From Gilvimarinus chinensis DSM 19667 (GTDB lineage: Bacteria > Pseudomonadota > Gammaproteobacteria > Pseudomonadales > Cellvibrionaceae), in NCBI RefSeq assembly GCF_000377745.1, contig NZ_KB898707.1, positions 1 to 64,000 of the forward strand: 64,000 bases of DNA. The letters are read 5' to 3'. The notes under the pieces were generated by a model. It made no database searches. It was not told where the DNA came from and was given only the letters and a program-made list of their open reading frames with translations. Shown piece after piece: positions 1 to 64,000 of the stretch (within the stretch, counting starts at the first letter, position 1; the number at the start of each line of letters is the position of its first letter). Position numbers and translations under genes: made by a program.

Positions 1-189
<189 letters not shown>

Positions 190-190
190 C

Positions 191-1339
191 ATGCAACAGC
201 AGATCACTGACCGTTTTGTATCGGTTTTCAGCAAAAATGCCACCGGCTTGTACTTCGCCCCAGGGCGGGTCAATGTGATTGGCGAACACACCGACTACAA
301 CGACGGCTTTGTGTTTCCCTGTGCGCTGGAGTTTGGCACCTACGTGGCCACCTCGGTGCGCGATGACAATGTCATACGGGTTTGCGCGGGCAACTTTGGC
401 GACGAGTACAACCAGTGGACGCTCAACGCTGATGTAACCACTGACGAAGCCTGCCTGTGGTCCAACTATCTGCGCGGTGTGTGCGCCATATTGCTGGCTC
501 AGGGCCACACATTAAAAGGCCTGGATGTCTACATCGAAGGCAATGTGCCCCGCGGTGCGGGCCTTAGCTCGTCGGCGTCTTTATCGGTTGCCTTTGCCAA
601 GGCCTTAAGCGACATCAACGACCTGGGTTTGACCGTCAGCGACCTTGCCCGCATTGCGCAATCGGCTGAAAACGATTTTGCCGGTTGTAGCTGCGGCATT
701 ATGGATCAACTGGCCTCAGCCGGCGGGAAAGAAGGACACGCGCTGCTGCTCGATTGTCGCGATCTGTCGTTTGATTTGGTGTCTATCCCCGACGAGCTGG
801 ATATTTTGATTATCGACTCGCGGGTTGAGCGCAATTTGGTGGGCAGTGAGTACAACGACCGCCGAGCCGATTGCGAGCGTGCCGCACAGGCGTTGGGTGT
901 GAGTATCCTGCGTGATGCCACGCTGGATATGTTAGAGCAAAAGCGCGAGCAGCTGGACGAGCTGGCCTACCGTCGTGCCCGTCACGTATTGACCGAAAAC
1001 GATCGTACCCAGCGCTGCGCCATTGCTCTAAGAACCGGCGATCTATCCGCGGTGTATCAAACCATGCGTGATTCGCATATCTCTATGCGCGACGACTTTG
1101 AGATTACCGTCCCCGAGATCGATTTTATCGTAGAGACGGTTGATGCTCAGTTGGATAACGATGGCGGTGTACGTATGACCGGTGGCGGCTTTGGTGGCTG
1201 TGTGGTGGCCTTGGTGCCCAACGATAAAGCACAGGCGATTGAGGCAGACGTTAAAGCAAAATACGCCCAGAAGTTTGCCAAAGAGCCCAACGTGTATCAC
1301 TGCAAAGCAAAAGACGGTGCGCGGGTACTCTACTCGTAA
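191..1339 (+). CDS. galK: galactokinase
   Basis: This 382-residue protein matches the usual galactokinase length. GHMP-kinase motifs are visible: the galactose signature GRVNVIGEHTDYNDG near residue 26, the ATP loop PRGAGLSSSASLSVA near 120, and the C-terminal motif GGGFGGCVVAL near 335. It phosphorylates D-galactose to galactose-1-phosphate for GalT. The ATG follows the galT stop by one base, which fixes the start and indicates coupling. A strong hairpin terminator lies about 50 bp after the stop. Together with galM downstream, it would consume the D-galactose half of agarose. Confidence 0.97.
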   Translation: MQQQITDRFVSVFSKNATGLYFAPGRVNVIGEHTDYNDGFVFPCALEFGTYVATSVRDDNVIRVCAGNFGDEYNQWTLNADVTTDEACLWSNYLRGVCAILLAQGHTLKGLDVYIEGNVPRGAGLSSSASLSVAFAKALSDINDLGLTVSDLARIAQSAENDFAGCSCGIMDQLASAGGKEGHALLLDCRDLSFDLVSIPDELDILIIDSRVERNLVGSEYNDRRADCERAAQALGVSILRDATLDMLEQKREQLDELAYRRARHVLTENDRTQRCAIALRTGDLSAVYQTMRDSHISMRDDFEITVPEIDFIVETVDAQLDNDGGVRMTGGGFGGCVVALVPNDKAQAIEADVKAKYAQKFAKEPNVYHCKAKDGARVLYS

Positions 1340-1390
1340 TTAATCCTGCGCCGCCAAGGCGGTGCAGCTGGTTGCGTCATAAGCCAAGCA

Positions 1391-1418
1391 AAAAAGCCAG
1401 CAAAAATGCTGGCTTTTT
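1391..1418. terminator. bidirectional intrinsic terminator between galK and the GH117 gene
   Basis: A perfect GCCAGC/GCTGGC stem closes a six-base loop (aaaaat). It is flanked by an A-tract on the left and a T-tract on the right, so it can end transcription from both sides. It sits between two convergent genes, galK (+) and the GH117 gene (-), which is where such a structure is expected. Confidence 0.85.
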
Positions 1419-1435
1419 TGTGTGATTAGCCCGGC

Positions 1436-2539
1436 TTATACGCCCGAGCCACCGGTTTGCTGGAAGGTGCCAGACTCCAGAACTTGGCGGCGGGCTTTGT
1501 ACTGACAAATGTAATTCCAGTTCCAGCTGGCATCGTACTTGTGGCACAGGCCCCACTCGATACCAGCCATAGCGTCGTCGGATTTTTCATAGCCGGGCTT
1601 ACGATACATGCCCATGGCCTCAGGGGCACCTTTAATATGAGACATAATGTCAAAGTTGACGCCGTCGTCGGCCCACTGGCAGGTATTTTTTTCGGGGCCG
1701 TCGGTGGTAAGGATGCAAGCCATGCCGTCGTTGTAGTGCCATACCGCCACCTCGTGACCGCTGTTGGTCACTGGGTTTAACGGCGACTTGGTGTAGGGTC
1801 CTAGAATGTTGTCGGCAATGGCAACCCCGTGTTTAATTTCGCGGCCGCCAAAGTTCATGCCTTCGCCCATGATCTCGCCTTTGTAGTACAGGTAGAACTG
1901 GCCTTTAAAAAACATCAGGCAAGGGTCGTGTACTTTGTGGCTGTCAAAATCGCCGCGCTCTTTCACGTGAAAGCGGTTGTCTTCGTCGCCATCCCACACG
2001 CCGTTGTCGGCAGGGCTTAAAATGGGGGCGTCAGACTTGCTCCAAGGGCCGTAAGGTGAGTCGCTGTGAGCGATGGCAATGTGTTCTTTGCTACGGTTTA
2101 GGTAAGGGGCTTGCACAACCTGATAGACGAGATAAAAACGGCCTTCGTGTTCGAGAACCTCCGGCGTGAAACAGGCGCGATCATCGTAGCGACCCTTTTC
2201 TCCGGGGACAACAGCAGGTCCTTCTTCCTTCCAGTCGTAGCCGTCTTTAGATGTGGCGTGCCAGACCTCTGTTTTGTCCCATGGGAAGACTTTATCTTCT
2301 GGGTTGTCACTGCCAAAGCCCACGGTTTCGCCTTCGCCTTTGGTGTAATAGACGTGAAACGTGCCATCAACTTGGATTACTGCGCTGGGATCGCGGCGAA
2401 TAACGCCTTCTTGATAGGCAAAATCACCGCCTAGTGGTGAAATATCGAATTCAAAGACCCAATTGGCATCGGTATTATCATACCCGCGTTCGATAGCGCG
2501 TAAGCTAGCTTTACTTAACGTAGTTTGAGAATCACTCAT
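1436..2539 (-). CDS. GH117 alpha-1,3-(3,6-anhydro)-L-galactosidase (neoagarobiose hydrolase)
   Basis: This 367-residue protein has no signal peptide, so it is likely cytoplasmic. The sequence is that of the GH117 five-bladed propeller family: [12 protein letters not shown] near the N-terminus, [42 protein letters not shown] and [12 protein letters not shown] recognise it as closely resembling the Saccharophagus neoagarobiose hydrolase. The N-terminal segment swaps between subunits in characterised dimers. Known members cleave neoagaro-oligosaccharides from the non-reducing end, releasing 3,6-anhydro-L-galactose. An AGGA ribosome site precedes the ATG. The gene is 15 bp downstream of a PfkB kinase and shares its promoter and operator at 3504. 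Confidence 0.94.
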
Positions 2540-2554
2540 AGAAAATCCTGCTGA

Positions 2555-3475
2555 TTAACCATAGATGGCTTTGGGAATACGAAATTTGTTTTTAGGGATT
2601 ATAGCGCCTTGATGCAAAAGCACTTGAGAAGATACCTCACAAGCGTATGCGATCGCTTGTTCAGCGCTATCGCCCTGTAATCGACGCGCGAGAAACCCTG
2701 CAGCGAATGAGTCGCCAGCGGCCGTTGCGTCAATCACCTGTTTTACGGGGACAACCTTAAACTGACCCTGTCCCTCTTTGCTGGCATAATGAATATTTCG
2801 GCTGCCGTCTTTTACGACAATATCTGTGCAGCCTAAGCCCTTAAGCCAGGTGATAGCTTGCTCTGGTTGTGAGTAACCGTATAGCGTGTGTAAATCATCC
2901 ATTCCGGGCAATGCGATGTCACTGAGAGCGAAGATTTTCCGATAACATTTTTTAGCGACTTCGGGGCAGTTCCATAATTTGGGGCGGTGGTTGGGATCAA
3001 AGACAACCACAGTACCATATTGTTTCCAAGTAGAAATTTGTGTAATCAACAACTCACGATCCGTTTCATCTAAAATCGCAAGACTGATACCGCTTAGATA
3101 AAATACGTCGGGCCTGGGTAGTTGTTTGGGTGGACTGAGCTTTAAGCAATGCTTAGCGGCTGAGTCATCACGCCAATACAGAAATTCGCGCTCGCCGGAT
3201 TCATCATTGCGAATGACATAGAGCCCTAGCATTTTGTCTGGATGGCGAGCTATCAACTGTGTGTTGACGTTCTCATTATGGAGTGCTTTGGTAAGTTGAG
3301 TGCTGAAAGGATCTCTGCCAACAGCGGTGTACATGTTGATGGTCAACTTTGAAGCTAAGCGAGACAGGTAAGTGGCCACACTGTAAACATCCCCCGCATA
3401 ACTTTGTTGAAACTGGGAGGCTGAGGAGCTCGACAGCTCCAACATGCATTCGCCAAACACGGTGATTTCCATCAT
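2555..3475 (-). CDS. PfkB-family sugar kinase, probable 2-keto-3-deoxygluconate/galactonate kinase
   Basis: This is a ribokinase-fold carbohydrate kinase of about 306 residues. The N-terminus MEITVFGECMLEL and the C-terminal ATP/anion-hole motif DATAAGDSFAAGFLA are diagnostic for PfkB. It is more similar to the kinase at 32207 (FGECMLEL, SGISLAILDETDRELL) than to the one at 17308. Family knowledge and context suggest phosphorylation of KDG or KDGal, but substrate is inferred. I start it at the ATG at 3475 (or 3472). The longer frame would begin at a TTG inside the operator palindrome, which is unlikely. It is followed by the GH117 gene in the same operon. Confidence 0.8.
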   Translation of the reverse strand: MMEITVFGECMLELSSSSASQFQQSYAGDVYSVATYLSRLASKLTINMYTAVGRDPFSTQLTKALHNENVNTQLIARHPDKMLGLYVIRNDESGEREFLYWRDDSAAKHCLKLSPPKQLPRPDVFYLSGISLAILDETDRELLITQISTWKQYGTVVVFDPNHRPKLWNCPEVAKKCYRKIFALSDIALPGMDDLHTLYGYSQPEQAITWLKGLGCTDIVVKDGSRNIHYASKEGQGQFKVVPVKQVIDATAAGDSFAAGFLARRLQGDSAEQAIAYACEVSSQVLLHQGAIIPKNKFRIPKAIYG

Positions 3476-3503
3476 ATCTGTACCATTTAAAACCAATCGT
3501 CTT

Positions 3504-3515
3504 ATTGTATACAAT
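3504..3515. promoter_or_regulatory. operator palindrome ATTGTATACAAT upstream of kinase-GH117 operon
   Basis: A perfect 12-bp palindrome lies about 30 bp upstream of the kinase start. The same 12-mer occurs at 11326 and 14312, with variants at 21432 and 21454. All are in leader regions of agar-locus operons. Such short TTGTATACAA palindromes are typical of FadR/FCD-type GntR regulators. The likely binder is the regulator encoded at 20750-21412. Confidence 0.75.
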
Positions 3516-3556
3516 TAACTGTTGACATGCGAGTTGAAGTTTTGCAAACTGAAGCT

Positions 3557-3736
3557 GTAGTTACTTGTCGGCGTGAAGAAACATTATGGGCACCTGGTTT
3601 CTTTGCGTTCTAAACTACCGATTAGTCGTGGAGTTATGGGCTCTCCTCACTGAAGCGACTAATTGAAGCAGATGCTTGTTTACGTGAGCACATTTCGTTG
3701 AGGCCACAGTTTGCTCAGAAGCTGTGGCCTTTTTTT
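3557..3736 (+). ncRNA. candidate structured RNA (sRNA or attenuator leader of galM)
   Basis: Three successive hairpins are readable on the plus strand. Hairpin 1 pairs AAGAAAC (3576-3582) with GTTTCTT (3597-3603). Hairpin 2 pairs ATTAGTCG (3621-3628) with CGACTAAT (3656-3663), with an inner GGAG/CTCC stem. Hairpin 3 is an intrinsic terminator (3701-3736). The loops of hairpins 1 and 2 share the heptamer TTATGGG. A TTGACA box at 3522-3527 precedes the structure; a weak -10-like CAAACT follows 17 bp later. No ORF covers the segment. It could be a free small RNA or a terminated leader of galM, whose ATG is 72 bp downstream. I know no matching RNA family. Confidence 0.5.
3701..3736 (+). terminator. 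intrinsic terminator upstream of galM
   Basis: A perfect nine-base-pair stem (AGGCCACAG / CTGTGGCCT) with a 12-base loop is followed by seven Ts. It is oriented plus and lies 72 bp before galM, with no plus-strand protein gene ending upstream of it. This is why the preceding 150 bp are read as an RNA gene or an attenuated leader. Confidence 0.85.
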
Positions 3737-3808
3737 ATTCCTATGGAATAAGGCTGGAACTCCTCAGTAAGACAATGTTAAATAAGCACCGATAACAAGA
3801 GGTGCAAA

Positions 3809-4852
3809 ATGGAAAAAAGTTTTTACGGTAAATTACCTTGCGGTGCTAAGGTGCATGAGTACACGTTGAGTAATGCCAACGGCATGAAAGTTAGCATTAT
3901 TGATTACGGAGCTATCATCACTGGAATTTATGCGCCCAAGGACAATGCAAAGACTGTTAATTTGGTGCTTGGCTACGATAGCCTGGAAGGTTATCTCAAA
4001 GGCAGTTCCTACCTGGGGGCTGTGGTGGGCCGAGTGGCCAATCGGATTGCTTCAGGGGGTTTTTCAATTCAGGGTAACCGCTACCAATTAGAGGTGAATA
4101 ACGGCCCCAATCATTTGCACGGTGGTTTGTGTGGCTTTGATAAAAAACTCTGGCAAGCACAATATTCCAGCTCGCAATCTCAACAACTACGTTTAGCTTT
4201 GGTCAGCGAAGAAGGGGATCAAGGGTATCCGGGTCATTTGGCGGTCGAGGTGGTTTATACTTTTAATGATAATAATGAGCTTCGGATAGACTACCGTGGC
4301 GAATGCACTAAAGCGGCGACGCCGGTCAATTTAACTCAGCACAGTTATTTTAACCTGGGCGGCGCAGGTACTATTGGTCGCCACGAGTTACAAGTATTTG
4401 CACAGCGCTATACGCCCATTAACGGCAATGGCATTCCGTTGGGGTATCTGGCGGATGTAGCGGGGCGGCCCCTGGATTTTCGCCAAGCGCGAAAGCTGAA
4501 TGAAGTGCTTAACCTCGGCGACTCGGAAGTTCAAGAGGCTGGAGGCGTCGATCACAATTTTGTCATCGACCAAGATACGTCCAATAAACTGGCCCCGGTA
4601 GCGATATTGACGGACCCCGACACTGGTCGACGGATGAGGGTATTCTCCACTCAGCCGGGGGTTCAGGTTTATACGGGAAATTTTTTACACCAGGACGCGG
4701 CCGCGTCGTTACAAGCTTTTCCCCGTTATGGAGCGGTTTGTCTGGAGTGCCAGGGTTTTCCCGATGCGGTCAATCACCCGGACTTTCCATCGGTGGTGGT
4801 ACAACCCGGGCAGACCTATCGTGAGACAACCCTGTATCGCTTTGAGGTATAA
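3809..4852 (+). CDS. galM: aldose 1-epimerase (mutarotase)
   Basis: This 347-residue cytoplasmic protein has the standard GalM length. The catalytic histidine and glutamate motifs are present: NHLHGG near residue 104, TQHSYFNLGG near 177, GVDHNFV near 250 and LECQGFPDAVNHPDFPS near 312. It interconverts the alpha and beta anomers of galactose or glucose, supplying the alpha form to galactokinase. AGAGGTG precedes the ATG as ribosome site. It stands alone on the plus strand between two minus-strand agar operons and is preceded by a terminator-ended structured RNA. No clear terminator is seen in the 143 bp separating it from the convergent lactonase gene. Confidence 0.95.
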   Translation: MEKSFYGKLPCGAKVHEYTLSNANGMKVSIIDYGAIITGIYAPKDNAKTVNLVLGYDSLEGYLKGSSYLGAVVGRVANRIASGGFSIQGNRYQLEVNNGPNHLHGGLCGFDKKLWQAQYSSSQSQQLRLALVSEEGDQGYPGHLAVEVVYTFNDNNELRIDYRGECTKAATPVNLTQHSYFNLGGAGTIGRHELQVFAQRYTPINGNGIPLGYLADVAGRPLDFRQARKLNEVLNLGDSEVQEAGGVDHNFVIDQDTSNKLAPVAILTDPDTGRRMRVFSTQPGVQVYTGNFLHQDAAASLQAFPRYGAVCLECQGFPDAVNHPDFPSVVVQPGQTYRETTLYRFEV

Positions 4853-4995
4853 GCTGGGTGTCGTCGATAACTAACCTCGGCGGTAAATAAGAACCAGTGC
4901 AGTGTCTTGTGGGCGCTACTTGCAAGTGTGCATTTTAACTCGACAATTAAATTTGCCAGTTTGATCGCCACCTGAAAGCAGCACTCGAAATCAAG

Positions 4996-6009
4996 CTAAG
5001 GTTTTAACTTCAAACGTAAAAGCGCATCGTGGGCGGTGATGTACAGATGCTGCTCGCGGCCATCAAGAGCGCAGTTGGCGGTCAGCCTTCCGGTGTGAAT
5101 TATCGCTAGAAGTTCAGCCTGCTCGGTGAACACCCAAACGCCCCCTGGACCTGTGGCAAAAATGGTGCCGTCACGAGCGACGGCCATGCCATCGGGAACA
5201 CCTGGGCCGAGATTACGCACTTGACGTGCATCAAAAAATACTCGCTTATTATCCAGCCCGCCACTGCTGTTAATGTCGTAGGCTAGCCATACGGGTTCGT
5301 CTTTGTCTGACACTGCGACGATCAAAGTCTGCTCGTCGTTAACTAGGGCGATGCCATTGGGCGCTGCTACCGCATTGTCCAGCAATGTCAGTGTGCCATC
5401 ACTTTCCAAGGCAAAAATACCGTTAAACTCCAGTTCGCGTCGCGGATCACTATTACCTTCGGCCAGCCCATAAGGAGGGTCAGTGAAGTACAATCGGCCT
5501 TTGCTGTCCAGTACCGCATCATTAGGGCTGTTTAGGCGCTTGCCCTGATAGCGCTGCGCCAGTGGTTTAAAATGCGCGGCGGGTGCTTGCAAAGGCGCTT
5601 GCATGACGGCCACGCGGCGGTCACCCTGTTGCAAGGCAATAAGTTCTCCTGAGTGTGAGAGCAGCAGGCCGTTAGAGCCTCCTTTGTCGTCTGAAGGGGT
5701 GAGACCGGTAGCCCCTGAAGGTTGAAGGTATAACTCAGTACCCTTACCCGGTGTATACTTTTCAATCAAGTTGTTCGGTATGTCGGAGAACAGCAAATAG
5801 CCATCGTCTATCCAAAGTGGCCCCTCTGTCCAAGCATAGCCCGTGGCGAGCACTTCGATTTTGGCGTTCGGATTAATTCGCTTCAGGGCGCTCGGGTCGT
5901 AGATAGTGATATCGGCGTATTTTTCAATTGTGGCGGGAGCCACATGCTCAGGCGTGCTGGTGCATGCGGTGAACAGGCATGCGAATGCGACATAAAACAA
6001 AATCTTCAT
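4996..6009 (-). CDS. SMP-30/gluconolactonase-family lipoprotein
   Basis: The protein is about 337 residues. It starts with MKILFYVAFACLFTAC, a lipoprotein signal with the lipid-anchored cysteine at the end of the stretch. The body is an SMP-30/gluconolactonase beta-propeller: ATGYAWTEGPLWIDDGYLLFSDI, RLNSPNDAVLDSKGRLYFTDPPYGL and GVPDGMAVARDGTIFATGPGGVWVF. These residues supply the metal-binding Glu, Asn and Asp. Family members hydrolyse sugar-acid lactones. A periplasmic aldonolactonase role is inferred; the substrate is unknown. The chosen ATG overlaps the sapC stop as ATGA, giving strong coupling; the frame extends nine codons further upstream without support. Confidence 0.85.
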   Translation of the reverse strand: MKILFYVAFACLFTACTSTPEHVAPATIEKYADITIYDPSALKRINPNAKIEVLATGYAWTEGPLWIDDGYLLFSDIPNNLIEKYTPGKGTELYLQPSGATGLTPSDDKGGSNGLLLSHSGELIALQQGDRRVAVMQAPLQAPAAHFKPLAQRYQGKRLNSPNDAVLDSKGRLYFTDPPYGLAEGNSDPRRELEFNGIFALESDGTLTLLDNAVAAPNGIALVNDEQTLIVAVSDKDEPVWLAYDINSSGGLDNKRVFFDARQVRNLGPGVPDGMAVARDGTIFATGPGGVWVFTEQAELLAIIHTGRLTANCALDGREQHLYITAHDALLRLKLKP

Positions 6010-6722
6010 TGCGAGGGCTCCTGCGCGTTTTTCCAATCCACTAATTTGCGAATATGCCCCAGCGATGCCAGTAGATAGTGGCAGGCGTTTAAATAGCCTC
6101 GCTCGTGCACTGTTTGCAGGTTTTTTCCCTGTAGTGCGCTGAGTTTTTCTGCACTGACACTATACAGGCCCTGATAAGTTTGCTTTTGACCGCTGGCGAA
6201 GGCGATATCGAGCTTTATTGGTTCCAGCAGCGCAAGCTCGGTTAGTGTTTGAACAAAAGCCTGGGAGGCTTGTATACCGCCCATAAGTGCTCCCAGTAGC
6301 TGCTGAGTATTTTGCAAATATTGGCTGTTCGTGCCATCAGTGTTAAACAGCGGTTCGCCTTGTTCTTTGTTTACTCGTGCGCTGTCCAAATCTATGAGCA
6401 GGTTGCCGCGGCCTTGCTGGTTTTGTGCAGTAACCGAAACAAATGGTTGTCGGCGAATGTGCAGTGGTATGTAAGACGCGCGCCACTGATCTTGTTGTAG
6501 ATATAGGTTTTCGTTATTTTCAAAGCCAAGCAGGGCGTAGAGGCCAAAGTGACCGGTTTGTTCATCCTTCATTAAAGCGCAGGGGTAGTCTAGCACCAGA
6601 GACTGAAGCTCGGTTGCGACTATCGGAGTCAGGTGAACATTTTCTCCGTACTCTTTGCCGTGGTGGGTGATTATACGCAGTTCGCTGTGTTGATCTTTGT
6701 CTAAAGGAACTAGATTCGTCAC
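6006..6722 (-). CDS. SapC-family protein
   Basis: This 238-residue protein resembles the SapC family (named from Caulobacter/Campylobacter S-layer-associated proteins): N-terminal LVPLDKDQHSELRI, then HVTPIVATEL-like, YPCALMKDEQTGHFGLYALLGFENNENLYL, and FVSV near residue 95. It has no signal peptide or membrane segment. The biochemical role of the family is not established. SapC genes recur beside TonB-dependent receptors and tryptophan-halogenase-like flavoproteins in polysaccharide loci, as here. It lies 20 bp downstream of the halogenase and overlaps the lactonase start by four bases, so the three form one operon. Confidence 0.8.
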   Translation of the reverse strand: MTNLVPLDKDQHSELRIITHHGKEYGENVHLTPIVATELQSLVLDYPCALMKDEQTGHFGLYALLGFENNENLYLQQDQWRASYIPLHIRRQPFVSVTAQNQQGRGNLLIDLDSARVNKEQGEPLFNTDGTNSQYLQNTQQLLGALMGGIQASQAFVQTLTELALLEPIKLDIAFASGQKQTYQGLYSVSAEKLSALQGKNLQTVHERGYLNACHYLLASLGHIRKLVDWKNAQEPSQ

Positions 6723-6742
6723 GAAAGTCTCCTGATGTGTTG

Positions 6743-8296
6743 TTATACCGTTGCCAGACCATGGCGGTAAATTTTATTAATTAGCTCGCGATTGCCCGGG
6801 AGAACAGATGCGAGTTTTTGTGTCATCTCAATATTTTTGGCAAAGGCTTGTTTGGCCAGTTGTTTTTGTTGCGCCGACAGGCCAGCGGGGTGGGCTTGGG
6901 TGTGAAACCCCATGCCGTAGAGTACGTACTGATAGCTGGCCGCCGGGAAGACCTCTGTGGCATGGTCAAAATCGTTATCCCAGGGTGGGTGATAGCGCCA
7001 TAGCTCAATCAGTTCGTGTAGGCTATCGGGAATGCTAACAGGGTCACGATTATCAATCCAGAAGTCATTGTCGTCGCGCACTGTGAGCATATAGTGCAGC
7101 TTGAGAAAGTCGATAATGCGCTCCCAGCGATAGTGAAATGTCCGGTTAAATCGCCTCGCGACGGTATCCATAACGGCTCGATTAGCCGGTAGTTGGCTGG
7201 CAATAAAGTCCGCAGAAATTTCCACGAGTACTAACGCCGACGCCTCGAGTGGTTCGAGAAATCCGGCAGACAAACCCACAGCGACACAGTTCTTGTGCCA
7301 GAATTTTTCGCGGTGGCCGGGCGTAATCGGTATTTCCCGTACGCTTAAATTATCCAGCTTGTGGCCTGTCTGTGCGGCGTACTCGGCGAGCTCACGATAA
7401 GCGCTGTCGCGGTCGGTATAACGGCTGGCAAAAACATGCCCAACACCACGTCTCGACGCTAAACCAATGTCCCAAATCCAGCCAGCGCTCTGTGCGGTGG
7501 AAATGGTGTGCGAGGCAATTTCGGTATCGGGCTGCTGATAAGGGAGATGAACTGCCAAAGCTGTATCGGCAAATAAAATGTCGCTGCAGGATTTAAATGG
7601 TATTTGATAGTGCTCCCCCAACAATTTTGACTTGAAGCCTGTGCAGTCAATGAATAAATCCGCCGCTAGTTCAGCGCCAGACTCTGTTAGCAAAGCACTT
7701 ATGTCGCCATTGTTAGCAGTTTTAATGCCCACGACTTCATCGAGTATGTGCTGCACACCGAGAGTCTCGGTACAGTGTCGTGTTAAAAAGTTGGAGAAAG
7801 CTCCGGCATCCAGGTGGTAGGCGTAATTGGCTAGCCCTTGATACTCGGGGGTAGTAATCATTTTAGGGGCCAGAGAGCGTTCGCATAGTGCATCTTGCGG
7901 GCACACGGCCTGTGAAAAACTGGTACCTCTGGGTTGTACTTGCCAATGAGGTGCGAGATTAATATGGTTAAACCCCTGCGGCAAAATCAGTGGATGATAG
8001 TAAGCATCTTCTGTTTTGCCTGTATGCCAGCGCGCGAATTTGGCACCTTGTTTAAAGGATACGTGGCATTCGCGGATAAAATCGGTTTCGCGCACGCCCA
8101 TTTTCTTTAGTGTATTGCGCATAGTTGGCCAGGTTCCCTCACCGACGCCGACGATGGGGATATTGGGTGATTCAATTAAGGTGACTTTCACCGGCTTTTC
8201 TTGGGTAGCGTTCAGGCGCGCGGCGATGACTCCGGCGCTAAGCCAACCGGCTGTCCCACCACCGACAATGACAATAGATTGAATAGGCTGCTGCAT
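6743..8296 (-). CDS. tryptophan-halogenase-family flavoprotein
   Basis: This 517-residue protein begins with the FAD-binding Rossmann motif IVIVGGGTAGWLSAGVIAARL. It retains the conserved lysine region SFKQGAKFARW near residue 85 and the GVGEGTWPTM motif near 52. The halogenase WxWxIP motif appears as GWIWDIGL, so the proline is replaced. Its partner halogenases chlorinate or brominate tryptophan using FADH2. Members sitting next to TBDRs and SapC in polysaccharide loci have no proven substrate, so 'halogenase' is a family label here. A terminator separates it from the upstream TBDR, so expression probably depends on read-through or a weak promoter in about 40 bp. Confidence 0.85.
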   Translation of the reverse strand: MQQPIQSIVIVGGGTAGWLSAGVIAARLNATQEKPVKVTLIESPNIPIVGVGEGTWPTMRNTLKKMGVRETDFIRECHVSFKQGAKFARWHTGKTEDAYYHPLILPQGFNHINLAPHWQVQPRGTSFSQAVCPQDALCERSLAPKMITTPEYQGLANYAYHLDAGAFSNFLTRHCTETLGVQHILDEVVGIKTANNGDISALLTESGAELAADLFIDCTGFKSKLLGEHYQIPFKSCSDILFADTALAVHLPYQQPDTEIASHTISTAQSAGWIWDIGLASRRGVGHVFASRYTDRDSAYRELAEYAAQTGHKLDNLSVREIPITPGHREKFWHKNCVAVGLSAGFLEPLEASALVLVEISADFIASQLPANRAVMDTVARRFNRTFHYRWERIIDFLKLHYMLTVRDDNDFWIDNRDPVSIPDSLHELIELWRYHPPWDNDFDHATEVFPAASYQYVLYGMGFHTQAHPAGLSAQQKQLAKQAFAKNIEMTQKLASVLPGNRELINKIYRHGLATV

Positions 8297-8333
8297 AATT
8301 ACGGATGTTGTTATTGTGATTTAATCATAAAGC

Positions 8334-8362
8334 AAAAGGCCGGTACTGGGTACCGGCCTTTT
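8334..8362 (-). terminator. intrinsic terminator after the first agar TBDR
   Basis: A perfect GGCCGGTAC / GTACCGGCC stem with a three-base loop is bracketed by AAAA and TTTT. It lies 27 bp past the TBDR stop and before the halogenase start. It is symmetrical but only minus-strand transcripts reach it. It would leave the halogenase-sapC-lactonase genes at lower expression than the receptor. Confidence 0.85.
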
Positions 8363-8388
8363 GTTCTTCCAGGGTAACCCAGCTTTCC

Positions 8389-11160
8389 TTAGAACTTGGC
8401 GCGCACGCCCAGCGTATAGCGTGAACCATACTGCTCTGCGCTTAACAGCTGTTCTGCGTATCGACCGTGTTGGCGAATAGTTTCATCCGTGATATTCAAA
8501 CCTTCAACAAATACTGACACATAATCATTAATGTCATAACTTGCGTTTAGATCCCACTGGCCGTATGCCTCGGTAAAGGTCGGTTCATTGAAGTTTTGTG
8601 GCTGTCCAGTGCTTAACAAGAAATCATCACGCCAGTTGTAAGCCAAGCGAATTTGGAATCCGTCTTTTTCATAGAAGCCGATTAAGTTGGCTGAATCGCT
8701 CAAACCAGTTAGAGCTAAGGTTTGCTCGAATGAGGTGATATCGTACTCAACGTCTCCGTCCACGAAGGTTGCGTTAGCAATAGCACCAAATCCGCTTTCA
8801 CCAAACATATGCTGCAGATTAAGCTCCCAGCCATCAACTTCGGTATTTTCAAGATTACCCGGTGTACCTACATCCCAAGTCACTACAGGGTCACCTGGCT
8901 GCGACAAGCAGGCGCTGTTTGGCGTGGCAGAACCATCGGGACACCCTGGACGAGCGTTCACGCTTGGATCTCGTAATGGTTCACCATTAACGTCGAGAAT
9001 TTCTCGTTGTTCGACGGTCGAGCCGATAAAATTATCTACGAATTTCTTAAAGTAGCCTACCGAAGCATAGCTCCCTTCTGCGTAATACCATTCAACCGAT
9101 AGGTCGAGGTTTTCAGACTCATAAGGCAGAAGACCAGGGTTGCCTTGAGTGGCATTGAATGGACCATTCGGACGTGCAACGCTGATCTGTGTCGCAGGGA
9201 ACATTGCCGATATATCTGGACGAGACAAGGTTTTGCTATAGCTTCCACGAACAACCCAATCGTCGGTTAGATCAACCTTGATATCTAAATTAGGTAAGAA
9301 GCGAGTGTATTCACCTTCCAGTGTCTGGTCCGAAGGATTGTTATCATAAATCACCTGCAGTTCTTCAGTATTGCGGTAATTCAGAGAAACAATTCCGTTC
9401 TGTACTGAGGTACCTTCGGTTTCAGTATCTTCATACCTCACGCCGGCGTTAATGGTTATTGGAAGATCGTTGAACTCTGTTTCAAAGTCGAAAGCAAGAT
9501 ATGCCGCGAAAGTTTCTTCATTAACGCGATTGACAGTAGGAGGATTGACAAAGAATGCACCCTGTTCGTCGATGATGTCAATGAAATCAGCCGCGCTGTA
9601 ATTGGCAAGATAAGGAAACAGGCCACTGGTATCTCCGAGATCACTGCCAAAATCACCGAGTTCGTCAAAGGTTAAATCCAGCCCTGAGATGTCTGCATCA
9701 ACAAAGCCGAAAGTAAACGTGCGATAGGCATCTACATTATATTCGGTATTCTCAACACCAAAATGAATTGTGCGTAATGCACCATCGTTTGCGTTATCCC
9801 ATTCACCAGCTACTTTGTACTGCTTTATGTTATTCTCAATTTCATTGCCACGTTTCTGAAACAGGTCTGTTACGATATTGCTTGGGTCATAAGCTCCATT
9901 ACCTGTCTCTGCCACCAGATCTGAGTCATCATAGATAATAGTAGGCAGGTCAGTTCCGTTGAGGTCTGCACCAATGTCCACCAAGCCTACGCCATCAATA
10001 CGCGGATTTTTCAAGTTGGCGATGGTTTCAGATTGTTCACCATCGGGCTGAGAGTGAGAGGTAGAGTCATGGGCGTCGAAGGTTAACCGTAAAGTATCGG
10101 TAACATCCCACTCTACATTCAGGCCAACGGATTCATTCTCGGTCAGGAAATGATAATCCCATGCCCAGAAGTTCAGCTCATCGTTAGGGTTGCGAATCTG
10201 TACTGCGGTACCGTTTTCGTCGGTAACACTTTCAGGGTTATCAAACCAGTAGCTGGTACGGTTCATGTCGATATTTTCTTCATAGTTCGACATGACATAG
10301 TCAAGTGTTGCTGTGATGCTATCCGTTGGCGCGAATTGGAGAACAACCTGACCGTTTTCACGAGTGCGATAGTGGTTGGCAACATCGACATCAAAAGTGT
10401 AGGGTGCCCAGAAATTGCCGGTTGTATCCGCAGATCCTAGCCCGCGTACCCATGCTTGGGTGCCAACACGCTGGCTTTGACTATCTCGCTCAGAGTAAGA
10501 GCCTGACACCAAGAGGCCGAACATGTCATCCAGAAATGTTGTGCTCACCATGGCGGAGACTTCGGGAGTAACGTCATCGCCTTCTTCGTTGCTCAAATCC
10601 ATCATACCCTTAATGCTGCCGGCAGCTGTAAAGCCATCGTAATCAAATGGGCGTGCGGTCTTGATGTTGATTGTTGCACCGATACCGCCAGAGCTGATAT
10701 CTGCACGGCCAGATTTATATACTTCCACGCCAGCAACACTTTCTGCGGCAATCTCTTTGAAGTTAAAGCTGCGATTTACACCTTCAGAGTCGAGGGTGTT
10801 GGAGTTTGGCATTTGTCGGCCATTCATGGTGACCAAGTTGAACGAGGGGCCGAAGCCACGCACAGTAACCTGATTACCTTCATTGTTAGATCGGTCGATA
10901 GAAACACCGGTCACCCGTTGTAGAGATTCTGCCAGGTTAGTGTCGGGGAATTTACCAATATCTTCTGCCGAAATTGCCTCTACAACACCACTGGCCTCAC
11001 GTTTGATGTCCATGGCGTCTGTTAGAGATCCGCGAATACCAGTAACAACGACTTCCTCAAGCATTTGTAAGTCGTTGTTCTGCGCAGTTGCATTGAAACT
11101 AGATACAGCCAGTATCGCAGCCGATAGGGCGCTTAGATTCGATCGTATGTGTTTAGCCAT
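8389..11160 (-). CDS. TonB-dependent receptor 1 (agar locus)
   Basis: This 923-residue outer-membrane receptor opens with a signal peptide ending ...FNATAQ. The TonB box region EEVVVTGIRGSL follows near residue 35. The plug domain carries DTNLAESLQRVTGVSIDRS and VTVRGFGPSFNLVTMNGRQMP. The barrel ends in an aromatic residue (RYTLGVRAKF), as needed for outer-membrane insertion. It probably imports agar oligosaccharides with TonB/ExbBD energy; substrate is inferred from context. AGGGAGAG precedes the ATG. It is closely related along its length to the receptor at 11408, sharing the plug and the NVNGEPLRDPS loop region. Its leader contains the operator at 11326. Confidence 0.93.
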   Translation of the reverse strand: MAKHIRSNLSALSAAILAVSSFNATAQNNDLQMLEEVVVTGIRGSLTDAMDIKREASGVVEAISAEDIGKFPDTNLAESLQRVTGVSIDRSNNEGNQVTVRGFGPSFNLVTMNGRQMPNSNTLDSEGVNRSFNFKEIAAESVAGVEVYKSGRADISSGGIGATINIKTARPFDYDGFTAAGSIKGMMDLSNEEGDDVTPEVSAMVSTTFLDDMFGLLVSGSYSERDSQSQRVGTQAWVRGLGSADTTGNFWAPYTFDVDVANHYRTRENGQVVLQFAPTDSITATLDYVMSNYEENIDMNRTSYWFDNPESVTDENGTAVQIRNPNDELNFWAWDYHFLTENESVGLNVEWDVTDTLRLTFDAHDSTSHSQPDGEQSETIANLKNPRIDGVGLVDIGADLNGTDLPTIIYDDSDLVAETGNGAYDPSNIVTDLFQKRGNEIENNIKQYKVAGEWDNANDGALRTIHFGVENTEYNVDAYRTFTFGFVDADISGLDLTFDELGDFGSDLGDTSGLFPYLANYSAADFIDIIDEQGAFFVNPPTVNRVNEETFAAYLAFDFETEFNDLPITINAGVRYEDTETEGTSVQNGIVSLNYRNTEELQVIYDNNPSDQTLEGEYTRFLPNLDIKVDLTDDWVVRGSYSKTLSRPDISAMFPATQISVARPNGPFNATQGNPGLLPYESENLDLSVEWYYAEGSYASVGYFKKFVDNFIGSTVEQREILDVNGEPLRDPSVNARPGCPDGSATPNSACLSQPGDPVVTWDVGTPGNLENTEVDGWELNLQHMFGESGFGAIANATFVDGDVEYDITSFEQTLALTGLSDSANLIGFYEKDGFQIRLAYNWRDDFLLSTGQPQNFNEPTFTEAYGQWDLNASYDINDYVSVFVEGLNITDETIRQHGRYAEQLLSAEQYGSRYTLGVRAKF

Positions 11161-11325
11161 TTATAGCTCTCCCTTGTCAGGTGATTATTGTATTGGTGTT
11201 GCAATGCACGTCAGTTTTCACTGTCGTGTTTACGCTCATCCCGTGCTAAAGAGCGTTTTCGCCAGAATATGCGGATTCACAGCTTTGGTTATGATCTAGC
11301 CATATAAACAGTATGTCAACATAAT

Positions 11326-11337
11326 ATTGTATACAAT
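11326..11337. promoter_or_regulatory. operator palindrome ATTGTATACAAT upstream of TBDR 1
   Basis: An exact copy of the 12-bp palindrome seen at 3504 and 14312 lies 166 bp upstream of the TBDR 1 start. A TTGACA-like box on the minus strand follows within 20 bp. The 247-bp leader between the two receptors holds no other gene. Confidence 0.75.
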
Positions 11338-11407
11338 CGATAGTTTTTATGTCTTTCTCGTGGAGGGGCAGGGCAGTGGTTACTGCCCTGCGGGTGGGGG
11401 GTTAATG

Positions 11408-14209
11408 CTAGAACTTGGTGCGCACACCAAGGGTGTAGCGTGAGCCGTACTGCTCGGCGTCGACTAGCTGCTCGCTGTAGCGGCCATGGCGCCTAACGGT
11501 CGCTTCACCGACGTTAAGTCCTTCGACAAATACCGAGATGAAGTCATTGATGTCATAACTGGCGTTGATGTCAATTTGACCGTACTCTTCGGTGAAGGTG
11601 GGCTCGGTGCCGCTTTGGTGTTGGCCTGTGCTGAGCAGAAACTCATCGCGCCAGTTGTATGCGACACGCAGCTGCAGGCCGTTTTTCTCGTAAAAGCCGA
11701 TCAGGTTGGCCGAGTCACTCAGGCCGGGCAGTACGATGCTCTGACTGTATGAGTTGACGTCGTACTCTGCATCACTGTCCACCATAGTGGCATTGGCAAT
11801 CACACCAAAACCGCTGTCGCCAAACATATGCTGCAGGTTTAACTCGATGCCGTTTACCGTGGTGCTATCGGCGTTGGTGGGAGTGATAGCGGCCCAACTA
11901 ATCACGGGGTCTTGTGGCTGGGACAGGCAGGCCGTGTTGGTGGTGTCGGGGCAGCCAGGGCGTGGATTGATGCTGGGGTCGCGCAGCGGCTCGCCATTTA
12001 CATCGTTAATCTCAGTCGGTATTTGGTAAGCGGTAAGAAAGTTATCCACTTTTTTGTCAAAGTAGCCGGCCGATACATAGCTACCCGGTGCGTAGTACCA
12101 CTCCAGCGATAAGTCGATGTTCTGCGCTTCGTAGGGCGACAGCTGAGTGTTGCCCTCAGTGGCGTAGTAAGGGCCGCCGGGGCGTGCACTGGTAATATTG
12201 ACTGATGGAAACAGGCCGGAGAGATCCGCTCGGGCCAGTGCTTCACTGTAGGATACCCGCGCTACCCAGTCGGAAGATAAATCGATTTTTACATCCAGGT
12301 TGGGCAGGGTGTGGGAGTAACTGTGCTCTTGGTTGTAGGTGGTGGTGACATCGCTGTATACGGGGGTTAGAGAGCCCGTATTGGTGTACTGCATAGCGTT
12401 GATGCCAGTTTGGGTGGCGCTGCCGGTTACGGTGGTGTCTTCATAGCGTAGGCCGGCATTGATGGTCACAGGCAAGCGCATTAAGAAGGTATCGATATTT
12501 AACGCGACATAAGCGGCAAAGGTATCTTCTTCTATATGGCTATGCTGGGCGGGCGATTGCACCAGTTGGTCTTGCTCAGCGATAAGTGCTAATAGCTCAT
12601 TGGCACTGTAATCGACCAGCTCGGGAAAGAGGTTTTCAGGCCCGTCGAGCTGATCACCAAAATCGCCGAGAGGGTAGAAGTTTACCGCAAGGTCGCTGAT
12701 ATCCACTTGTAGGCCGTTGTTAACGTCGGCCGTGTGATAGGAGTTGACGTCGTAAACAGTGTTTTCCACGCCCACTTCGATACTGCGCACGCCGTTATCA
12801 GTATCGGTACTCCAAATTCCGGCTAACTGGAATTGCCCGATATTATTGTCGACTTCGTAGCCGCGCTGTTGGTAAAGACCGGCGGATACATTGCTTTTAT
12901 CAAACGCTCCGGCGCCGGTTTGGCTAATCAGGGCCGAGTCATCGTAGATAAGGGTGGGCAACGCGGTACCGTTTAGGTCGGCGCCAATGTCCACCAGGCC
13001 AACGGGGGGCACGGCGTACCAATCGATGGGCGTGTTCAGGCTGGTCAGCGTTTCGGCGGGTTGGCCGTCTGGCTGCGAGTGTGACGTCGAGTCGTGCGCA
13101 TCAAATATAAGCGTTAGTGAATCGCTCACGTCCCATTCGACGTTTAAGCCCAGAGACTCGTTTTCTGTACGAAAGTGGTAATCCCAGGCCCAGAAGTTCA
13201 GTTGGTCGTCAGGGTTGCGAATGACGGTGGCAGTGCCGTCGCTGTCGGTAACGCTTTGTGGGCTATCAAACCAAAAGCTGGTGCGATTCATATCGATGTC
13301 TTCTTCATAGTTAGACATCACATAATCCAACGACGCTGTGAGAGAATCGCTCGGGGCAAACTGTAAAACGACCTGACCGTTTTCTCGGGTGCGGTAATGA
13401 TTGGCTACTTCTACCTCAAAGGTATTGGGTGCCCAGTAGTAGCGCGCGGGGTTTTGCTCGATGTTAATCGCACTGGTATCGGCAGAACCTAAGCCCTGAA
13501 TCCAGCCCTGACTGCCTACCCTTTGACTTTGGCTGTCGCGTTCAGAGTAAGAGCCCGACACTAGCAGGCCGAACATGCCGTCAAGGAAGGTGGTGCTGAT
13601 CATGCCCGAGGCTTCTGGGGTGATGTCATCGCCTTCTTCGTTGCTGGTGTCCATCATGCCCTTTACGCTGGCCGCGGCGGTAAAACCGTCGTAATCAAAT
13701 GGACGAGCGGTTTGGATGTCGATGGTGGCACCGATACCGCCAGAGGGCAGTTCGGCACGGCTAGACTTGTAAACCTCGACACCCGACACACTCTCGGCGG
13801 CGATTTCTTTAAAGTTAAAGCTGCGGTTTACACCTTCTGAGTTAAGTGCCGCCGAGGTGGGCATTTGCCGGCCATTAAGGGTCACTAGGTTAAACGTGGG
13901 GCCAAAACCGCGCACGGTAATTTCATTGCCCTCGTTGTTTGAACGGTCGATGGATACGCCGGTTAAGCGCTGCATGGACTCAGCTAAGTTGGTGTCCGGA
14001 AACTTGCCAATATCTTCGGCCGAAATCGCCTCGACAACACCGTTGGCGTCGCGTTTGATGTCCATCGAGTCCGTTAGCGCGCTGCGGATACCCACAACAA
14101 CGACCTCATCTAATAGGGCCATGTCATCTTGTGCCCAACCGGTGCTTGCTGTCAGTGACATAAGCGCGGCTGACAGTGCCGTTAATTTAAAGCGTACAGG
14201 TGTAGCCAT
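11408..14209 (-). CDS. TonB-dependent receptor 2 (agar locus), paralogue of receptor 1
   Basis: This 933-residue receptor has a signal peptide ending ...STGWAQDD. It then has the TonB box region DEVVVVGIRSALTD, a plug with DTNLAESMQRLTGVSIDRS, and a barrel ending RYTLGVRTKF. It aligns with receptor 1 along its whole length, so the pair looks like a tandem duplication that has since diverged, mainly in the extracellular loops. Each copy has its own leader with the same operator. The likely role is uptake of neoagaro-oligosaccharides of different size or substitution, which is inference. The start ATG follows GGAGAGC. Confidence 0.93.
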   Translation of the reverse strand: MATPVRFKLTALSAALMSLTASTGWAQDDMALLDEVVVVGIRSALTDSMDIKRDANGVVEAISAEDIGKFPDTNLAESMQRLTGVSIDRSNNEGNEITVRGFGPTFNLVTLNGRQMPTSAALNSEGVNRSFNFKEIAAESVSGVEVYKSSRAELPSGGIGATIDIQTARPFDYDGFTAAASVKGMMDTSNEEGDDITPEASGMISTTFLDGMFGLLVSGSYSERDSQSQRVGSQGWIQGLGSADTSAINIEQNPARYYWAPNTFEVEVANHYRTRENGQVVLQFAPSDSLTASLDYVMSNYEEDIDMNRTSFWFDSPQSVTDSDGTATVIRNPDDQLNFWAWDYHFRTENESLGLNVEWDVSDSLTLIFDAHDSTSHSQPDGQPAETLTSLNTPIDWYAVPPVGLVDIGADLNGTALPTLIYDDSALISQTGAGAFDKSNVSAGLYQQRGYEVDNNIGQFQLAGIWSTDTDNGVRSIEVGVENTVYDVNSYHTADVNNGLQVDISDLAVNFYPLGDFGDQLDGPENLFPELVDYSANELLALIAEQDQLVQSPAQHSHIEEDTFAAYVALNIDTFLMRLPVTINAGLRYEDTTVTGSATQTGINAMQYTNTGSLTPVYSDVTTTYNQEHSYSHTLPNLDVKIDLSSDWVARVSYSEALARADLSGLFPSVNITSARPGGPYYATEGNTQLSPYEAQNIDLSLEWYYAPGSYVSAGYFDKKVDNFLTAYQIPTEINDVNGEPLRDPSINPRPGCPDTTNTACLSQPQDPVISWAAITPTNADSTTVNGIELNLQHMFGDSGFGVIANATMVDSDAEYDVNSYSQSIVLPGLSDSANLIGFYEKNGLQLRVAYNWRDEFLLSTGQHQSGTEPTFTEEYGQIDINASYDINDFISVFVEGLNVGEATVRRHGRYSEQLVDAEQYGSRYTLGVRTKF

Positions 14210-14311
14210 CTACAGCTCTCCTCTTAAGTGCTGATAGGGGGTTCTTAGTAATAAATAGGGTTTACTAGAAGTGTATTTTTGTTATAGAGGGGGATTTAGC
14301 CACCCGGCATT

Positions 14312-14323
14312 ATTGTATACAAT
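14312..14323. promoter_or_regulatory. operator palindrome ATTGTATACAAT upstream of TBDR 2
   Basis: The exact 12-mer lies between the GH50 stop and the TBDR 2 start. On the minus strand the flank CTGTTA-ATTGTATACAAT-AAT resembles that of the site at 3504 (CAGTTA-...-AAG), extending the conservation beyond the core. TACAAT within the site is a good -10 match, with TTACAA 16 bp upstream, so a bound repressor would cover the promoter. Confidence 0.75.
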
Positions 14324-14364
14324 TAACAGTATATTGTAATCATTCGGGGTGGCTAAAGAGCGGA

Positions 14365-16650
14365 CTATTTAAAACGACGGTTGTAGAGGGTTTTATTAAC
14401 GCGCTGGGCTGCTTTTATCAGCGGGCTATAAGGTACATCTGCCACAGACACAAACCCGACGTTATAATTTTCGCCGTCGTAAGCGCGGCCGGTAATGGGG
14501 GAGTCCAAATACTGGAACCAGTGTGTACCCACCAGATAGGGGTTTTCCACGGCGCTGGTGACATAATCGATGTACATCTGACCGCGATCGGCCTGAGATT
14601 CCGAGTGGATCAAGCCCGGATTAAACACGCCCGAATCGGTGGCGCCATTGTGAAACTCGCCGATAATCGAGGGTTTATCCAGCTCGGCTAAAAAGCCAAA
14701 GAAGGGTTCGTTAATGCCTTCTTTGTAATAGTTGTAGCTCACTACATCGGCGTACTTGGCGGCCGCGCGGCGTATCTCCGGAGTCATGCCCCAGTCGGCG
14801 AAGCGCGCGCCCATATACAGATAATCCGGCATATATTGCGTAAGAGTATCGTGCACCACTTCAAAGTACTTCTCGGCGTACAGCTGCAACAGCTCGGCAA
14901 AGTCGGCTAATTGCGCCTCTGTGTAGCCTTCGGTGGCAACACCTTGACTTAGGTTGTGCCAGCTGGCCAGATCTGTTCCCCAAGCTTGGTTTAGTGCTGT
15001 AATAGACCCGTAACGTTGCTCTAACCACCGGCTAAAGGCCGCCTTAGTGGGGCTGTCCGCGTCACGGCGGGTGAGAGTGTTGAGCACAATGCCGTATTGA
15101 GATTCTACCGAGCCCATGGCACCCCAGCTCTTTTCATTGTCGATAAACACACCGACGCACCAAGGGTTGTTGTTTACCTCTTGGGCCACGCGTTTAATGG
15201 TAGCCTCGGCCCGCTCGGCAAACAGAGGGTCAAAGGGGTCGGGCAGCGGGCTCCAATAATCATTACCGCTGGAGACGGTTTTAAAGTCACCGATAATCCA
15301 GCCGTTGGCAAAGTAGGGGATGCGGTCCATCTGGTAAAACGCCGGATCAATCCAGTTACCAAACGAGGTAAAGCCCCAATGCAGCATACGGTCAACGGTA
15401 ACCTCACGCCAGGTGGCCATGTAATCGGGTGCAACGTCGGTTTTGTATTTGCGCTCTAGGTTAGCGCGGTAAAAGCTGTAGGTTTCGCCGCGCTCTACCG
15501 GGCCTGTGTGTACCGAGCGGCGATACCCGTAGTGTGCCCCCAGTGGCTCATCGTAATCGGGCAGCCAGGTAAACATATCGGCGCGTAGCGGTGAAACAAT
15601 GTGCCGGGTAGGTAGCGCTTTATCGCTCACGCGGTTTAGGCCTATGGAATCTTCTGGGGTTAAGTCATTGCTGCTACGTTCATCTACCAGGTCGTGATCA
15701 AAATCGTAGCCGGTTATGGTGCTGGTGTTAGACATACGCACATTGGCAATACCGTTGGAATAAAACAGGTAGCCGTCGGGGTCAACCAGGCTCCATTTGC
15801 CCTTATATTTGGTGGTTCGAAAGTGACCTGTAGCTTCAAGTTTGGGGCCCTTTAGCCAGCCGCCAAAGCGCGAGCGATCCGCTGGCGCGCCGCGGGCTAA
15901 TTGCTCGGCTTCGGTTTTGGCCTGGCGGCGCATTTGTTCGGTGGACTCTACTTTGTACGGTGTATCAACCTTGTCGTTCTGTCCGAACTCATCCAGCAAG
16001 CCTGTCAAGTAGTGTGAGTCTAGAGTGTTAGGCGCGACTAATCGGACATTGTCGATATTGATGAGCTTATTTTGTAGCAGGCCGCGTACGGTAAACGACA
16101 CACTGGTAATGTTGCTTACATCCAGCACTTTATCGCTGTGTCGCCAAATCATGGGCTCGGCGCTGGTCACCCATTGTTTGGGATTAGCACGTAAACCTGT
16201 GTCGGTCGTCAAGTCTTCGCCGCGCAGTTCCATATAATAAGTATTGCGCGATTGAGCAGGGACCACAAAACTTCGATTGTGCTGTTTGCCAGATTGGTCC
16301 TTGACCTTGGCGTATAGGTGAATTGAGTCCTCGGCGGGGTTTTCAATATCCATGGCGAACGCGAACTGCGAATAGTTATTCCACTGCCACGGTTGCTCGG
16401 GGTTAAAAGTAAAACTGGCTTCATGGTGTTCTTGCGCGTTGAAGCGAACGTGCAGTTGCTTTCCGTCGGGGCCGGGAACCAGTTCAAGATCGGTGTTTTC
16501 AGATCTTAGTGTTTTAGGCAGCGTAGGCTGTTCGAAATCATAAAGCCGGTAAAGGGTTGTGAGCGATTGAGAGGGGTTGTTGGCGTGCTGACTTGAACAA
16601 CCCATCAGTACCGAAATGCCTATGCCTGTGGCGAGTGCTTTTATCTTCAT
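14365..16650 (-). CDS. GH50 beta-agarase lipoprotein
   Basis: This 761-residue enzyme has a lipoprotein signal (MKIKALATGIGISVLMGC, anchor cysteine at 18). A beta-sandwich region of about 200 residues comes first, then the GH50 TIM barrel starting near GHFRTTKYKGKWSLVDPDGYLFYSNG. The two catalytic glutamates are in VFIDNEKSW (Glu506, acid/base) and IIGEFHNG (Glu665, nucleophile). Their spacing of 159 residues is close to that of known exo-beta-agarases of this family. Family members release neoagarobiose or neoagarotetraose. Anchoring suggests a periplasmic or outer-membrane location, upstream of the cytoplasmic GH117 step. It is the last gene of the GntR operon, and its ATG overlaps the aldolase stop. 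Confidence 0.93.
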   Translation of the reverse strand: MKIKALATGIGISVLMGCSSQHANNPSQSLTTLYRLYDFEQPTLPKTLRSENTDLELVPGPDGKQLHVRFNAQEHHEASFTFNPEQPWQWNNYSQFAFAMDIENPAEDSIHLYAKVKDQSGKQHNRSFVVPAQSRNTYYMELRGEDLTTDTGLRANPKQWVTSAEPMIWRHSDKVLDVSNITSVSFTVRGLLQNKLINIDNVRLVAPNTLDSHYLTGLLDEFGQNDKVDTPYKVESTEQMRRQAKTEAEQLARGAPADRSRFGGWLKGPKLEATGHFRTTKYKGKWSLVDPDGYLFYSNGIANVRMSNTSTITGYDFDHDLVDERSSNDLTPEDSIGLNRVSDKALPTRHIVSPLRADMFTWLPDYDEPLGAHYGYRRSVHTGPVERGETYSFYRANLERKYKTDVAPDYMATWREVTVDRMLHWGFTSFGNWIDPAFYQMDRIPYFANGWIIGDFKTVSSGNDYWSPLPDPFDPLFAERAEATIKRVAQEVNNNPWCVGVFIDNEKSWGAMGSVESQYGIVLNTLTRRDADSPTKAAFSRWLEQRYGSITALNQAWGTDLASWHNLSQGVATEGYTEAQLADFAELLQLYAEKYFEVVHDTLTQYMPDYLYMGARFADWGMTPEIRRAAAKYADVVSYNYYKEGINEPFFGFLAELDKPSIIGEFHNGATDSGVFNPGLIHSESQADRGQMYIDYVTSAVENPYLVGTHWFQYLDSPITGRAYDGENYNVGFVSVADVPYSPLIKAAQRVNKTLYNRRFK

Positions 16651-17303
16651 TGTGTCACCTCAAAAGTCGGATAATCTTTTAGATCATTGATAATAGCGGC
16701 GGCCCTTTGGGTTAACGCTTCTACTTCAGCAGGGGTGTTTACTGGCGCTGCCAGCGCGCCTCCTACACCGACGCCACAGGCGCCTGCATTCATCCACTGA
16801 CGTATGTTATCGGGGGTGACTCCACCAACGGGGAAAAACGGAGTGTTTAAAAATGGGCCACGAGCCAAGGATGCTAGATACTCAGGACCCAGTTCACCTG
16901 AGGGGAAAAGTTTAATAATGTCCGCTTTGGCGTTGCTAGCAAGCACAATATCGGTGGGTGTCATAGCTCCCATAATGACAGGAACTTCTCGTTCGTGAGA
17001 TATAACCGCTATTTGTGGACAGGTGTGTGGAGTTACTAAAAATTGTGCTCCCGCATTTATTGCTTCAAGAGCGAGCTTTACAGAGGTTATCGTTCCTGCG
17101 CCTACAGTTAGTTCAGGATATTTGAGTCGAATCTCTGTTATTTTTCTTGTGTAATCTGGTGTATTACTCGTTATCTCAATAGCCTTTACGCCCCCCTCTA
17201 CTAATGCTTTGACGATAGCATCGGCATCGTCTACCTGTTTTAGACGAATAATAATCACTAATTTTTCATGTAAAAGTTGTTGCAAAATTACTTTACGATT
17301 CAT
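16647..17303 (-). CDS. 2-dehydro-3-deoxy-phosphogluconate/phosphogalactonate aldolase
   Basis: This 218-residue protein has the class I KDPG/KDPGal aldolase pattern: KLVIIIRLKQVDDA at the start, GVKAIEITSNTPDY near 42, FLVTPHTCPQIA near 95, DIIKLFPSGELGPEY with the Schiff-base lysine near 132, and FFPVGGVTPDNI near 158. It splits the phosphorylated keto-deoxy acid into pyruvate and glyceraldehyde-3-phosphate. It is the only such aldolase in the window, so both the agar and the glucuronate routes may feed it. It lies four bases downstream of the kinase gene and overlaps the GH50 start by four bases. Confidence 0.92.
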   Translation of the reverse strand: MNRKVILQQLLHEKLVIIIRLKQVDDADAIVKALVEGGVKAIEITSNTPDYTRKITEIRLKYPELTVGAGTITSVKLALEAINAGAQFLVTPHTCPQIAVISHEREVPVIMGAMTPTDIVLASNAKADIIKLFPSGELGPEYLASLARGPFLNTPFFPVGGVTPDNIRQWMNAGACGVGVGGALAAPVNTPAEVEALTQRAAAIINDLKDYPTFEVTQ

Positions 17304-17307
17304 GTTT

Positions 17308-18312
17308 TTATCTCACGATATAACCGCCGGTTTGACCGTTGGCAATTTTTTGGATGTCTTCTCGGCTACTCCAGTGAGAATCGCCGTAAGTGGTGTGCGC
17401 TAAGGCAAATGCGGAATTGGCAAAATGAATAATGTCCTGCAAAGGTTTTTTCTTAATCAGCCCATCCAGACAAGCACTAGCAAAAGCATCTCCTGTACCC
17501 AGTCGATCTAAGATGTCGACTTTTATGGAACGACTACGAAAGGTGTTGTTACGATCGGCAATAAAACCACTGAGCGTGTTTTGGTTGGCGCTGTGTGACT
17601 GACGGCAAGTGGTGGCTGCAATCAATCCATAAGTGTCCGACAAATCACGTGCCGCTTGCGCCGCCGCATCTTCTGGAGTAAGGGTGTTGTAAGATTGATT
17701 AAATACATCAGCCATTACTCCTGCGTTACCAAAAGCAATATCGGCGGTATTCAGCAATTCACTAAAAATACCACTTGCCTGATCACTGTCTAACCATAAA
17801 CTGCGCCGAAAATTCATATCAAAGCTTACTGTTAATCCCAGCTTTTTAGCCGATTTTGCTGCGCTAATGGTGAGATCAATACAGGATTTTGAGAGAGCCG
17901 GGGTAATACCGCTAAGGTGAAGATGGCTACAATCCTGAAGCAAAAAGGGCCAGTTAAAATCGTCGCAATTCGCTTCGCTGATGGCCGAGTGAGAGCGGTC
18001 ATACACCACTTTAGAAGGACGTAGCGAGTGACCCAGCTCAATAAAATAAGTTCCTAAGCGATTGCCGCCTCTGATGATCCGAGAACAGTCGATGCCGTAA
18101 CTTTGCAAGCTGGCGATGGCGGCATCGCCAATAGTATTACGGGGGAATTTAGAGAGAAAGCGAACTGAGTTACCCAGTGCACTTAAGCCGGTGGCGACAT
18201 TACTTTCAGCGCCGGCGAACTCCATTTTTAAGTGGTGGGTATGGCGTAGCGTTTCACCGGGCAAGTTAGGGGAAAGACGCAACATCACTTCACCAAAACA
18301 CGCTACAGTCAC
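17308..18312 (-). CDS. PfkB-family sugar kinase, probable 2-keto-3-deoxy sugar-acid kinase
   Basis: This 334-residue ribokinase-fold enzyme starts TVACFGEVMLRLSP. It has GAESNVATGLSALG near residue 33 and ends with DRLGTGDAFASACLDG, the PfkB signature 2 region with catalytic aspartate. This pattern fits KDG/KDGal kinases (FGEVMLRL...). It would phosphorylate the product of the cycloisomerase or a downstream isomer before the adjacent aldolase. It lies in the agar operon, overlapping the MFS gene by four bases. It is more distant from the kinases at 2555 and 32207 than those are from each other, so it may have a different stereochemical preference. Confidence 0.87.
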   Translation of the reverse strand: MTVACFGEVMLRLSPNLPGETLRHTHHLKMEFAGAESNVATGLSALGNSVRFLSKFPRNTIGDAAIASLQSYGIDCSRIIRGGNRLGTYFIELGHSLRPSKVVYDRSHSAISEANCDDFNWPFLLQDCSHLHLSGITPALSKSCIDLTISAAKSAKKLGLTVSFDMNFRRSLWLDSDQASGIFSELLNTADIAFGNAGVMADVFNQSYNTLTPEDAAAQAARDLSDTYGLIAATTCRQSHSANQNTLSGFIADRNNTFRSRSIKVDILDRLGTGDAFASACLDGLIKKKPLQDIIHFANSAFALAHTTYGDSHWSSREDIQKIANGQTGGYIVR

Positions 18313-19580
18313 GATTTATTATCTCCTTTGGGCACTTCGATAGTTTCAACCTTTCCGACCAGGAATAAATATGAGAACAACCCGGTAATGGCCAGCGCGC
18401 CGATAAGAACTAATGCCGGACGGAAGTCGCCTCCCTCGGTTAAGTAACCAATGGCAATAGGTACTGTGACGGCGGATAAGCCGCCAATAAAGTTAAAACA
18501 ACCACCCACTAGGCCCACCATATTTTTTGGCGCGAGCAGTGAGACGAACACCCAGTTAATGGAGGCCAGGCCGTTGCCAAAAAACGTAATTGATAAACAG
18601 ACCGTGACCCAAAAGGTGCTACTGACATAGTTCGCAGCGATCACTGTGCTGGATAATAATAGGCCGAGAATAATAGGGGTTTTGCGAGCTACCTCGTTGG
18701 AGACGCCACGGCGTACTAAAAAATCTGAGAAAAACCCCGATAGCAACACACCACAAAAGGCCGCTAAAAAAGGCACCGAAGCTAAAAATCCACTGTTTAA
18801 ACTGGTGAGGCCACGTTCCTCCTCAAGGTAGGTGGGAAACCAGGTCAGAAAGAAAATCAAGGTTCCACCGAGGCAAAACTGACCGATGTAAACGCCCCAC
18901 AACTTGCGGCTGGAAAACGCAATGCCGAGATTGCGCCAGCTCACTTGCGCCTGCTTTACTTCGGGTGTTTTTATGTCGCTTTCATCGGTTTTATTGTCAT
19001 CCGGGTCGCGATACAACCAATACCAAATGCCAGCCCAGGCAATACCAATTAACCCCGAGATGATAAACAGACCGCGCCAGGTAAAATATTCCTGAATAAT
19101 CGCCAGGACCGGCATTAAAAAAGCCAGCCCAATAAATTGACCTGAGGTATAAATTGCGATGGCGCTGGCGCGCTCTTCAGCGGGAAACCACTGAGTTACA
19201 ATTTTGTTGTTGGCCGGGTACGAGGGCGCTTCGAACACGCCGATCGCCATGCGACAGCCCACCATGGCTGCCAGCGAGCTAACCAAGCCCTGTACTAAAG
19301 TTGCGAGTGACCACGCCACAAGAATAAAAGGGTAGAGAATGCGCACCTTTACAATATCCACCACCATGCCGCCGGGAATTTGCATGATGGAGTAGGTCCA
19401 GGCAAACGCCGAGAACAGAATGCCTATTTGCACTCGGGATAACTCCAAGTCATCACCAATGGCGCTGGCGGCTACTGAGATGTTGGTGCGATCCATATAG
19501 TTGATCACCACGCTGATAAAAATCAGCGATAAAACGGACGCCTTGGCTCGCAGACGTGTCGGAGTAACAGATTTGCTCAT
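18309..19580 (-). CDS. MFS sugar-acid transporter (anion:cation symporter family)
   Basis: This 423-residue inner-membrane protein has about 12 hydrophobic segments. It has the motif MDRTNISVAASAIGDDLELSRVQIG near residues 30-55, typical of the ExuT/DgoT/GudP anion:cation symporter group. IYTSGQFIGLAFLMP near 145 also fits. Family members take up hexuronates, galactonate or glucarate with protons. Within this operon it may carry an anhydro-galactose derivative, galactonate or an oligosaccharide across the inner membrane; substrate is inferred. It overlaps the kinase start by four bases and follows the cycloisomerase gene by 13 bp. Confidence 0.9.
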   Translation of the reverse strand: MSKSVTPTRLRAKASVLSLIFISVVINYMDRTNISVAASAIGDDLELSRVQIGILFSAFAWTYSIMQIPGGMVVDIVKVRILYPFILVAWSLATLVQGLVSSLAAMVGCRMAIGVFEAPSYPANNKIVTQWFPAEERASAIAIYTSGQFIGLAFLMPVLAIIQEYFTWRGLFIISGLIGIAWAGIWYWLYRDPDDNKTDESDIKTPEVKQAQVSWRNLGIAFSSRKLWGVYIGQFCLGGTLIFFLTWFPTYLEEERGLTSLNSGFLASVPFLAAFCGVLLSGFFSDFLVRRGVSNEVARKTPIILGLLLSSTVIAANYVSSTFWVTVCLSITFFGNGLASINWVFVSLLAPKNMVGLVGGCFNFIGGLSAVTVPIAIGYLTEGGDFRPALVLIGALAITGLFSYLFLVGKVETIEVPKGDNKS

Positions 19581-19593
19581 TATTGTTCTCGCT

Positions 19594-20748
19594 TTACCAG
19601 TTGGTGTAGCTGTTATCGGGTTTAATCAAGCGTGGAGGCTCCCAGTACTTAAAGGATTTACCTTGCAGAGCGGCTTCGTTGACATCGATGCCAAGCCCGG
19701 GGGCGTCAGGTATACGAAAGTGGTTGTTCACTACCTCGGGGCGGTTGACAAAATAGCGGTCATAATCGCTTAAATCACCGTCGTATGGCGCCAGCTCAAG
19801 CCACGCTAGATTGCTGATGGCGGCGCAGTAGTGAATAGAAGCCGCTGTACAAAGTGGGCTTAAGGGGTTGTGCGGCATCATGTCGATGTAGGCGGTTTCG
19901 CACTGCGCGGCAATTTTTAATGCCTCGGTAAAGCCGCCGGCGTTGCAAATATCTACCCGGCCAAAATTGGTTAAGGCATTATTAACGTAGGGAGCAAAAT
20001 CCCACTTGCTGGTAAACTCCTCGCCGATGGCGAAGGGGATATCGATCATTTCTCGCAGGCTTCGGTAAGCTTGGGGGCTTTCGGCGCGGATAGGTTCTTC
20101 TAAAAAGTCCAGTGTTCCTGTTGGCATTTTCCCGCAGAATGAAACGGTTTCGGCCACACTTAAACGGTGGTGGTAATCGATACCGAATATGACTTCACTA
20201 CCTAGCGCTTCACGTGCCTTGCAAAGCCAGTGAGCGCTTTTAGCAGTAGAGGCACGGGGATCAAATAATGTCGGTTTCTCTGGGGTGCCATGTTCTCCAG
20301 TGGTAGCTCGAATAACGTCCCAACCTTCATCTTTAAGGCGTAAAACGTCGTCTACAAAACCTTCATCGAAAGCGACAGTACTGGTAGCAAAAAGTGGAAT
20401 ACGATCGCGCTGCTTGCCGCCTAATAGCTGATAGACAGGCACGCCTAATGCTTTTCCTTTGATATCGTGCAATGCAATATCAATGGCGGCAATGGCCGCG
20501 GCGAGTACCCGACCGCCTTCAAAGTATGCCCCGCGGTACATCTGCTGCCACAGGGCGCTGATGTGTAGTGGGTTTTGTCCTATTAGAAACTGCTCAAAAT
20601 GCTTTACCGCGCCCATTACCGCTTGCTCACGGCTCGAAAGACCTGCCTCGCCCCATCCGTAAACGCCTTGGTCGGTCTCTACTTTCACCAAGCAAACATT
20701 GCGAAACCCGACCCAGAAACTGTAGCTTTTTAGTTTTGTAATCTTCAT
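19594..20748 (-). CDS. enolase-superfamily enzyme, probable 3,6-anhydro-L-galactonate cycloisomerase or galactonate dehydratase
   Basis: The protein is 384 residues from the MKITKLKSYSFW start. The N-terminal capping domain (GVYGWGEAGLSSREQAV) precedes the mandelate-racemase barrel. Metal ligands are visible in GIDYHHRLS, DFLEEPI and FAIGEEF; the catalytic histidine is in MMPHNPLSPLC. DgoD-type dehydratases share these features. In agar loci a member of this superfamily converts 3,6-anhydro-L-galactonate to 2-keto-3-deoxy-L-galactonate, the function I favour from context. A galactonate dehydratase would look alike. The ATG is one base after the GntR stop, which decides the start against a longer frame that runs into the regulator. 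Confidence 0.82.
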   Translation of the reverse strand: MKITKLKSYSFWVGFRNVCLVKVETDQGVYGWGEAGLSSREQAVMGAVKHFEQFLIGQNPLHISALWQQMYRGAYFEGGRVLAAAIAAIDIALHDIKGKALGVPVYQLLGGKQRDRIPLFATSTVAFDEGFVDDVLRLKDEGWDVIRATTGEHGTPEKPTLFDPRASTAKSAHWLCKAREALGSEVIFGIDYHHRLSVAETVSFCGKMPTGTLDFLEEPIRAESPQAYRSLREMIDIPFAIGEEFTSKWDFAPYVNNALTNFGRVDICNAGGFTEALKIAAQCETAYIDMMPHNPLSPLCTAASIHYCAAISNLAWLELAPYDGDLSDYDRYFVNRPEVVNNHFRIPDAPGLGIDVNEAALQGKSFKYWEPPRLIKPDNSYTNW

Positions 20749-20749
20749 A

Positions 20750-21412
20750 TCAATGCCTAAACAAGCGCGACCAGTATTCGCCACTGGTTTGAATATGTTC
20801 TGCAAGCTGCTGCTTGATTCTCACACCATCCCCGTTTCTTAAAGAGTCCAGCATTTGCTGGTGTTCTTGTATAGTGGTGTTCAGTTTTACCTTGCTGATG
20901 GGCAACTTCGCGTGTAACGCCTGAAGCATGATCTTTTTGCGCCGCCATAGGTCGACAGCCATGGAGTTATAATGGTGGCGATACATCTCCCAGTGAAAGA
21001 GCGTATCTAATTTTCGAAATCGAGCCGGCTCATCTGGCGAGAGCTCTTGCATGTCATTTATTGTCTGTTGCAGCACCGCCAGGTTTTCGAGGTTGTGGTG
21101 CTCGATGAACCAATCCAACAGGTAGGGCTCGAGTACCGCAAGAATTTCAAACACGTTGCGCATGGTCTCGAACTCAAAACGAGCAACACGGGCACCACTG
21201 TTGCGCTGAAAGGTTACGAAGCCTTCCCCTTCTAGTTGTTTTAAAGCCTCACGCACGGGGTTCACACTAGTGCCATAGCGTGTGGCTAAAGCAGTAGTGA
21301 CCAGCCGATCCCCGCTGACGAACTCCCCAAAGGCGATGTCGCTCAGAAGCTGTGCGTAAACACTGTCCTCTGGGTCTATCAAGTAGGTAAGCGCTTGTTT
21401 TGCGTTTATCAT
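20750..21412 (-). CDS. GntR/FCD-family transcriptional regulator of the agar locus
   Basis: The protein is about 220 residues. An N-terminal winged helix (GDRLVTTALATRYGTSVNPVREALKQLEGEGFVTF) is followed by an all-helical FCD ligand domain (FETMRNVFEILAVLEPYLLDWFIEHH, RKLDTLFHWEMYRHH, EHQQMLDSLRNGD). The ATG at 21412 has AAAGGTG upstream. The longer frame begins with a TTG inside the operator and is rejected. The gene heads the operon to the cycloisomerase, MFS, kinase, aldolase and GH50. Two operator-like sites overlap its own leader, implying autoregulation. The effector is probably a sugar acid of the pathway, which is inference. Confidence 0.9.
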   Translation of the reverse strand: MINAKQALTYLIDPEDSVYAQLLSDIAFGEFVSGDRLVTTALATRYGTSVNPVREALKQLEGEGFVTFQRNSGARVARFEFETMRNVFEILAVLEPYLLDWFIEHHNLENLAVLQQTINDMQELSPDEPARFRKLDTLFHWEMYRHHYNSMAVDLWRRKKIMLQALHAKLPISKVKLNTTIQEHQQMLDSLRNGDGVRIKQQLAEHIQTSGEYWSRLFRH

Positions 21413-21431
21413 TTGCACACCTTTATTGTCG

Positions 21432-21465
21432 ATTGTATTCAATATAGTATAGGATTGTGTGCAAT
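21432..21465. promoter_or_regulatory. paired operator sites at the GntR promoter
   Basis: Two variants of the agar palindrome stand side by side: ATTGTATTCAAT (21432-21443) and ATTGTGTGCAAT (21454-21465). Their centres are 22 bp apart, two helical turns, so dimers could bind on one face of the DNA. They lie 20-53 bp upstream of the GntR ATG and mark autoregulation of the main agar operon. Confidence 0.7.
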
Positions 21466-21547
21466 ATCAAGAGGTGGATATGAGTGAGCGACAGAACGCC
21501 CGAGGCCGGGCCGTCATAATCACTCCCAAAGTGCCGAGAGCAGTGTT

Positions 21548-21715
21548 ATGTCATTTATAAAAAAACTGATAACAGCCTTAGTTTTGCCATGGAAAACCAA
21601 AACTTGGGAGGAAATAGACGATGTTTGTCTGCGCCTACAAGGAAAATTAAGCGACGAGCGCAGCGAAAATGCCGAACAGCAAGCGCTTAAGCGGGGTAGG
21701 TCTAAGGAGCGGTAA
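21548..21715 (+). CDS. small hypothetical protein (55 aa)
   Basis: An open frame of 55 codons runs from ATG to TAA: it begins MSFIKKLITALVLPWK, a short basic-hydrophobic stretch, and ends in a charged, helix-prone segment (LSDERSENAEQQALKRGRSKER). I do not recognise it. No strong ribosome site precedes it. A 26-codon frame at 21480 with AAGAGGTG upstream overlaps its start. It lies divergent from the GntR gene and its operators. It may be a real small membrane-associated protein, or debris in an accessory strip. Confidence 0.3.
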   Translation: MSFIKKLITALVLPWKTKTWEEIDDVCLRLQGKLSDERSENAEQQALKRGRSKER

Positions 21716-21784
21716 CAAACCACGCACGATATAAAGGCTTTTCATCCAGTACGGAATATTTAACTGTTGCATTAATCGATATGC

Positions 21785-21812
21785 TATGGAATTCTACGCA
21801 ATAGAATTCTAT
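21785..21812. promoter_or_regulatory. tandem AT-rich palindromes upstream of the RHH-like gene
   Basis: ATAGAATTCTAT (21801-21812) is a perfect 12-bp palindrome, and TATGGAATTCTA (21785-21796) is a near copy. Centres are 16 bp apart. They end 14 bp before the start of a gene whose product has a ribbon-helix-helix-like C-terminus. This arrangement fits an autoregulatory operator. Confidence 0.5.
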
Positions 21813-21826
21813 TTCGTGGAATAAGT

Positions 21827-22159
21827 ATGAAGCCTTTTAAGTTGCGATCAAACCAAGAGCGTGTATGGGTAAAAGAGTGGTTCCGTAAACTCATCATCAA
21901 CGGGGAATCTGATTATGGCTTGGATGCAGTATCCTTCGCCCAGTCGGATGAGGATATTCAGCGCCTTATTGAGACGTTGCTTCCCGAGCAGCGCAAGAAA
22001 CTTCAAAAAGCGCTCTCTGCACGAAGAGCTCGTCAGACTGAACCTAACTACATGGTACATATTAAGGTAAGCCGTGAGGCTCGAGACGGATTAAAGGCAC
22101 ACGCTGAACGCAAAGGCATCACGATGTCTGAACTTCTTGAACAAACCTTTAGCCTATAG
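21827..22159 (+). CDS. small protein with ribbon-helix-helix-like C-terminus
   Basis: This 110-residue protein is basic. The C-terminal 36 residues (YMVHIKVSREARDGL, then KAHAERKGITMSELLEQ) show the strand-helix-helix layout of MetJ/Arc/CopG DNA-binding proteins. The N-terminal part (WVKEWFRKLIINGESDYGLDAVSF, then SDEDIQRLIETLLPEQRKKLQ) is helical and of unknown function. The layout recalls MatP-like or antitoxin-type regulators, but I cannot assign it further. Palindromes just upstream suggest self-regulation. Downstream lies a decayed toxin-like gene on the other strand. No operon partner is seen. Confidence 0.6.
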   Translation: MKPFKLRSNQERVWVKEWFRKLIINGESDYGLDAVSFAQSDEDIQRLIETLLPEQRKKLQKALSARRARQTEPNYMVHIKVSREARDGLKAHAERKGITMSELLEQTFSL

Positions 22160-22304
22160 TGCTGACTACACTGGAGGCGCTGGTTGAAATGGAGGTATTC
22201 GCTGTTTTTCTGTGAATAGAGCAGCTGGTTTTCATTGGAATGTCCAGTTTTTTATAACAAAAAAAGGCGAGTGGCAAATTAGCTGGAAGCTGAAGACGGT
22301 GGAT

Positions 22305-22606
22305 CTACATGTAAAACCGAAACTGTACACAGTTATTAGTACAGTCTCCACTGTTGTAGAAACAGCGAAAATCCAGGTCTTCGGAAAGTCGTTGGATTAG
22401 ATTATGACCTTTTGACAGGCTGGTCCCGTCTGAAAATATTGTTGTAATACTTCCGTCGTGGTATTCACTTATGGCTCTCAGAACCCGAACCGAATACCAG
22501 TCTTTTTCTACGAAGGCGGATCAATACCCAGCTCGGCAGCCACATCTTCAATAATTGACCGGTCAAGAGACATATTGCTACTTAATAGACTTTCCGTATA
22601 CGCCAT
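22305..22606 (-). pseudogene. remnant of an AbiEii-type nucleotidyltransferase toxin
   Basis: On the minus strand, from ATG at 22606, the frame reads MAYTESLL...MSLDRSIIEDVAAELGIDP and then hits a stop. Shifting by one base at about 22515-22520 restores FVEKDWYSVRVLRA, IFSDGTSLSKG and QRLSEDLDF, ending at a stop at 22305. The joined order (AELGIDPxFVEKDWY, GTSLSKG, RLSEDLDF) is characteristic of the AbiEii/AbiGii toxin family, in which GTSLSKG is the nucleotide-binding core. Full-length members are about 280-300 residues, so the remaining two thirds are missing. No AbiEi antitoxin gene is evident next to it. Confidence 0.75.
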
Positions 22607-23066
22607 TCTGCGCGATACCCGCCCCTTCACCGCCACGACCCTACCGGTGGGACTCCAGTAATGCCGGGATATCCCGTAAATTACCTAAAATTATTTCCAG
22701 TTTGCGTAATTACACGTAGTGAAGATAATCGCGGATAATTAGTAACTTCTTTGTTGAGTCAAAAGCGAAGAGCGCATAACTTTGCGTTGTCTTAGGTGAC
22801 GGGATCCGAAGGATCGTCGGTTAGAGGGCATCTAAACAGCAGGAAACCTCACTCAAGTTATGTCAATTTCGGCTATAGAAAGCGCATTTTGTATCAGTTT
22901 ACATGTCACTTACTAGGGGCTGGTGGGGTACGTATCCGTCATTTATGTATCAGTTCCCATATCAGTTTACTTAAAGGGTGCTATGACCACGCCCTCAACC
23001 GCCAGCTCGCTAACCGGAACAATGTTTATAGTGATCGATGTTGTAAAATTGGTATGAGTTAAAATT
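22607..23066. other. intergenic stretch without recognisable gene
   Basis: This 460-bp stretch lies between the AbiEii relic and the GH43 stop codon. No frame gives a recognisable product. The short open frames here lack start context and family motifs. It may hold decayed parts of the same accessory element. I see no clean inverted terminal repeats. Confidence 0.5.
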
Positions 23067-24680
23067 CTATTGGTTAGAGTTATATTCATTATAACTAAAG
23101 GATTGGAAGTCAGCGTTTATAAATTGACCCGACAAATCATGGCATGCCATACCTACAAAAGCCCCGGTAAAATGCTCTGCTCCAACCTCGTCGGCTAGAC
23201 CGCTGTAATCAATGTATCCGCCAAGTGAATTCCAGTTGCCAGACTCAGTGGCCCAAAATCCTCTCCATTGATCCCATTCCACTTGTATTTTCAGGCGTAT
23301 CTGGCCCTTCGGCAAAGGTATCCTTTGGCCTAGGGGGTAGAGCATTTTTCCTTCCATTGTTGCCATGACAATCTCAATGACACGTCCCAAAGACTCGTCA
23401 TGAGTAAGGCATAAATAGATGAACTTCTGTGTGTTATAAAAGCTCATCAGACCAGCCATTTGCTGGAAGCTTTTAGGGTTAAAGTCAAGAGTTGTTTCTG
23501 CTGTAAAGCAGAAAGCTTGTTGGCGTCTTGCGATAAGACTTTGTTCGTAGAGACTTGTAGGAGGTTCTTGGCCTTTTAGCCTTAGATATCCTGGCCGTGC
23601 ACTATACGATAGTATTGGTTCCAGTAGAGGAAACCGTGGACTCTGGTAGTGAATTGTCAGCTTATCGGTAGAAAAGTCAAAGTGTTCCTTTTGGAATTCC
23701 AATGTCGAATCAAAGCCAAGACTATTATGAGTCTCTAAGAGTGGATTTTTCTGGCCGTGAGATAACCTAGGCCATCCACTATCAGAAAAGCTAACCTTTT
23801 GGATAGCGGTCTCGCGGCCAAGTACGCTTCGGCCTCGATTAGGTAAGGGGCGCGATGCCAGATGAACGAAGTAATGGTCTCCATTGGGTAGGGTAACTAA
23901 ATCTCCATGTCCTGCTCGTTGAAGTTCGTTTGTGTGATGACCTGCACTGGTTAGAAAATGCATTTGAGGGTCTATTTCGTAAGGTCCTAATAAGTTTTTA
24001 CTTCGCGCGAAGAGCGATGCGTGGTGGGAAAAAGTTCCACCCTCTGCTGTGAGAAGATAATAATAGCCGTTGATTCTGTATAAGTGAGATCCCTCAACCA
24101 AGCCAAGCTCAGAACCTTCAAAAATATTATGAATCGGGCCGACCAAGCCTTCTTTTTTAGAGTCAAACTCTTGAGCTATTATGCCTGAGAAAAATTTTGC
24201 AGCTCGGTGATGGTTAATGCTAGGTTCTGGACGATGGTCCCAGAGAACATTCAAAAGCCATTTTCGACCGTCGTTATCATGAAAAAGAGATGGGTCAAAG
24301 CCGCTGCTATTTAAAAATATGGGGTCTGACCAGGGGCCCATGATGTCGCGGCTAGTGATCAAGTAGTTTTTTCTGCTTTGATAATCGGTCTGATAGTCTC
24401 GTACATCGGTGTACACTAAATAAAATACCCCGTCTGAATAAGATAGACAGGGTGCCCAAATACCACAAGAATTGGGGTGGCCTCTCATGTCCAACCAATC
24501 GGTTTGGTTTAACGGATGGGTAATCAACGTCCAGTTAGCTAGATCACGGGAATGATGTATTTGTACGCCCGGAAACCACTCAAATGTAGACGTTGCAATG
24601 TAATAGTCATTTCCAACACGGCAAATAGATGGGTCAGGATTAAATCCCTTGAGTATTGGGTTGATAATCATTTTAGTCAT
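23067..24680 (-). CDS. GH43 beta-xylosidase
   Basis: This 537-residue protein has no signal peptide and matches the length of GH43 beta-xylosidases with a C-terminal beta-sandwich. The five-bladed propeller carries the three acidic sites: NPDPSI near residue 14 (general base), SSGFDPSLFHD near 130 (pKa modulator) and LVEGSHLY near 195 (general acid). WAPCLSYSDGVFYLVYTDV and AGHGDLV also fit. It would hydrolyse xylo-oligosaccharides in the cytoplasm. It stands alone: no xylose isomerase, xylulokinase or xylanase is nearby. Its codon use is more AT-rich than the agar genes. Together with the flanking relics this hints at acquisition. Confidence 0.9.
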   Translation of the reverse strand: MTKMIINPILKGFNPDPSICRVGNDYYIATSTFEWFPGVQIHHSRDLANWTLITHPLNQTDWLDMRGHPNSCGIWAPCLSYSDGVFYLVYTDVRDYQTDYQSRKNYLITSRDIMGPWSDPIFLNSSGFDPSLFHDNDGRKWLLNVLWDHRPEPSINHHRAAKFFSGIIAQEFDSKKEGLVGPIHNIFEGSELGLVEGSHLYRINGYYYLLTAEGGTFSHHASLFARSKNLLGPYEIDPQMHFLTSAGHHTNELQRAGHGDLVTLPNGDHYFVHLASRPLPNRGRSVLGRETAIQKVSFSDSGWPRLSHGQKNPLLETHNSLGFDSTLEFQKEHFDFSTDKLTIHYQSPRFPLLEPILSYSARPGYLRLKGQEPPTSLYEQSLIARRQQAFCFTAETTLDFNPKSFQQMAGLMSFYNTQKFIYLCLTHDESLGRVIEIVMATMEGKMLYPLGQRIPLPKGQIRLKIQVEWDQWRGFWATESGNWNSLGGYIDYSGLADEVGAEHFTGAFVGMACHDLSGQFINADFQSFSYNEYNSNQ

Positions 24681-25154
24681 CCTTTTAATCAGTTCGCGTG
24701 TCTTTCGAAATTTTTAAATATGGAAATGTGATCGCAATATCACTAATTATTCATGTCGAGAATAGCATACAAGAAAGGATGTAAATATTCGCAAGGGAGG
24801 AGTGAAGAGGTATGATTATTAAAGCTCTCGTTAAGAAGGGTAAGCTAGTGTATTCCCCCCAACTGATGGGGTAAATATAAGGGTTTACGTTCTCGATAGT
24901 TTCAAATATAAAAGTGTTTCAGGGGGGGCTGGATATTGTTAAGCGCAATATTCTAATCTAAGAGAGTTGCTTAGCGCGGTTATTGCTTGAAAAACGTAGG
25001 TTAGGGATAGCAGGGTAAGAAATAAGACGGTGATGAGCAGTGTCTAAATTCGCAATTTACGAAACTAGAATTTGGGGAAAAGGAAAAGCTTACTCTAAGA
25101 CACCTCTAATCGACTATGATCGCATAGAGCAAGCTTTTATTGACCTAGTTTATG
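24681..25154. other. 474-bp intergenic region between GH43 and fbp
   Basis: No protein gene is supported. The segment near 24700-24760 is AT-rich and probably contains the GH43 promoter. The remainder has only short open frames. A 13-bp inverted repeat begins at its left-hand end of the fbp gene (25145). I see no copies of either operator motif here. Confidence 0.5.
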
Positions 25155-25174
25155 TCAGTCATGACATAAACTAG
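25145..25174. terminator. 13-bp perfect inverted repeat over the fbp stop codon
   Basis: CTAGTTTATGTCA (25145-25157) and its complement (25162-25174) flank a four-base loop. The fbp TGA lies in the left arm. The hairpin is strong, but the minus-strand continuation (GTCAATAAAAG) is not a proper T-tract. It may act as a transcript-end stabiliser or a weak terminator; a protein-binding site is also possible. Confidence 0.4.
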
Positions 25175-26189
25175 CCTGTAAGAATTCAGAGAGTCGTTCG
25201 GTGCTTTCGTCCTGTATGTAGTTTAGGCAGGTATACACTTCTTTGGTAGATCCTGCTATGACAGGGGTCCTTTGATGCAGCCGGCTAGGTGTCACACTTA
25301 GAATGGAGTTTGATTCATTAAAAGCGCTTGCGCCGCAGTTATAAAGTATCAATGCTATGGGGTTAGCCTCATAAATTAACCTGAGTTTTCCTGATTGCAT
25401 ACCCTTTCTTTTATCCGAAGGGTAAAGAAAAATTCCACCACGAGATACTACTCGATGAATGTCGGCCACCATGGCGCCGCTCCATCGCATATTGTAGTTT
25501 TTCTGCCTCGGGCCACATTTTCCATCTAATAGGTGGTCTATATAGTTGCCAAATTCTTTGTTCCAGCTTCTAGCATTGGCCATGTTGATCGCAAATTCAG
25601 ACGTTTCGTATGGAACGCGCACGTCTTCTTCGGTAAGAACAAAGACCTCTTTTTCTACATCTAGTGTAAAAATATACGTACCCTTTCCGAATGTGATGAC
25701 CAGCTGAGTAGCGGGGCCGTATATCACATAGCCGGCGCATAGCTGATTGGATCCGGGCTGGAGAAAAGACTCCTCTGGACTAGATGAAGAAAGGGCAGGA
25801 AGAACTGAGAATATTGTCCCTACAGAGCCGTTAATATCAATGTTGGTCGAACCATCGAGTGGATCAAAGGCAACCGAAAACGCCCCACTTTCGTTGACGT
25901 TTATTGCATTATTCTCTTCTTCGGAAGCGAAATGCTTAACAGACTGATTATGGCGTAGCTGATCCCGAAGAACCTGGTTGCACAGAAGGTCCAGAGTTTT
26001 TTGTGTCTCGCCAGAGCTGTTAGATTTGTCTGAACTTCCTGTTAATCCCTCTATTGGCGATTGGGATAGAATTTTGGCAATATCGGTACAGGCTGACAAT
26101 ACGTCATTGACGACACCTCCTAATCCCGGGTCGATCGACTTCCTTAGGAGGAATTGCGAGAAGGTCTTGTTCCGGTTTGAATTATTCAT
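25155..26189 (-). CDS. fbp: class I fructose-1,6-bisphosphatase
   Basis: The protein is 344 residues from the ATG at 26189. Class I FBPase motifs are clear: FASEEENNAI near residue 90, FDPLDGSTNID near 110 with the metal-binding aspartates, and MRWSGAMVADIHR near 242. It removes the 1-phosphate from fructose-1,6-bisphosphate, the committed step of gluconeogenesis. The ATG overlaps the fbaA stop by eight bases, arguing for coupled translation and against the GTG four codons upstream. It ends the tpiA-fbaA-fbp cassette, which sits under a hexuronate-type operator at 28136. Confidence 0.93.
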   Translation of the reverse strand: MNNSNRNKTFSQFLLRKSIDPGLGGVVNDVLSACTDIAKILSQSPIEGLTGSSDKSNSSGETQKTLDLLCNQVLRDQLRHNQSVKHFASEEENNAINVNESGAFSVAFDPLDGSTNIDINGSVGTIFSVLPALSSSSPEESFLQPGSNQLCAGYVIYGPATQLVITFGKGTYIFTLDVEKEVFVLTEEDVRVPYETSEFAINMANARSWNKEFGNYIDHLLDGKCGPRQKNYNMRWSGAMVADIHRVVSRGGIFLYPSDKRKGMQSGKLRLIYEANPIALILYNCGASAFNESNSILSVTPSRLHQRTPVIAGSTKEVYTCLNYIQDESTERLSEFLQASLCHD

Positions 26190-27264
26190 AGCGGTTAACA
26201 CACTTCAGATCAGAGAAAGAGGTTTTGAGCCGTTCGACCATTGATACCTCTGCTTTTCTTAGCCATACACGTGGGTCATAATGTTTCTTATTGGGCTTGT
26301 CCTGGCCGTCCGGGTTGCCGATTTGGGACTGCAGGTATTCAGATTTATCGGCGTAATAGTCCAATACACCTTTCCAGCTGGCCCATTGTGTATCAGTGTC
26401 TATGTTCATTTTCACTACGCCATAACTGATAGCATTGTGAATATCCTCGATGGATGAACCTGAACCGCCATGGAACACAAAGCGCAGGGGGTGGTCGCTG
26501 TTTCCTGAAAAATGAGCCCTTAGGTAATCTCGGGAATTCTTAAGAATGTCCGGGCGCAGCTGTACATTACCTGGCTTATACACTCCATGAACATTCCCAA
26601 ACGCAGCGGCAATATTAAAGTTCGAACCAATCTTTGATAGCTCAGTGAACGCTTGCGCGACTTCTTCGGGCTGAGTGTATAGTTGGCTGCTATCGATATC
26701 GCTATTATCAACCCCATCTTCTTCACCGCCCGTGCACCCAAGCTCGATTTCAATACCCATTCCCAGGTTATTAAGCTTTTTGTAGTATTGCGCAGAAATC
26801 CCAATGTTGTCCGATAATGGTTCTTCTGATAGGTCGAGCATATGTGAACTAAAAAGTGTCCGACCGGCCTTTGATAAGTGGTTCTCATTGGCGTGCAAAA
26901 GACCGTCGATCCACGGTAGTAGTTTTTTTGCAGCGTGATCGGTATGAAGAATAACCGGTACGCCATAGGACTTAGCGGCAACGTCTATATAATGAGCGGC
27001 CGCGATAGAGCCTTGGATAGAGTTTTCTATGGGGTCATCACTTAATCCTTTACCAATGAAAAAGGCGGCTCCGCCGTTTGATAGCTGAATTACCACCGGT
27101 GAGCGAACCCGCTTGGCGCATTCCAAGACGGCGTTAACAGAATTTGTCCCTACAACATTAACGGCCGGAAGAGCGTAGCCATTTTCAAGGGCATGATTAT
27201 AGATGATTTCGGCGTCGCTTCCGCTCACCACACCGGGAGATATATTATTTAATGAGGTTGTCAT
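26182..27264 (-). CDS. fbaA: class II fructose-bisphosphate aldolase
   Basis: This 360-residue protein is of the E. coli FbaA type. Zinc ligands and substrate motifs are visible: VILHTDHAAKK near residue 103, GIEIELGCTGGEEDGVDN near 165, FGNVHGVYKPGNV near 220, and FHGGSGSSIEDI near 262. It condenses glyceraldehyde-3-phosphate and dihydroxyacetone phosphate into fructose-1,6-bisphosphate, or the reverse. It stands between tpiA (13 bp upstream) and fbp (overlapping), so the trio would drive triose phosphate towards hexose phosphate. Confidence 0.95.
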   Translation of the reverse strand: MTTSLNNISPGVVSGSDAEIIYNHALENGYALPAVNVVGTNSVNAVLECAKRVRSPVVIQLSNGGAAFFIGKGLSDDPIENSIQGSIAAAHYIDVAAKSYGVPVILHTDHAAKKLLPWIDGLLHANENHLSKAGRTLFSSHMLDLSEEPLSDNIGISAQYYKKLNNLGMGIEIELGCTGGEEDGVDNSDIDSSQLYTQPEEVAQAFTELSKIGSNFNIAAAFGNVHGVYKPGNVQLRPDILKNSRDYLRAHFSGNSDHPLRFVFHGGSGSSIEDIHNAISYGVVKMNIDTDTQWASWKGVLDYYADKSEYLQSQIGNPDGQDKPNKKHYDPRVWLRKAEVSMVERLKTSFSDLKCVNRYE

Positions 27265-27277
27265 GTTGTCTCCACTG

Positions 27278-28054
27278 TTACTTAAGTTCGCATTGCGTGC
27301 ATATTTGCAGAAAATGTTCTGGATCTAGGCTGGCGCCACCCACAAGCAAGCCGTCTATATCGGGCTTTTCTAGTAATTCGCACGCATTCTTACGGCTTAC
27401 GCTGCCGCCATATAAAATCCGGGTTTTTTGCGAAAAGGCCGCACCGTACTTCTCTTTCAAGCAATGCCGAATAAATTGATGTACTTCTTGTGCTAGCTCG
27501 GGATCAGCAGATTTTCCACTGCCAATGGCCCAAACAGGTTCGTAGGCAATACAAACATCGCCCTCGTAGTCCTGAATCTCCTTTAAGCCTTCGTCGATCT
27601 GACGGAAAAGAATGTCTTTGGTGATGCCCGCTTCTTTTTCCTCTGCGTTTTCCCCTATACACAAGACGGGCAGTAAGCCGTGGGTAAGTGCATTTTTAAC
27701 CTTGATATTGCAGCTGATATTGTTTTCGCGAAACATTTGTCTTCGTTCACTGTGGCCTATTAAGCACAGGCTGCAGCCAACTTTCTTGAGCATTTCCGCA
27801 GAGGTTTCACCGGTATAGGCACCCGATTCAAATTTACTGACATTCTGGCTACCAATCTGTACTTCAGAATGATGAAGCAGACTAAGCATGTCGCGTATGT
27901 ATATATAGGGCGGACAAACCGCAATGTCCGTATCAAATTCCTTGCCTACCAGGGTGGCAATAGAAGTACACATTAGGTCAATGCCGCCATTGAGCTTCCA
28001 GTTAGCGATAATCAATGAGCGTCGGCCCGCAGACGGGTTGGTGGTTGCATTCAC
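27278..28054 (-). CDS. tpiA: triosephosphate isomerase
   Basis: This 258-residue protein carries the TIM signatures: IIANWKLNG at residues 15-23 with the catalytic lysine, LIGHSERR near 98 with the catalytic histidine, CIAYEPVWAIGSGKSA near 170 with the catalytic glutamate, and ILYGGSV near 215. It interconverts glyceraldehyde-3-phosphate and dihydroxyacetone phosphate. It is the first gene of the tpiA-fbaA-fbp operon and divergent from uxaC. A housekeeping copy is usually elsewhere on the chromosome, so this is probably a pathway-dedicated copy; that cannot be shown here. Confidence 0.95.
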   Translation of the reverse strand: MNATTNPSAGRRSLIIANWKLNGGIDLMCTSIATLVGKEFDTDIAVCPPYIYIRDMLSLLHHSEVQIGSQNVSKFESGAYTGETSAEMLKKVGCSLCLIGHSERRQMFRENNISCNIKVKNALTHGLLPVLCIGENAEEKEAGITKDILFRQIDEGLKEIQDYEGDVCIAYEPVWAIGSGKSADPELAQEVHQFIRHCLKEKYGAAFSQKTRILYGGSVSRKNACELLEKPDIDGLLVGGASLDPEHFLQICTQCELK

Positions 28055-28135
28055 TTAATAAACCTATTCGTTGAATTTATGGAGGCTGTGGAGAAGCCTA
28101 TTTACAGCTTGGAAAGGATGATAGTTGAACTAAAT

Positions 28136-28154
28136 TGGTATGACAACCCTACCA
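28136..28154. promoter_or_regulatory. hexuronate operator between tpiA and uxaC
   Basis: TGGTA-N9-TACCA, flanked on both sides to give ATTGGTA...TACCAAT. It is one of five 19-bp sites with this layout in the window (also 32153, 42569, 47236, 50266). It lies in the 307-bp divergent region, 82 bp upstream of tpiA and about 208 bp before uxaC, so it may control both. The rest of that region shows no gene. E. coli UxuR/ExuR sites share the TTGGTA/TACCAA arms. Confidence 0.7.
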
Positions 28155-28361
28155 ATAATGTGGTTGATAAGACTATATCATCGAAGTAGGCAGAAAAAGA
28201 GCGCTTTAAATGATCGAAAATCTGGTGCGATTGTCGAGCTGCAGTGAGCGGAGATAAGTGTTCTTGAAACCTAATCTCGAAATCGATATATTGGCAAAGT
28301 GGCATTACCAAAGGCAGGCGCCCGAAGGTATCGCTTTAAGCTTATATATCTGGAGTCACCC

Positions 28362-29780
28362 GTGAATATACCCCTACAACTTGATGAAAACCGTTTGTTT
28401 CCCTCAGATTCCCGAGAGCGAACAATCGCCCGTGAGCTTTATGACAGCGTAAAAAACTTGCCTATCATCAGCCCTCACGGTCACACGGATCCATCCTGGT
28501 TTGCCGACAACGAGTGTTTTCCCAACCCTACCGAGTTGTTGATTAAGCCAGACCACTATGTATTTCGGATGCTCTACAGCCAGGGCGTTGAACTTTCAGA
28601 TTTAGGCTTAAAAAACCGCGCAAACCCCGCAGCATCGCAGGTAGACCCCCGCGATGCGTGGCGCTTGTTTGCCGAGCACTATTATCTGTTCCGTGCCACA
28701 CCCAGCCGAACCTGGCTCGACTATGTGTTTAAAAACGTCTTCTCATTGGATACCGTGCTGTCACCCGATACGGCAGATCACTACTATGACACCATCGAGA
28801 AGGCCTTAAAGCAGGATGATTTCCGCCCGCGACAATTGTTTGAGCGCTTTAATATCGAAGTCTTGGCAACCACCGAGTCACCCTTAGACGATTTGGCACA
28901 CCATCGCAAGATTATGGAGTCGGATTGGCAGGGTCGGGTAATTACGGCCTTTAGACCGGATAATGTGGTGGATCCGGAGCACGACGGGTTTAACGAGAAT
29001 GTCGACGCTTTGGGCAAGCTGACCTCGGAAGATGTCAGTAGTTTTACAGGGTACCTGAACGCACTGCGGCAAAGGCGCGAGTTTTTTAAACAGCATGGTG
29101 CGACCTCTTCAGATCACGGTCACCCCACGCCGGCCACGGCGGATTTATCTGAGGCGGAAGCAGCTAAGCTGTACCAAACTGTCCGCGCTGGGGGCTGCAG
29201 TCGTGACGAGGCAGAGCTTTTCCGGGCGCAAATGCTCACCGAAATGGCAAAAATGAGCATCGACGATGGCCTGGTGATGCAAATTCACCCAGGCAGTTAT
29301 CGCAATCACAATCAAAGCTTGTTCGAGAATTTTGGTCGGGACAAAGGGGCCGATATTCCACTTAGGGCCGAATTTGTCGAGAACCTCCGGCCGCTTCTCA
29401 GTCGTTTGGGCAATAGTAAAAAACTGGAAATCATCTTGTTCACGTTGGATGAAACGAATTATTCACGTGAGGTTGCGCCTTTAGTCGGACATTATCCAAG
29501 CCTTAAGGCGGGGCCTGCCTGGTGGTTTCACGATAGTCCCGAGGGTATGAAGCGATTCCGTGAGCAGATGACCGAAACTGCTGGCTTTTACAACACGGTT
29601 GGCTTTAACGACGACACCCGGGCGTTTTTATCTATCCCGGCACGACACGATGTAGCGCGGCGTTGCGACTGTGCGTATCTGGCCGGTTTGGTCAATACCG
29701 GGCGTTTAAGCCTAAGCGATGCCCAAGAGGTGGCTGTTGATTTAACCTACAACCTCGCGAAAAAGGCCTACCATTTATGA
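28362..29780 (+). CDS. uxaC: glucuronate isomerase
   Basis: The protein is 472 residues from a GTG at 28362, which has TGGAG six bases upstream. The open frame continues 21 codons upstream without a ribosome site and gives a non-family extension. Metal-binding SPHGHTDPSWFADN near residue 33 is diagnostic, as are RTWLDYVF and DDTRAFLSIPARHDVARR. UxaC converts D-glucuronate to D-fructuronate (or galacturonate to tagaturonate). With UxuB and UxuA in this window, the glucuronate branch is implied. The stop overlaps uxuB as ATGA. Confidence 0.95.
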   Translation: MNIPLQLDENRLFPSDSRERTIARELYDSVKNLPIISPHGHTDPSWFADNECFPNPTELLIKPDHYVFRMLYSQGVELSDLGLKNRANPAASQVDPRDAWRLFAEHYYLFRATPSRTWLDYVFKNVFSLDTVLSPDTADHYYDTIEKALKQDDFRPRQLFERFNIEVLATTESPLDDLAHHRKIMESDWQGRVITAFRPDNVVDPEHDGFNENVDALGKLTSEDVSSFTGYLNALRQRREFFKQHGATSSDHGHPTPATADLSEAEAAKLYQTVRAGGCSRDEAELFRAQMLTEMAKMSIDDGLVMQIHPGSYRNHNQSLFENFGRDKGADIPLRAEFVENLRPLLSRLGNSKKLEIILFTLDETNYSREVAPLVGHYPSLKAGPAWWFHDSPEGMKRFREQMTETAGFYNTVGFNDDTRAFLSIPARHDVARRCDCAYLAGLVNTGRLSLSDAQEVAVDLTYNLAKKAYHL

Positions 29781-31252
29781 TTTCTCAACCGCGATTAAAT
29801 AAGGCGAATCTCTCGCAGGCAAAAGCCGCTCTCGGCCAGCCAGCTTCAATGGGCAATCGCTCTGATAACAAAATTGTACATATCGGCATTGGGGCGTTTA
29901 GCCGGGCCCATCAGGCTCTTTATACGCAAATTGCTAACGATAAAACCCAAGACTACTGGTCTATCGTGGGCGTAAGTCTGCGCAGCCCGGGGGTAAGAGA
30001 TACCCTCAAGCCGCAAGATTATTTGTACACCATTAAAGAGCGCTCGCTAAACGAAAATAATTTGCGCTGTATTAGTTGTCTGGAAGATATATTGGTGGGC
30101 AGTGAAAATGCCCAGGCAGTCATTGATCAGATCGCTGACGAGGCGACCAAAATAGTGACTGTCACTGTGACCGAAAAAGGCTATTGTCAGGCGAGCCAGC
30201 GTTTGGATACAGATAACAAAGCTGTGGCAGCGGATATTGAGTCAGGCTCTTGCACTAGCTTGCCGGCCTATTTGGCCCGTGCACTGCTTGCTCGCAAAAA
30301 TGCCGGGTTAGCGGGTATCACTATTGTGAGCTGCGACAACCTGCCCAACAATGGTGAGATTCTGCAAAATGTTGTTAAGGATTTTGCCGATACCCTGCAA
30401 GCCGAGCTGCGCAACTGGATTGACGACAATGTACGTTTTTGTTCCACCATGGTGGATCGTATTGTTCCCGCTGCAACCGAGCAGGTAGTGCAGGAAATAT
30501 CCGATGATATTGGTTTGCATGATTCGGGGGCATTGTTGTGTGAACCCTATAAACAGTGGGTAATAGAGGATAATTTTCTGTCCTCTCGGCCTGCTTGGGA
30601 AGAGGCCGGTGCGCTCTTGGTGGAAGATGTGGCCGCCTACGAAAAGCTAAAATTACGGATGCTCAACGGCTGTCACTCGGCACTGGCGTATATCGGTTCA
30701 CTATTGGGGGATGAGTTTATCCACCAAACCATAACGCGCCCCGAGGTGGAAGCTTTTATTGTGCGTTTAATGGTTTCCGAGCAAAGCCAATCGCTTCAGG
30801 TGCCACCTGGAATTGATATTGATCAGTACAGCAGCGCTGTTATCGAACGGTTTAAAAATAAATACGTTCCTTATCGCAATGCCCAAGTGGCGACTGACGG
30901 ATCGTTAAAATTGCCACAGCGTTTGTTATTTTCTGCGTATGACCTTCGGCAGAAGAGCATAGCACCACAGTGTATTGCCTTGGCGGTGGCGGCTTGGCTG
31001 CAGTATTTAGTGGGTTATACCGCCGGTGGTTCTTATGTGGTGAGTGACCCTAATCTGGATATGTTAGAAGGAATTATTGCGGCTAACTCAAACGATTCTG
31101 CACAGTTGGTAAGTGCGATGATGTCGCAAAGCGGTGTCTTCCCAGAGTCATTACAACAAGACGATGTGTTTGAGTCTATGGTGCTTGAGTGTTACGAGAG
31201 TTTGCAGTCTCAGGGGATAACCGATGTATTGGTTAATATCACCGCCCACTGA
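29777..31252 (+). CDS. uxuB: D-fructuronate reductase (mannonate oxidoreductase)
   Basis: This 491-residue protein is of the polyol-specific long-chain dehydrogenase family. IVHIGIGAFSRAHQALYT near residue 34 is the NAD-binding start; KLRMLNGCHSALAYIGSLLGD near 293 holds the Lys-Asn-His catalytic set. It reduces D-fructuronate to D-mannonate. Mannitol dehydrogenases are the main alternative, but coupling with uxaC and the presence of uxuA support UxuB. The ATG overlaps the uxaC stop. A nine-base-pair inverted repeat covers its own stop codon. Confidence 0.93.
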   Translation: MISQPRLNKANLSQAKAALGQPASMGNRSDNKIVHIGIGAFSRAHQALYTQIANDKTQDYWSIVGVSLRSPGVRDTLKPQDYLYTIKERSLNENNLRCISCLEDILVGSENAQAVIDQIADEATKIVTVTVTEKGYCQASQRLDTDNKAVAADIESGSCTSLPAYLARALLARKNAGLAGITIVSCDNLPNNGEILQNVVKDFADTLQAELRNWIDDNVRFCSTMVDRIVPAATEQVVQEISDDIGLHDSGALLCEPYKQWVIEDNFLSSRPAWEEAGALLVEDVAAYEKLKLRMLNGCHSALAYIGSLLGDEFIHQTITRPEVEAFIVRLMVSEQSQSLQVPPGIDIDQYSSAVIERFKNKYVPYRNAQVATDGSLKLPQRLLFSAYDLRQKSIAPQCIALAVAAWLQYLVGYTAGGSYVVSDPNLDMLEGIIAANSNDSAQLVSAMMSQSGVFPESLQQDDVFESMVLECYESLQSQGITDVLVNITAH

Positions 31253-31264
31253 GGAGCGGTGATA
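31237..31264. terminator. hairpin between convergent uxuB and uxuR
   Basis: TATCACCGC (31237-31245) and GCGGTGATA (31256-31264) form a perfect nine-base-pair stem around a ten-base loop that holds the uxuB stop codon. No T-tract follows on either strand. It separates two convergent genes only 22 bp apart, so a termination or mRNA-end role is plausible. Confidence 0.5.
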
Positions 31265-31274
31265 AACGAAGAGG

Positions 31275-31970
31275 TTAGCTTGGGCGGCCGAAGTAAGTGG
31301 CCGCCGCTTCAGAGGCATTGTCGATGTGGAGACGCATGGCGTTGCGAGCTTTCTCCGGGTTGCGCTGCTCCAATGCTTCTATGATGCGTTTGTGATCATC
31401 AATAGAGGGGTGGACCCCTTCTTTGCGCAAACGCTCCAGGAACGCCGTGCTTAGCTCGGATTCATTGCGCAGCTTCCATAGCCAGTCAACGACGGCTGAA
31501 ATAGCACTGTTTTGGCTGGCGTCTGCGATGATTTTATGAAAGGTCCAGTCGGCTTTTTCAGACGCGTCTTCATGTTTCTCTTCTTCGGCCATATCTTGCA
31601 GAGCCGCTTTAAGTTTAGCGATATCTTCGTCGGTGATACGCGCGGCGGCGAGTGCGCAAGCCTCGGCTTCGAGAATATAGCGAATCTCCAGGATTTCAAA
31701 CGGGCCGACCCCTTTATCCCCGTTATCGAGTCTAGGTTTTGTGTCAGATACGTATATTCCGGATCCGGTACGAATTTCGATAATACCGGACAGTTCCATG
31801 GCAATCATGGCTTCGCGAATCGTTGGGCGACTGACGCCTAGTCTTTCTGCAAGATCACGCTCGGCAGGAAACTTATCACCGGGTTTTAAGGTGCCATCCT
31901 TAACTAAGCTAGAAAGTTGTTCCGCGACCTTAATGTATAAGCGCTCTGCTTTAATTGTTCGAAATTCCAC
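31275..31970 (-). CDS. uxuR: UxuR-like GntR/FadR-family regulator
   Basis: This 231-residue protein has a winged helix (LYIKVAEQLSSLVKDGTLKPGDKFPAERDLAERLGVSRPTIREAMIAMELSGII) and an FCD domain (EILEIRYILEAEACALAAARI, then DWTFHKIIADASQNSAI). The pattern is that of the UxuR/ExuR/KdgR-like FadR subgroup. It is divergent from kdgK, with operator 32153 between them. The five 19-bp sites across the hexuronate genes make it the natural regulator. Known relatives are repressors released by fructuronate or a related sugar acid. The effector here is inferred. Confidence 0.87.
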   Translation of the reverse strand: MEFRTIKAERLYIKVAEQLSSLVKDGTLKPGDKFPAERDLAERLGVSRPTIREAMIAMELSGIIEIRTGSGIYVSDTKPRLDNGDKGVGPFEILEIRYILEAEACALAAARITDEDIAKLKAALQDMAEEEKHEDASEKADWTFHKIIADASQNSAISAVVDWLWKLRNESELSTAFLERLRKEGVHPSIDDHKRIIEALEQRNPEKARNAMRLHIDNASEAAATYFGRPS

Positions 31971-32152
31971 TGTATTTAACCTGCTGATTCATTGGGCTTG
32001 TAACGGATATAAGGTGAGCCAGCTCTGCAAGATGGCTATCAAAGGGTCAAGCCGCTAGCGACCCTATATCTTAACCTAAGTTAACGAGAAGATTAACCGG
32101 TTTCGAGGCTTGTTTAACCTTGTTTTTATCGGAAGTTACGAGTATCGTAAAA

Positions 32153-32171
32153 TGGTAAGGTGGTATTACCA
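32153..32171. promoter_or_regulatory. hexuronate operator between uxuR and kdgK
   Basis: TGGTAAGGTGGTATTACCA: outer arms TGGTAA/TTACCA are a perfect 6-bp inverted repeat separated by seven bases, with an inner TGGTA repeat. A TAAAAT -10-like box (32148-32153) abuts it on the kdgK side. The position, 36 bp before the kdgK ATG, fits repression by blocking the promoter. Confidence 0.78.
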
Positions 32172-32206
32172 ATAAATCGATAACCAACCCCAGTGTGAAT
32201 AATTGG

Positions 32207-33103
32207 ATGAAGAATAAAATAGCGGCATTCGGCGAATGCATGTTGGAACTGACAAAAACTGTAAATCAGAGTTATCACTTGGGGTATGGCGGCGATACGC
32301 TTAACAGTGCTGTATACATGGCTCGTGCTGGCGCCGATGTAACCTACTACACGGCCTTGGGGGACGATGCTTACAGTGACTACTTGCTAGATGCTTGGCG
32401 CTCAGAGGGAGTTAACACAAACTTGGTGCTGCGCTGTGAAGGAAAAGTCCCCGGCCTGTACATCATTAATACGGATGATGAGGGTGAGCGTAGTTTCGAG
32501 TACTGGCGTGATAATGCTCCCGTGAGATCAATAATAAAGGATCACCCAGATACTCTGGCCAGCCTTTTTGAATTCGATTATTTATATCTAAGTGGAATTA
32601 CTCTTTCTTTGTTTGACGACTCGGATCGGGCTTTACTTGCAGATTTTGTCAAACGGTTCCGCGAGCGTGGCGGCGTGGTTGCATTTGATACTAATTATAG
32701 AGCTAAGGGATGGTGCTCAAACTCTAAAGCCAAAACGGTTATCTCCTCGTTTCTTAAGTTAGTCGACATAGCGTTGCCAAGTTTGGATGACGAGAAAGAG
32801 TTGTATGGACATCAAACGCTTGAAGACTGCCTAGATCATTACCGGAAATTGGGTGTGAAAGAAGTCATTATCAAGGACGGTAAGAATGGCTGCTTTGCGC
32901 TAATAGACGGCGAACTATCGCATTACCCATTGACCAAGGTGGTTTCCCCTGTTGATACGACCTCGGCGGGAGATTCGTTTAATGGTGCATACCTTGCAGC
33001 AAAGGCTGATAACTGCACTATCGCGCAAGCGATAACCTTGGGTCAGGAATGTGCCGCTCATGTTATTCAGCACCCAGGTGCGATTGTTGCGCGAAAAATT
33101 TAA
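32207..33103 (+). CDS. kdgK: 2-keto-3-deoxygluconate kinase (PfkB family)
   Basis: The protein is 298 residues from MKNKIAAFGECMLEL; a GTG four codons upstream is possible. GYGGDTLNSAVYMARAGADVTY near residue 28 and DTTSAGDSFNGAYLA near 253 are the two PfkB signatures. GlcA-derived KDG is the expected substrate because KduD, UxuA and UxaC/UxuB all converge on KDG here. It makes KDPG, but no KDPG aldolase lies in this region. The TRAP transporter genes follow within 20 bp, so kdgK and transport are likely one transcript. Confidence 0.88.
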   Translation: MKNKIAAFGECMLELTKTVNQSYHLGYGGDTLNSAVYMARAGADVTYYTALGDDAYSDYLLDAWRSEGVNTNLVLRCEGKVPGLYIINTDDEGERSFEYWRDNAPVRSIIKDHPDTLASLFEFDYLYLSGITLSLFDDSDRALLADFVKRFRERGGVVAFDTNYRAKGWCSNSKAKTVISSFLKLVDIALPSLDDEKELYGHQTLEDCLDHYRKLGVKEVIIKDGKNGCFALIDGELSHYPLTKVVSPVDTTSAGDSFNGAYLAAKADNCTIAQAITLGQECAAHVIQHPGAIVARKI

Positions 33104-33122
33104 TAATAATGAGATTAATATA

Positions 33123-34091
33123 ATGATAAGACTCGTAATTCTATCTCTATTTTCATTAATCCTATCGTCCTGTGGCATAAGCCAGGATGTAAAGGTTTTG
33201 AAACTTGCGCATGGGTTGGATGCGAAGCACCCCGTGCACCTGTCTATGGTTCATTTTGCCGAACGCTTAGAAGACTATTCTGACGGGGAAATGAGAGTCA
33301 GGATATACCCATCTGGGCAGCTTGGTAGTGAACGGGAGCTAATTGAGCTGATTCAGATTGGTAGTATTGATTTGACCAAGGTTTCTGCTAGCTCGCTAGA
33401 GCCATTTATTCCAAAAATGAAGATATTCAGCACGCCTTATCTGTTTCACAGTAGCGATCATTTATGGTCCGTGTTGAATGGAAGTATCGGGGAAGAGTTA
33501 CTGAAGGCCGGTGAGCCTTACCGTATTCGAGGCTTAGGTTACTATGATGCCGGTAGCCGGAGTTTTTACACCACAAAGCGCGCTGTCAGTTCTCCTGAAC
33601 ATCTCCAAGGCATGAAAATCCGGGTTATGAACAGCCCCTCCGCCGTCGCCATGGTAAAAGCGATGGGCGGCGCTCCTACGCCTATATCCTGGGGCGAGTT
33701 GTACACATCCTTGCAGCAAGGCGTGGTCGATGGTGCCGAGAACAACCTCCCCAGTTTCTATCTGTCCAAGCATTATGAGGTGGCTAAATACCTGATTCTA
33801 GATGAGCATACCTCGATTCCCGATGTTGTCATCACGGGAACTAAAACGTGGGATCTGTTGAATGATCAGCAGCGACAATGGGTCGATAAAGCCATGGACG
33901 ACTCGGTGGCTTTTGAACGTAACTTGTGGGAAAAAGTTAGTCAGGAATCTTTAGCTGAAGTTAAGAAGTCAGGGGTCACGGTTGTCGAAGCGGATAAAAG
34001 TCAATTTCTGGAGAGTGTAAAGCCAATTCACGAACAGATAAAAAGCTCTGATCTAGGTGAGCTGTACAACAAGATTAGAGAGGTTCACTAA
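33123..34091 (+). CDS. TRAP transporter substrate-binding protein (DctP family)
   Basis: The protein is 322 residues from MIRLVILSLFSLILSSC, a signal with a lipobox cysteine at residue 17, so probably lipid-anchored in the periplasm. LKLAHGLDAKHPVHLSMVHFAERL opens the DctP domain; GSRSFYTTKRAVSSPEHLQGMKIRVM near 150 contains the arginine that binds the substrate carboxylate. WGELYTSLQQGVVDGAENN near 185 is characteristic. TRAP systems import acids with sodium; here uronates or unsaturated oligouronides are the inferred cargo. The start is chosen at the signal peptide; the longer frame overlaps kdgK. Its stop overlaps the next gene (TAATG). Confidence 0.92.
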   Translation: MIRLVILSLFSLILSSCGISQDVKVLKLAHGLDAKHPVHLSMVHFAERLEDYSDGEMRVRIYPSGQLGSERELIELIQIGSIDLTKVSASSLEPFIPKMKIFSTPYLFHSSDHLWSVLNGSIGEELLKAGEPYRIRGLGYYDAGSRSFYTTKRAVSSPEHLQGMKIRVMNSPSAVAMVKAMGGAPTPISWGELYTSLQQGVVDGAENNLPSFYLSKHYEVAKYLILDEHTSIPDVVITGTKTWDLLNDQQRQWVDKAMDDSVAFERNLWEKVSQESLAEVKKSGVTVVEADKSQFLESVKPIHEQIKSSDLGELYNKIREVH

Positions 34092-34570
34092 TGACACTAA
34101 CTAAAATATGTAATCGTATTGATTACGTGTTAGAGGTTTTTACGAGCATTTTAATGGTCGGCTTGGTGCTGGATGTTACTTGGCAAGTAATTACCAGGTT
34201 CTTTACTAGTAACCCGAGCTCCTTTACCGAAGAGTTAGCACGGTTCTTTCTAATATGGATTGCCTTCCTGGGGGCGGCTCACGCTTATCGCAAAGGCGCT
34301 CACTTAGGGCTCGATTACTTTGTAAATAAATTTTCGGATACCGTTAAGAAAGGAATCGTGAGTCTGGTTCTTATATTTGTAACCGTTTTTAGTATATGTA
34401 TTCTTTTCGTGGGGGGTAGCTGTTTAGCGTATCTTGCCTGGGATTTAGAGCAGACTTCTGCGTCCCTGGGGCTATCCATTAGTCTTGTTTATCTTGTGAT
34501 ACCTATAAGCGGCTTACTGTTCGTGTTATTTACTGCCGAGTTCTATAAAAACTATTCGAATAATATTTAA
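34091..34570 (+). CDS. TRAP transporter small permease (DctQ family)
   Basis: This 159-residue membrane protein has four hydrophobic segments (about residues 15-33, 45-63, 88-107 and 128-150). FTEELARFFLIWIAFLGAAHAYRKGAHLG is the DctQ hallmark. It forms the membrane complex with the large permease encoded 10 bp downstream. It overlaps the binding-protein gene by one base. The transport role follows from the family; cargo is inferred from the neighbours. Confidence 0.92.
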   Translation: MTLTKICNRIDYVLEVFTSILMVGLVLDVTWQVITRFFTSNPSSFTEELARFFLIWIAFLGAAHAYRKGAHLGLDYFVNKFSDTVKKGIVSLVLIFVTVFSICILFVGGSCLAYLAWDLEQTSASLGLSISLVYLVIPISGLLFVLFTAEFYKNYSNNI

Positions 34571-34580
34571 TGGAAGTGCT

Positions 34581-35876
34581 ATGGATATTTCAGTTGTAAT
34601 TCTTGTTGCCAGCTTTATCGCCCTTCTGCTTCTAAATGTTCCTATCGGTGTATCTATTGCATTATCCGGTTTTTTTGCTTTGCTCTTTAGTCTCGATTTT
34701 GTATCGACAACCACCACCATGGCGCAGCGCATGTCGGCGGGTGTTGATAGCTTTGCGCTCTTGGCTATCCCTTTTTTCATTCTCTCGGGTTTTTTGATGG
34801 GGCAAGGCGGAATTGCGCATCGGTTGATTGAGTTTGCCAAGATACTAGTGATGCGTTTGCCCGGCGGGTTGGCATTTGTAAACATTCTTTCTTGTACCCT
34901 GTTCGGAGCAATTTCGGGTTCAGCTGTCGCTGCAACGTCTGCGATAGGCGGCTTTGTGATTCCGGAGATGGAGAAAGATCGTTATAGCCGAGAGTTTTCC
35001 ACTGCGGTGACGGTAACGGCCTCCACTACTGGCATGTTGATACCGCCCAGTAACATATTGATTGTCTATTCACTGGCCAGTGGCGGTGTATCTATAGCAG
35101 CCTTGTTTTTGGCAGGTTACCTTCCCGGAATTCTTGTAGCCCTCTGTTTGATGGTCGCGAGTGGTATTTACGCCAAAATAAAGGGTTTTGGCGTGCCTTC
35201 ACAGAAGCAGCCTGGGCAAGTGATGAAAAAGACGCTGGATGCATTACCAAGCCTATTTCTGGTGTTTTTGGTTATTGGGGGGATAGTTTCTGGTTACTTT
35301 ACGCCCACAGAGGCCGGGGCTATTGCGGTTCTCTACTCTTTCGTGCTTTCAACGTTTATTTATAAAGAAGTGAAGTTTGAAGAGCTGACGCAGGTATTAA
35401 ATAAATCTGTATGCACTACAGCCATTGTGATGTTGCTTATTGCAGCCTCTTCCGCTATGTCGTGGGTGTTGTCTTACGAGAATATTCCGCAATCGATAAG
35501 CGATTATTTTTTAAGCTTTAGCAATAACCCGATTATCGTATTGTTAATGATTAATATACTGCTGCTTATGGTGGGTACTTTCTTGGATATGACGCCAGCC
35601 GTGCTAATATTTACACCTATTTTTCTGCCCATTGTAGAAGCGTTAGGGATATCGCCGATTCATTTTGGGATTATAATGATTCTTAACCTATCAATAGGCC
35701 TGTGCACACCGCCGGTTGGTAGTGTTCTGTTTGTGGGGTGTAGTATTGGTAAGACATCCCTAGCACGGGTAATCCCGCCACTGCTTCCCCTCTATGCCGC
35801 TATGTTTGTGGCACTGTTGATCATTATTTGCGTTCCAAGTTTATCCACCTGGTTGCCTTCTATATTGATTGATTAG
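34581..35876 (+). CDS. TRAP transporter large permease (DctM family)
   Basis: This 431-residue membrane protein has about 12 segments. LLNVPIGVSIALSG near residue 15, AIPFFILSGFLMGQGG, SGSAVAATSAIGGFVIPEME, and LIPPSNILIVYSLASGG are conserved DctM motifs; GTFLDMTPAVLIFTPIFLP and GLCTPPVGSVLFVGC lie in the C-terminal half. It carries out sodium-driven uptake with DctQ and the binding protein. It ends the kdgK-TRAP transcript. No strong terminator is seen in the following 260 bp, which contain no other gene. Confidence 0.94.
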   Translation: MDISVVILVASFIALLLLNVPIGVSIALSGFFALLFSLDFVSTTTTMAQRMSAGVDSFALLAIPFFILSGFLMGQGGIAHRLIEFAKILVMRLPGGLAFVNILSCTLFGAISGSAVAATSAIGGFVIPEMEKDRYSREFSTAVTVTASTTGMLIPPSNILIVYSLASGGVSIAALFLAGYLPGILVALCLMVASGIYAKIKGFGVPSQKQPGQVMKKTLDALPSLFLVFLVIGGIVSGYFTPTEAGAIAVLYSFVLSTFIYKEVKFEELTQVLNKSVCTTAIVMLLIAASSAMSWVLSYENIPQSISDYFLSFSNNPIIVLLMINILLLMVGTFLDMTPAVLIFTPIFLPIVEALGISPIHFGIIMILNLSIGLCTPPVGSVLFVGCSIGKTSLARVIPPLLPLYAAMFVALLIIICVPSLSTWLPSILID

Positions 35877-36136
35877 CCGTAATTACATACTGATAGGAGC
35901 TTGCGGTTCGGTTAGGCTGAGGTGACCAAGCTCCTTTATGATTGATAATATTCAGAATGTATTATTGATTGGTTTTTGCAGAGAAGCATCGTTTTATTAT
36001 GGTGCGCGGTACTGTTCAGGTGGTTTCGTAGGCTGCCAAATATCTACTTTGAATTAGTTAACTTAATAGATGGCTTACGATTGTAGAGTGCCAGCCAAGA
36101 TAGGAGTCGATGGCCGATCATCTATGTTTATGTGTT

Positions 36137-36946
36137 TTAAATACGATTAGACACAGTTATGTCATCAAAAAGAATATACTCGCTGTTCATATGGTTGCCA
36201 TGTGGTGAGTTACTTGTAGAAGTTATTTCTGAAGAAAAATCTATATATTTTATTCGATGGCTGCTATTGGCTACATCTCTTACGCCTGAGTTAAGCGTAT
36301 CGCTACATGCTAGCACTCCATCTAGCCATCCCTGGAGTACTCCAGTTTGATGTCCGGGCGTATTTAATACTTGGCGTATTCTGATTTCATGCCGCTTCCC
36401 AGGAATAAATCTCTTTTGAAATCCATTGAAATCCCACTTTATGAAATTAGGCAACAAAGAAACCTTCTTGTTATTCCTGTAGCCTCTGATCATAAAAGAG
36501 ATCTTTCCATTTTCTGACCAGCTTACGTTAGTGAAAAATGTAGTGCCTTTATTGAGAGAAGAACCGGATATTCCTGGTAGAGATCCGTGACTATTGAAAT
36601 CAAAACCTTCAGGAAATTTTATCCAATATGTCAAATATATCTCATCCTTTATAGTTGACGGTAATTGGATTAGCCATTGTGGAGCGCGTGTGCTTGTAAT
36701 TTTCTCAGGCCGTGATAGCAAGAACTTTAATGCATTACCTGATGGTTCCCGATCGATAATTTCTATTGTTCTGTCGGGTTTTGTTGAGTTATTTGCGGGT
36801 ATCCAATTACCAATCGTTGATTTCTCAGTAAGATACCCTCTGCTAGTCTCTTCAAATCCTTCTGTGTACAGATTTTCGGAGAAGCTCTTTTCAGAAAATA
36901 AGAAGACAAGGGTGGTTGCTACTAGGAAGGTGACACGATATATCAT
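36137..36946 (-). CDS. secreted PL14/PL20-like polysaccharide lyase fold protein
   Basis: This 269-residue protein has a signal peptide (MIYRVTFLVATTLVFLFSEKSFS). A single jelly-roll domain follows. EIYLTYWIKFPEGFDFNSHGSLPGISG near residue 100 resembles the core of PL14 and PL20 lyases (alginate and glucuronan lyases). RFIPGKRHEIRIRQVLNTPG and GVLQGWLDGVLACS also fit a ConA-like beta-jelly roll. A lyase making unsaturated uronides would suit the GH105, kduI and kduD genes nearby. I cannot confirm catalytic residues, so activity and substrate are inference. It is a lone minus-strand gene after the TBDR terminator, with AT-rich sequence. Confidence 0.55.
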   Translation of the reverse strand: MIYRVTFLVATTLVFLFSEKSFSENLYTEGFEETSRGYLTEKSTIGNWIPANNSTKPDRTIEIIDREPSGNALKFLLSRPEKITSTRAPQWLIQLPSTIKDEIYLTYWIKFPEGFDFNSHGSLPGISGSSLNKGTTFFTNVSWSENGKISFMIRGYRNNKKVSLLPNFIKWDFNGFQKRFIPGKRHEIRIRQVLNTPGHQTGVLQGWLDGVLACSDTLNSGVRDVANSSHRIKYIDFSSEITSTSNSPHGNHMNSEYILFDDITVSNRI

Positions 36947-36986
36947 TATTCCTCCATCATATTGTTAGCGGATAACTAGATTGATT

Positions 36987-37011
36987 AAAAAAAGCCGGTG
37001 CGAACACCGGC
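36987..37011 (-). terminator. intrinsic terminator with UUCG loop after TBDR
   Basis: On the minus strand GCCGGTG pairs with CACCGGC across a TTCG tetraloop and is followed by seven Ts. It lies about 230 bp past the TBDR stop at 37243 and 41 bp before the PL14-like gene start, so it insulates the two. The 296-bp stretch between them holds no other gene. Confidence 0.85.
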
Positions 37012-37242
37012 GACAAGAGAGAGCCACAGAATCAATGGCTGGAGAATGATTGGTTAGAAACTATATTTTGTAGAGATAACAAATAGTACTTTCCGTGAGT
37101 ATTTATAGTCAGACTATACTAAGTGTTATCTTTACATAAGCAGTCTGTTGGGCTCTGAGCAGTCTTAACTTTAGCCTAAGCTTATGTTCAACGAGCAGCC
37201 ATACAACAGACTCATATTTTTCTACATTTATAACAAGTTAAA

Positions 37243-40239
37243 TTAGAATCGGTAACTAGCACCAAATGTAATTCTGCGATCAGGGTAGCCTGAGAAACAC
37301 ACGGGACCAGATTCAGATACACAAGTTTGAGTGATTTCTTCTTCAGTTAGGTTAACAGCTTCAACCCCTAAACTTAACTGCTCGGTAACGGCATAACTGA
37401 TGCTAGCATTTAGCTGGCCTCTGTCATGGGTATAAACAGGAAAGCTAAAGGTGCTACTACCACTGGTGTTGGCGCCGCCGCCAAAGTCTTGCGTGCGGAA
37501 GGCTTCCCGCCAGGTGTAGCGCATTCTTGCGGAAAGACCGTACTTCTCATAGTAAGCGGTAATATTGTAAGCATTTTCTGAGAAGTCCAATAGACCACGT
37601 GGAAGGGTAACCTCACCCAGTACGGCCAGGCCGCGACCGGATGTCGTATCTTCACCTGTATCACCGCTAAACTCTTGTACAGTGTAGTTAGCTAAAATAC
37701 CGAACCCAGAAGCCCAACCTAATGAATCTTCAAAATCTCCAAGATCATACTGGAACTGAAGTTCAATACCTTTCTGTTTGGTGGTTCCTTCAACGTTTTC
37801 AGGTCTTGTAAAGTCAACACATAAACCCTGAGAGTTTGGGTCGCCAAAGGTGTTGGGTATCACTTCTGGGTTCCAGATGCCGCCATCTTCACAGGGCCGT
37901 GTAGCATCGCGCTCTAGACCACCGGTGGTGGTATCACTAGGGTATAGCGCTGCCCCTTCATAGTATGAGCCAAACAGGTTGGTGCGCTCTTTATGGAAGT
38001 AACCGATGCTGAGCAACCCAGATGGGGCAAAATACCATTCGGCGGCAATATCAAACGAGTCGACTTCTTCAGGCTCGACCCCCGGATTACCTAAGCTTAC
38101 AGCACTGTTCTCAGCTTGGGTAAAAGAGTAACCGATTCTGATGTCATCGAAGCTAGGGCGTCTGATATCAGAGCCGTAACCGAAGCGAATCAGCAAGTCA
38201 TCAGTCAGTTGAGCTTTTAGGTTTAAGCGAGGCAACAGGAAGTCATAATTGCTGCTATTAGTGGTTAATTCGCGTTCAGAACCAGCTATTGATGGCGTAT
38301 AGCCTGTTGAATCAATGTCAGTCTCTAAATACCGAAGGCCCACGTTACCCGACACAATGCCAAACTCAAAGTTCGCTTGAGCATAAAGCGCTGAAGTTTC
38401 TTCTTCGATATTGTAGTAAGGGTCTAAATCCTCTTGTAGGTTGAGAGAGGTGGCACCTGTACCCTCAGGGTAGAGTTCTCTGTTTGCTGCAAAAGCTGCT
38501 TCAAGAGCAGCAATAGTGCCGTCTGGATCAGAGAAAGAACGGTCTGGATCCACTAACAGAAAATTTTTGACAAACAAGTCGCGACCGTCTGCATCGCCGT
38601 AGTTGTCAGGACCCTCTACAAGCAAGTCTTCAAATAGTGTACCTCTTGGAGCGTCTACTAGCTTGCTGAAGTTACCTATCTTGTCCTTAATGGATACATG
38701 TTCCCCGGTAGTATTATTATAGCGGTAACCGAAATCTACAGAGGTTAAGCCAAATCTTTCTACATCATAAGTGAAATCTAGGCGGAATTGGTCGTCAGTA
38801 TTGTCTTGGGTATTACGGCTTACATCTAAGGCTCGCAGTACCACATTATTTGGATCAGTGAGCTGCTCGGGAGTGGGCGCATATTCATTTTCAAAGTCAA
38901 TGCCAAATGCTAGTGATCCACCGGTCAAATCATAAATATAGGGTACGCAGTTATCGGCGCCGGTATTGGCAGTAATGGCATCAGGATCCGTTCCGCCTTG
39001 TAATGGGCAGTTGGGGTTGATGAAGTTCAGGGTTGTATTGAGCTTCGGTGTAGTGGTGTCCGAGTTTGACCGAGCTAGCTCGAAACTCGCTTTTAGTCTA
39101 TCACCTTGCCATTCACCGGCAAGCCTAAACAGCTCAGTATCGGTAATACGTGAATTTGTTTCGCTGGTGAAGCGCATGTTTGGATCATCATCATCGTACG
39201 CAAGGTCCGGAGAAAGGCGGCCTGTTAACGCTGCGTCAACCACGCCGTTATTGCCCACATCTCCAACGCCAAAGTCGACCGTTTCGAAGCTGTCTGGGTA
39301 ACTAATGGCCCTTAGGTTGCTCACACCAGAGGCTTCAATTTTGTACGCATCGCGGCTTCTTTCTTGATTGTTGATGACGGCATCAAAAGAGAACTTCAGC
39401 GCATCGCTAGGTGCCCACTCGAACGTAGATGCGAGGTTAACAGTTTCGTAGTCATCGTTTTCCTGCTCTTGCACCATGAACTGAATGCCAAGAAATTCTG
39501 ACGGGCTGTTACCTTCAAAGTTATTCAGGTTGTCGCGATCGACGCGTGGACGGAATGACAGAGCCTCTTGCTCTGTGTAGCTACCGCTGATAACGAAACC
39601 AAAGTCGCCGGCACTGGTTTCCCAGTTGTCGCCGTAAGCGCCCGCAAATCTAGGCTTAATACCTTCTGTGCTCAGGCTGCTGTCTTCTCCTTGAACTCTG
39701 ACAAAGCCTAAAGTTTCGCTTAAGTTTAATGGGCGAATGGTTTTTAGGTTAACAGTACCACCTACAGAGCCTTCAATTGTTTTGGCATCTGGCGATTTGG
39801 TTACTTCAACTTCGGCAATAATCGCTGGATTAATATCTTCAAAGTTAATGCCGCTACGACCACTGCCTGAGCCCACGGTAGAGACACCATTGATCTCGAC
39901 ACGGTTGGCATTGGTGCCGCGAATTTGCACGCCGGTACCGACACCCGCTGTACGGGTAATTTGAACACCTGTGATGTTCTCCATTACTTCCGCCAAGTTT
40001 TGATCGGGCAACTTACCGATATCGTCAGCGATGATCACTTCAACTAACTTTGTTGATTCACGTTTCGCGTCGATGGCGCTTGCGAGTGATGCACGGATGC
40101 CAGTTACCACCACTTCTTCTAGTTTCGCGGAGTCTGATTGTTCTTGAGCCATCGCACTGGAGGCGGCGAGGGCGATCGAGGCGCCGAGCACGGATTTTTT
40201 GAATAGTCCTAAGTGAGGCTGATACGTTTGCTTTTTCAT
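37243..40239 (-). CDS. TonB-dependent receptor 3 (hexuronate locus)
   Basis: This 998-residue receptor has a signal peptide ending ...AASSAMAQEQ, the TonB box region EEVVVTGIRASLAS, and a plug with LPDQNLAEVMENITGVQITR and VQIRGTNANRVEINGVS. The barrel ends ITFGASYRF. It is only distantly like the agar receptors. It follows kduI by about 210 bp on the same strand. It may be expressed from the 42569 operator promoter or from its own leader. Import of uronic-acid oligosaccharides is inferred from the surrounding genes. Confidence 0.93.
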   Translation of the reverse strand: MKKQTYQPHLGLFKKSVLGASIALAASSAMAQEQSDSAKLEEVVVTGIRASLASAIDAKRESTKLVEVIIADDIGKLPDQNLAEVMENITGVQITRTAGVGTGVQIRGTNANRVEINGVSTVGSGSGRSGINFEDINPAIIAEVEVTKSPDAKTIEGSVGGTVNLKTIRPLNLSETLGFVRVQGEDSSLSTEGIKPRFAGAYGDNWETSAGDFGFVISGSYTEQEALSFRPRVDRDNLNNFEGNSPSEFLGIQFMVQEQENDDYETVNLASTFEWAPSDALKFSFDAVINNQERSRDAYKIEASGVSNLRAISYPDSFETVDFGVGDVGNNGVVDAALTGRLSPDLAYDDDDPNMRFTSETNSRITDTELFRLAGEWQGDRLKASFELARSNSDTTTPKLNTTLNFINPNCPLQGGTDPDAITANTGADNCVPYIYDLTGGSLAFGIDFENEYAPTPEQLTDPNNVVLRALDVSRNTQDNTDDQFRLDFTYDVERFGLTSVDFGYRYNNTTGEHVSIKDKIGNFSKLVDAPRGTLFEDLLVEGPDNYGDADGRDLFVKNFLLVDPDRSFSDPDGTIAALEAAFAANRELYPEGTGATSLNLQEDLDPYYNIEEETSALYAQANFEFGIVSGNVGLRYLETDIDSTGYTPSIAGSERELTTNSSNYDFLLPRLNLKAQLTDDLLIRFGYGSDIRRPSFDDIRIGYSFTQAENSAVSLGNPGVEPEEVDSFDIAAEWYFAPSGLLSIGYFHKERTNLFGSYYEGAALYPSDTTTGGLERDATRPCEDGGIWNPEVIPNTFGDPNSQGLCVDFTRPENVEGTTKQKGIELQFQYDLGDFEDSLGWASGFGILANYTVQEFSGDTGEDTTSGRGLAVLGEVTLPRGLLDFSENAYNITAYYEKYGLSARMRYTWREAFRTQDFGGGANTSGSSTFSFPVYTHDRGQLNASISYAVTEQLSLGVEAVNLTEEEITQTCVSESGPVCFSGYPDRRITFGASYRF

Positions 40240-40382
40240 AGTGAGTCCTTCGTTTATTTATTATGTGAAGCACGTTTGCCCGCCAATCCTTCTGTTTTGT
40301 AGAGCATCTAGCCGTTCGGATGCTGTGCCCACGGCTATGGCGAGTATTAGGAAGGTAAAACAATGAAGTCATGGAGTCAAGT

Positions 40383-40441
40383 GGTAAGGCCGGTCTTTGG
40401 GTTGTCGCCAAAGGCGCGATCCATAACGCCGACCTTACCGG
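40383..40441 (-). other. imperfect long inverted repeat between kduI and TBDR 3
   Basis: GGTAAGGCCGG (from 40383) and CCGACCTTACC (to 40440) are nearly complementary, and inside them TTTGG (40396-40400) pairs with CCAAA (40408-40412). The structure begins seven bases past the kduI stop on the minus strand. It has no T-tract. It could stabilise or process the kduI mRNA 3' end. Confidence 0.4.
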
Positions 40442-40447
40442 GAACGA

Positions 40448-41278
40448 CTAAGAAATCTCGCTGATGGGAATATGATCCATGTCGTCAAAAGTTTGGTTTT
40501 CGCCGCCCATTGCCCATATAAAGGTGTAGTTGCTGGTACCAGCACCACTGTGGATGGACCAAGCTGGCGAAATTACGGCGGTACCCGCTGCCAGTACTAG
40601 GCTGCGGGTTTCACTGGGTTCGCCCATAAAGTGAAAAACGCGGTTGTCGTCGTTGTACTCAAAGTACATGTAGATTTCACTGCGCCGGCGATGGGTATGT
40701 GGCGGTTTGGTATTCCAAACACTGCCTTCTTCCAGCTCAGTAAAGCCCATGACAAGCTGACAACTATCGACAATACCTGGGCGTATGGACTGGTTGATGG
40801 TGCGCTCATTGGACTCTGCCGCGCTACCCAGCTCAATATGTTTGGCGTTGGGCTTGCTTACGTGGGTGGTTTTAGTGGTGCGATGAGCCGGGTAGCTGAC
40901 CAAGTAGTATTGGGCCGGTTGCTTGGGATCATTGCTGGTAAATTGAATATCTCGGCTCTCGCGGGCAATGTACAGAGAGTCTTTGTAGGTCATGGCAAAG
41001 CGCTCGCCGTCCACCTCAATCACGCCGTCGCCGCCTATATTGATAACGCCAATTTCGCGGCGCTCACAAAAATAATCCGAGCCCAGCTCTTTGGATTGAG
41101 GTAGTTCCAGGGGTTTTTGTTGCGGCACGACGCTGCCTACGATCGCGCGATCCACGTCGGTATAAGTGAGCACGGTTTCGCCAGGGGTGAATAAATCATC
41201 CACGACAAATGCTTGCTTAAGCTCGGTATTGGTCATGCGTTTGTAGCTGTTAATGTCCGCAGTGTAGCGTAATTTCAT
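40448..41278 (-). CDS. kduI: 5-dehydro-4-deoxy-D-glucuronate isomerase
   Basis: This 276-residue protein has the standard KduI length. It has the cupin zinc site PPHTHRRRSEIYMYFE near residue 195, with histidines and glutamate as ligands. MKLRYTADINSYKRMTNTELKQAFVVDDLF is the typical N-terminus, and WSIHSGAGTSNYTFIWAMGGEN the typical C-terminus. It isomerises the open form of unsaturated uronate (DKI) to DKII. Its substrate arises when a lyase and then GH105 act on a uronic-acid polymer. It follows the DUF4861 gene by 11 bp, sharing its promoter at 42569. Confidence 0.95.
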   Translation of the reverse strand: MKLRYTADINSYKRMTNTELKQAFVVDDLFTPGETVLTYTDVDRAIVGSVVPQQKPLELPQSKELGSDYFCERREIGVINIGGDGVIEVDGERFAMTYKDSLYIARESRDIQFTSNDPKQPAQYYLVSYPAHRTTKTTHVSKPNAKHIELGSAAESNERTINQSIRPGIVDSCQLVMGFTELEEGSVWNTKPPHTHRRRSEIYMYFEYNDDNRVFHFMGEPSETRSLVLAAGTAVISPAWSIHSGAGTSNYTFIWAMGGENQTFDDMDHIPISEIS

Positions 41279-41289
41279 GGTTCACCTTT

Positions 41290-42498
41290 TTAAGGGTTGG
41301 TGGGTTGTAGGCGAATAGGGTTGTTCAGCTTGGAGATTTCGTTCTCAAGCTGTGCTTTGAATTGTTCGACTGATTTTGGACCCTTAGGGTGTGCCGACCA
41401 GAATGCGCCGAAATAATAGTGAACACCCTCGGCGTGATTGTTAAGAACCACAAGTTGGTTGTTCTCATCTTTTTGCAGGGAGTTAAACTGGCTCATGGGG
41501 AAGAAGATGGCCATGCCCAGGTTGTCATCATTCAGGCTTTGTTTGCCGTAGCTTGCTAGATACCCCCATTCACTATCCTTGGGCGTGTAGGTAAGTACTT
41601 GCACATCATGGTCAACAATGCCGGTGGCGAGTTGTGGTAATTCGTCGACTTGGGCGTCTACGCGGGTCAGGTAGGACTTGGCGCGTATGCTGTACCGGGC
41701 CGTTAGATTCAGTGTTTTCGAATCGGGGCGCCAGCCTGTATGAGTCACCGTCGCGCTCGATTCAAGTGGGCCGTTTGTTATAGCTACCGATATGTCGGTT
41801 ACCTGCTCCGGTTTAATCAAGCGGTTATCGAGCCAGGCCCCTACAGCCCCCAGCCCTAGAGAGGGGCCTACTTTTAATATGTCCATACCCCAATCGGCCA
41901 TGCTGTGATAGTCGCCGCCGTCGAGACCGGTCTCAGCCAGAGAAAGCCCGTTTTGAGTCTTGCCAAAAATATCGATGGCGCCGCGGTGATCAAAGTAATA
42001 GCGATAAGCGACTTGCTCAGATTCCCAGCCAAAACCTTCGTATTTAAACAGCTTGTTGCCGATAGTGTGGGTGGGCGGGAGTTGCATGAAGGTGGCATTG
42101 TGGTAGTTGCCACCGCTGTAATTACCCTCTTTATCTGTCTCGCCACCGACTCGTACCGCCAATTCGGCATACGTTTGCGGTGGATAGTCCACTTGCAGCG
42201 AGCCATCGTTTAAATGGTGCACGGCAATCGTTTGTTCACTATTCGGCGCTAGAGTTACCTGGGTTAAAAGTTCGCTTCCCGCTGTTTGGCTGGGGGCTTC
42301 TCTGCCATTCACTGTGACTACCTGGTCTTTACCGTGAGCGAAGCCATTTAATTGGATGCTGACCACTTCTTCGCGCGGTTGCGACAAGGGGTTAGTGACC
42401 GAATAATATGAGACGGTTTCGGTGGCTGGCGTAGCGAGGCAGGGCGCGCCAGAAAGGGCTATTCCCGCCGCGATGGAGGCTATAGTGGGTCGTAGCAT
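41290..42498 (-). CDS. secreted DUF4861-family protein
   Basis: This 402-residue protein has a signal peptide (MLRPTIASIAAGIALSGAPCLA). The body fits DUF4861: VSIQLNGF near residue 45, YRYYFDHRGAIDIFGK near 167, YHSMADWGMDILKVGPSLGLGA near 193, and HYYFGAFWSAHP near 365. The family is widespread in loci for pectin, ulvan and other uronic-acid polymers but has no settled activity that I can vouch for. GGAGA precedes the ATG. It is the first gene of the DUF4861-kduI transcript under operator 42569 and is divergent from GH105. A lyase- or hydrolase-like extracytoplasmic role is inferred from context only. Confidence 0.75.
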   Translation of the reverse strand: MLRPTIASIAAGIALSGAPCLATPATETVSYYSVTNPLSQPREEVVSIQLNGFAHGKDQVVTVNGREAPSQTAGSELLTQVTLAPNSEQTIAVHHLNDGSLQVDYPPQTYAELAVRVGGETDKEGNYSGGNYHNATFMQLPPTHTIGNKLFKYEGFGWESEQVAYRYYFDHRGAIDIFGKTQNGLSLAETGLDGGDYHSMADWGMDILKVGPSLGLGAVGAWLDNRLIKPEQVTDISVAITNGPLESSATVTHTGWRPDSKTLNLTARYSIRAKSYLTRVDAQVDELPQLATGIVDHDVQVLTYTPKDSEWGYLASYGKQSLNDDNLGMAIFFPMSQFNSLQKDENNQLVVLNNHAEGVHYYFGAFWSAHPKGPKSVEQFKAQLENEISKLNNPIRLQPTNP

Positions 42499-42568
42499 TC
42501 GCGTGGTCTCCGGTAATTTTTTGTTAAAACTTGGACTTTAATTGCCAGGAAATATACTATAACATCAT

Positions 42569-42587
42569 TGGTATTACCACATTACCA
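42569..42587. promoter_or_regulatory. hexuronate operator between DUF4861-kduI and GH105-kduD-GH2
   Basis: Read on the minus strand the site is TGGTAATGTGGTAATACCA, matching the 19-bp pattern at 32153 and 47236. It sits in the 163-bp divergent region. A TATACT -10-like box at 42553-42558 precedes it on the plus strand. One site could repress both transcripts. Confidence 0.78.
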
Positions 42588-42661
42588 GTTGGCAATCTTT
42601 AAAGCATGCGGCTGATTAGTAGCTGGTTCTGCTTACTTACAATAATGATTTGGAGATTCTT

Positions 42662-43912
42662 ATGTTCCTAAAACCCTTGTCTGCGTTATTCGCAGGAGTT
42701 ATCGCCTGCGGCTGCGCTACCGCTGAGATAGATCAAAGCCAGGGGCTGGATTGGCCTGAGTTAGTGAAATATGAAAAACCGGGCACCGCGGAAATGTCTC
42801 TTAGCGCCGAGTTCACTCGGGACTCTGTAAGTCAAGTGGCCAATCAGGTAGCCGACTGGCAATTGGATCAATACGACATCCGCTCTAACAAGATGCGCCC
42901 TGAAGGTCGGGCCAGCGGCTTGCCGCAAGGGTGGATGTACGCGCCCTTGCACTCAGGCTTGCTGGATTGGGGGCGGGTATCGGATCAGCCCGCTTATGAG
43001 CAGGCGGTGCGCAACATCGCCGCCGTGAATCTTTGGCGTTTAGGACCGCGTCGCTATCACGCCGATGATCACGCCATCGGGCAGGTGTACCTGGATTTAT
43101 ACGAAACCTACCAAGAGCCTGTGATGAAAGAGAATGTCCAGGCGGTATTTGACTGGGTACTGGAAAATCAAAGCGATCGCAGTCTGGAATTTGAGCACCC
43201 TGAAAAGGAGGTCATTTATGGTGCTAACCGCAAATATGTCGACCCCTGGTGCACGGTGCGCTGGTGCTGGGCCGATGCGATTTTTATGGCACCGCCGGTG
43301 TGGGCTCAGTTAGCGGAAGTTACGGGTAATAAGGATTACCTGGAGTTTATGAACCGGGAGTTTTGGGTCACAACTGATTATCTTTACAGCGATGAAGATC
43401 ACCTTTTCTTGCGCGACAGTCGTTATTTCACCCGTAAGGCTGAAAACGGCAAGCCAATTTACTGGGGACGTGGCAACGGTTGGGTATTGGCAGGCATAGC
43501 TCGTACGTTACCCCATATTCCGCAGGACTTTGAAGATCGCGAAAAATACGTAGAGCTGTTTAAAGATGTGAGTGCTGCTTTGCTGCGGGCTCAAAAAGCG
43601 GACGGCAGCTGGCCAGCTTCTTTACTTGAAGAGAGTGAAACACAAAACGCCGAATCCAGCGCTACCGGACTTATCGTGTTTTCTCTGGCGTGGGGTATTA
43701 ATAATGGCGTGCTCCCCGCAGACGAGTATCTCCCGGCGGTTGAAAAAGGCTGGAAATCGCTCGTTAGCACCGTCCAGCCCAACGGCAAACTTGGTTTTGT
43801 ACAACAGGTGGGGTATGCGCCCGAAAGTGCCACAGCTGAAGATACTCAGCTATACGGAACAGGGGCTTTGCTTCTGGCCGCCGCCGAAGTCTACCAGTTG
43901 CTTGAGAAATAA
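42662..43912 (+). CDS. GH105 unsaturated glucuronyl/rhamnogalacturonyl hydrolase
   Basis: The protein is 416 residues from MFLKPLSALFAGVIACGC, a lipoprotein signal. GH105/GH88 motifs include YVDPWCTVRWCWADAIFMAPPVWAQL near residue 200 (with the catalytic aspartate of the WADAIFM region) and PIYWGRGNGWVLAGIARTL near 270. GWMYAPLHSGLLDWG near 90 also fits. The enzyme hydrates the double bond of terminal 4,5-unsaturated uronic acid left by a lyase, freeing it as DKI for KduI. Members act on pectin-derived, ulvan-derived or glucuronan-derived ends; the saturated glucuronate genes here favour a glucuronic-acid substrate. It shares the 42569 operator and precedes kduD by ten bases. Confidence 0.92.
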   Translation: MFLKPLSALFAGVIACGCATAEIDQSQGLDWPELVKYEKPGTAEMSLSAEFTRDSVSQVANQVADWQLDQYDIRSNKMRPEGRASGLPQGWMYAPLHSGLLDWGRVSDQPAYEQAVRNIAAVNLWRLGPRRYHADDHAIGQVYLDLYETYQEPVMKENVQAVFDWVLENQSDRSLEFEHPEKEVIYGANRKYVDPWCTVRWCWADAIFMAPPVWAQLAEVTGNKDYLEFMNREFWVTTDYLYSDEDHLFLRDSRYFTRKAENGKPIYWGRGNGWVLAGIARTLPHIPQDFEDREKYVELFKDVSAALLRAQKADGSWPASLLEESETQNAESSATGLIVFSLAWGINNGVLPADEYLPAVEKGWKSLVSTVQPNGKLGFVQQVGYAPESATAEDTQLYGTGALLLAAAEVYQLLEK

Positions 43913-43921
43913 GAGGATAGT

Positions 43922-44698
43922 ATGACGGATTCAATCATTTCACAGCTATTTTCCGTAGAAGGAAAAGTTGCGCTTGTTAGCGGCGCAAGCCGCGGTTTGG
44001 GCCAAGCAATGGCGCTGGCGCTGGCGCAGGCCGGCGCCAAGGTTGTAGCTTTGGGCTCGCGCCCCGAAAGTTTGCAAAAAACCTGCGATCTGTTCAAAGA
44101 GCACAAATTGGAAATTCGCGCGCTGGGTTGCGACCAGCGTTCGGCGGACTCGATCCGCTCGACCGTGGCGCAGGTGCTGGAAGAGTTTGGTCGCATTGAT
44201 GTTCTCATTAATAACGCGGGGACTATTCATCGTGCGCCGGCACACGAATTTTCCGATGAAGATTGGGACGACGTCATTGAAACTAACCTCAACGGTGTGT
44301 TTCGTATGTGTCGCGAAGTGGGTCGTTCCATGCTTAAAAACGGGTCGGGAAAAATCATTAATATCGCCTCATTATTGAGCTTCTCCGGCGGCATTACCGT
44401 ACCTGCGTACGCGGCAAGTAAAGGAGGGGTGGCGCAGTTGACCAAAGCTCTGGCGAACGAATGGGCCAAAGATAATATTCAGGTGAATGCCATTGCTCCC
44501 GGTTATTTCGAAACCGACAATACCGAGAATCTACGCAAAGACTCGGAGCGCTCGGCCAGTATCAGTGCGCGCATTCCCACAGCGCGTTGGGGGATGCCCG
44601 ATGATTTAGCAGGCACCGCCATCTACCTGAGCAGTAAGGCATCTGATTATGTGAATGGTCACGTGCTTTTGGTCGACGGCGGTTGGATGGCGCGCTAA
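43922..44698 (+). CDS. kduD: 2-dehydro-3-deoxy-D-gluconate 5-dehydrogenase (DKII reductase)
   Basis: This 258-residue short-chain dehydrogenase has the NAD motif VSGASRGLGQAMA near residue 20, the INNAG motif near 95 and the catalytic YAASKGGVAQLTKALANEW (Tyr-x-x-x-Lys) near 160. VNAIAPGYFETDNTENLR near 185 is typical of KduD. It reduces DKII to KDG. The same DKII is the proposed intermediate of a published L-KDGal to D-KDG route in agar degraders, so it could serve both loci; that link is inference. AGAGGAT precedes the ATG. Confidence 0.93.
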   Translation: MTDSIISQLFSVEGKVALVSGASRGLGQAMALALAQAGAKVVALGSRPESLQKTCDLFKEHKLEIRALGCDQRSADSIRSTVAQVLEEFGRIDVLINNAGTIHRAPAHEFSDEDWDDVIETNLNGVFRMCREVGRSMLKNGSGKIINIASLLSFSGGITVPAYAASKGGVAQLTKALANEWAKDNIQVNAIAPGYFETDNTENLRKDSERSASISARIPTARWGMPDDLAGTAIYLSSKASDYVNGHVLLVDGGWMAR

Positions 44699-44743
44699 GC
44701 GTCATTCTTGCTTTCACATATTAACTGACATTGTATGTTTACT

Positions 44744-47158
44744 ATGAAAAAGATAAAGCTATTCTCCTTGGTGGCGATGGTTCTTAGTCTGATCCTGGCG
44801 GGCCAAATAGCACATGCTAAAATCTCTAAAGAGCTGTTTAACAGTGATTGGCAGTACTCCGAAGCCGGTATCGACAAACCGAGCGAGAGCGCCGATCACT
44901 GGCAAGCCATTACCTTGCCTCACACCTGGAACGCCAAAGATACCGTCGATCAGGTCCCCGGTTATCGTCGCGGCGTGAGCTGGTATAAAAAATCGTTTAA
45001 AGCGGATAAAGCCGATCGCCACTTTTTGCATTTTGAAGGCTCTAACATGGAAACGGATGTTTATCTCAATGGTAAACATGTAGGTTCCCATGTTGGTGGT
45101 TATATTGGTTTTGATGTTGAATTAACCGATGCAATTAAAACCCGCGGCAAGAATGAGCTTCTGGTTCGTGTTTCCAACGCTTATAACCCGCATCTTATTC
45201 CATCGCAAAAGTCGGACTTCTTTATTCACGGCGGCATTACGCGTGATGTGTGGTTAGTCAGCAAAAACGACGCGTTAATCGATCGATTTGAAGCGCGCGC
45301 CGACGATGTGAAAGACCAAGACTACAGCACTGACCTGACGGTGTTCCTTGATAGCAATAAAAAGGTTAAGGCCCGCTTAAAAGCAAGCCTTGTTGGGCCG
45401 AGTGGCGATGTGATTGCAACCACCGAACGGGATGTGGAGGTTGATAAAGGTCAGTCAGAAGAGACCCTAACGCTGAGCAACGTTGACGATGTAAAACTAT
45501 GGTCTCCTAAAGAGCCTAACCTTTACACGATTAAGGTTGAGCTCGTGGAGCGCAAGCGTGACCGTTCGTTGGATGTGGCCGAGTCTTCATTTGGTTATCG
45601 ATGGTTCGAGCAGGTTCCAGGAGAAGGTTTCTTTGTGAACGGCGAGCGGATTCTGCTTCGAGGGACACACAGGCACGAAGAAATTGCCGGTGTTGGCGCG
45701 GCTATGAGTAATGAGCAGCACCGCAATGATATGCAACTGATCAAGGATATGGGAGCAAACCTGGTCCGTTTGGGACACTATCCGCAAGATCCAGAAGTGT
45801 ACAAGGCCGCCAATGAAATCGGGCTGATTGTCTGGGACGAGCTACCCTGGTGTCGCGGTGGTAAAGGTGGCGAACAGTGGGAGAAAAATACCGAGCAATT
45901 ACTGCACGAGCAGCTGGCGCAGAACTTTAATCACGCCAGTATTGCCTTTTGGTCACTCGGCAACGAAATTTACTGGGAAGAAGATTTCCCCGGTGGTGGT
46001 CGTGATGAGATCTTGGTCCCTTATCTAAAAAAGCTAAACGATATTGTTAAAGCGAAGGATAGCTCACGCCTAACCAGTATTCGTAAATATTACCCGGGCT
46101 CAGATATCGTTGACTCTTTCTCGCCTTCTATTTGGGCAGGCTGGTATGGCGGTGCCTATGGTCAATACGAAGAAGCTTTGGTAGAGGCGCAAAAAAAGTA
46201 CCCCAATATGATTCATATGGAGTACGGCGGTTCCAGCCACGTAGGCCGCCATACCGAGAATCCGATCGATTCGAAGGGGATACGAGGTGCTCAGGTATCC
46301 GTTGAGGAAGCCGTAAATCAAACAGTTGTGAAGAGCGTTGCCAAGTCTTCGGACTGGAATGAGAACTATATGGTCGATCTTTTCGACTGGCATCTGATGG
46401 TGAGCGAATCATTGCCGGGGTTAACGGGAACCGCACAATGGGCGATTCGGGACTTTGGTACCCCGCTGCGCCCAGAGAACCCAATTCCGTATGTGAATCA
46501 AAAGGGCCTGTTCGATCGCGCAGGTAAACCCAAAGACTCTTACTACGTCTATGCCAGCTATTGGGCGCCAGAGCCTCTGTGCTATATCGAGTCTCATACA
46601 TGGATACATCGCTATGGTCCACAAGAAGGTCGTGAAGTAAGTGTTTTCTGTAACACCGAAACCGCCGAGTTGTTCCTAAACGGTGAATCTCTGGGTGAGA
46701 AGGTGCGCCAGCAAGGGCAATTCCCAGCCTCTGGGTTGGTTTGGCAGGTGCCTTTTAGCGAAGGTGAGAATCAATTGCGCGTGATTGGTCGCAATGGCGA
46801 CGAGAAAGCTGCCAGCGACGAAACTCAGGTGACCTATTACATTGGTGAGCCAGGTAAATTTGAGCGATTGAATGTCACTCAACGTACGCTTGATAACGGC
46901 AATGTTTTAGTTGAAGTGGCTGCCGAAGATCAAGAAGGCCGTCGTCTGACGACCTATTCAGATCGAATTTATTTCTCGGCACTGGGGTTTAACGACGCAT
47001 TGGTCGATGGGTTTGGTACCCCCGGACGTAGCAGTGTTATCGAAGCCGCTAACGGCTATGCCGCCATTGAGGTATCCCCGCAAGACGATCACCCAATTGT
47101 AGTGCAGGTTAAAACGCAAAACGTGAAAGGGGTCTATGTTGAGGTTGCGGCGCGCTGA
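44744..47158 (+). CDS. GH2 glycosidase (beta-galactosidase/beta-glucuronidase family), secreted
   Basis: The protein is 804 residues from MKKIKLFSLVAMVLSLILAGQIAHA, a clear signal peptide; an ATG three codons upstream is possible. The GH2 sugar-binding sandwich (WQAITLPHTWNAKD, then RHFLHFEGSNMETDVYLNG), immunoglobulin-like domain and TIM barrel are in order. Acid/base glutamate lies in FWSLGNEIYWEED (about residue 408) and the nucleophile in MIHMEYGGSSH (about 493). The 85-residue spacing is like GH2 beta-glucuronidases and galactosidases. A periplasmic exo-beta-glycosidase trimming uronide oligosaccharides is inferred. It follows kduD in the GH105 transcript. Confidence 0.92.
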   Translation: MKKIKLFSLVAMVLSLILAGQIAHAKISKELFNSDWQYSEAGIDKPSESADHWQAITLPHTWNAKDTVDQVPGYRRGVSWYKKSFKADKADRHFLHFEGSNMETDVYLNGKHVGSHVGGYIGFDVELTDAIKTRGKNELLVRVSNAYNPHLIPSQKSDFFIHGGITRDVWLVSKNDALIDRFEARADDVKDQDYSTDLTVFLDSNKKVKARLKASLVGPSGDVIATTERDVEVDKGQSEETLTLSNVDDVKLWSPKEPNLYTIKVELVERKRDRSLDVAESSFGYRWFEQVPGEGFFVNGERILLRGTHRHEEIAGVGAAMSNEQHRNDMQLIKDMGANLVRLGHYPQDPEVYKAANEIGLIVWDELPWCRGGKGGEQWEKNTEQLLHEQLAQNFNHASIAFWSLGNEIYWEEDFPGGGRDEILVPYLKKLNDIVKAKDSSRLTSIRKYYPGSDIVDSFSPSIWAGWYGGAYGQYEEALVEAQKKYPNMIHMEYGGSSHVGRHTENPIDSKGIRGAQVSVEEAVNQTVVKSVAKSSDWNENYMVDLFDWHLMVSESLPGLTGTAQWAIRDFGTPLRPENPIPYVNQKGLFDRAGKPKDSYYVYASYWAPEPLCYIESHTWIHRYGPQEGREVSVFCNTETAELFLNGESLGEKVRQQGQFPASGLVWQVPFSEGENQLRVIGRNGDEKAASDETQVTYYIGEPGKFERLNVTQRTLDNGNVLVEVAAEDQEGRRLTTYSDRIYFSALGFNDALVDGFGTPGRSSVIEAANGYAAIEVSPQDDHPIVVQVKTQNVKGVYVEVAAR

Positions 47159-47235
47159 GGCGCCCGCAGCCCTCGACATTAAGCTGTAAAAATAATAGGC
47201 GACTATATTTAGTTATCGCAAAACCCCCCTATAAG

Positions 47236-47254
47236 TGGTAAACTGGTAATACCA
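47236..47254. promoter_or_regulatory. hexuronate operator upstream of uxuA
   Basis: TGGTAAACTGGTAATACCA matches the 19-bp pattern and holds a perfect TGGTAATACCA core (47244-47254). A TATAAG -10-like box (47230-47235) abuts it. A further inverted repeat flanks the whole site: GGCGACTATA (47198-47207) and TATAAGTCGCC (47267-47277). The uxuA ATG is 51 bp downstream. Confidence 0.78.
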
Positions 47255-47304
47255 GTTAGGGCGATCTATAAGTCGCCGCCGCGAATTAAGTTAGGAATGT
47301 AAAA

Positions 47305-48486
47305 ATGCAAGAGTCTTGGAGATGGTTTGGGCCAAGTGATTCCATATCGCTAGCAAAGATTAAGCAAGCCGGGGCAACACACATTGTTACCTCTATGCAT
47401 GAAATACCCACAGGTGAGGTTTGGCCTGAGGAAGAGGTTAAAGCGCGCAATGAGCTAATTCAGGCAGCGGGTTTGGAGTGGAATGTGGTAGAAAGCATTC
47501 CACTGCACAATGACATTAAAACTCGCAGCGGCAATTACCAGCAATTGATAGAAAACTACAAAGAATCTATTAAAAGTGTCGGTAAGGCTGGTATTCCTGC
47601 GGTGTGCTATAACTTCATGCCGGTAGTGGATTGGACTCGAACGAATCTCAGTTATCGTTTACCTAACAGTAGCCAAGCTCTGCGATTTGAGATTACCGAT
47701 TTTGCAGCCTACGACGTTTATATACTTAAACGCGAAAATGCAGAGTCCGATTACACTCAAGCGGTTCTTGAGAAAGCTAAAGCCCGATTCGAGGCTATGA
47801 GCGAGCAAGAGCAGCTTTTGTTAGAGAAAAATATTATTGCTGGCTTGCCTGGAGGAGAGGGGTCTTACACGCGAGAGTCAATCAAGCTTGCTATTGAGCA
47901 ATTCATAGCCCTGGGCACCGAAGGTTTACGTCATAACCTTATGGAGTTTCTGAGGGAAGTGGTACCCGTTGCAGAGCAAGCTGGCGTGAAGTTGTGTATT
48001 CATCCCGATGATCCGCCGTTCTCATTATTCGGTTTGCCGCGAGTGGTCTCTACCGCAGACGACGCCCGAAAAATATTGACTACTGTCAATAGTCCAGCGA
48101 ATGGTCTTACTTTGTGTGCAGGGTCTTATGGCGCTCGCTGCGATAATGACTTAGTGGCTATGGCAGAAGAGTTTGGTTCGCGAATCTATTTCGTTCACCT
48201 GCGTAACGTAAAACGTGAAGAAGATGGTTCTTTCTTTGAGTCGGATCACTTGGATGGCGATAACGATATGGTGGGGCTTATCAATGCCTTGCTTAAAGAA
48301 GAGCGCCGCCGTAAACAGAATGGCGAAAGCATGATTTCTATTCCAATGCGGCCCGATCACGGTCACTTAATGGCCGATGAAGAAAAAGCCGAAGGTGTTA
48401 AACCAGGTTACTCCTACAATGGCCGAATGCGTGGCCTGGCCGAACTGCGCGGTGTTATTCACGCTGTAAGTCAATTGAATCCCTAA
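47305..48486 (+). CDS. uxuA: D-mannonate dehydratase
   Basis: This 393-residue protein is of normal UxuA length. SWRWFGPSDSISLAKIKQAGATHIVTSMH opens the barrel; GIPAVCYNFMPVVDWTRT near residue 98, AGVKLCIHPDDPPF near 228, CAGSYGARCDND near 270, and PMRPDHGHLMADE near 347 are the metal-site motifs. It dehydrates D-mannonate to KDG, completing UxaC-UxuB-UxuA. It is a single-gene transcript with its own operator and a strong terminator. Confidence 0.96.
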   Translation: MQESWRWFGPSDSISLAKIKQAGATHIVTSMHEIPTGEVWPEEEVKARNELIQAAGLEWNVVESIPLHNDIKTRSGNYQQLIENYKESIKSVGKAGIPAVCYNFMPVVDWTRTNLSYRLPNSSQALRFEITDFAAYDVYILKRENAESDYTQAVLEKAKARFEAMSEQEQLLLEKNIIAGLPGGEGSYTRESIKLAIEQFIALGTEGLRHNLMEFLREVVPVAEQAGVKLCIHPDDPPFSLFGLPRVVSTADDARKILTTVNSPANGLTLCAGSYGARCDNDLVAMAEEFGSRIYFVHLRNVKREEDGSFFESDHLDGDNDMVGLINALLKEERRRKQNGESMISIPMRPDHGHLMADEEKAEGVKPGYSYNGRMRGLAELRGVIHAVSQLNP

Positions 48487-48508
48487 ACCTCCTTGTCTGT
48501 ATTGACAT

Positions 48509-48536
48509 GCCGGCGGCTACGCCGCCGGCCTTTTTT
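48509..48536 (+). terminator. intrinsic terminator after uxuA
   Basis: GCCGGCGGC and GCCGCCGGC form a perfect nine-base-pair GC stem around a three-base loop, followed by a T6 tract. It lies 23 bp after the uxuA stop and just before the convergent lactonase gene. Confidence 0.9.
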
Positions 48537-48546
48537 GAAAGTTTCT

Positions 48547-49689
48547 CTAGAGTAGTTGTCGGTCGTCAAATAAAATACATATAGGTTCCGGTAAGTTTAT
48601 TGTTTTATTTGTTTGGTACTGTAACAACCCCAGGTCCTGATCAATCGAAAATACCGATACCGTGTTGGAATGTTGCCCTGCGGCAAGCAACCATTTTCCC
48701 GATAGGTCAATATTAATGTTACGCGGGTAGGCGCCACGTACGTGTTCTGTTTCTAGCAGCTCTGGTGTGGCGCCCTCCTTGATAGTGAAAACGCTTACCG
48801 AGTCGTGTCCTCGATTCCCCGAGTAAACAAATTTGCCATTGGGGTGAACTAAAATTTCAGAGGCAGAATTAAACGCCTCTTGCAGTTTTTTTTGCTTTGA
48901 TAATGTAGGCGTTACGGACACTAGCTCAGCTTTTCCTTTAGTAGCATCATATTTAAACGTTGAAATACTTAACTCAAGTTCATTCAAAAGATAAATATAG
49001 TCGCCATCGATTGAAAAGCGCATATGTCTTGGCCCGCCCCCCTCTACAGTTATAGCTCTAGAGTGGTAAGTTAGAACCTGCTTACCTTCTGATACTTTAT
49101 ATATTAAGACAGCATCAAGACCCAAATCGGGTACAAGCGCATATTTTCCATCGGGAGAAAAACCAACCCAGTGCGGATGTGGGCTGTCTTGTCGATCTTC
49201 ATATACTTGACTTCCGCCCTCGTGTTCTATTAGTTGAGTGCGAGAGGCGAGGGCGCCATTATTCTGCAATAGAAATATAGCCACAGAACCACCACCATAT
49301 TGTACAGTTGCGACAAATTTTCCCGATGGGTGTACGGCAATGTGAGTACCCGATCCGTCACCAATCTCAACACTGTTAATAAAAGTTAAAGACCCATCGA
49401 TGTTTTTTTTATAAGCTGCGACAACTGGAGTTTCGTCGATCTTAGCGACGGCGTAAATAATATCCAAGGTGGGGTGTTTAGCTAGGAAGCCTGGGGCATT
49501 GATATCAGCTACCCGCTTGGCGGTTGAAAGTGTTCCATTTGATTCATCAAATATAGCGTGATAGATGCCATCGCCATATTCATTGCCTGTACCAAAATAA
49601 ACGTCTTGGTCTGCTAGCGCAGCGTGATTCAAAAATAGAGAAACCAAAAACGAGCCGAATGACATTTTTTTTAGCGGTTTGTTGTTCAT
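48547..49689 (-). CDS. secreted seven-bladed beta-propeller lactonase family protein
   Basis: The protein is 380 residues from MNNKPLKKMSFGSFLVSLFLNHAALA, a signal peptide. The frame extends 41 codons upstream without family support. VYFGTGNEYGDGIYHAIFDESNGTLS opens the first blade; GDGSGTHIAVHPSGKFVATVQYGGGSV, PHPHWVGFSPDGKYALVPDLGLDAV and GGGPRHMRFSIDGDYIYLLNEL are lactonase-propeller motifs as in YbhE-type 6-phosphogluconolactonases. A periplasmic aldonolactonase, or a non-enzymatic propeller, are the choices. It is convergent with uxuA and divergent from the TBDR at 50402. Confidence 0.83.
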   Translation of the reverse strand: MNNKPLKKMSFGSFLVSLFLNHAALADQDVYFGTGNEYGDGIYHAIFDESNGTLSTAKRVADINAPGFLAKHPTLDIIYAVAKIDETPVVAAYKKNIDGSLTFINSVEIGDGSGTHIAVHPSGKFVATVQYGGGSVAIFLLQNNGALASRTQLIEHEGGSQVYEDRQDSPHPHWVGFSPDGKYALVPDLGLDAVLIYKVSEGKQVLTYHSRAITVEGGGPRHMRFSIDGDYIYLLNELELSISTFKYDATKGKAELVSVTPTLSKQKKLQEAFNSASEILVHPNGKFVYSGNRGHDSVSVFTIKEGATPELLETEHVRGAYPRNINIDLSGKWLLAAGQHSNTVSVFSIDQDLGLLQYQTNKTINLPEPICILFDDRQLL

Positions 49690-50226
49690 TCTTGAAAGAA
49701 GGTGAAGCATATTTCGTCCTAAAAAAATGGTTGTTATGACACGCTTGTGTACAAACCAGAAAATTGATGTAAGTGACTGAAGAGCCTCGTAGAAACAAGA
49801 TGCCATAATCATAGTTGATGTTCTATATTATCCGAACGAGAAAAATACGCCCCTGAATGCGATACACAATAGGCTCGGATAAATTCATAAAGTCTATGTC
49901 GCACTTAAGCAGGGCGAGTTTGACAGAGGTTCTATTGGCGTAGCTGAAGCTCAGCGCTATCGCCACGACAAAGCGGCAACAACAAATGCTTCGAAATCTG
50001 GAATTCGAAGAACCTGAGGGTAAAAAGACTAAGTTTTCCATTACCGATTTTGTGGTCTGCGTAAGAAAGTTTGGCCAGTTCTTTATTTAATTTTTCAATT
50101 GTTACTGTTTCTTCTAATAGAGAGTGTCCATGATAAGGCCAGCCCTGGTGCACCAGTGCCTCATGTAAGTTGCTGATATTATAAAGTTTATTATGGATTT
50201 ATATCTATTCCTTAAATAATGCCCTC
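49690..50226. other. intergenic region with a possible decayed reading frame
   Basis: Between the lactonase start and the TBDR promoter no intact gene is supported. On the minus strand near 50000-50165 there is a protein-like run (HQGWPYHGHSLLEETVTIEKLNKEL) that is open without a start upstream and continues into low-quality sequence. It may be the relic of a gene. I do not recognise it. Confidence 0.35.
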
Positions 50227-50284
50227 TTGATTTTTTTAAAACCTTCAAATTGTAATCGGTCAAACTGGTAATGCCACTTTACCA
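50227..50284 (+). promoter_or_regulatory. promoter and hexuronate operator upstream of TBDR 4
   Basis: TTGATT (50227-50232) and TGTAAT (50251-50256), spaced by 18 bp, form a reasonable sigma-70 promoter. Ten bases downstream lies the 19-bp operator at 50266-50284, which reads TGGTAAAGTGGCATTACCA on the minus strand, with perfect TGGTAA/TTACCA arms. A bound repressor would block transcription start. Confidence 0.7.
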
Positions 50285-50401
50285 TAAGGCTGGCTTGGTT
50301 CATACTCTATATGCGCTAAAGCAAGTTTTAACTTCTGCTGGGTGCCCAGGTGCTTTCAGCAGCGAATCACTAAATATAATGTATAAGATGTAGGAGAAAG
50401 T

Positions 50402-53314
50402 ATGAGCTCCCCGAGACAGCCACAGATGGCAAAAAAATCAGTGCGTTATACCCGCAAGATCCTAGCAACTGCAATTGCAGCGAGTGTGTTTCCATCAGCT
50501 ATCGCCTTTGCGCAAAATGACGATGATTCGATGTTGCTAGAGGAAGTTATTGTTACCGGCTCGTTGCGCGATACTATGCGTAATTCGATTGAGATTAAGC
50601 GCGATGCCGAAACAATCGTCGATGTGATTTCCGCCTCGGACATGGGTGCCCTTCCAGACTTATCTGTTGCCGAAACGCTTGAGCGTATTGTGGGTGTGAC
50701 CGGTGACCGCTTTAAAGGCAATGCTAGTGAAATATCCGTTCGTGGTCTTGGCCCCTTCCTTGGTTACTCCACCTATAACGGCCGAGAGGTTTCCTCCGGT
50801 AGTGGTAACCGTTCAATAGCCTTTTCACAATTTCCCTCTGAGCTCGTAAACGGTGCGGTAGTTTATAAATCGCAGTCAGCCGATTTAGTCGAAGGTGGTG
50901 TAGCGGGTCTGATCGATCTGGAGAGTATACGCCCGCTGGATTATGGCAAGCGCCGTTTTCAGGCTGAGATTAAAGGCAACTACAACGACTATGACGCCAA
51001 GTTGAATGGTGATGATGGCTTGGGGTATCGCGGATCGATCTCCTATACGGATATCTTTGAGACAGGCATAGGCGATATTGGCTTTGCTATTGGTTACGCG
51101 GGTCACGACTCTTCTACTCCAGAAGAAAGCTTCAATGCGAGTTCTACCCTGCGCAACTGTAACTCAGATTACATCAATGATGGTCAGTCTGGTGGCTGGA
51201 ACGCGTGTAGCTGGAGCGATGACAACGCCGCGGCTAACGGCGGCGCGGCAGCCGATGGCGATTATTATTTTGTTCCCAATCTTTTCTACTTCCGTCAGAT
51301 GGAATCTGAAGAAACCCGTGATGCGGTGATGACGACCGTACAGTGGGAGCCCAATGAAGATTGGAGTATCACGGCTGATGCGCAATGGTCTAATCGTTTC
51401 TATTATGAAGACCGCCATGATTTATACTTTGATGATGGTCGCAACAATATCGGTCAGTGGGAAACAAACGACGAACATGCCTTGATTTCTTATACCGGCC
51501 ATACCCGGATTGGCACTTATGGTGAGTATCGCGAGCGTGACGAAGACTATATGGGCGGCGGCCTGAACTTTGCCTGGAGTGCCACCGATCGCTTAGTTTT
51601 AACAGCTGATATTTCTTACTCTGATACCACACGCTATCAAGAAACCTGGCAGGCTCGATTCCGCTCCGATAGGCTTTGGTACGACTATGAAAACCAGGGC
51701 AGCGATAACTTCCCCTCAATATCGCTTTATGAAGATCTTGATGATCCGACCGGATCAAGTGTCGACTACAGCCTGTTGAATGACTACAGCTTGTATGACG
51801 CTAATCAACGAGCACGCTATGGTGAGCTTGAGGTTAACGACACTATCAGCGCCCTTGCCGTGGATGCAGTCTATGATCTGGAAGGTAGTTTCTTTACCTC
51901 ATTAGAAGCCGGTGCGCGCTTCTCGAGCCACGAACATCATAACTATGCAGAGGATCGCGCCCAGTATACCGATACGAACTTTGCGGATGTATCCACCATT
52001 GAACAGAATTGCGCCACTGATTACCCACAACACGGCTATGGAGAAGACGCCAATTCCAGTTTTAGCGAATGGGCAACCTTCGATACCATGTGTGCTTTTG
52101 ACAGCATGTGGGGTACTGAGGACTGGGCATTATCACCTCAAGACCCAAGCGCGGCTGATATTAACTTGACTGAAGATATTAGCGCTATTTTCGCGAAGGT
52201 TAACTTTGCCACCGAGCTTGGTAATGTCGATGTCACCGGTAATATTGGTGTTCGAGTTGTTGAAACTAGTATCGAGTCAATCGGTTATCGACAAGATTAT
52301 AGTGTTGTCGAGAACAATGCGGGCACCCCCGATAACCCAGAAGATGATAGCTTTTATTTAGAGCCAGTTCCCGATACTTTGAGTGAAGAAAATTTTGATA
52401 ATAGCTATGTAAATGTACTGCCAAGCGTCAATGTTAACTTTGGTTTAACTGAAGACGTGCAGCTTCGCGCAGCCATTTACTCGGCTATTTCGCGCCCTGA
52501 TATGTGGTGGATGGGTGCCGGTCGCGATCTGGATCTAGGTGATGGCGAAGAAGAGTTCTCAAGTGTTGAAGACGCTATTGCCGCTGGTACTGCCACAGCT
52601 CAAGGCAACCCAAATATGGAAGCAACCGAATCGGTGAATTACGATTTGTCGGTTTCTTGGTTCCCTCGTGAAGATACTATGTTATCGGCTGCTCTGTATT
52701 ACAAGGAGTTCGAAGCTGGCCTACAAGTAGCGGATCCCTCTAGTGTTCAAGAAGCATTTAATATCGATGGTGAAGACTACACAATGGATGTTGATGGCTT
52801 AATTGAGAACACCTCAGAATCGTCCAGCATTAGTGGGGTTGAGCTTAGTTTGCAGCATGGCTTTACCCATTTGCCTGAACCACTAGATGGGCTGGGTATT
52901 ATGGGTGGCATCAATATAGCCGATACAGATTTTGAGTATCAGGAGAATGGCTCTGAGATAACGGACGATGTGGTTGTTGACCCTGCTAATCTTCCCGGTT
53001 TCTCTAAGAAAAGCTATAACGCCGAGATCTATTGGGAGAATTATGGGTTCACCACGCGCTTGTCATACAAGTATCGATCAGATTATTTGAAGCCTTTTGG
53101 TAGTGACTTTGGCCAAACTAACCGGTTTGTGGACGATACTAGCTCTGTAGATTTATCGTTGGCCTATAACCTTACTAAGAATCTTCAGGTGAAAATGCAA
53201 GCGCTTAACTTAACTAACGAACCCTATGTAGAGTATCGCGTAGCGCAAGACGCCTTTACCCGAATCGAGTATAGTGGTACCAAGTACTTTTTGGGGGTAA
53301 GGTATAAAATGTAG
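50402..53314 (+). CDS. TonB-dependent receptor 4 (hexuronate locus)
   Basis: This 970-residue receptor has a basic N-region and signal peptide ending ...FPSAIAFAQ, a TonB box region EEVIVTGSLRDTM, and a plug with LPDLSVAETLERIVGVTGDR and ISVRGLGPFLGYSTYNGREV. The barrel closes with YFLGVRYKM. TAGGAGA precedes the ATG. It is rich in acidic residues in its loops. The upstream 19-bp operator makes it part of the hexuronate regulon, so uptake of a glucuronic-acid oligosaccharide is likely, though inferred. A terminator follows. Confidence 0.93.
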   Translation: MSSPRQPQMAKKSVRYTRKILATAIAASVFPSAIAFAQNDDDSMLLEEVIVTGSLRDTMRNSIEIKRDAETIVDVISASDMGALPDLSVAETLERIVGVTGDRFKGNASEISVRGLGPFLGYSTYNGREVSSGSGNRSIAFSQFPSELVNGAVVYKSQSADLVEGGVAGLIDLESIRPLDYGKRRFQAEIKGNYNDYDAKLNGDDGLGYRGSISYTDIFETGIGDIGFAIGYAGHDSSTPEESFNASSTLRNCNSDYINDGQSGGWNACSWSDDNAAANGGAAADGDYYFVPNLFYFRQMESEETRDAVMTTVQWEPNEDWSITADAQWSNRFYYEDRHDLYFDDGRNNIGQWETNDEHALISYTGHTRIGTYGEYRERDEDYMGGGLNFAWSATDRLVLTADISYSDTTRYQETWQARFRSDRLWYDYENQGSDNFPSISLYEDLDDPTGSSVDYSLLNDYSLYDANQRARYGELEVNDTISALAVDAVYDLEGSFFTSLEAGARFSSHEHHNYAEDRAQYTDTNFADVSTIEQNCATDYPQHGYGEDANSSFSEWATFDTMCAFDSMWGTEDWALSPQDPSAADINLTEDISAIFAKVNFATELGNVDVTGNIGVRVVETSIESIGYRQDYSVVENNAGTPDNPEDDSFYLEPVPDTLSEENFDNSYVNVLPSVNVNFGLTEDVQLRAAIYSAISRPDMWWMGAGRDLDLGDGEEEFSSVEDAIAAGTATAQGNPNMEATESVNYDLSVSWFPREDTMLSAALYYKEFEAGLQVADPSSVQEAFNIDGEDYTMDVDGLIENTSESSSISGVELSLQHGFTHLPEPLDGLGIMGGINIADTDFEYQENGSEITDDVVVDPANLPGFSKKSYNAEIYWENYGFTTRLSYKYRSDYLKPFGSDFGQTNRFVDDTSSVDLSLAYNLTKNLQVKMQALNLTNEPYVEYRVAQDAFTRIEYSGTKYFLGVRYKM

Positions 53315-53378
53315 TGATTAATGCCACGCACAGGCGTTAAGTGTCACGCCTTATAAGTGCTTGATTATCGTTGCGAAG

Positions 53379-53408
53379 AACCAGGTGGTCTCGGCCATCT
53401 GGTTTTTT
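53379..53408 (+). terminator. intrinsic terminator after TBDR 4
   Basis: AACCAGGTGG and CCATCTGGTT pair over ten positions (one G-T wobble) around a six-base loop, and a T6 tract follows. It lies 65 bp after the TBDR stop codon. Confidence 0.85.
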
Positions 53409-53812
53409 ATTTCACGTTGCGTGGGCTTCCATTTCGAAGTAAGTAGGATTACTTATCCTATGATACTTTAAATATCTTTAGTTTTTATATAGAGAAAAAA
53501 TTTCTATATTCTCGCTAGTTAAGGAGTTCAGTGGGGATATGAATTCTGAGTCAGACTTATGCCTATTAACGTAGATCGTTAGGCGCGATAAAGAGTAGGG
53601 CGATGAGTGATCTGATGGTTTTCAGAATTATTATTAGTTCGGATAAAATGCGGTATTGCTAAGTTAAGCAATAGGTGATTGGGGTTTTCTCTAATTATGA
53701 TGTTAGGTTGCTAAAACTAGTGATCTAGTCAAATAGTCATACTTATGCAGCTTAGCGATGAAATAGGTTCCCCACGCTAATCTGCATAAGTTTGTCCTTT
53801 CTGAAATCTTCT
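53409..53812. other. AT-rich intergenic region without recognisable gene
   Basis: This 404-bp stretch between the TBDR terminator and the convergent lipoprotein stop holds no supported frame, operator copy or clear hairpin. It separates the hexuronate regulon from the third locus. Confidence 0.5.
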
Positions 53813-55219
53813 TTAAGGGCAGGTATTGGTATCCTCCGCGATACAAAAATCGTTGAACAGTATGGTTTCATCCCGCAAGTCGTCAACCTGATTAAGGCTG
53901 CGATAAAGACCCCATTTGGGACGATTTATACTCGCGTCTTCTCGCCACATATCAATATCATTATTGCTCCAATCCAGCAGAATCTCATCGTCGTCTAGCC
54001 GCCTCAGGGTTACTTCCAGACTTCCGCTGTCAGCGTTGTGAGTGCGCACAAAAGCTTCTATCCACTCCCCGGTAAAGTTAGATAGATTAGCGCTAGCGAC
54101 TTCGCTGGCCCCGGCAGTAGAAGTGGGAGCGTGTAAAATCTGCAATTTGTCGGGGCTTCCTGCGCGCGGGGTAAAAGTGACTAGGGGCATACTATCATCG
54201 CCACCGGCGGCTTTAATCTGGAAAATATGGGTAAATGATGATGACGCTTGAAAGCGCTTATCGAGCTTAAATTTCCAGCGATAGGTGTGTATTTCACCTT
54301 CGGTGGCTACTCGGTCATCGGGTGATGCGGAATAGGTTTTAACCTCTATGCGTTGGCGGTCGGAAATGGAATTTATACAGCGGTCGCCGTCTGTGTCGCG
54401 CAATAAGTGGAAAGCGAATACGTAACTTTGCAGAGTATCGTCTTTTATCTCGGTAATACGACGGCCAAAGCTGTCGGTCGAAGGATCGCAAACTGGGCTT
54501 TCCACTGCGGTACCTCCGAATACTTGATTAAACAGTTCGTAGGTGTCGCCAAGACCGTCAGCCGAAACCTCAACACGGTGATTGACCTGGGTGTTTAAAA
54601 CGTCTTGTAAATGGTTGCTTGCGTGTTCGGGTGATACTAACTCTATGCTGCCAGTGCCAGAAGCATTGCTGAGGAGGTTGATTACTGCTGACGACTGCGC
54701 AAAGGCTTCTGCGTCGAGGGAGAAGTCAATAGGAGTGCCGGCTTCGTGAGCCATGTCTGAAATAGAAATACCATTAGTCGGGTCCCGGTCTAGGTCAAGC
54801 GATAGCAGTAACCGTACAATGTTGGTGACCACGTTGTTCTGTGGGACATCGCTTCCGGCTAACGTTAATGGAGTAACGGTAGGTTGGGCAGGAATGGGAG
54901 GAAACTTCATATCCCCCACAGAAAAAATCACCTGCTCCCCACTCAAATATTGGTATTGACCGTGAGCGTCTGTGTAGCCACTCATTGTATCGGTTTGATA
55001 ACGAAGATTAGCCACAGAACTGTCGATGAAATAACCCAGCCGTATTCGCGAACTAGCTAGGCCATTTGATGAAGGGCTGGAGCTATAACTGCTTGAGCTT
55101 TCGCTAGAAATGCTGTTCGTCGCGTTACTCGAGATGGTAGAGGAAGAACTCGAACCGCCCCCACAGCCGACCATTGAGCCGCCGATAACTAAAAGAATCG
55201 ATAGGTGGGCAAGTTTCAT
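53813..55219 (-). CDS. lipoprotein with serine linker and lyase-like jelly-roll C-terminal domain
   Basis: This 468-residue lipoprotein (signal with anchor cysteine at 19, followed by a GGGSSSSS linker to about residue 50) has two parts. Residues about 55-220 form a domain of unknown type with IRLGYFIDSSVANLRYQT and GQYQYLSGEQVIFSVGDM; similar modules occur in secreted Cellvibrio-type proteins. Residues about 240-468 look like a ConA-like jelly roll: DRQRIEVKTYSASPDDR, TYRWKFKLDKRFQASSSFTHIFQIKA, and RPKWGLYRSL. The RQRxE-KTY and FTHIFQIK patterns recall polysaccharide-lyase or heparin-lyase-like folds. Substrate and catalysis are unproven. Outer-membrane attachment is probable. Confidence 0.5.
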   Translation of the reverse strand: MKLAHLSILLVIGGSMVGCGGGSSSSSTISSNATNSISSESSSSYSSSPSSNGLASSRIRLGYFIDSSVANLRYQTDTMSGYTDAHGQYQYLSGEQVIFSVGDMKFPPIPAQPTVTPLTLAGSDVPQNNVVTNIVRLLLSLDLDRDPTNGISISDMAHEAGTPIDFSLDAEAFAQSSAVINLLSNASGTGSIELVSPEHASNHLQDVLNTQVNHRVEVSADGLGDTYELFNQVFGGTAVESPVCDPSTDSFGRRITEIKDDTLQSYVFAFHLLRDTDGDRCINSISDRQRIEVKTYSASPDDRVATEGEIHTYRWKFKLDKRFQASSSFTHIFQIKAAGGDDSMPLVTFTPRAGSPDKLQILHAPTSTAGASEVASANLSNFTGEWIEAFVRTHNADSGSLEVTLRRLDDDEILLDWSNNDIDMWREDASINRPKWGLYRSLNQVDDLRDETILFNDFCIAEDTNTCP

Positions 55220-55295
55220 AGATCAGCCTCATTGTTATGTGATTTTTCGCTTGCTCGGCAATAATCTTGTAATATCATACATGGCTGGCAAAAAT

Positions 55296-55311
55296 GTCAA
55301 GTGGTAAGGCC
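55296..55311 (+). repeat. 16-base repeat GTCAAGTGGTAAGGCC (second copy at 40376-40391)
   Basis: The identical 16-mer occurs here, in the divergent leader of the lipoprotein and deacetylase genes, and at 40376-40391, in the leader of TBDR 3. It contains the TGGTA half-site of the hexuronate operator but no TACCA arm at the right distance. About one chance match of this length is expected in a window this size, so significance rests on the two positions. Confidence 0.4.
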
Positions 55312-55424
55312 TGATTATGGGGTGGACAATGTTTAAGGTCGACGGAGGCGTAGTCTTGGGTGGTGTAATACAGACAATTCACCCTTCATAGCCTTACATG
55401 ACGAGTTTGATATTACTGGATGAG

Positions 55425-56258
55425 ATGCGCATGACTGGAAAACGATTGATAAGTTGGCTCTTTTTGGGGTCTCAATTACTTATCTCTGCGGAGACGATAT
55501 TCGCTGCGCCACCCAAAAGTTTTGAGGTTTCGGATGTTGCGGCTAGTTCATCTTGTGAGGGTAAGTATATTATTTTGAAGATGGATGATTTGCGTGTGAA
55601 AGAAAATAACAATCTTTCACAAAGCTGGCTCGCTTACATCAGTAAGGTCAAAGAACTAAATATCAAATCTAGCATGGGGCTTATCGTAGAAGAGGTAACA
55701 AAAGGCGCTGCCCCGTTTAATACAGAACTAATGTCGCTTCATAAAGATGAGCGATTTGAGGTGTGGCATCACGGTTGGGATCATAAGCGAAGAAATTTGC
55801 TTCCCAAAAAGGATAACCTGGGGGAGTTTGCCGGTACGCCCTACGAGTACCAGTACGACCACCTGCAAAAGGGCATTGTGTACGCCCGAGACGTACTGGG
55901 TATAGAGTTTTTGACAGTGGGGACTCCTTATAATAAGTCCGATGAGACCTTTGTGAAAGTTTTGCACCAACATCCATCGCTCAAGGTATGGCTGTATTGC
56001 CAAGATGAGAGCTTCTCCGGGCTATGCCTGAAGCGAGGCCCGAGCAATCATCTGGAAGACCCCATAGGTCGGGTCTCATATACTAGTTTTTTAACCGCCT
56101 ATGCGAGCAGCATCCATCCCTATTTGGTGTTACAGGGACATCCGGATATGTGGGATAAAGAAAGCTTTGCACAGTTCGAAAAAGTTATCGGCTATTTAAA
56201 ACGCCATAAGGCTTGCTTTGTGTTGCCGTCAGAATATTATCGCATACGGAAAGGATGA
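55425..56258 (+). CDS. secreted NodB-like polysaccharide deacetylase fold protein
   Basis: The protein is about 277 residues, with a signal peptide (MTGKRLISWLFLGSQLLISAETIFA). KYIILKMDDLRV near residue 55 corresponds to the metal-aspartate motif of the NodB/DUF2334-like fold; FEVWHHGWDHKRR near 120 is the histidine motif. FLTVGTPYNKSDET and YLVLQGHPDMWD also fit. Members remove N- or O-acetyl groups from polysaccharides using a metal ion. The substrate here is not known. An acetylated uronan is possible, because acetylation must be cleared for some lyases. Starts at 55425 and 55431 are both plausible. Confidence 0.6.
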   Translation: MRMTGKRLISWLFLGSQLLISAETIFAAPPKSFEVSDVAASSSCEGKYIILKMDDLRVKENNNLSQSWLAYISKVKELNIKSSMGLIVEEVTKGAAPFNTELMSLHKDERFEVWHHGWDHKRRNLLPKKDNLGEFAGTPYEYQYDHLQKGIVYARDVLGIEFLTVGTPYNKSDETFVKVLHQHPSLKVWLYCQDESFSGLCLKRGPSNHLEDPIGRVSYTSFLTAYASSIHPYLVLQGHPDMWDKESFAQFEKVIGYLKRHKACFVLPSEYYRIRKG

Positions 56259-56329
56259 AACCCTTTACTCGCTGCGATAAAGCTAATGAGTCTCTCGAAC
56301 TTTCGGCGGATAAGTGTTTCAACGCCTGT

Positions 56330-57532
56330 TTATAAGATGCTTTTATCAGCTTCCGGCGGGTTGTTTGAAGAAGAGTTTTTACTGCGATACTGGCTCGGAG
56401 TGCAGCCTTCCTTGCGTTTGAAAAAGGTGTTAAATACCGACTTACTATTAAAGCCGACTTCGTAATATATTTCTGTAATGGTTTTGTTGGCGCAGGCTGG
56501 GTCCCGTAATTGCTGCTTTGCGTCTTCAATGCGGTAACTGTTAATAAATTCGTAGAAGTTGGCGCGAAAATCTTCTTTTATGATTTGAGACAAGCGCTTA
56601 GTCGGAAGCTTTAAGGTGGTCGCCAATTGATCAATCGTGATGTCCGGTTGAGTGTAAACTTTCGTTCGAACCATGCTTGCTTTGATATCTTCAATATATG
56701 CTTTATTTTCGACTGGAAGACTTTCGGGATTTGGTGGCGGGTGCGAAGATTCGTTGATCGCCGCTACAGAAGTAAAGAGCGTGAACTTCAACCCTATCAG
56801 CAGATTAAGCATAAAAAAGGTTAAGTAGTAGCCGGATAAACCCACGATATTGAGCAGATCTAGGTCGAAATTATCTGTGGCATAGCCGTATAGCTTGAGT
56901 GTTAGTAAGACCGCGTCCCAGGAAAAAAGCCCCAAAAAGCTCACTAGCATAACTTTTAGCCAGGCGAGATCGCGCTTATTCAGATTGGCAAACACGTTTT
57001 TAAGCTGTTCTCCGTAAGTGAAAACCAGCTTGAGGCACAGCAGTGCGTAAATAACGCGAAGGAAACGTCCGGCAGCATCAAAGTACAAATAGGGCGCTGA
57101 GTACGCAATATGCTGTGTTTCAACCAGCATCTCACGGCGCTCGTAACTTTGCAGGTAAAACGATATCAGCATGTGAAAGAAATAAAGTGCGACCGGCAGG
57201 GCGTGAAGCAGGTGTACGCGCCGCAGCTTAAAGTCTTTGTACAGTAACGATCTGACAAAAAGGTACAGAAGAGGCCCGTCTAAAAAATAGGCGTAACTGC
57301 CCAAAAAGAATAGGTTGGGTGATATGTCCAACAGCCATATTCTGAATTGTTTGCCCCAAAAAGTAAGTTCATGTATGGGGATAAAAATATGGCAGATTAA
57401 AAAACCGACAAAAAATGCAGTGCTAAGAACTCTCTTTTGATTGGTGACGCTTAGCAGGAGAGCAAACAGTAAACACTCGAATGCCGTTAAAATTAACACT
57501 AAGTCGTGAAAGTTGAAAAGCACTGTATCCAT
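56330..57532 (-). CDS. membrane-bound AraC-family regulator
   Basis: The protein is 400 residues from MDTVLFNFHDLVLILTAFECLLFALLL. About seven hydrophobic segments occupy residues 1-235. The C-terminal 100 residues are an AraC HTH (QPDITIDQLATTLKLPTKRLSQIIKEDFRANFYEFINSYRIEDAKQQL, then IYYEVGFNSKSVFNTFFKRKEGCTPSQYR). This topology is used by regulators that sense signals at the membrane and activate nearby CAZyme genes. The GTG ten codons upstream is a less likely start. The gene is divergent from the TBDR-GH5 genes, its likely targets. Confidence 0.88.
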   Translation of the reverse strand: MDTVLFNFHDLVLILTAFECLLFALLLSVTNQKRVLSTAFFVGFLICHIFIPIHELTFWGKQFRIWLLDISPNLFFLGSYAYFLDGPLLYLFVRSLLYKDFKLRRVHLLHALPVALYFFHMLISFYLQSYERREMLVETQHIAYSAPYLYFDAAGRFLRVIYALLCLKLVFTYGEQLKNVFANLNKRDLAWLKVMLVSFLGLFSWDAVLLTLKLYGYATDNFDLDLLNIVGLSGYYLTFFMLNLLIGLKFTLFTSVAAINESSHPPPNPESLPVENKAYIEDIKASMVRTKVYTQPDITIDQLATTLKLPTKRLSQIIKEDFRANFYEFINSYRIEDAKQQLRDPACANKTITEIYYEVGFNSKSVFNTFFKRKEGCTPSQYRSKNSSSNNPPEADKSIL

Positions 57533-57713
57533 GGGCCATTGATTTCTGATTATTATGCCCACGAAGCGTTAACCCCTAAGGGGCTGGCATCGGCAGGGGG
57601 CTAGATTAAGCGTCAAGAATAATAAATTAACGTCAGGCTGCGCTATTGTTTTGGAATTGGAAAGACTCAGACTTTAACCTACCAAAACCAGTCATGGCAA
57701 GGGGTTCAGGTTA

Positions 57714-57776
57714 ATCCGAACTCGGTGTAAACCCATACTAATACCCTCCGGACCAGTAAGTTCTCTATCCGAACTC
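57714..57776. promoter_or_regulatory. direct repeats ATCCGAACTC, candidate AraC-regulator sites
   Basis: ATCCGAACTC occurs at 57714-57723 and again at 57767-57776, 53 bp apart (five helical turns). CCGAACG follows at 57791. All lie in the 456-bp region between the AraC-type gene and the TBDR at 57989. AraC regulators commonly use direct repeats on one face of the helix. No other gene is certain in this interval. Confidence 0.4.
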
Positions 57777-57781
57777 ATTAT

Positions 57782-57964
57782 TTACATTACCCGAACGACG
57801 TCTTGTCGGATTGGATTTAATTTAATGTCTAACCGGTCATTCGTATCGAGTCGCTCACCGTTAATTACGGTAATGGCTGGTCGAGAAACAAGCGCTTCTT
57901 GGTCGCTCTGGTGTTGGTAGCAACCAGCAGTTGAGCCAAAGGGAAGCCAAATAAGAATAATCAC
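57782..57964 (-). CDS. possible small lipoprotein (about 60 aa)
   Basis: The frame starts with a GTG and reads IILIWLPFGSTAGCYQHQ, a hydrophobic run ending in a lipobox-like cysteine. A 40-residue hydrophilic tail follows (RPAITVINGERLDTNDRLDIKL). Upstream codons add LKIHSFLFLSILV, giving an even better signal, but without an ATG or ribosome site. It overlaps the promoter region of the TBDR and may be spurious. I do not recognise a family. Confidence 0.3.
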   Translation of the reverse strand: MIILIWLPFGSTAGCYQHQSDQEALVSRPAITVINGERLDTNDRLDIKLNPIRQDVVRVM

Positions 57965-57988
57965 CAGAATCGAGAGGAATAAAAAGCT

Positions 57989-60394
57989 ATGTATTTTAAG
58001 AATCCTTTAGCCTTGGCTGTTGGCATGATTGCCGCGGCAGGTCATGCCGCTCAAAGTTATGCCCAAGATGACGCGGCGCAGTCAGCTCAAATGGGGATGC
58101 TGGAAGAGGTGGTAGTAACCGCTGAGCGTCGCCCTGCCGATTTGCAAAGTACGCCTATTGCCGTCACCGCGTTAACGCAGAAAGCTCTGGTTGAGAATGA
58201 CATACTAGATGTCACTGATATGAACGGTTTTGTCCCTAACCTGATGGTTACCGGCCAAGAAGAGCAGTCGGATATCAAGATTTTCATCCGTGGCGTCGGT
58301 ACCAATAACCCCACTGAAACTGGTGACCAAGGCGTGGGTGTGTATGTGGATGGTGTATATGCCGCACGCGCTCAGGGCGCTTTGGCCCTTATGTACGATC
58401 TGGAGAACGTCCAGGTACTGCGGGGCCCGCAAGGGACCTTGTTTGGTCGCAACAACACAGGTGGCGCTTTGTTGCTGCAGACTGTGAAGCCTGGGCAGGA
58501 GTTTGAAGGGAATTTTCAGACAACTTACGGCAGCTTCAATCGTCAACAGGTTTCGGGCGCTGTCACCTTACCAGTGCTGGACAATTTGTCCTTCCGAGTG
58601 GCCGGTTATTCCGACCAAGATGACGGCTGGGTCAATGCCATCAGTGAAGATCCGCGCGGCACCGAGCATAACTTTTCGGGCCTGTCGACGGGGCGTACTG
58701 CCAATGTGGGATTGAACCTGAACAATACCGATGTGCGCTCGGCGCGTATTACCGGCTTGTGGGATGCCACGGATAGTCTGTCCTGGACCCTCTCTTACGA
58801 GACTTTTACCGATAATGGCAATAACGGCATCCTATTGAACCCGGTGCTGGTCGAGCAGGACAACTTTGACTCGTTCATTGACTCCCCCGTGTCATTAGAG
58901 CTGCAAAGCGATGTCTGGCGCTCTACGGTGAACTTTGATATCAGTGACAACCTAAACCTTCAATATATTGCCGGTTTTAGCGACCTACACCGCGAACAGG
59001 TTGTGGACCAGGATGGGGGTATTACTTCGCGCTTCCAGGAGGGACGCACCGAATACCAAGATTCCACCGCCGCAAGCCACGAAATCAAGTTGCAAAATAC
59101 CGCTGGTGAGGTCCTCGACTGGGTAGTGGGTGCCTATTACTTTGAAGAAGAGACGGCCATTCGCTTTGACTTCGATGGTCAGGGCAGTTGGTTACAAGGG
59201 GGTAACACCTTTATCCAGCCCGCGCGCGGTACCGAATCGGCTGCCGCCTATGCTCAGGCGACCTGGCATCTTACCGATCGATTGTCACTGACCGGCGGTC
59301 TTCGCTATACCGACGATCTAAAGTATGACCGGGGCGGTCGCAATATTCAGGATTGCGAGAACGAATTTATTCGTCCCACGCTGGGCGGCGAGAATCTTTC
59401 TGTTTTTGAGGACTTTCTCAACAACGTTACAGGGGAAGAGGGTGCCGACGGTTTGGACGATTACACGGGGCGTGAGCGCACCCGTGGGCAGTGTGCCGCC
59501 ACCTTGCGTAACGATGTTGAGAGTGAGGATGATCAGCTGACGTACTTGGCCCGGGCCAGTTACGAGTGGCAGGACTCCATGGTGTACGCCAGCGTGAGTA
59601 CTGGTTATCGAGCCGGCGTGATTCAGGATGGGGGGCAATCGACCAACCCTGAGAACAGCACCAGCTATGAGGTGGGTTACAAATACCAGACTGGCACTTT
59701 CCGTTTGAACACCGCCGCTTTCTTTATGGAGTATGACGATCTGATTCGCTCTGGCTTCGATGAAGACCTGAACCAGATTGTTAACTCAAACGTGGCCGGC
59801 GCTGAGATCTCAGGGGTTGAAGCGGAACTGACCTGGATGATAGGCAGCGGTGGTCAATTGGATATCGGCGGTGGTTATCTGAATGCCGAGTACACCGATT
59901 ATGTGGTCGATGGTGCAGGTTTCGGCACTAACTTGACTCCTATTATTGGTCCTGATGGTGAGCCTACCGGTTTCTATGATTTGGCAGGCAATAAGTTACC
60001 TCAGTCCCCCGAGTTCAACCTCAATACGACGCTGCGCTGGGACTTTGAAACCGGCATCGGTTTGATTACCCCGCGCATTAATGTGCGTTATGTGGACGAT
60101 GTGTTCTTCCGCGATCAGAACGAAAATGGTGCACCGATCAATAACATTATTGATGATGAAGAACAAACTGGCTTTTACTGGGGTAACCCGGCGGGACAGG
60201 ATGCCTACACCAAAGTGAATTTCGGGGTAACGCTTGATCCAGGCGAGCAGTGGTCGGTGGATTTCTTTGTCAATAACGCCACTGACGAGATGACCAAATC
60301 CAGCGCCTCTGTGGATAACAACACTGCTGCCGGTTTCCCCGGACGCTATGCGCCGCCGCGCACCTATGGCGTAAGAGTGAATGCAAACTTTTAA
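57989..60394 (+). CDS. TonB-dependent receptor 5 (beta-glucan-like locus)
   Basis: This 801-residue receptor has a signal peptide ending ...HAAQSYAQ and the TonB box region EEVVVTAERRPADLQ. The plug shows IKIFIRGVGTNNPTETGDQGVGVYVDGVY and VLRGPQGTLFGRNNTGGALL, a strong plug signature of the FecA/CirA type. The barrel ends YGVRVNANF. AGAGGA precedes the ATG. It belongs to a subtype different from the four receptors above. Because it is followed by a GH5, uptake of gluco-oligosaccharides is inferred. Confidence 0.93.
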   Translation: MYFKNPLALAVGMIAAAGHAAQSYAQDDAAQSAQMGMLEEVVVTAERRPADLQSTPIAVTALTQKALVENDILDVTDMNGFVPNLMVTGQEEQSDIKIFIRGVGTNNPTETGDQGVGVYVDGVYAARAQGALALMYDLENVQVLRGPQGTLFGRNNTGGALLLQTVKPGQEFEGNFQTTYGSFNRQQVSGAVTLPVLDNLSFRVAGYSDQDDGWVNAISEDPRGTEHNFSGLSTGRTANVGLNLNNTDVRSARITGLWDATDSLSWTLSYETFTDNGNNGILLNPVLVEQDNFDSFIDSPVSLELQSDVWRSTVNFDISDNLNLQYIAGFSDLHREQVVDQDGGITSRFQEGRTEYQDSTAASHEIKLQNTAGEVLDWVVGAYYFEEETAIRFDFDGQGSWLQGGNTFIQPARGTESAAAYAQATWHLTDRLSLTGGLRYTDDLKYDRGGRNIQDCENEFIRPTLGGENLSVFEDFLNNVTGEEGADGLDDYTGRERTRGQCAATLRNDVESEDDQLTYLARASYEWQDSMVYASVSTGYRAGVIQDGGQSTNPENSTSYEVGYKYQTGTFRLNTAAFFMEYDDLIRSGFDEDLNQIVNSNVAGAEISGVEAELTWMIGSGGQLDIGGGYLNAEYTDYVVDGAGFGTNLTPIIGPDGEPTGFYDLAGNKLPQSPEFNLNTTLRWDFETGIGLITPRINVRYVDDVFFRDQNENGAPINNIIDDEEQTGFYWGNPAGQDAYTKVNFGVTLDPGEQWSVDFFVNNATDEMTKSSASVDNNTAAGFPGRYAPPRTYGVRVNANF

Positions 60395-60409
60395 TTAATA
60401 ACATCGCCG

Positions 60410-60438
60410 CTGTTGCCACGCCGTATGCGTGGCAACAG
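60410..60438 (+). other. intercistronic 12-bp hairpin between TBDR 5 and GH5
   Basis: CTGTTGCCACGC and GCGTGGCAACAG form a perfect 12-base-pair stem with a five-base loop, 16 bp after the TBDR stop. No T-tract follows. It is more likely an mRNA-processing or stability element giving different levels of receptor and enzyme than a terminator. Confidence 0.6.
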
Positions 60439-60478
60439 ATCAAACGATAAAGATGTGAATGATAGAAGGTATAAGATA

Positions 60479-63052
60479 ATGAAAACTTCAATCTATGGCG
60501 CAACTAAAGAACGAAACTTCTATGCCAGCCCAATGGCCTTGAGCACGGTTGTGCTAACCGCTGTGCTGGGGCTGAGTGCCTGTGGTGGCAGTAGCTCGGG
60601 GCCGGTAACGGTAACACCTGTCCCTCCTGCAGTGGAATCGCCTGAAGCGGGCAGCGAGAATTACACTGCACTGAAAGCCGATGGCACAATGTGGGTGAAT
60701 GAGTCGGAGCAAAAAGTCTCTTTGCGCGGTATCAATATTGGTAACTGGCTCAGCATGGAGCTTTGGATGTTCGACAATGGGGATGACCCCTTGGGTGAGA
60801 ACATTCCGGATCAGTGCTCGCTAGAGGACAAATTAACCGAGCGGTTCGGCGAGGCGGAGAAAGATCGTTTAATCAAGCTTCATCGCGACAGCTGGTTTAC
60901 CGAAGCGGATTGGGATGTCATTGCTGAGGCCGGGTTCAACGTTGTGCGCATTCCGTTTCCCTACAGCTTAATCGAGAATGACGATGCTCCAATGACGTTG
61001 AAAGACGATGCCTGGGAGTATTTGGATTGGGCGATTGCTGAAGCTAAAAAACGCGAAATCTATGTAGTGCTGGATCTGCATGGCGCGGTAGGTGGCCAGG
61101 GCGTCGAGCAGCATACAGGCTGTGAGGGGCAAAACGAACTGTGGAGTAACGAATCTTACCAAGAGCGTACCAAGTGGTTATGGGGTGAGATTGCCAAGCG
61201 CTACAAGGGTGAGTCGGCCGTGGCCGGTTACGGCTTGTTAAATGAGCCCTGGGGGACAGACTCGGCAACCTTGCGTGATTTTCTTGTTGAGCTGTATAAC
61301 GAAGTGCGCGTCCACGATGAAGAGCATGTTGTCATTCTGGCGGCTCATAACGCCGACGGTATTTCCGCCTACGGTGACCCGCTGGATTACGGCATGGAAA
61401 ACGTCGCTTTTGAGCCACACTTTTACCCGGGCCTGTTTGGTTGGGGTGAGATAGGTTACAACGTACACCGCGACTGGTTAACCTGTGGCGAAAACGGCGA
61501 CTCCGGTGTGTGCGACTGGGCAAACCGGGCCCGCAAAGTCTATACCCCTATGTTGGTGGGTGAAATGCAGCCCTGGAACGGCTTGGGCGAAATGGGCGGT
61601 GAAATTACCCGCGCCACCTTTGATACCTATAACGATTTGAATTGGGCCGGCACGGCCTGGTCCTATAAAGTCGCGACCGCGGCCGGTGGTTTGGGCAATG
61701 GTACCTGGGGCTATGTAACCAACAACGGCGATCAGTTGATTACCAAGGCGCAAACTTGGGGCTGCGCCGGATGGGAGTCCACCTTTGCTAACGCATGTGA
61801 TGTACCCGCCAGCAGCACAACGCCATACGAAGGCGAAGGAACGAAAACCATGTATCTAGTCATTAAAACCGGTGGTTTTAATGGTGTGGATGTGGTTTAC
61901 GACAGTGTTCAACTCAGTAGAGACTCAGACGGCACCAATATTGTTGTTAATGGTGAATTTGGTTCTGGCTCCGAATCTAGCTGGACGGAAGTTTCCCTGT
62001 GGGGTGATCCGCGCGATTACGATTTTGGATACGCACCCGGTGAATTTGCCGGCAGCGATACTGGTGAAGCCCTGCGGGTGACCTCCCCGGCGGGCAGTCA
62101 TGCACTCATTTATCAGGCCGTTGAAGTGGAAGGTGGCGAGTCCTACACCTTGTCTGGAAAATTCACCGATCTGGGCAGCAGCGATACCTGGGCCGAGATT
62201 TATCTGGTGCCCGATATGCCTCAAGAGTGGGTGGATGTGACCGGGCGTGCTATCCCCAGTGTTGACGTCAACTCATCGTCTATTGAGGAAATCGAAGATT
62301 ATTTCAGCTTCTTTGCGATTGATGAAATGGACTATGTGGTGAATCACTGGGTCAGAGAGTCGATGACCTCGGACCAGCCGGCGACAATTTTCACTAATAT
62401 TCCAGGTAAAGCCAGCAATCTCACACTGGATGTCAGCGACACCAATGTTGCGCTTAGCTGGGATAGTGCCGATGGCGAAGTCGTAGGGTACAAGGTGTAT
62501 CGCTCTTTGGCGCCTCGCTCCGGGTTCGAAGAAATCGCGTCGGTTGAAGCAAACCGCTACAACGACGATACCGTAAGCGCCGACACCACTTATTACTACT
62601 ATGTAGCCGCTTACAATGATACGGATGAAGGCTACGCCAGTGACATTATGGCCAGTGGGGAAACCTTCTACACCGTACCGACCAAAATTGAAGCTGAAAG
62701 TTATTCGGCCGCGCACCCCGGAGTGCAAACGGAAACTGCGGGTGATGAAGGTGGCGGCTTTAATATCGGTAGCTTCGAGAGTGGCTATTGGGTGGATTAC
62801 GACATCAACGTCACCGCCGCAGGTCCCTACGTAATGGACTTCCGCTTGGCAAGCCAGGTGGGTGATGTTCAGTACGAAGTACTTGTGGGCGATCAGGTGT
62901 TAACCACGGTGACTGTTCCTAACACTGGGGGGTGGCAGTCGTACCAGACCTTGAGCTTCGATGTAGACTTGCCCGAAGGTCGTTCAACCCTGCGTTTACG
63001 CTCAATTGACAACCAGTGGAACTTGAACTGGTTTGAAATAAAAAATCCCTAA
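60479..63052 (+). CDS. GH5 glucanase lipoprotein with carbohydrate-binding modules
   Basis: The protein is 857 residues from MKTSIYGATKERNF, with a lipobox cysteine near 37 and a short GSSSGPV linker. The GH5 barrel spans about residues 50-400: LRGINIGNWLSMELW, GFNVVRIPFPYSL, LDLHGAVGGQGVEQHTG, YGLLNEPWG (acid/base Glu) and MLVGEMQPWNG (nucleophile Glu). A jelly-roll module follows (NGEFGSGSESSW...), then an FN3 domain (NLTLDVSDTNVALSWDSADG) and a C-terminal CBM6 (IEAESYSAAHPGVQTE, LRLRSIDNQWNLNWFEIK). The layout recalls exo-1,3-beta-glucanases. The start ATG has AGAAGGT upstream; a longer frame begins inside the hairpin and is rejected. Beta-glucan hydrolysis is likely; linkage is inferred. 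Confidence 0.87.
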   Translation: MKTSIYGATKERNFYASPMALSTVVLTAVLGLSACGGSSSGPVTVTPVPPAVESPEAGSENYTALKADGTMWVNESEQKVSLRGINIGNWLSMELWMFDNGDDPLGENIPDQCSLEDKLTERFGEAEKDRLIKLHRDSWFTEADWDVIAEAGFNVVRIPFPYSLIENDDAPMTLKDDAWEYLDWAIAEAKKREIYVVLDLHGAVGGQGVEQHTGCEGQNELWSNESYQERTKWLWGEIAKRYKGESAVAGYGLLNEPWGTDSATLRDFLVELYNEVRVHDEEHVVILAAHNADGISAYGDPLDYGMENVAFEPHFYPGLFGWGEIGYNVHRDWLTCGENGDSGVCDWANRARKVYTPMLVGEMQPWNGLGEMGGEITRATFDTYNDLNWAGTAWSYKVATAAGGLGNGTWGYVTNNGDQLITKAQTWGCAGWESTFANACDVPASSTTPYEGEGTKTMYLVIKTGGFNGVDVVYDSVQLSRDSDGTNIVVNGEFGSGSESSWTEVSLWGDPRDYDFGYAPGEFAGSDTGEALRVTSPAGSHALIYQAVEVEGGESYTLSGKFTDLGSSDTWAEIYLVPDMPQEWVDVTGRAIPSVDVNSSSIEEIEDYFSFFAIDEMDYVVNHWVRESMTSDQPATIFTNIPGKASNLTLDVSDTNVALSWDSADGEVVGYKVYRSLAPRSGFEEIASVEANRYNDDTVSADTTYYYYVAAYNDTDEGYASDIMASGETFYTVPTKIEAESYSAAHPGVQTETAGDEGGGFNIGSFESGYWVDYDINVTAAGPYVMDFRLASQVGDVQYEVLVGDQVLTTVTVPNTGGWQSYQTLSFDVDLPEGRSTLRLRSIDNQWNLNWFEIKNP

Positions 63053-63060
63053 CGAGTAAA

Positions 63061-63085
63061 CCACGTCGCCGCTAGGGCGGCGTGG
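63061..63085 (+). other. stem-loop after the GH5 gene
   Basis: CCACGTCGCC and GGCGGCGTGG pair across a five-base loop with one wobble, nine bases after the GH5 stop. No T-tract follows, so it is probably an RNA-end stabiliser rather than an intrinsic terminator. Confidence 0.5.
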
Positions 63086-63232
63086 TGATCTCCGTGTCAT
63101 AAGTATTGGTCTGAGAAGCAAAATTGACAGGTTAAGCGCAGTAAAAACTGCACAATAGCGGATCAATGATGTTTTCAGTATCCATGGCTTACTTTCGCTT
63201 CGGTATATAAATAATGAAAAATGAGGCTAGAT

Positions 63233-64000
63233 ATGAAATCTAAAACGAATATTCGTCAAGTTGTACCTAACCTTCGAATCAAAGCTAGGAAGTGGACTTT
63301 TCTGGCCGCTTTGCTAAGTGGACTCTTTATGGGCGCCGAAAGTCATGCCCAATATGTTTCCACCGAAGGGACAAAGATTGTTGATGAGGATGGTAATGAT
63401 CTTTATCTAAGTGGTATCAACCTGGGTAATTGGTTGTTGTGGGAAGGCTATCTGATGATGGGTGATTTCAACTATCGAACCCATTCACAGTTCTTGAACT
63501 CTCTTTCACAGGCCTTCGGTGGTATGGATAAGGCCGAAGAGTTTGAACATCAATGGCGCTTGAATTATGTTGACGACAAAGCAATTGCGGATCTCAAAGC
63601 ACTCGGCTTCAATTCTGTTCGTGTGCCCTTCCACTATAATATGTTTTGGGAAAACGGTAGCTTAAGCAACAAGGGCTTCCAATACTTTGATCAGATCATA
63701 GAGGCTTGTCGGAATCACGACATGTATGTATTGCTCGATATGCATGCAGCGCCGGGGTATCAAAACCCTGGAGACCATGCCGATAACGTGGACTCCAATG
63801 CTAGTCAGCCTCGCGCTACTGTGAAATTCTGGGATGGGAATAATGTGGCTGTTGCCAGCGCTGTATGGCGCCACATTGCCGATCGCTACAAAAATGAACC
63901 GGTAATATGGGGATATGATTTAATTAACGAACCGGTGCCCCAGCCCGGGCGTGAATTTGAATTGCTGGGTTCGCTAATTACCATGCGTGATGCCATTCGC
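63233..64000 (+). CDS. second GH5 glycosidase (partial, runs off the window)
   Basis: The first 256 codons are present. A signal peptide (about residues 1-40, ending ...AESHAQ) is followed by a GH5 barrel: LSGINLGNWLLWEGYLMMGDF, ADLKALGFNSVRVPFHYNMFW, MYVLLDMHAAPGYQNPG and IWGYDLINEPVP, which holds the acid/base glutamate. It resembles the preceding GH5 and probably acts on beta-glucans, but is a separate sequence type. The C-terminal half with the nucleophile is beyond position 64000. Confidence 0.85.
   Translation, partial: MKSKTNIRQVVPNLRIKARKWTFLAALLSGLFMGAESHAQYVSTEGTKIVDEDGNDLYLSGINLGNWLLWEGYLMMGDFNYRTHSQFLNSLSQAFGGMDKAEEFEHQWRLNYVDDKAIADLKALGFNSVRVPFHYNMFWENGSLSNKGFQYFDQIIEACRNHDMYVLLDMHAAPGYQNPGDHADNVDSNASQPRATVKFWDGNNVAVASAVWRHIADRYKNEPVIWGYDLINEPVPQPGREFELLGSLITMRDAIR

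Follow-up and report, generated by a model that had tools for sequence, protein, structure and literature searches.

Regulation of polysaccharide utilisation in marine bacteria has been described mostly in terms of transcription factors. Small RNAs dedicated to sugars are well established in the enterobacteria, where SgrS, Spot 42 and ChiX are all Hfq-dependent. In Bacteroides thetaiotaomicron, GibS is an intergenic small RNA linked to sugar availability and located at a carbohydrate-gene locus; it is described as conserved in close relatives and thought to tune metabolic mRNAs by base pairing (PMC7366714). Here we analyse an element at the agar locus of Gilvimarinus chinensis (genome G000) that is probably a new small RNA of known type, with limited spread.

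In the window, the whole 64,000-nt stretch of G000 that was analysed, this structured element occupies positions 3552-3736 of the plus strand, where two stem-loops are followed by a linker and then by a strong intrinsic terminator. It is flanked upstream by a PfkB-family kinase gene (2555-3514, minus strand) and followed by galM, encoding aldose 1-epimerase (3809-4852, plus strand; Pfam PF01263), which begins 72 nt past the terminator; between these genes the plus strand carries, in order, an operator, a TTGACA box, hairpins 1 and 2, the linker and the terminator. The preliminary description had placed an agar operator next to the element with TTGACA seven bases away, and this is the arrangement we find: the palindrome TTGTATACAA (3505-3514, no strand assigned), an operator of an agar-linked regulon that lies within the 14-mer TTATTGTATACAAT (3502-3515), is followed by a perfect -35 box (3522-3527, plus strand) beginning 7 nt past it. 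After a 17-nt spacer comes a presumed -10 box, CAAACT (3545-3550, plus strand), which is weak (3 of 6 consensus positions). A consensus-based promoter scan did not report this -10 box; it reported a different candidate, overlapping the operator, that scores better than the TTGACA/CAAACT promoter and would give the same RNA with a start near 3522.

The remaining features all lie on the plus strand. Hairpin 1 (3570-3609) is enclosed by a closing helix (3557-3561 paired with 3614-3618), the unit as a whole spanning 3557-3618, and hairpin 2 follows directly at 3619-3665. Each contains a copy of the heptamer TTATGGG (3584-3590 and 3634-3640), which had been described as presented in both loops; in the predicted fold the first copy does occupy the open loop of hairpin 1, while the second is only partly open, its GGG being able to pair with CU-rich bases on the 3' side. 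The linker (3666-3699) is strongly conserved between G000 and its congener G007, is a candidate pairing region, and carries TGAGC (3685-3689), the third copy in this RNA of a UGRGC motif that is considered below. It leads into the intrinsic terminator at 3700-3736, the putative 3' end of the RNA, in which 13 pairs are followed by a T run giving at least 7 U, so that a terminator does stand behind the stem-loops as first described. The accompanying statement that no upstream plus-strand gene needs this terminator holds as well, since the closest such gene, galK, ends at 1339 and two minus-strand genes intervene. The neighbouring gene at 1436-2539 is one that we take to be GH117-like; Pfam gives GH43 and GH32N.

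A 221-nt stretch containing the element is predicted to fold more stably than 198 of 200 dinucleotide-shuffled versions (z -2.75); the body left after removal of the terminator is equalled or surpassed by 50 of 500. Fold energy alone is therefore weak evidence, because the terminator supplies much of it. A leader peptide was also considered and rejected: both TTATGGG copies contain ATG GGC, the first of which opens a 26-codon frame, no good ribosome site was seen, and the frames of the relatives, read by eye, vary in length and sequence.

The 14-mer recurs exactly at 14310-14323 and with one mismatch at 11324-11337, these sites preceding two TonB-type receptor genes. Allowing up to three mismatches gives 11 matches over the whole window against 6.4 expected, and 7 of 100 shuffles have as many; because this looser set is not enriched, only near-exact sites were relied on. 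The composite of operator plus TTGACA, again at up to three mismatches, has 49 matches spread over 24 of 144 family genomes, in which the reversed pattern has 5. Several of these composite matches precede TonB-receptor-like reading frames, and some point away from a gene, as at G000:C2:170990, where the operator belongs to a gene on the other strand. The proposal that the element is controlled together with agar genes is supported by the shared operator and -35 arrangement.

A DNA search of 58 genomes returned one match besides G000 itself, in G007 (71% identity, E 4.4e-16), where the copy shares both place and neighbours, with the GH117-like gene before it and galM after. Forty-six pairs of the G000/G007 consensus hold in both sequences, six of them changed on both sides and none broken; 9 of 500 shuffles reach this pair-change score, a control to be read with the caution that the tested structure was itself derived from the G000 and G007 sequences. 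When the pairing partners are slid by 1-3 columns, only 0-2 double-changed pairs are seen. In hairpin 2 the ten outer pairs include four changed on both sides, one changed on one side and none broken, and the G007 loop reads TTGGC. With the terminator left out, the alignment of the two sequences is equalled by 1 of 1000 column shuffles on the plus strand and by 43 of 1000 on the minus-strand counterpart, and no shuffle of 1000 folds as well when the alignment is anchored on the loop motif. Judged by these comparisons the element is more than a chance structure, and its G007 homologue keeps the predicted fold through paired changes.

Two further genomes of the genus, G. agarilyticus JEA5 (G002) and G. 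polysaccharolyticus YN3 (G006), have at the same place the same operator, TTGACA at the same spacing, a stretch of 186-190 nt and a similar terminator. A covariance model built from G000 and G007 finds the G006 counterpart with an E value of 1.6e-6; with strict filters it misses the G002 counterpart, and with laxer filters it finds it at E 0.0014 over 1.04 Mb. We found no covariation support for a fold of the G002/G006 pair, which 273 of 1000 shuffles matched (653 of 1000 after alignment on the motif), or for all four Gilvimarinus sequences together (115 of 500 shuffles, and 269 of 1000 aligned on the motif). Compensatory change, which the preliminary description had set in advance as the test by which its proposal could fail, is thus present in the G000/G007 pair and was not found in the G002/G006 pair. 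The TTATGGG heptamer itself is not conserved among these relatives. What the four RNAs have in common is the core T-N-TGGGCA in the loop of the first hairpin and three UGRGC motifs per RNA, a number matched by 0-4 of 500 shuffles in each of the four, for a motif that was picked after the sequences had been inspected. From RNA to RNA the two outer copies keep similar positions, and the middle copy does not.

Outside the genus, Marinimicrobium agarilyticum DSM 16975 (G026) has the operator and TTGACA, then a terminator about 200 nt on, beside kinase and GH117-like genes, and this element corresponds to those of Gilvimarinus in position and promoter. The sequence and spacing of operator and TTGACA are the same in the counterparts of G007, G002, G006 and G026, and all four have terminators resembling that of G000. 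The body of the G026 element (L037 5990-6181) is exceptionally stable, none of 500 shuffles folding as well (z -6.2). It forms four or five strong hairpins and has little sequence in common with the Gilvimarinus RNAs. A profile of the four Gilvimarinus 3' ends matches G026 at E 0.37, behind a chance match at 0.25, and no UGRGC motif occurs in the G026 counterpart.

The spread of the arrangement appears narrow. Of 144 family genomes, 14 have a GH117-like gene with 70% identity or more. Five of the 14 carry the element, and in the remaining nine the surroundings of that gene showed no operator and -35 box followed by a terminator. Among 80 of 193 GH117-like loci in the genome collection, an operator and -35 box followed by a strong terminator was found in three, those of G006, G026 and G002. 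Within a sample of 390 genomes of the order that left out G006 and G007, G000 and G002 were the only ones to match a tighter promoter pattern exactly, and with two or three mismatches it was about as common as its reversed control in the same 390 genomes. DNA searches of 144 genomes gave only G006 as a convincing match to the G002 version and nothing convincing for the G026 version. The terminator part of the G002 RNA is also matched, at about 2e-4 over 35-39 nt, in two genomes of another genus (G016:C76:9672-9706 and G090:C21:830-868; L165, L166).

Comparison of the locus versions (window positions 191-8296 and L035, L036 and L038) showed 92-95% identity among G000, G002 and G007 over galK and the GH117-like gene, which place these three genomes together. 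Over galM, SGL and genes that are presumably SapC-like and halogenase-like, G000 and G007 share 67-79% identity and G002 and G006 58-76%, with 45-69% across these pairs. The version of the RNA follows the galM-side block and not the galK/GH117-like block, and both diverged versions of the locus keep an RNA of the same design. The existence of two versions of the galM-to-halogenase block behind a near-constant galK/GH117-like block suggests, from sequence comparison, recombination near the RNA gene.

Two roles had been put forward for the element, a small RNA co-controlled with the agar genes and a terminator-gated leader of galM, and we on balance favour the former, as a regulon-controlled and probably Hfq-dependent small RNA of about 180 nt. 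In the leader alternative, its chief rival, the regulated promoter serves galM, and leader and terminator together set how much polymerase reaches it. In its favour, each of the four Gilvimarinus genomes with the element has galM after it (4 of 5 genomes when G026 is included), about 70 nt on, on the same strand and behind the same regulated promoter, and the RNA subtype goes with the galM-side genes. A switching leader is nevertheless disfavoured, since in the five RNAs the 5' arm of the terminator has no better upstream pairing partner than in shuffles (310-460 of 500), so that no antiterminator was found. In G026, moreover, the element is followed by an oppositely oriented sugar-transporter gene, and no galM was found in the 21-kb stretch around the counterpart. 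The 15 galM copies in nine genomes point the same way: operator, TTGACA and terminator stand at constant places only in the four agar-locus copies, and the other 11 have no operator within 450 nt and no model match, some terminator-like site being present within 450 nt upstream in 5 of the 11. The element is therefore tied to the agar locus and not to galM as such. It is because it tracks this locus (4 of 15 galM copies), because the G026 counterpart has no galM after it and because no antiterminator was found that we prefer the small-RNA reading, and we consider the galM leader rather unlikely.

Two other explanations were weighed, neither of which we think probable. That the stretch is short, untranslated and has no function of its own, with a terminator at its end that reduces galM expression, would accord with its restriction to five genomes, with the absence of targets from our scan and with the unexceptional fold of the body in G000 (50 of 500 shuffles). 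Between G000 and G007, however, hairpin 2 shows compensatory changes and the 3' linker is conserved, which tells against it, as does retention of the arrangement in two deeply diverged locus versions, and we regard it as improbable. A decoy whose repeated UGRGC loops capture a protein, much as GGA does in CsrB-type RNAs, seems to us very improbable. It would explain why three UGRGC motifs persist in each RNA of four genomes although the stems diverge, and a near-identical agarase-type leader of the same regulon also contains TGGGCA. The motif was chosen post hoc, however, its middle copy is not constant in place and G026 has none; we know of no protein that binds it, and where a CsrB- or RsmZ-type decoy would be expected to have many GGA loops, the body of this RNA, read from its sequence, has one GGA.

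The agarase-type gene to which that leader belongs is preceded, from operator to start, by some 190 nt that are nearly identical in the four Gilvimarinus genomes (L034 about 1766-1990; L039 about 6660-6884, minus strand; matching parts of L040 and L042). This leader is far better conserved than the RNA on the galM side, no Rfam family matches it, and it may be a cis-acting element.

For the small RNA that we favour, the computed basis comprises the operator and -35 box, the terminator, a position that five genomes keep, pairs with compensatory changes between two of the genomes, and an hfq gene, which is present in 5 of 5 genomes. A regulator binding TTGTATACAA would control the promoter that begins with TTGACA at 3522, and transcription would start near 3556 and end at the terminator at 3736. 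A terminal U run together with a U-rich stretch before the terminator is a trait of Hfq-dependent RNAs, and the element has both; the RNA would then be held by Hfq and would act in trans on other mRNAs through the accessible UGRGC of loop 1 and the linker. Made while the agar regulon is on, it could form a post-transcriptional arm of agar utilisation. We put forward more tentatively, as possible but doubtful, that this arm is a dedicated one in which the repeated UGRGC motifs are docking sites for mRNAs, either from the regulon or from competing sugar systems, or else for an RNA-binding protein, the stems drifting while the motif stays.

Predicted pairing with gene leaders does not single out such mRNAs in the portion of the genome scanned, 79 G000 genes in 124 kb, or about 3% of the genome, with orthologues included where present: the mean energy was -4.50 against -4.64 for shuffled leaders, no better than chance. 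The best predicted target (position 68599 in the joined stretch) pairs with an energy of -12.8 and is expected 0.33 times by chance, and those ranked 2-4 are each expected about 2 times. The agarase-type leader gave inconsistent results as a pairing target, being equalled by 2 of 60 shuffles in G007 and by 44, 55 and 59 of 60 in G000, G002 and G006, respectively. Rfam 15 gave no match in the window at the gathering score, the weak matches (E up to 10) lying far below the cut-offs; other sub-threshold hits, at L002 1-115, fall outside the RNA. A literature search in which subscription journals were thinly covered yielded no paper that connects an RNA of this sort with Gilvimarinus, with agar utilisation or with Cellvibrionaceae.

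With the enterobacterial RNAs SgrS, Spot 42 and ChiX the element shares a terminator with a long U run, a U-rich stretch before it and a promoter apparently under a metabolic regulator, but none of the three is among its weak, sub-threshold Rfam matches. Like attenuation leaders and riboswitches, it is a structured RNA whose terminator precedes a metabolic gene, and it differs from them in that antiterminator pairing was not found and that the G026 counterpart has no galM downstream. The resemblance to GibS lies in an intergenic position at a carbohydrate-gene locus and in conservation among close relatives. GibS is described as having an unstructured 5' seed, tested targets and induction by N-acetylglucosamine (PMC7366714), whereas both hairpins of the G000 element are strong and its host is a gammaproteobacterium with Hfq. 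If the small-RNA reading is right, agar-degrading gammaproteobacteria would tune their agar pathway post-transcriptionally too, as Bacteroides does with GibS.
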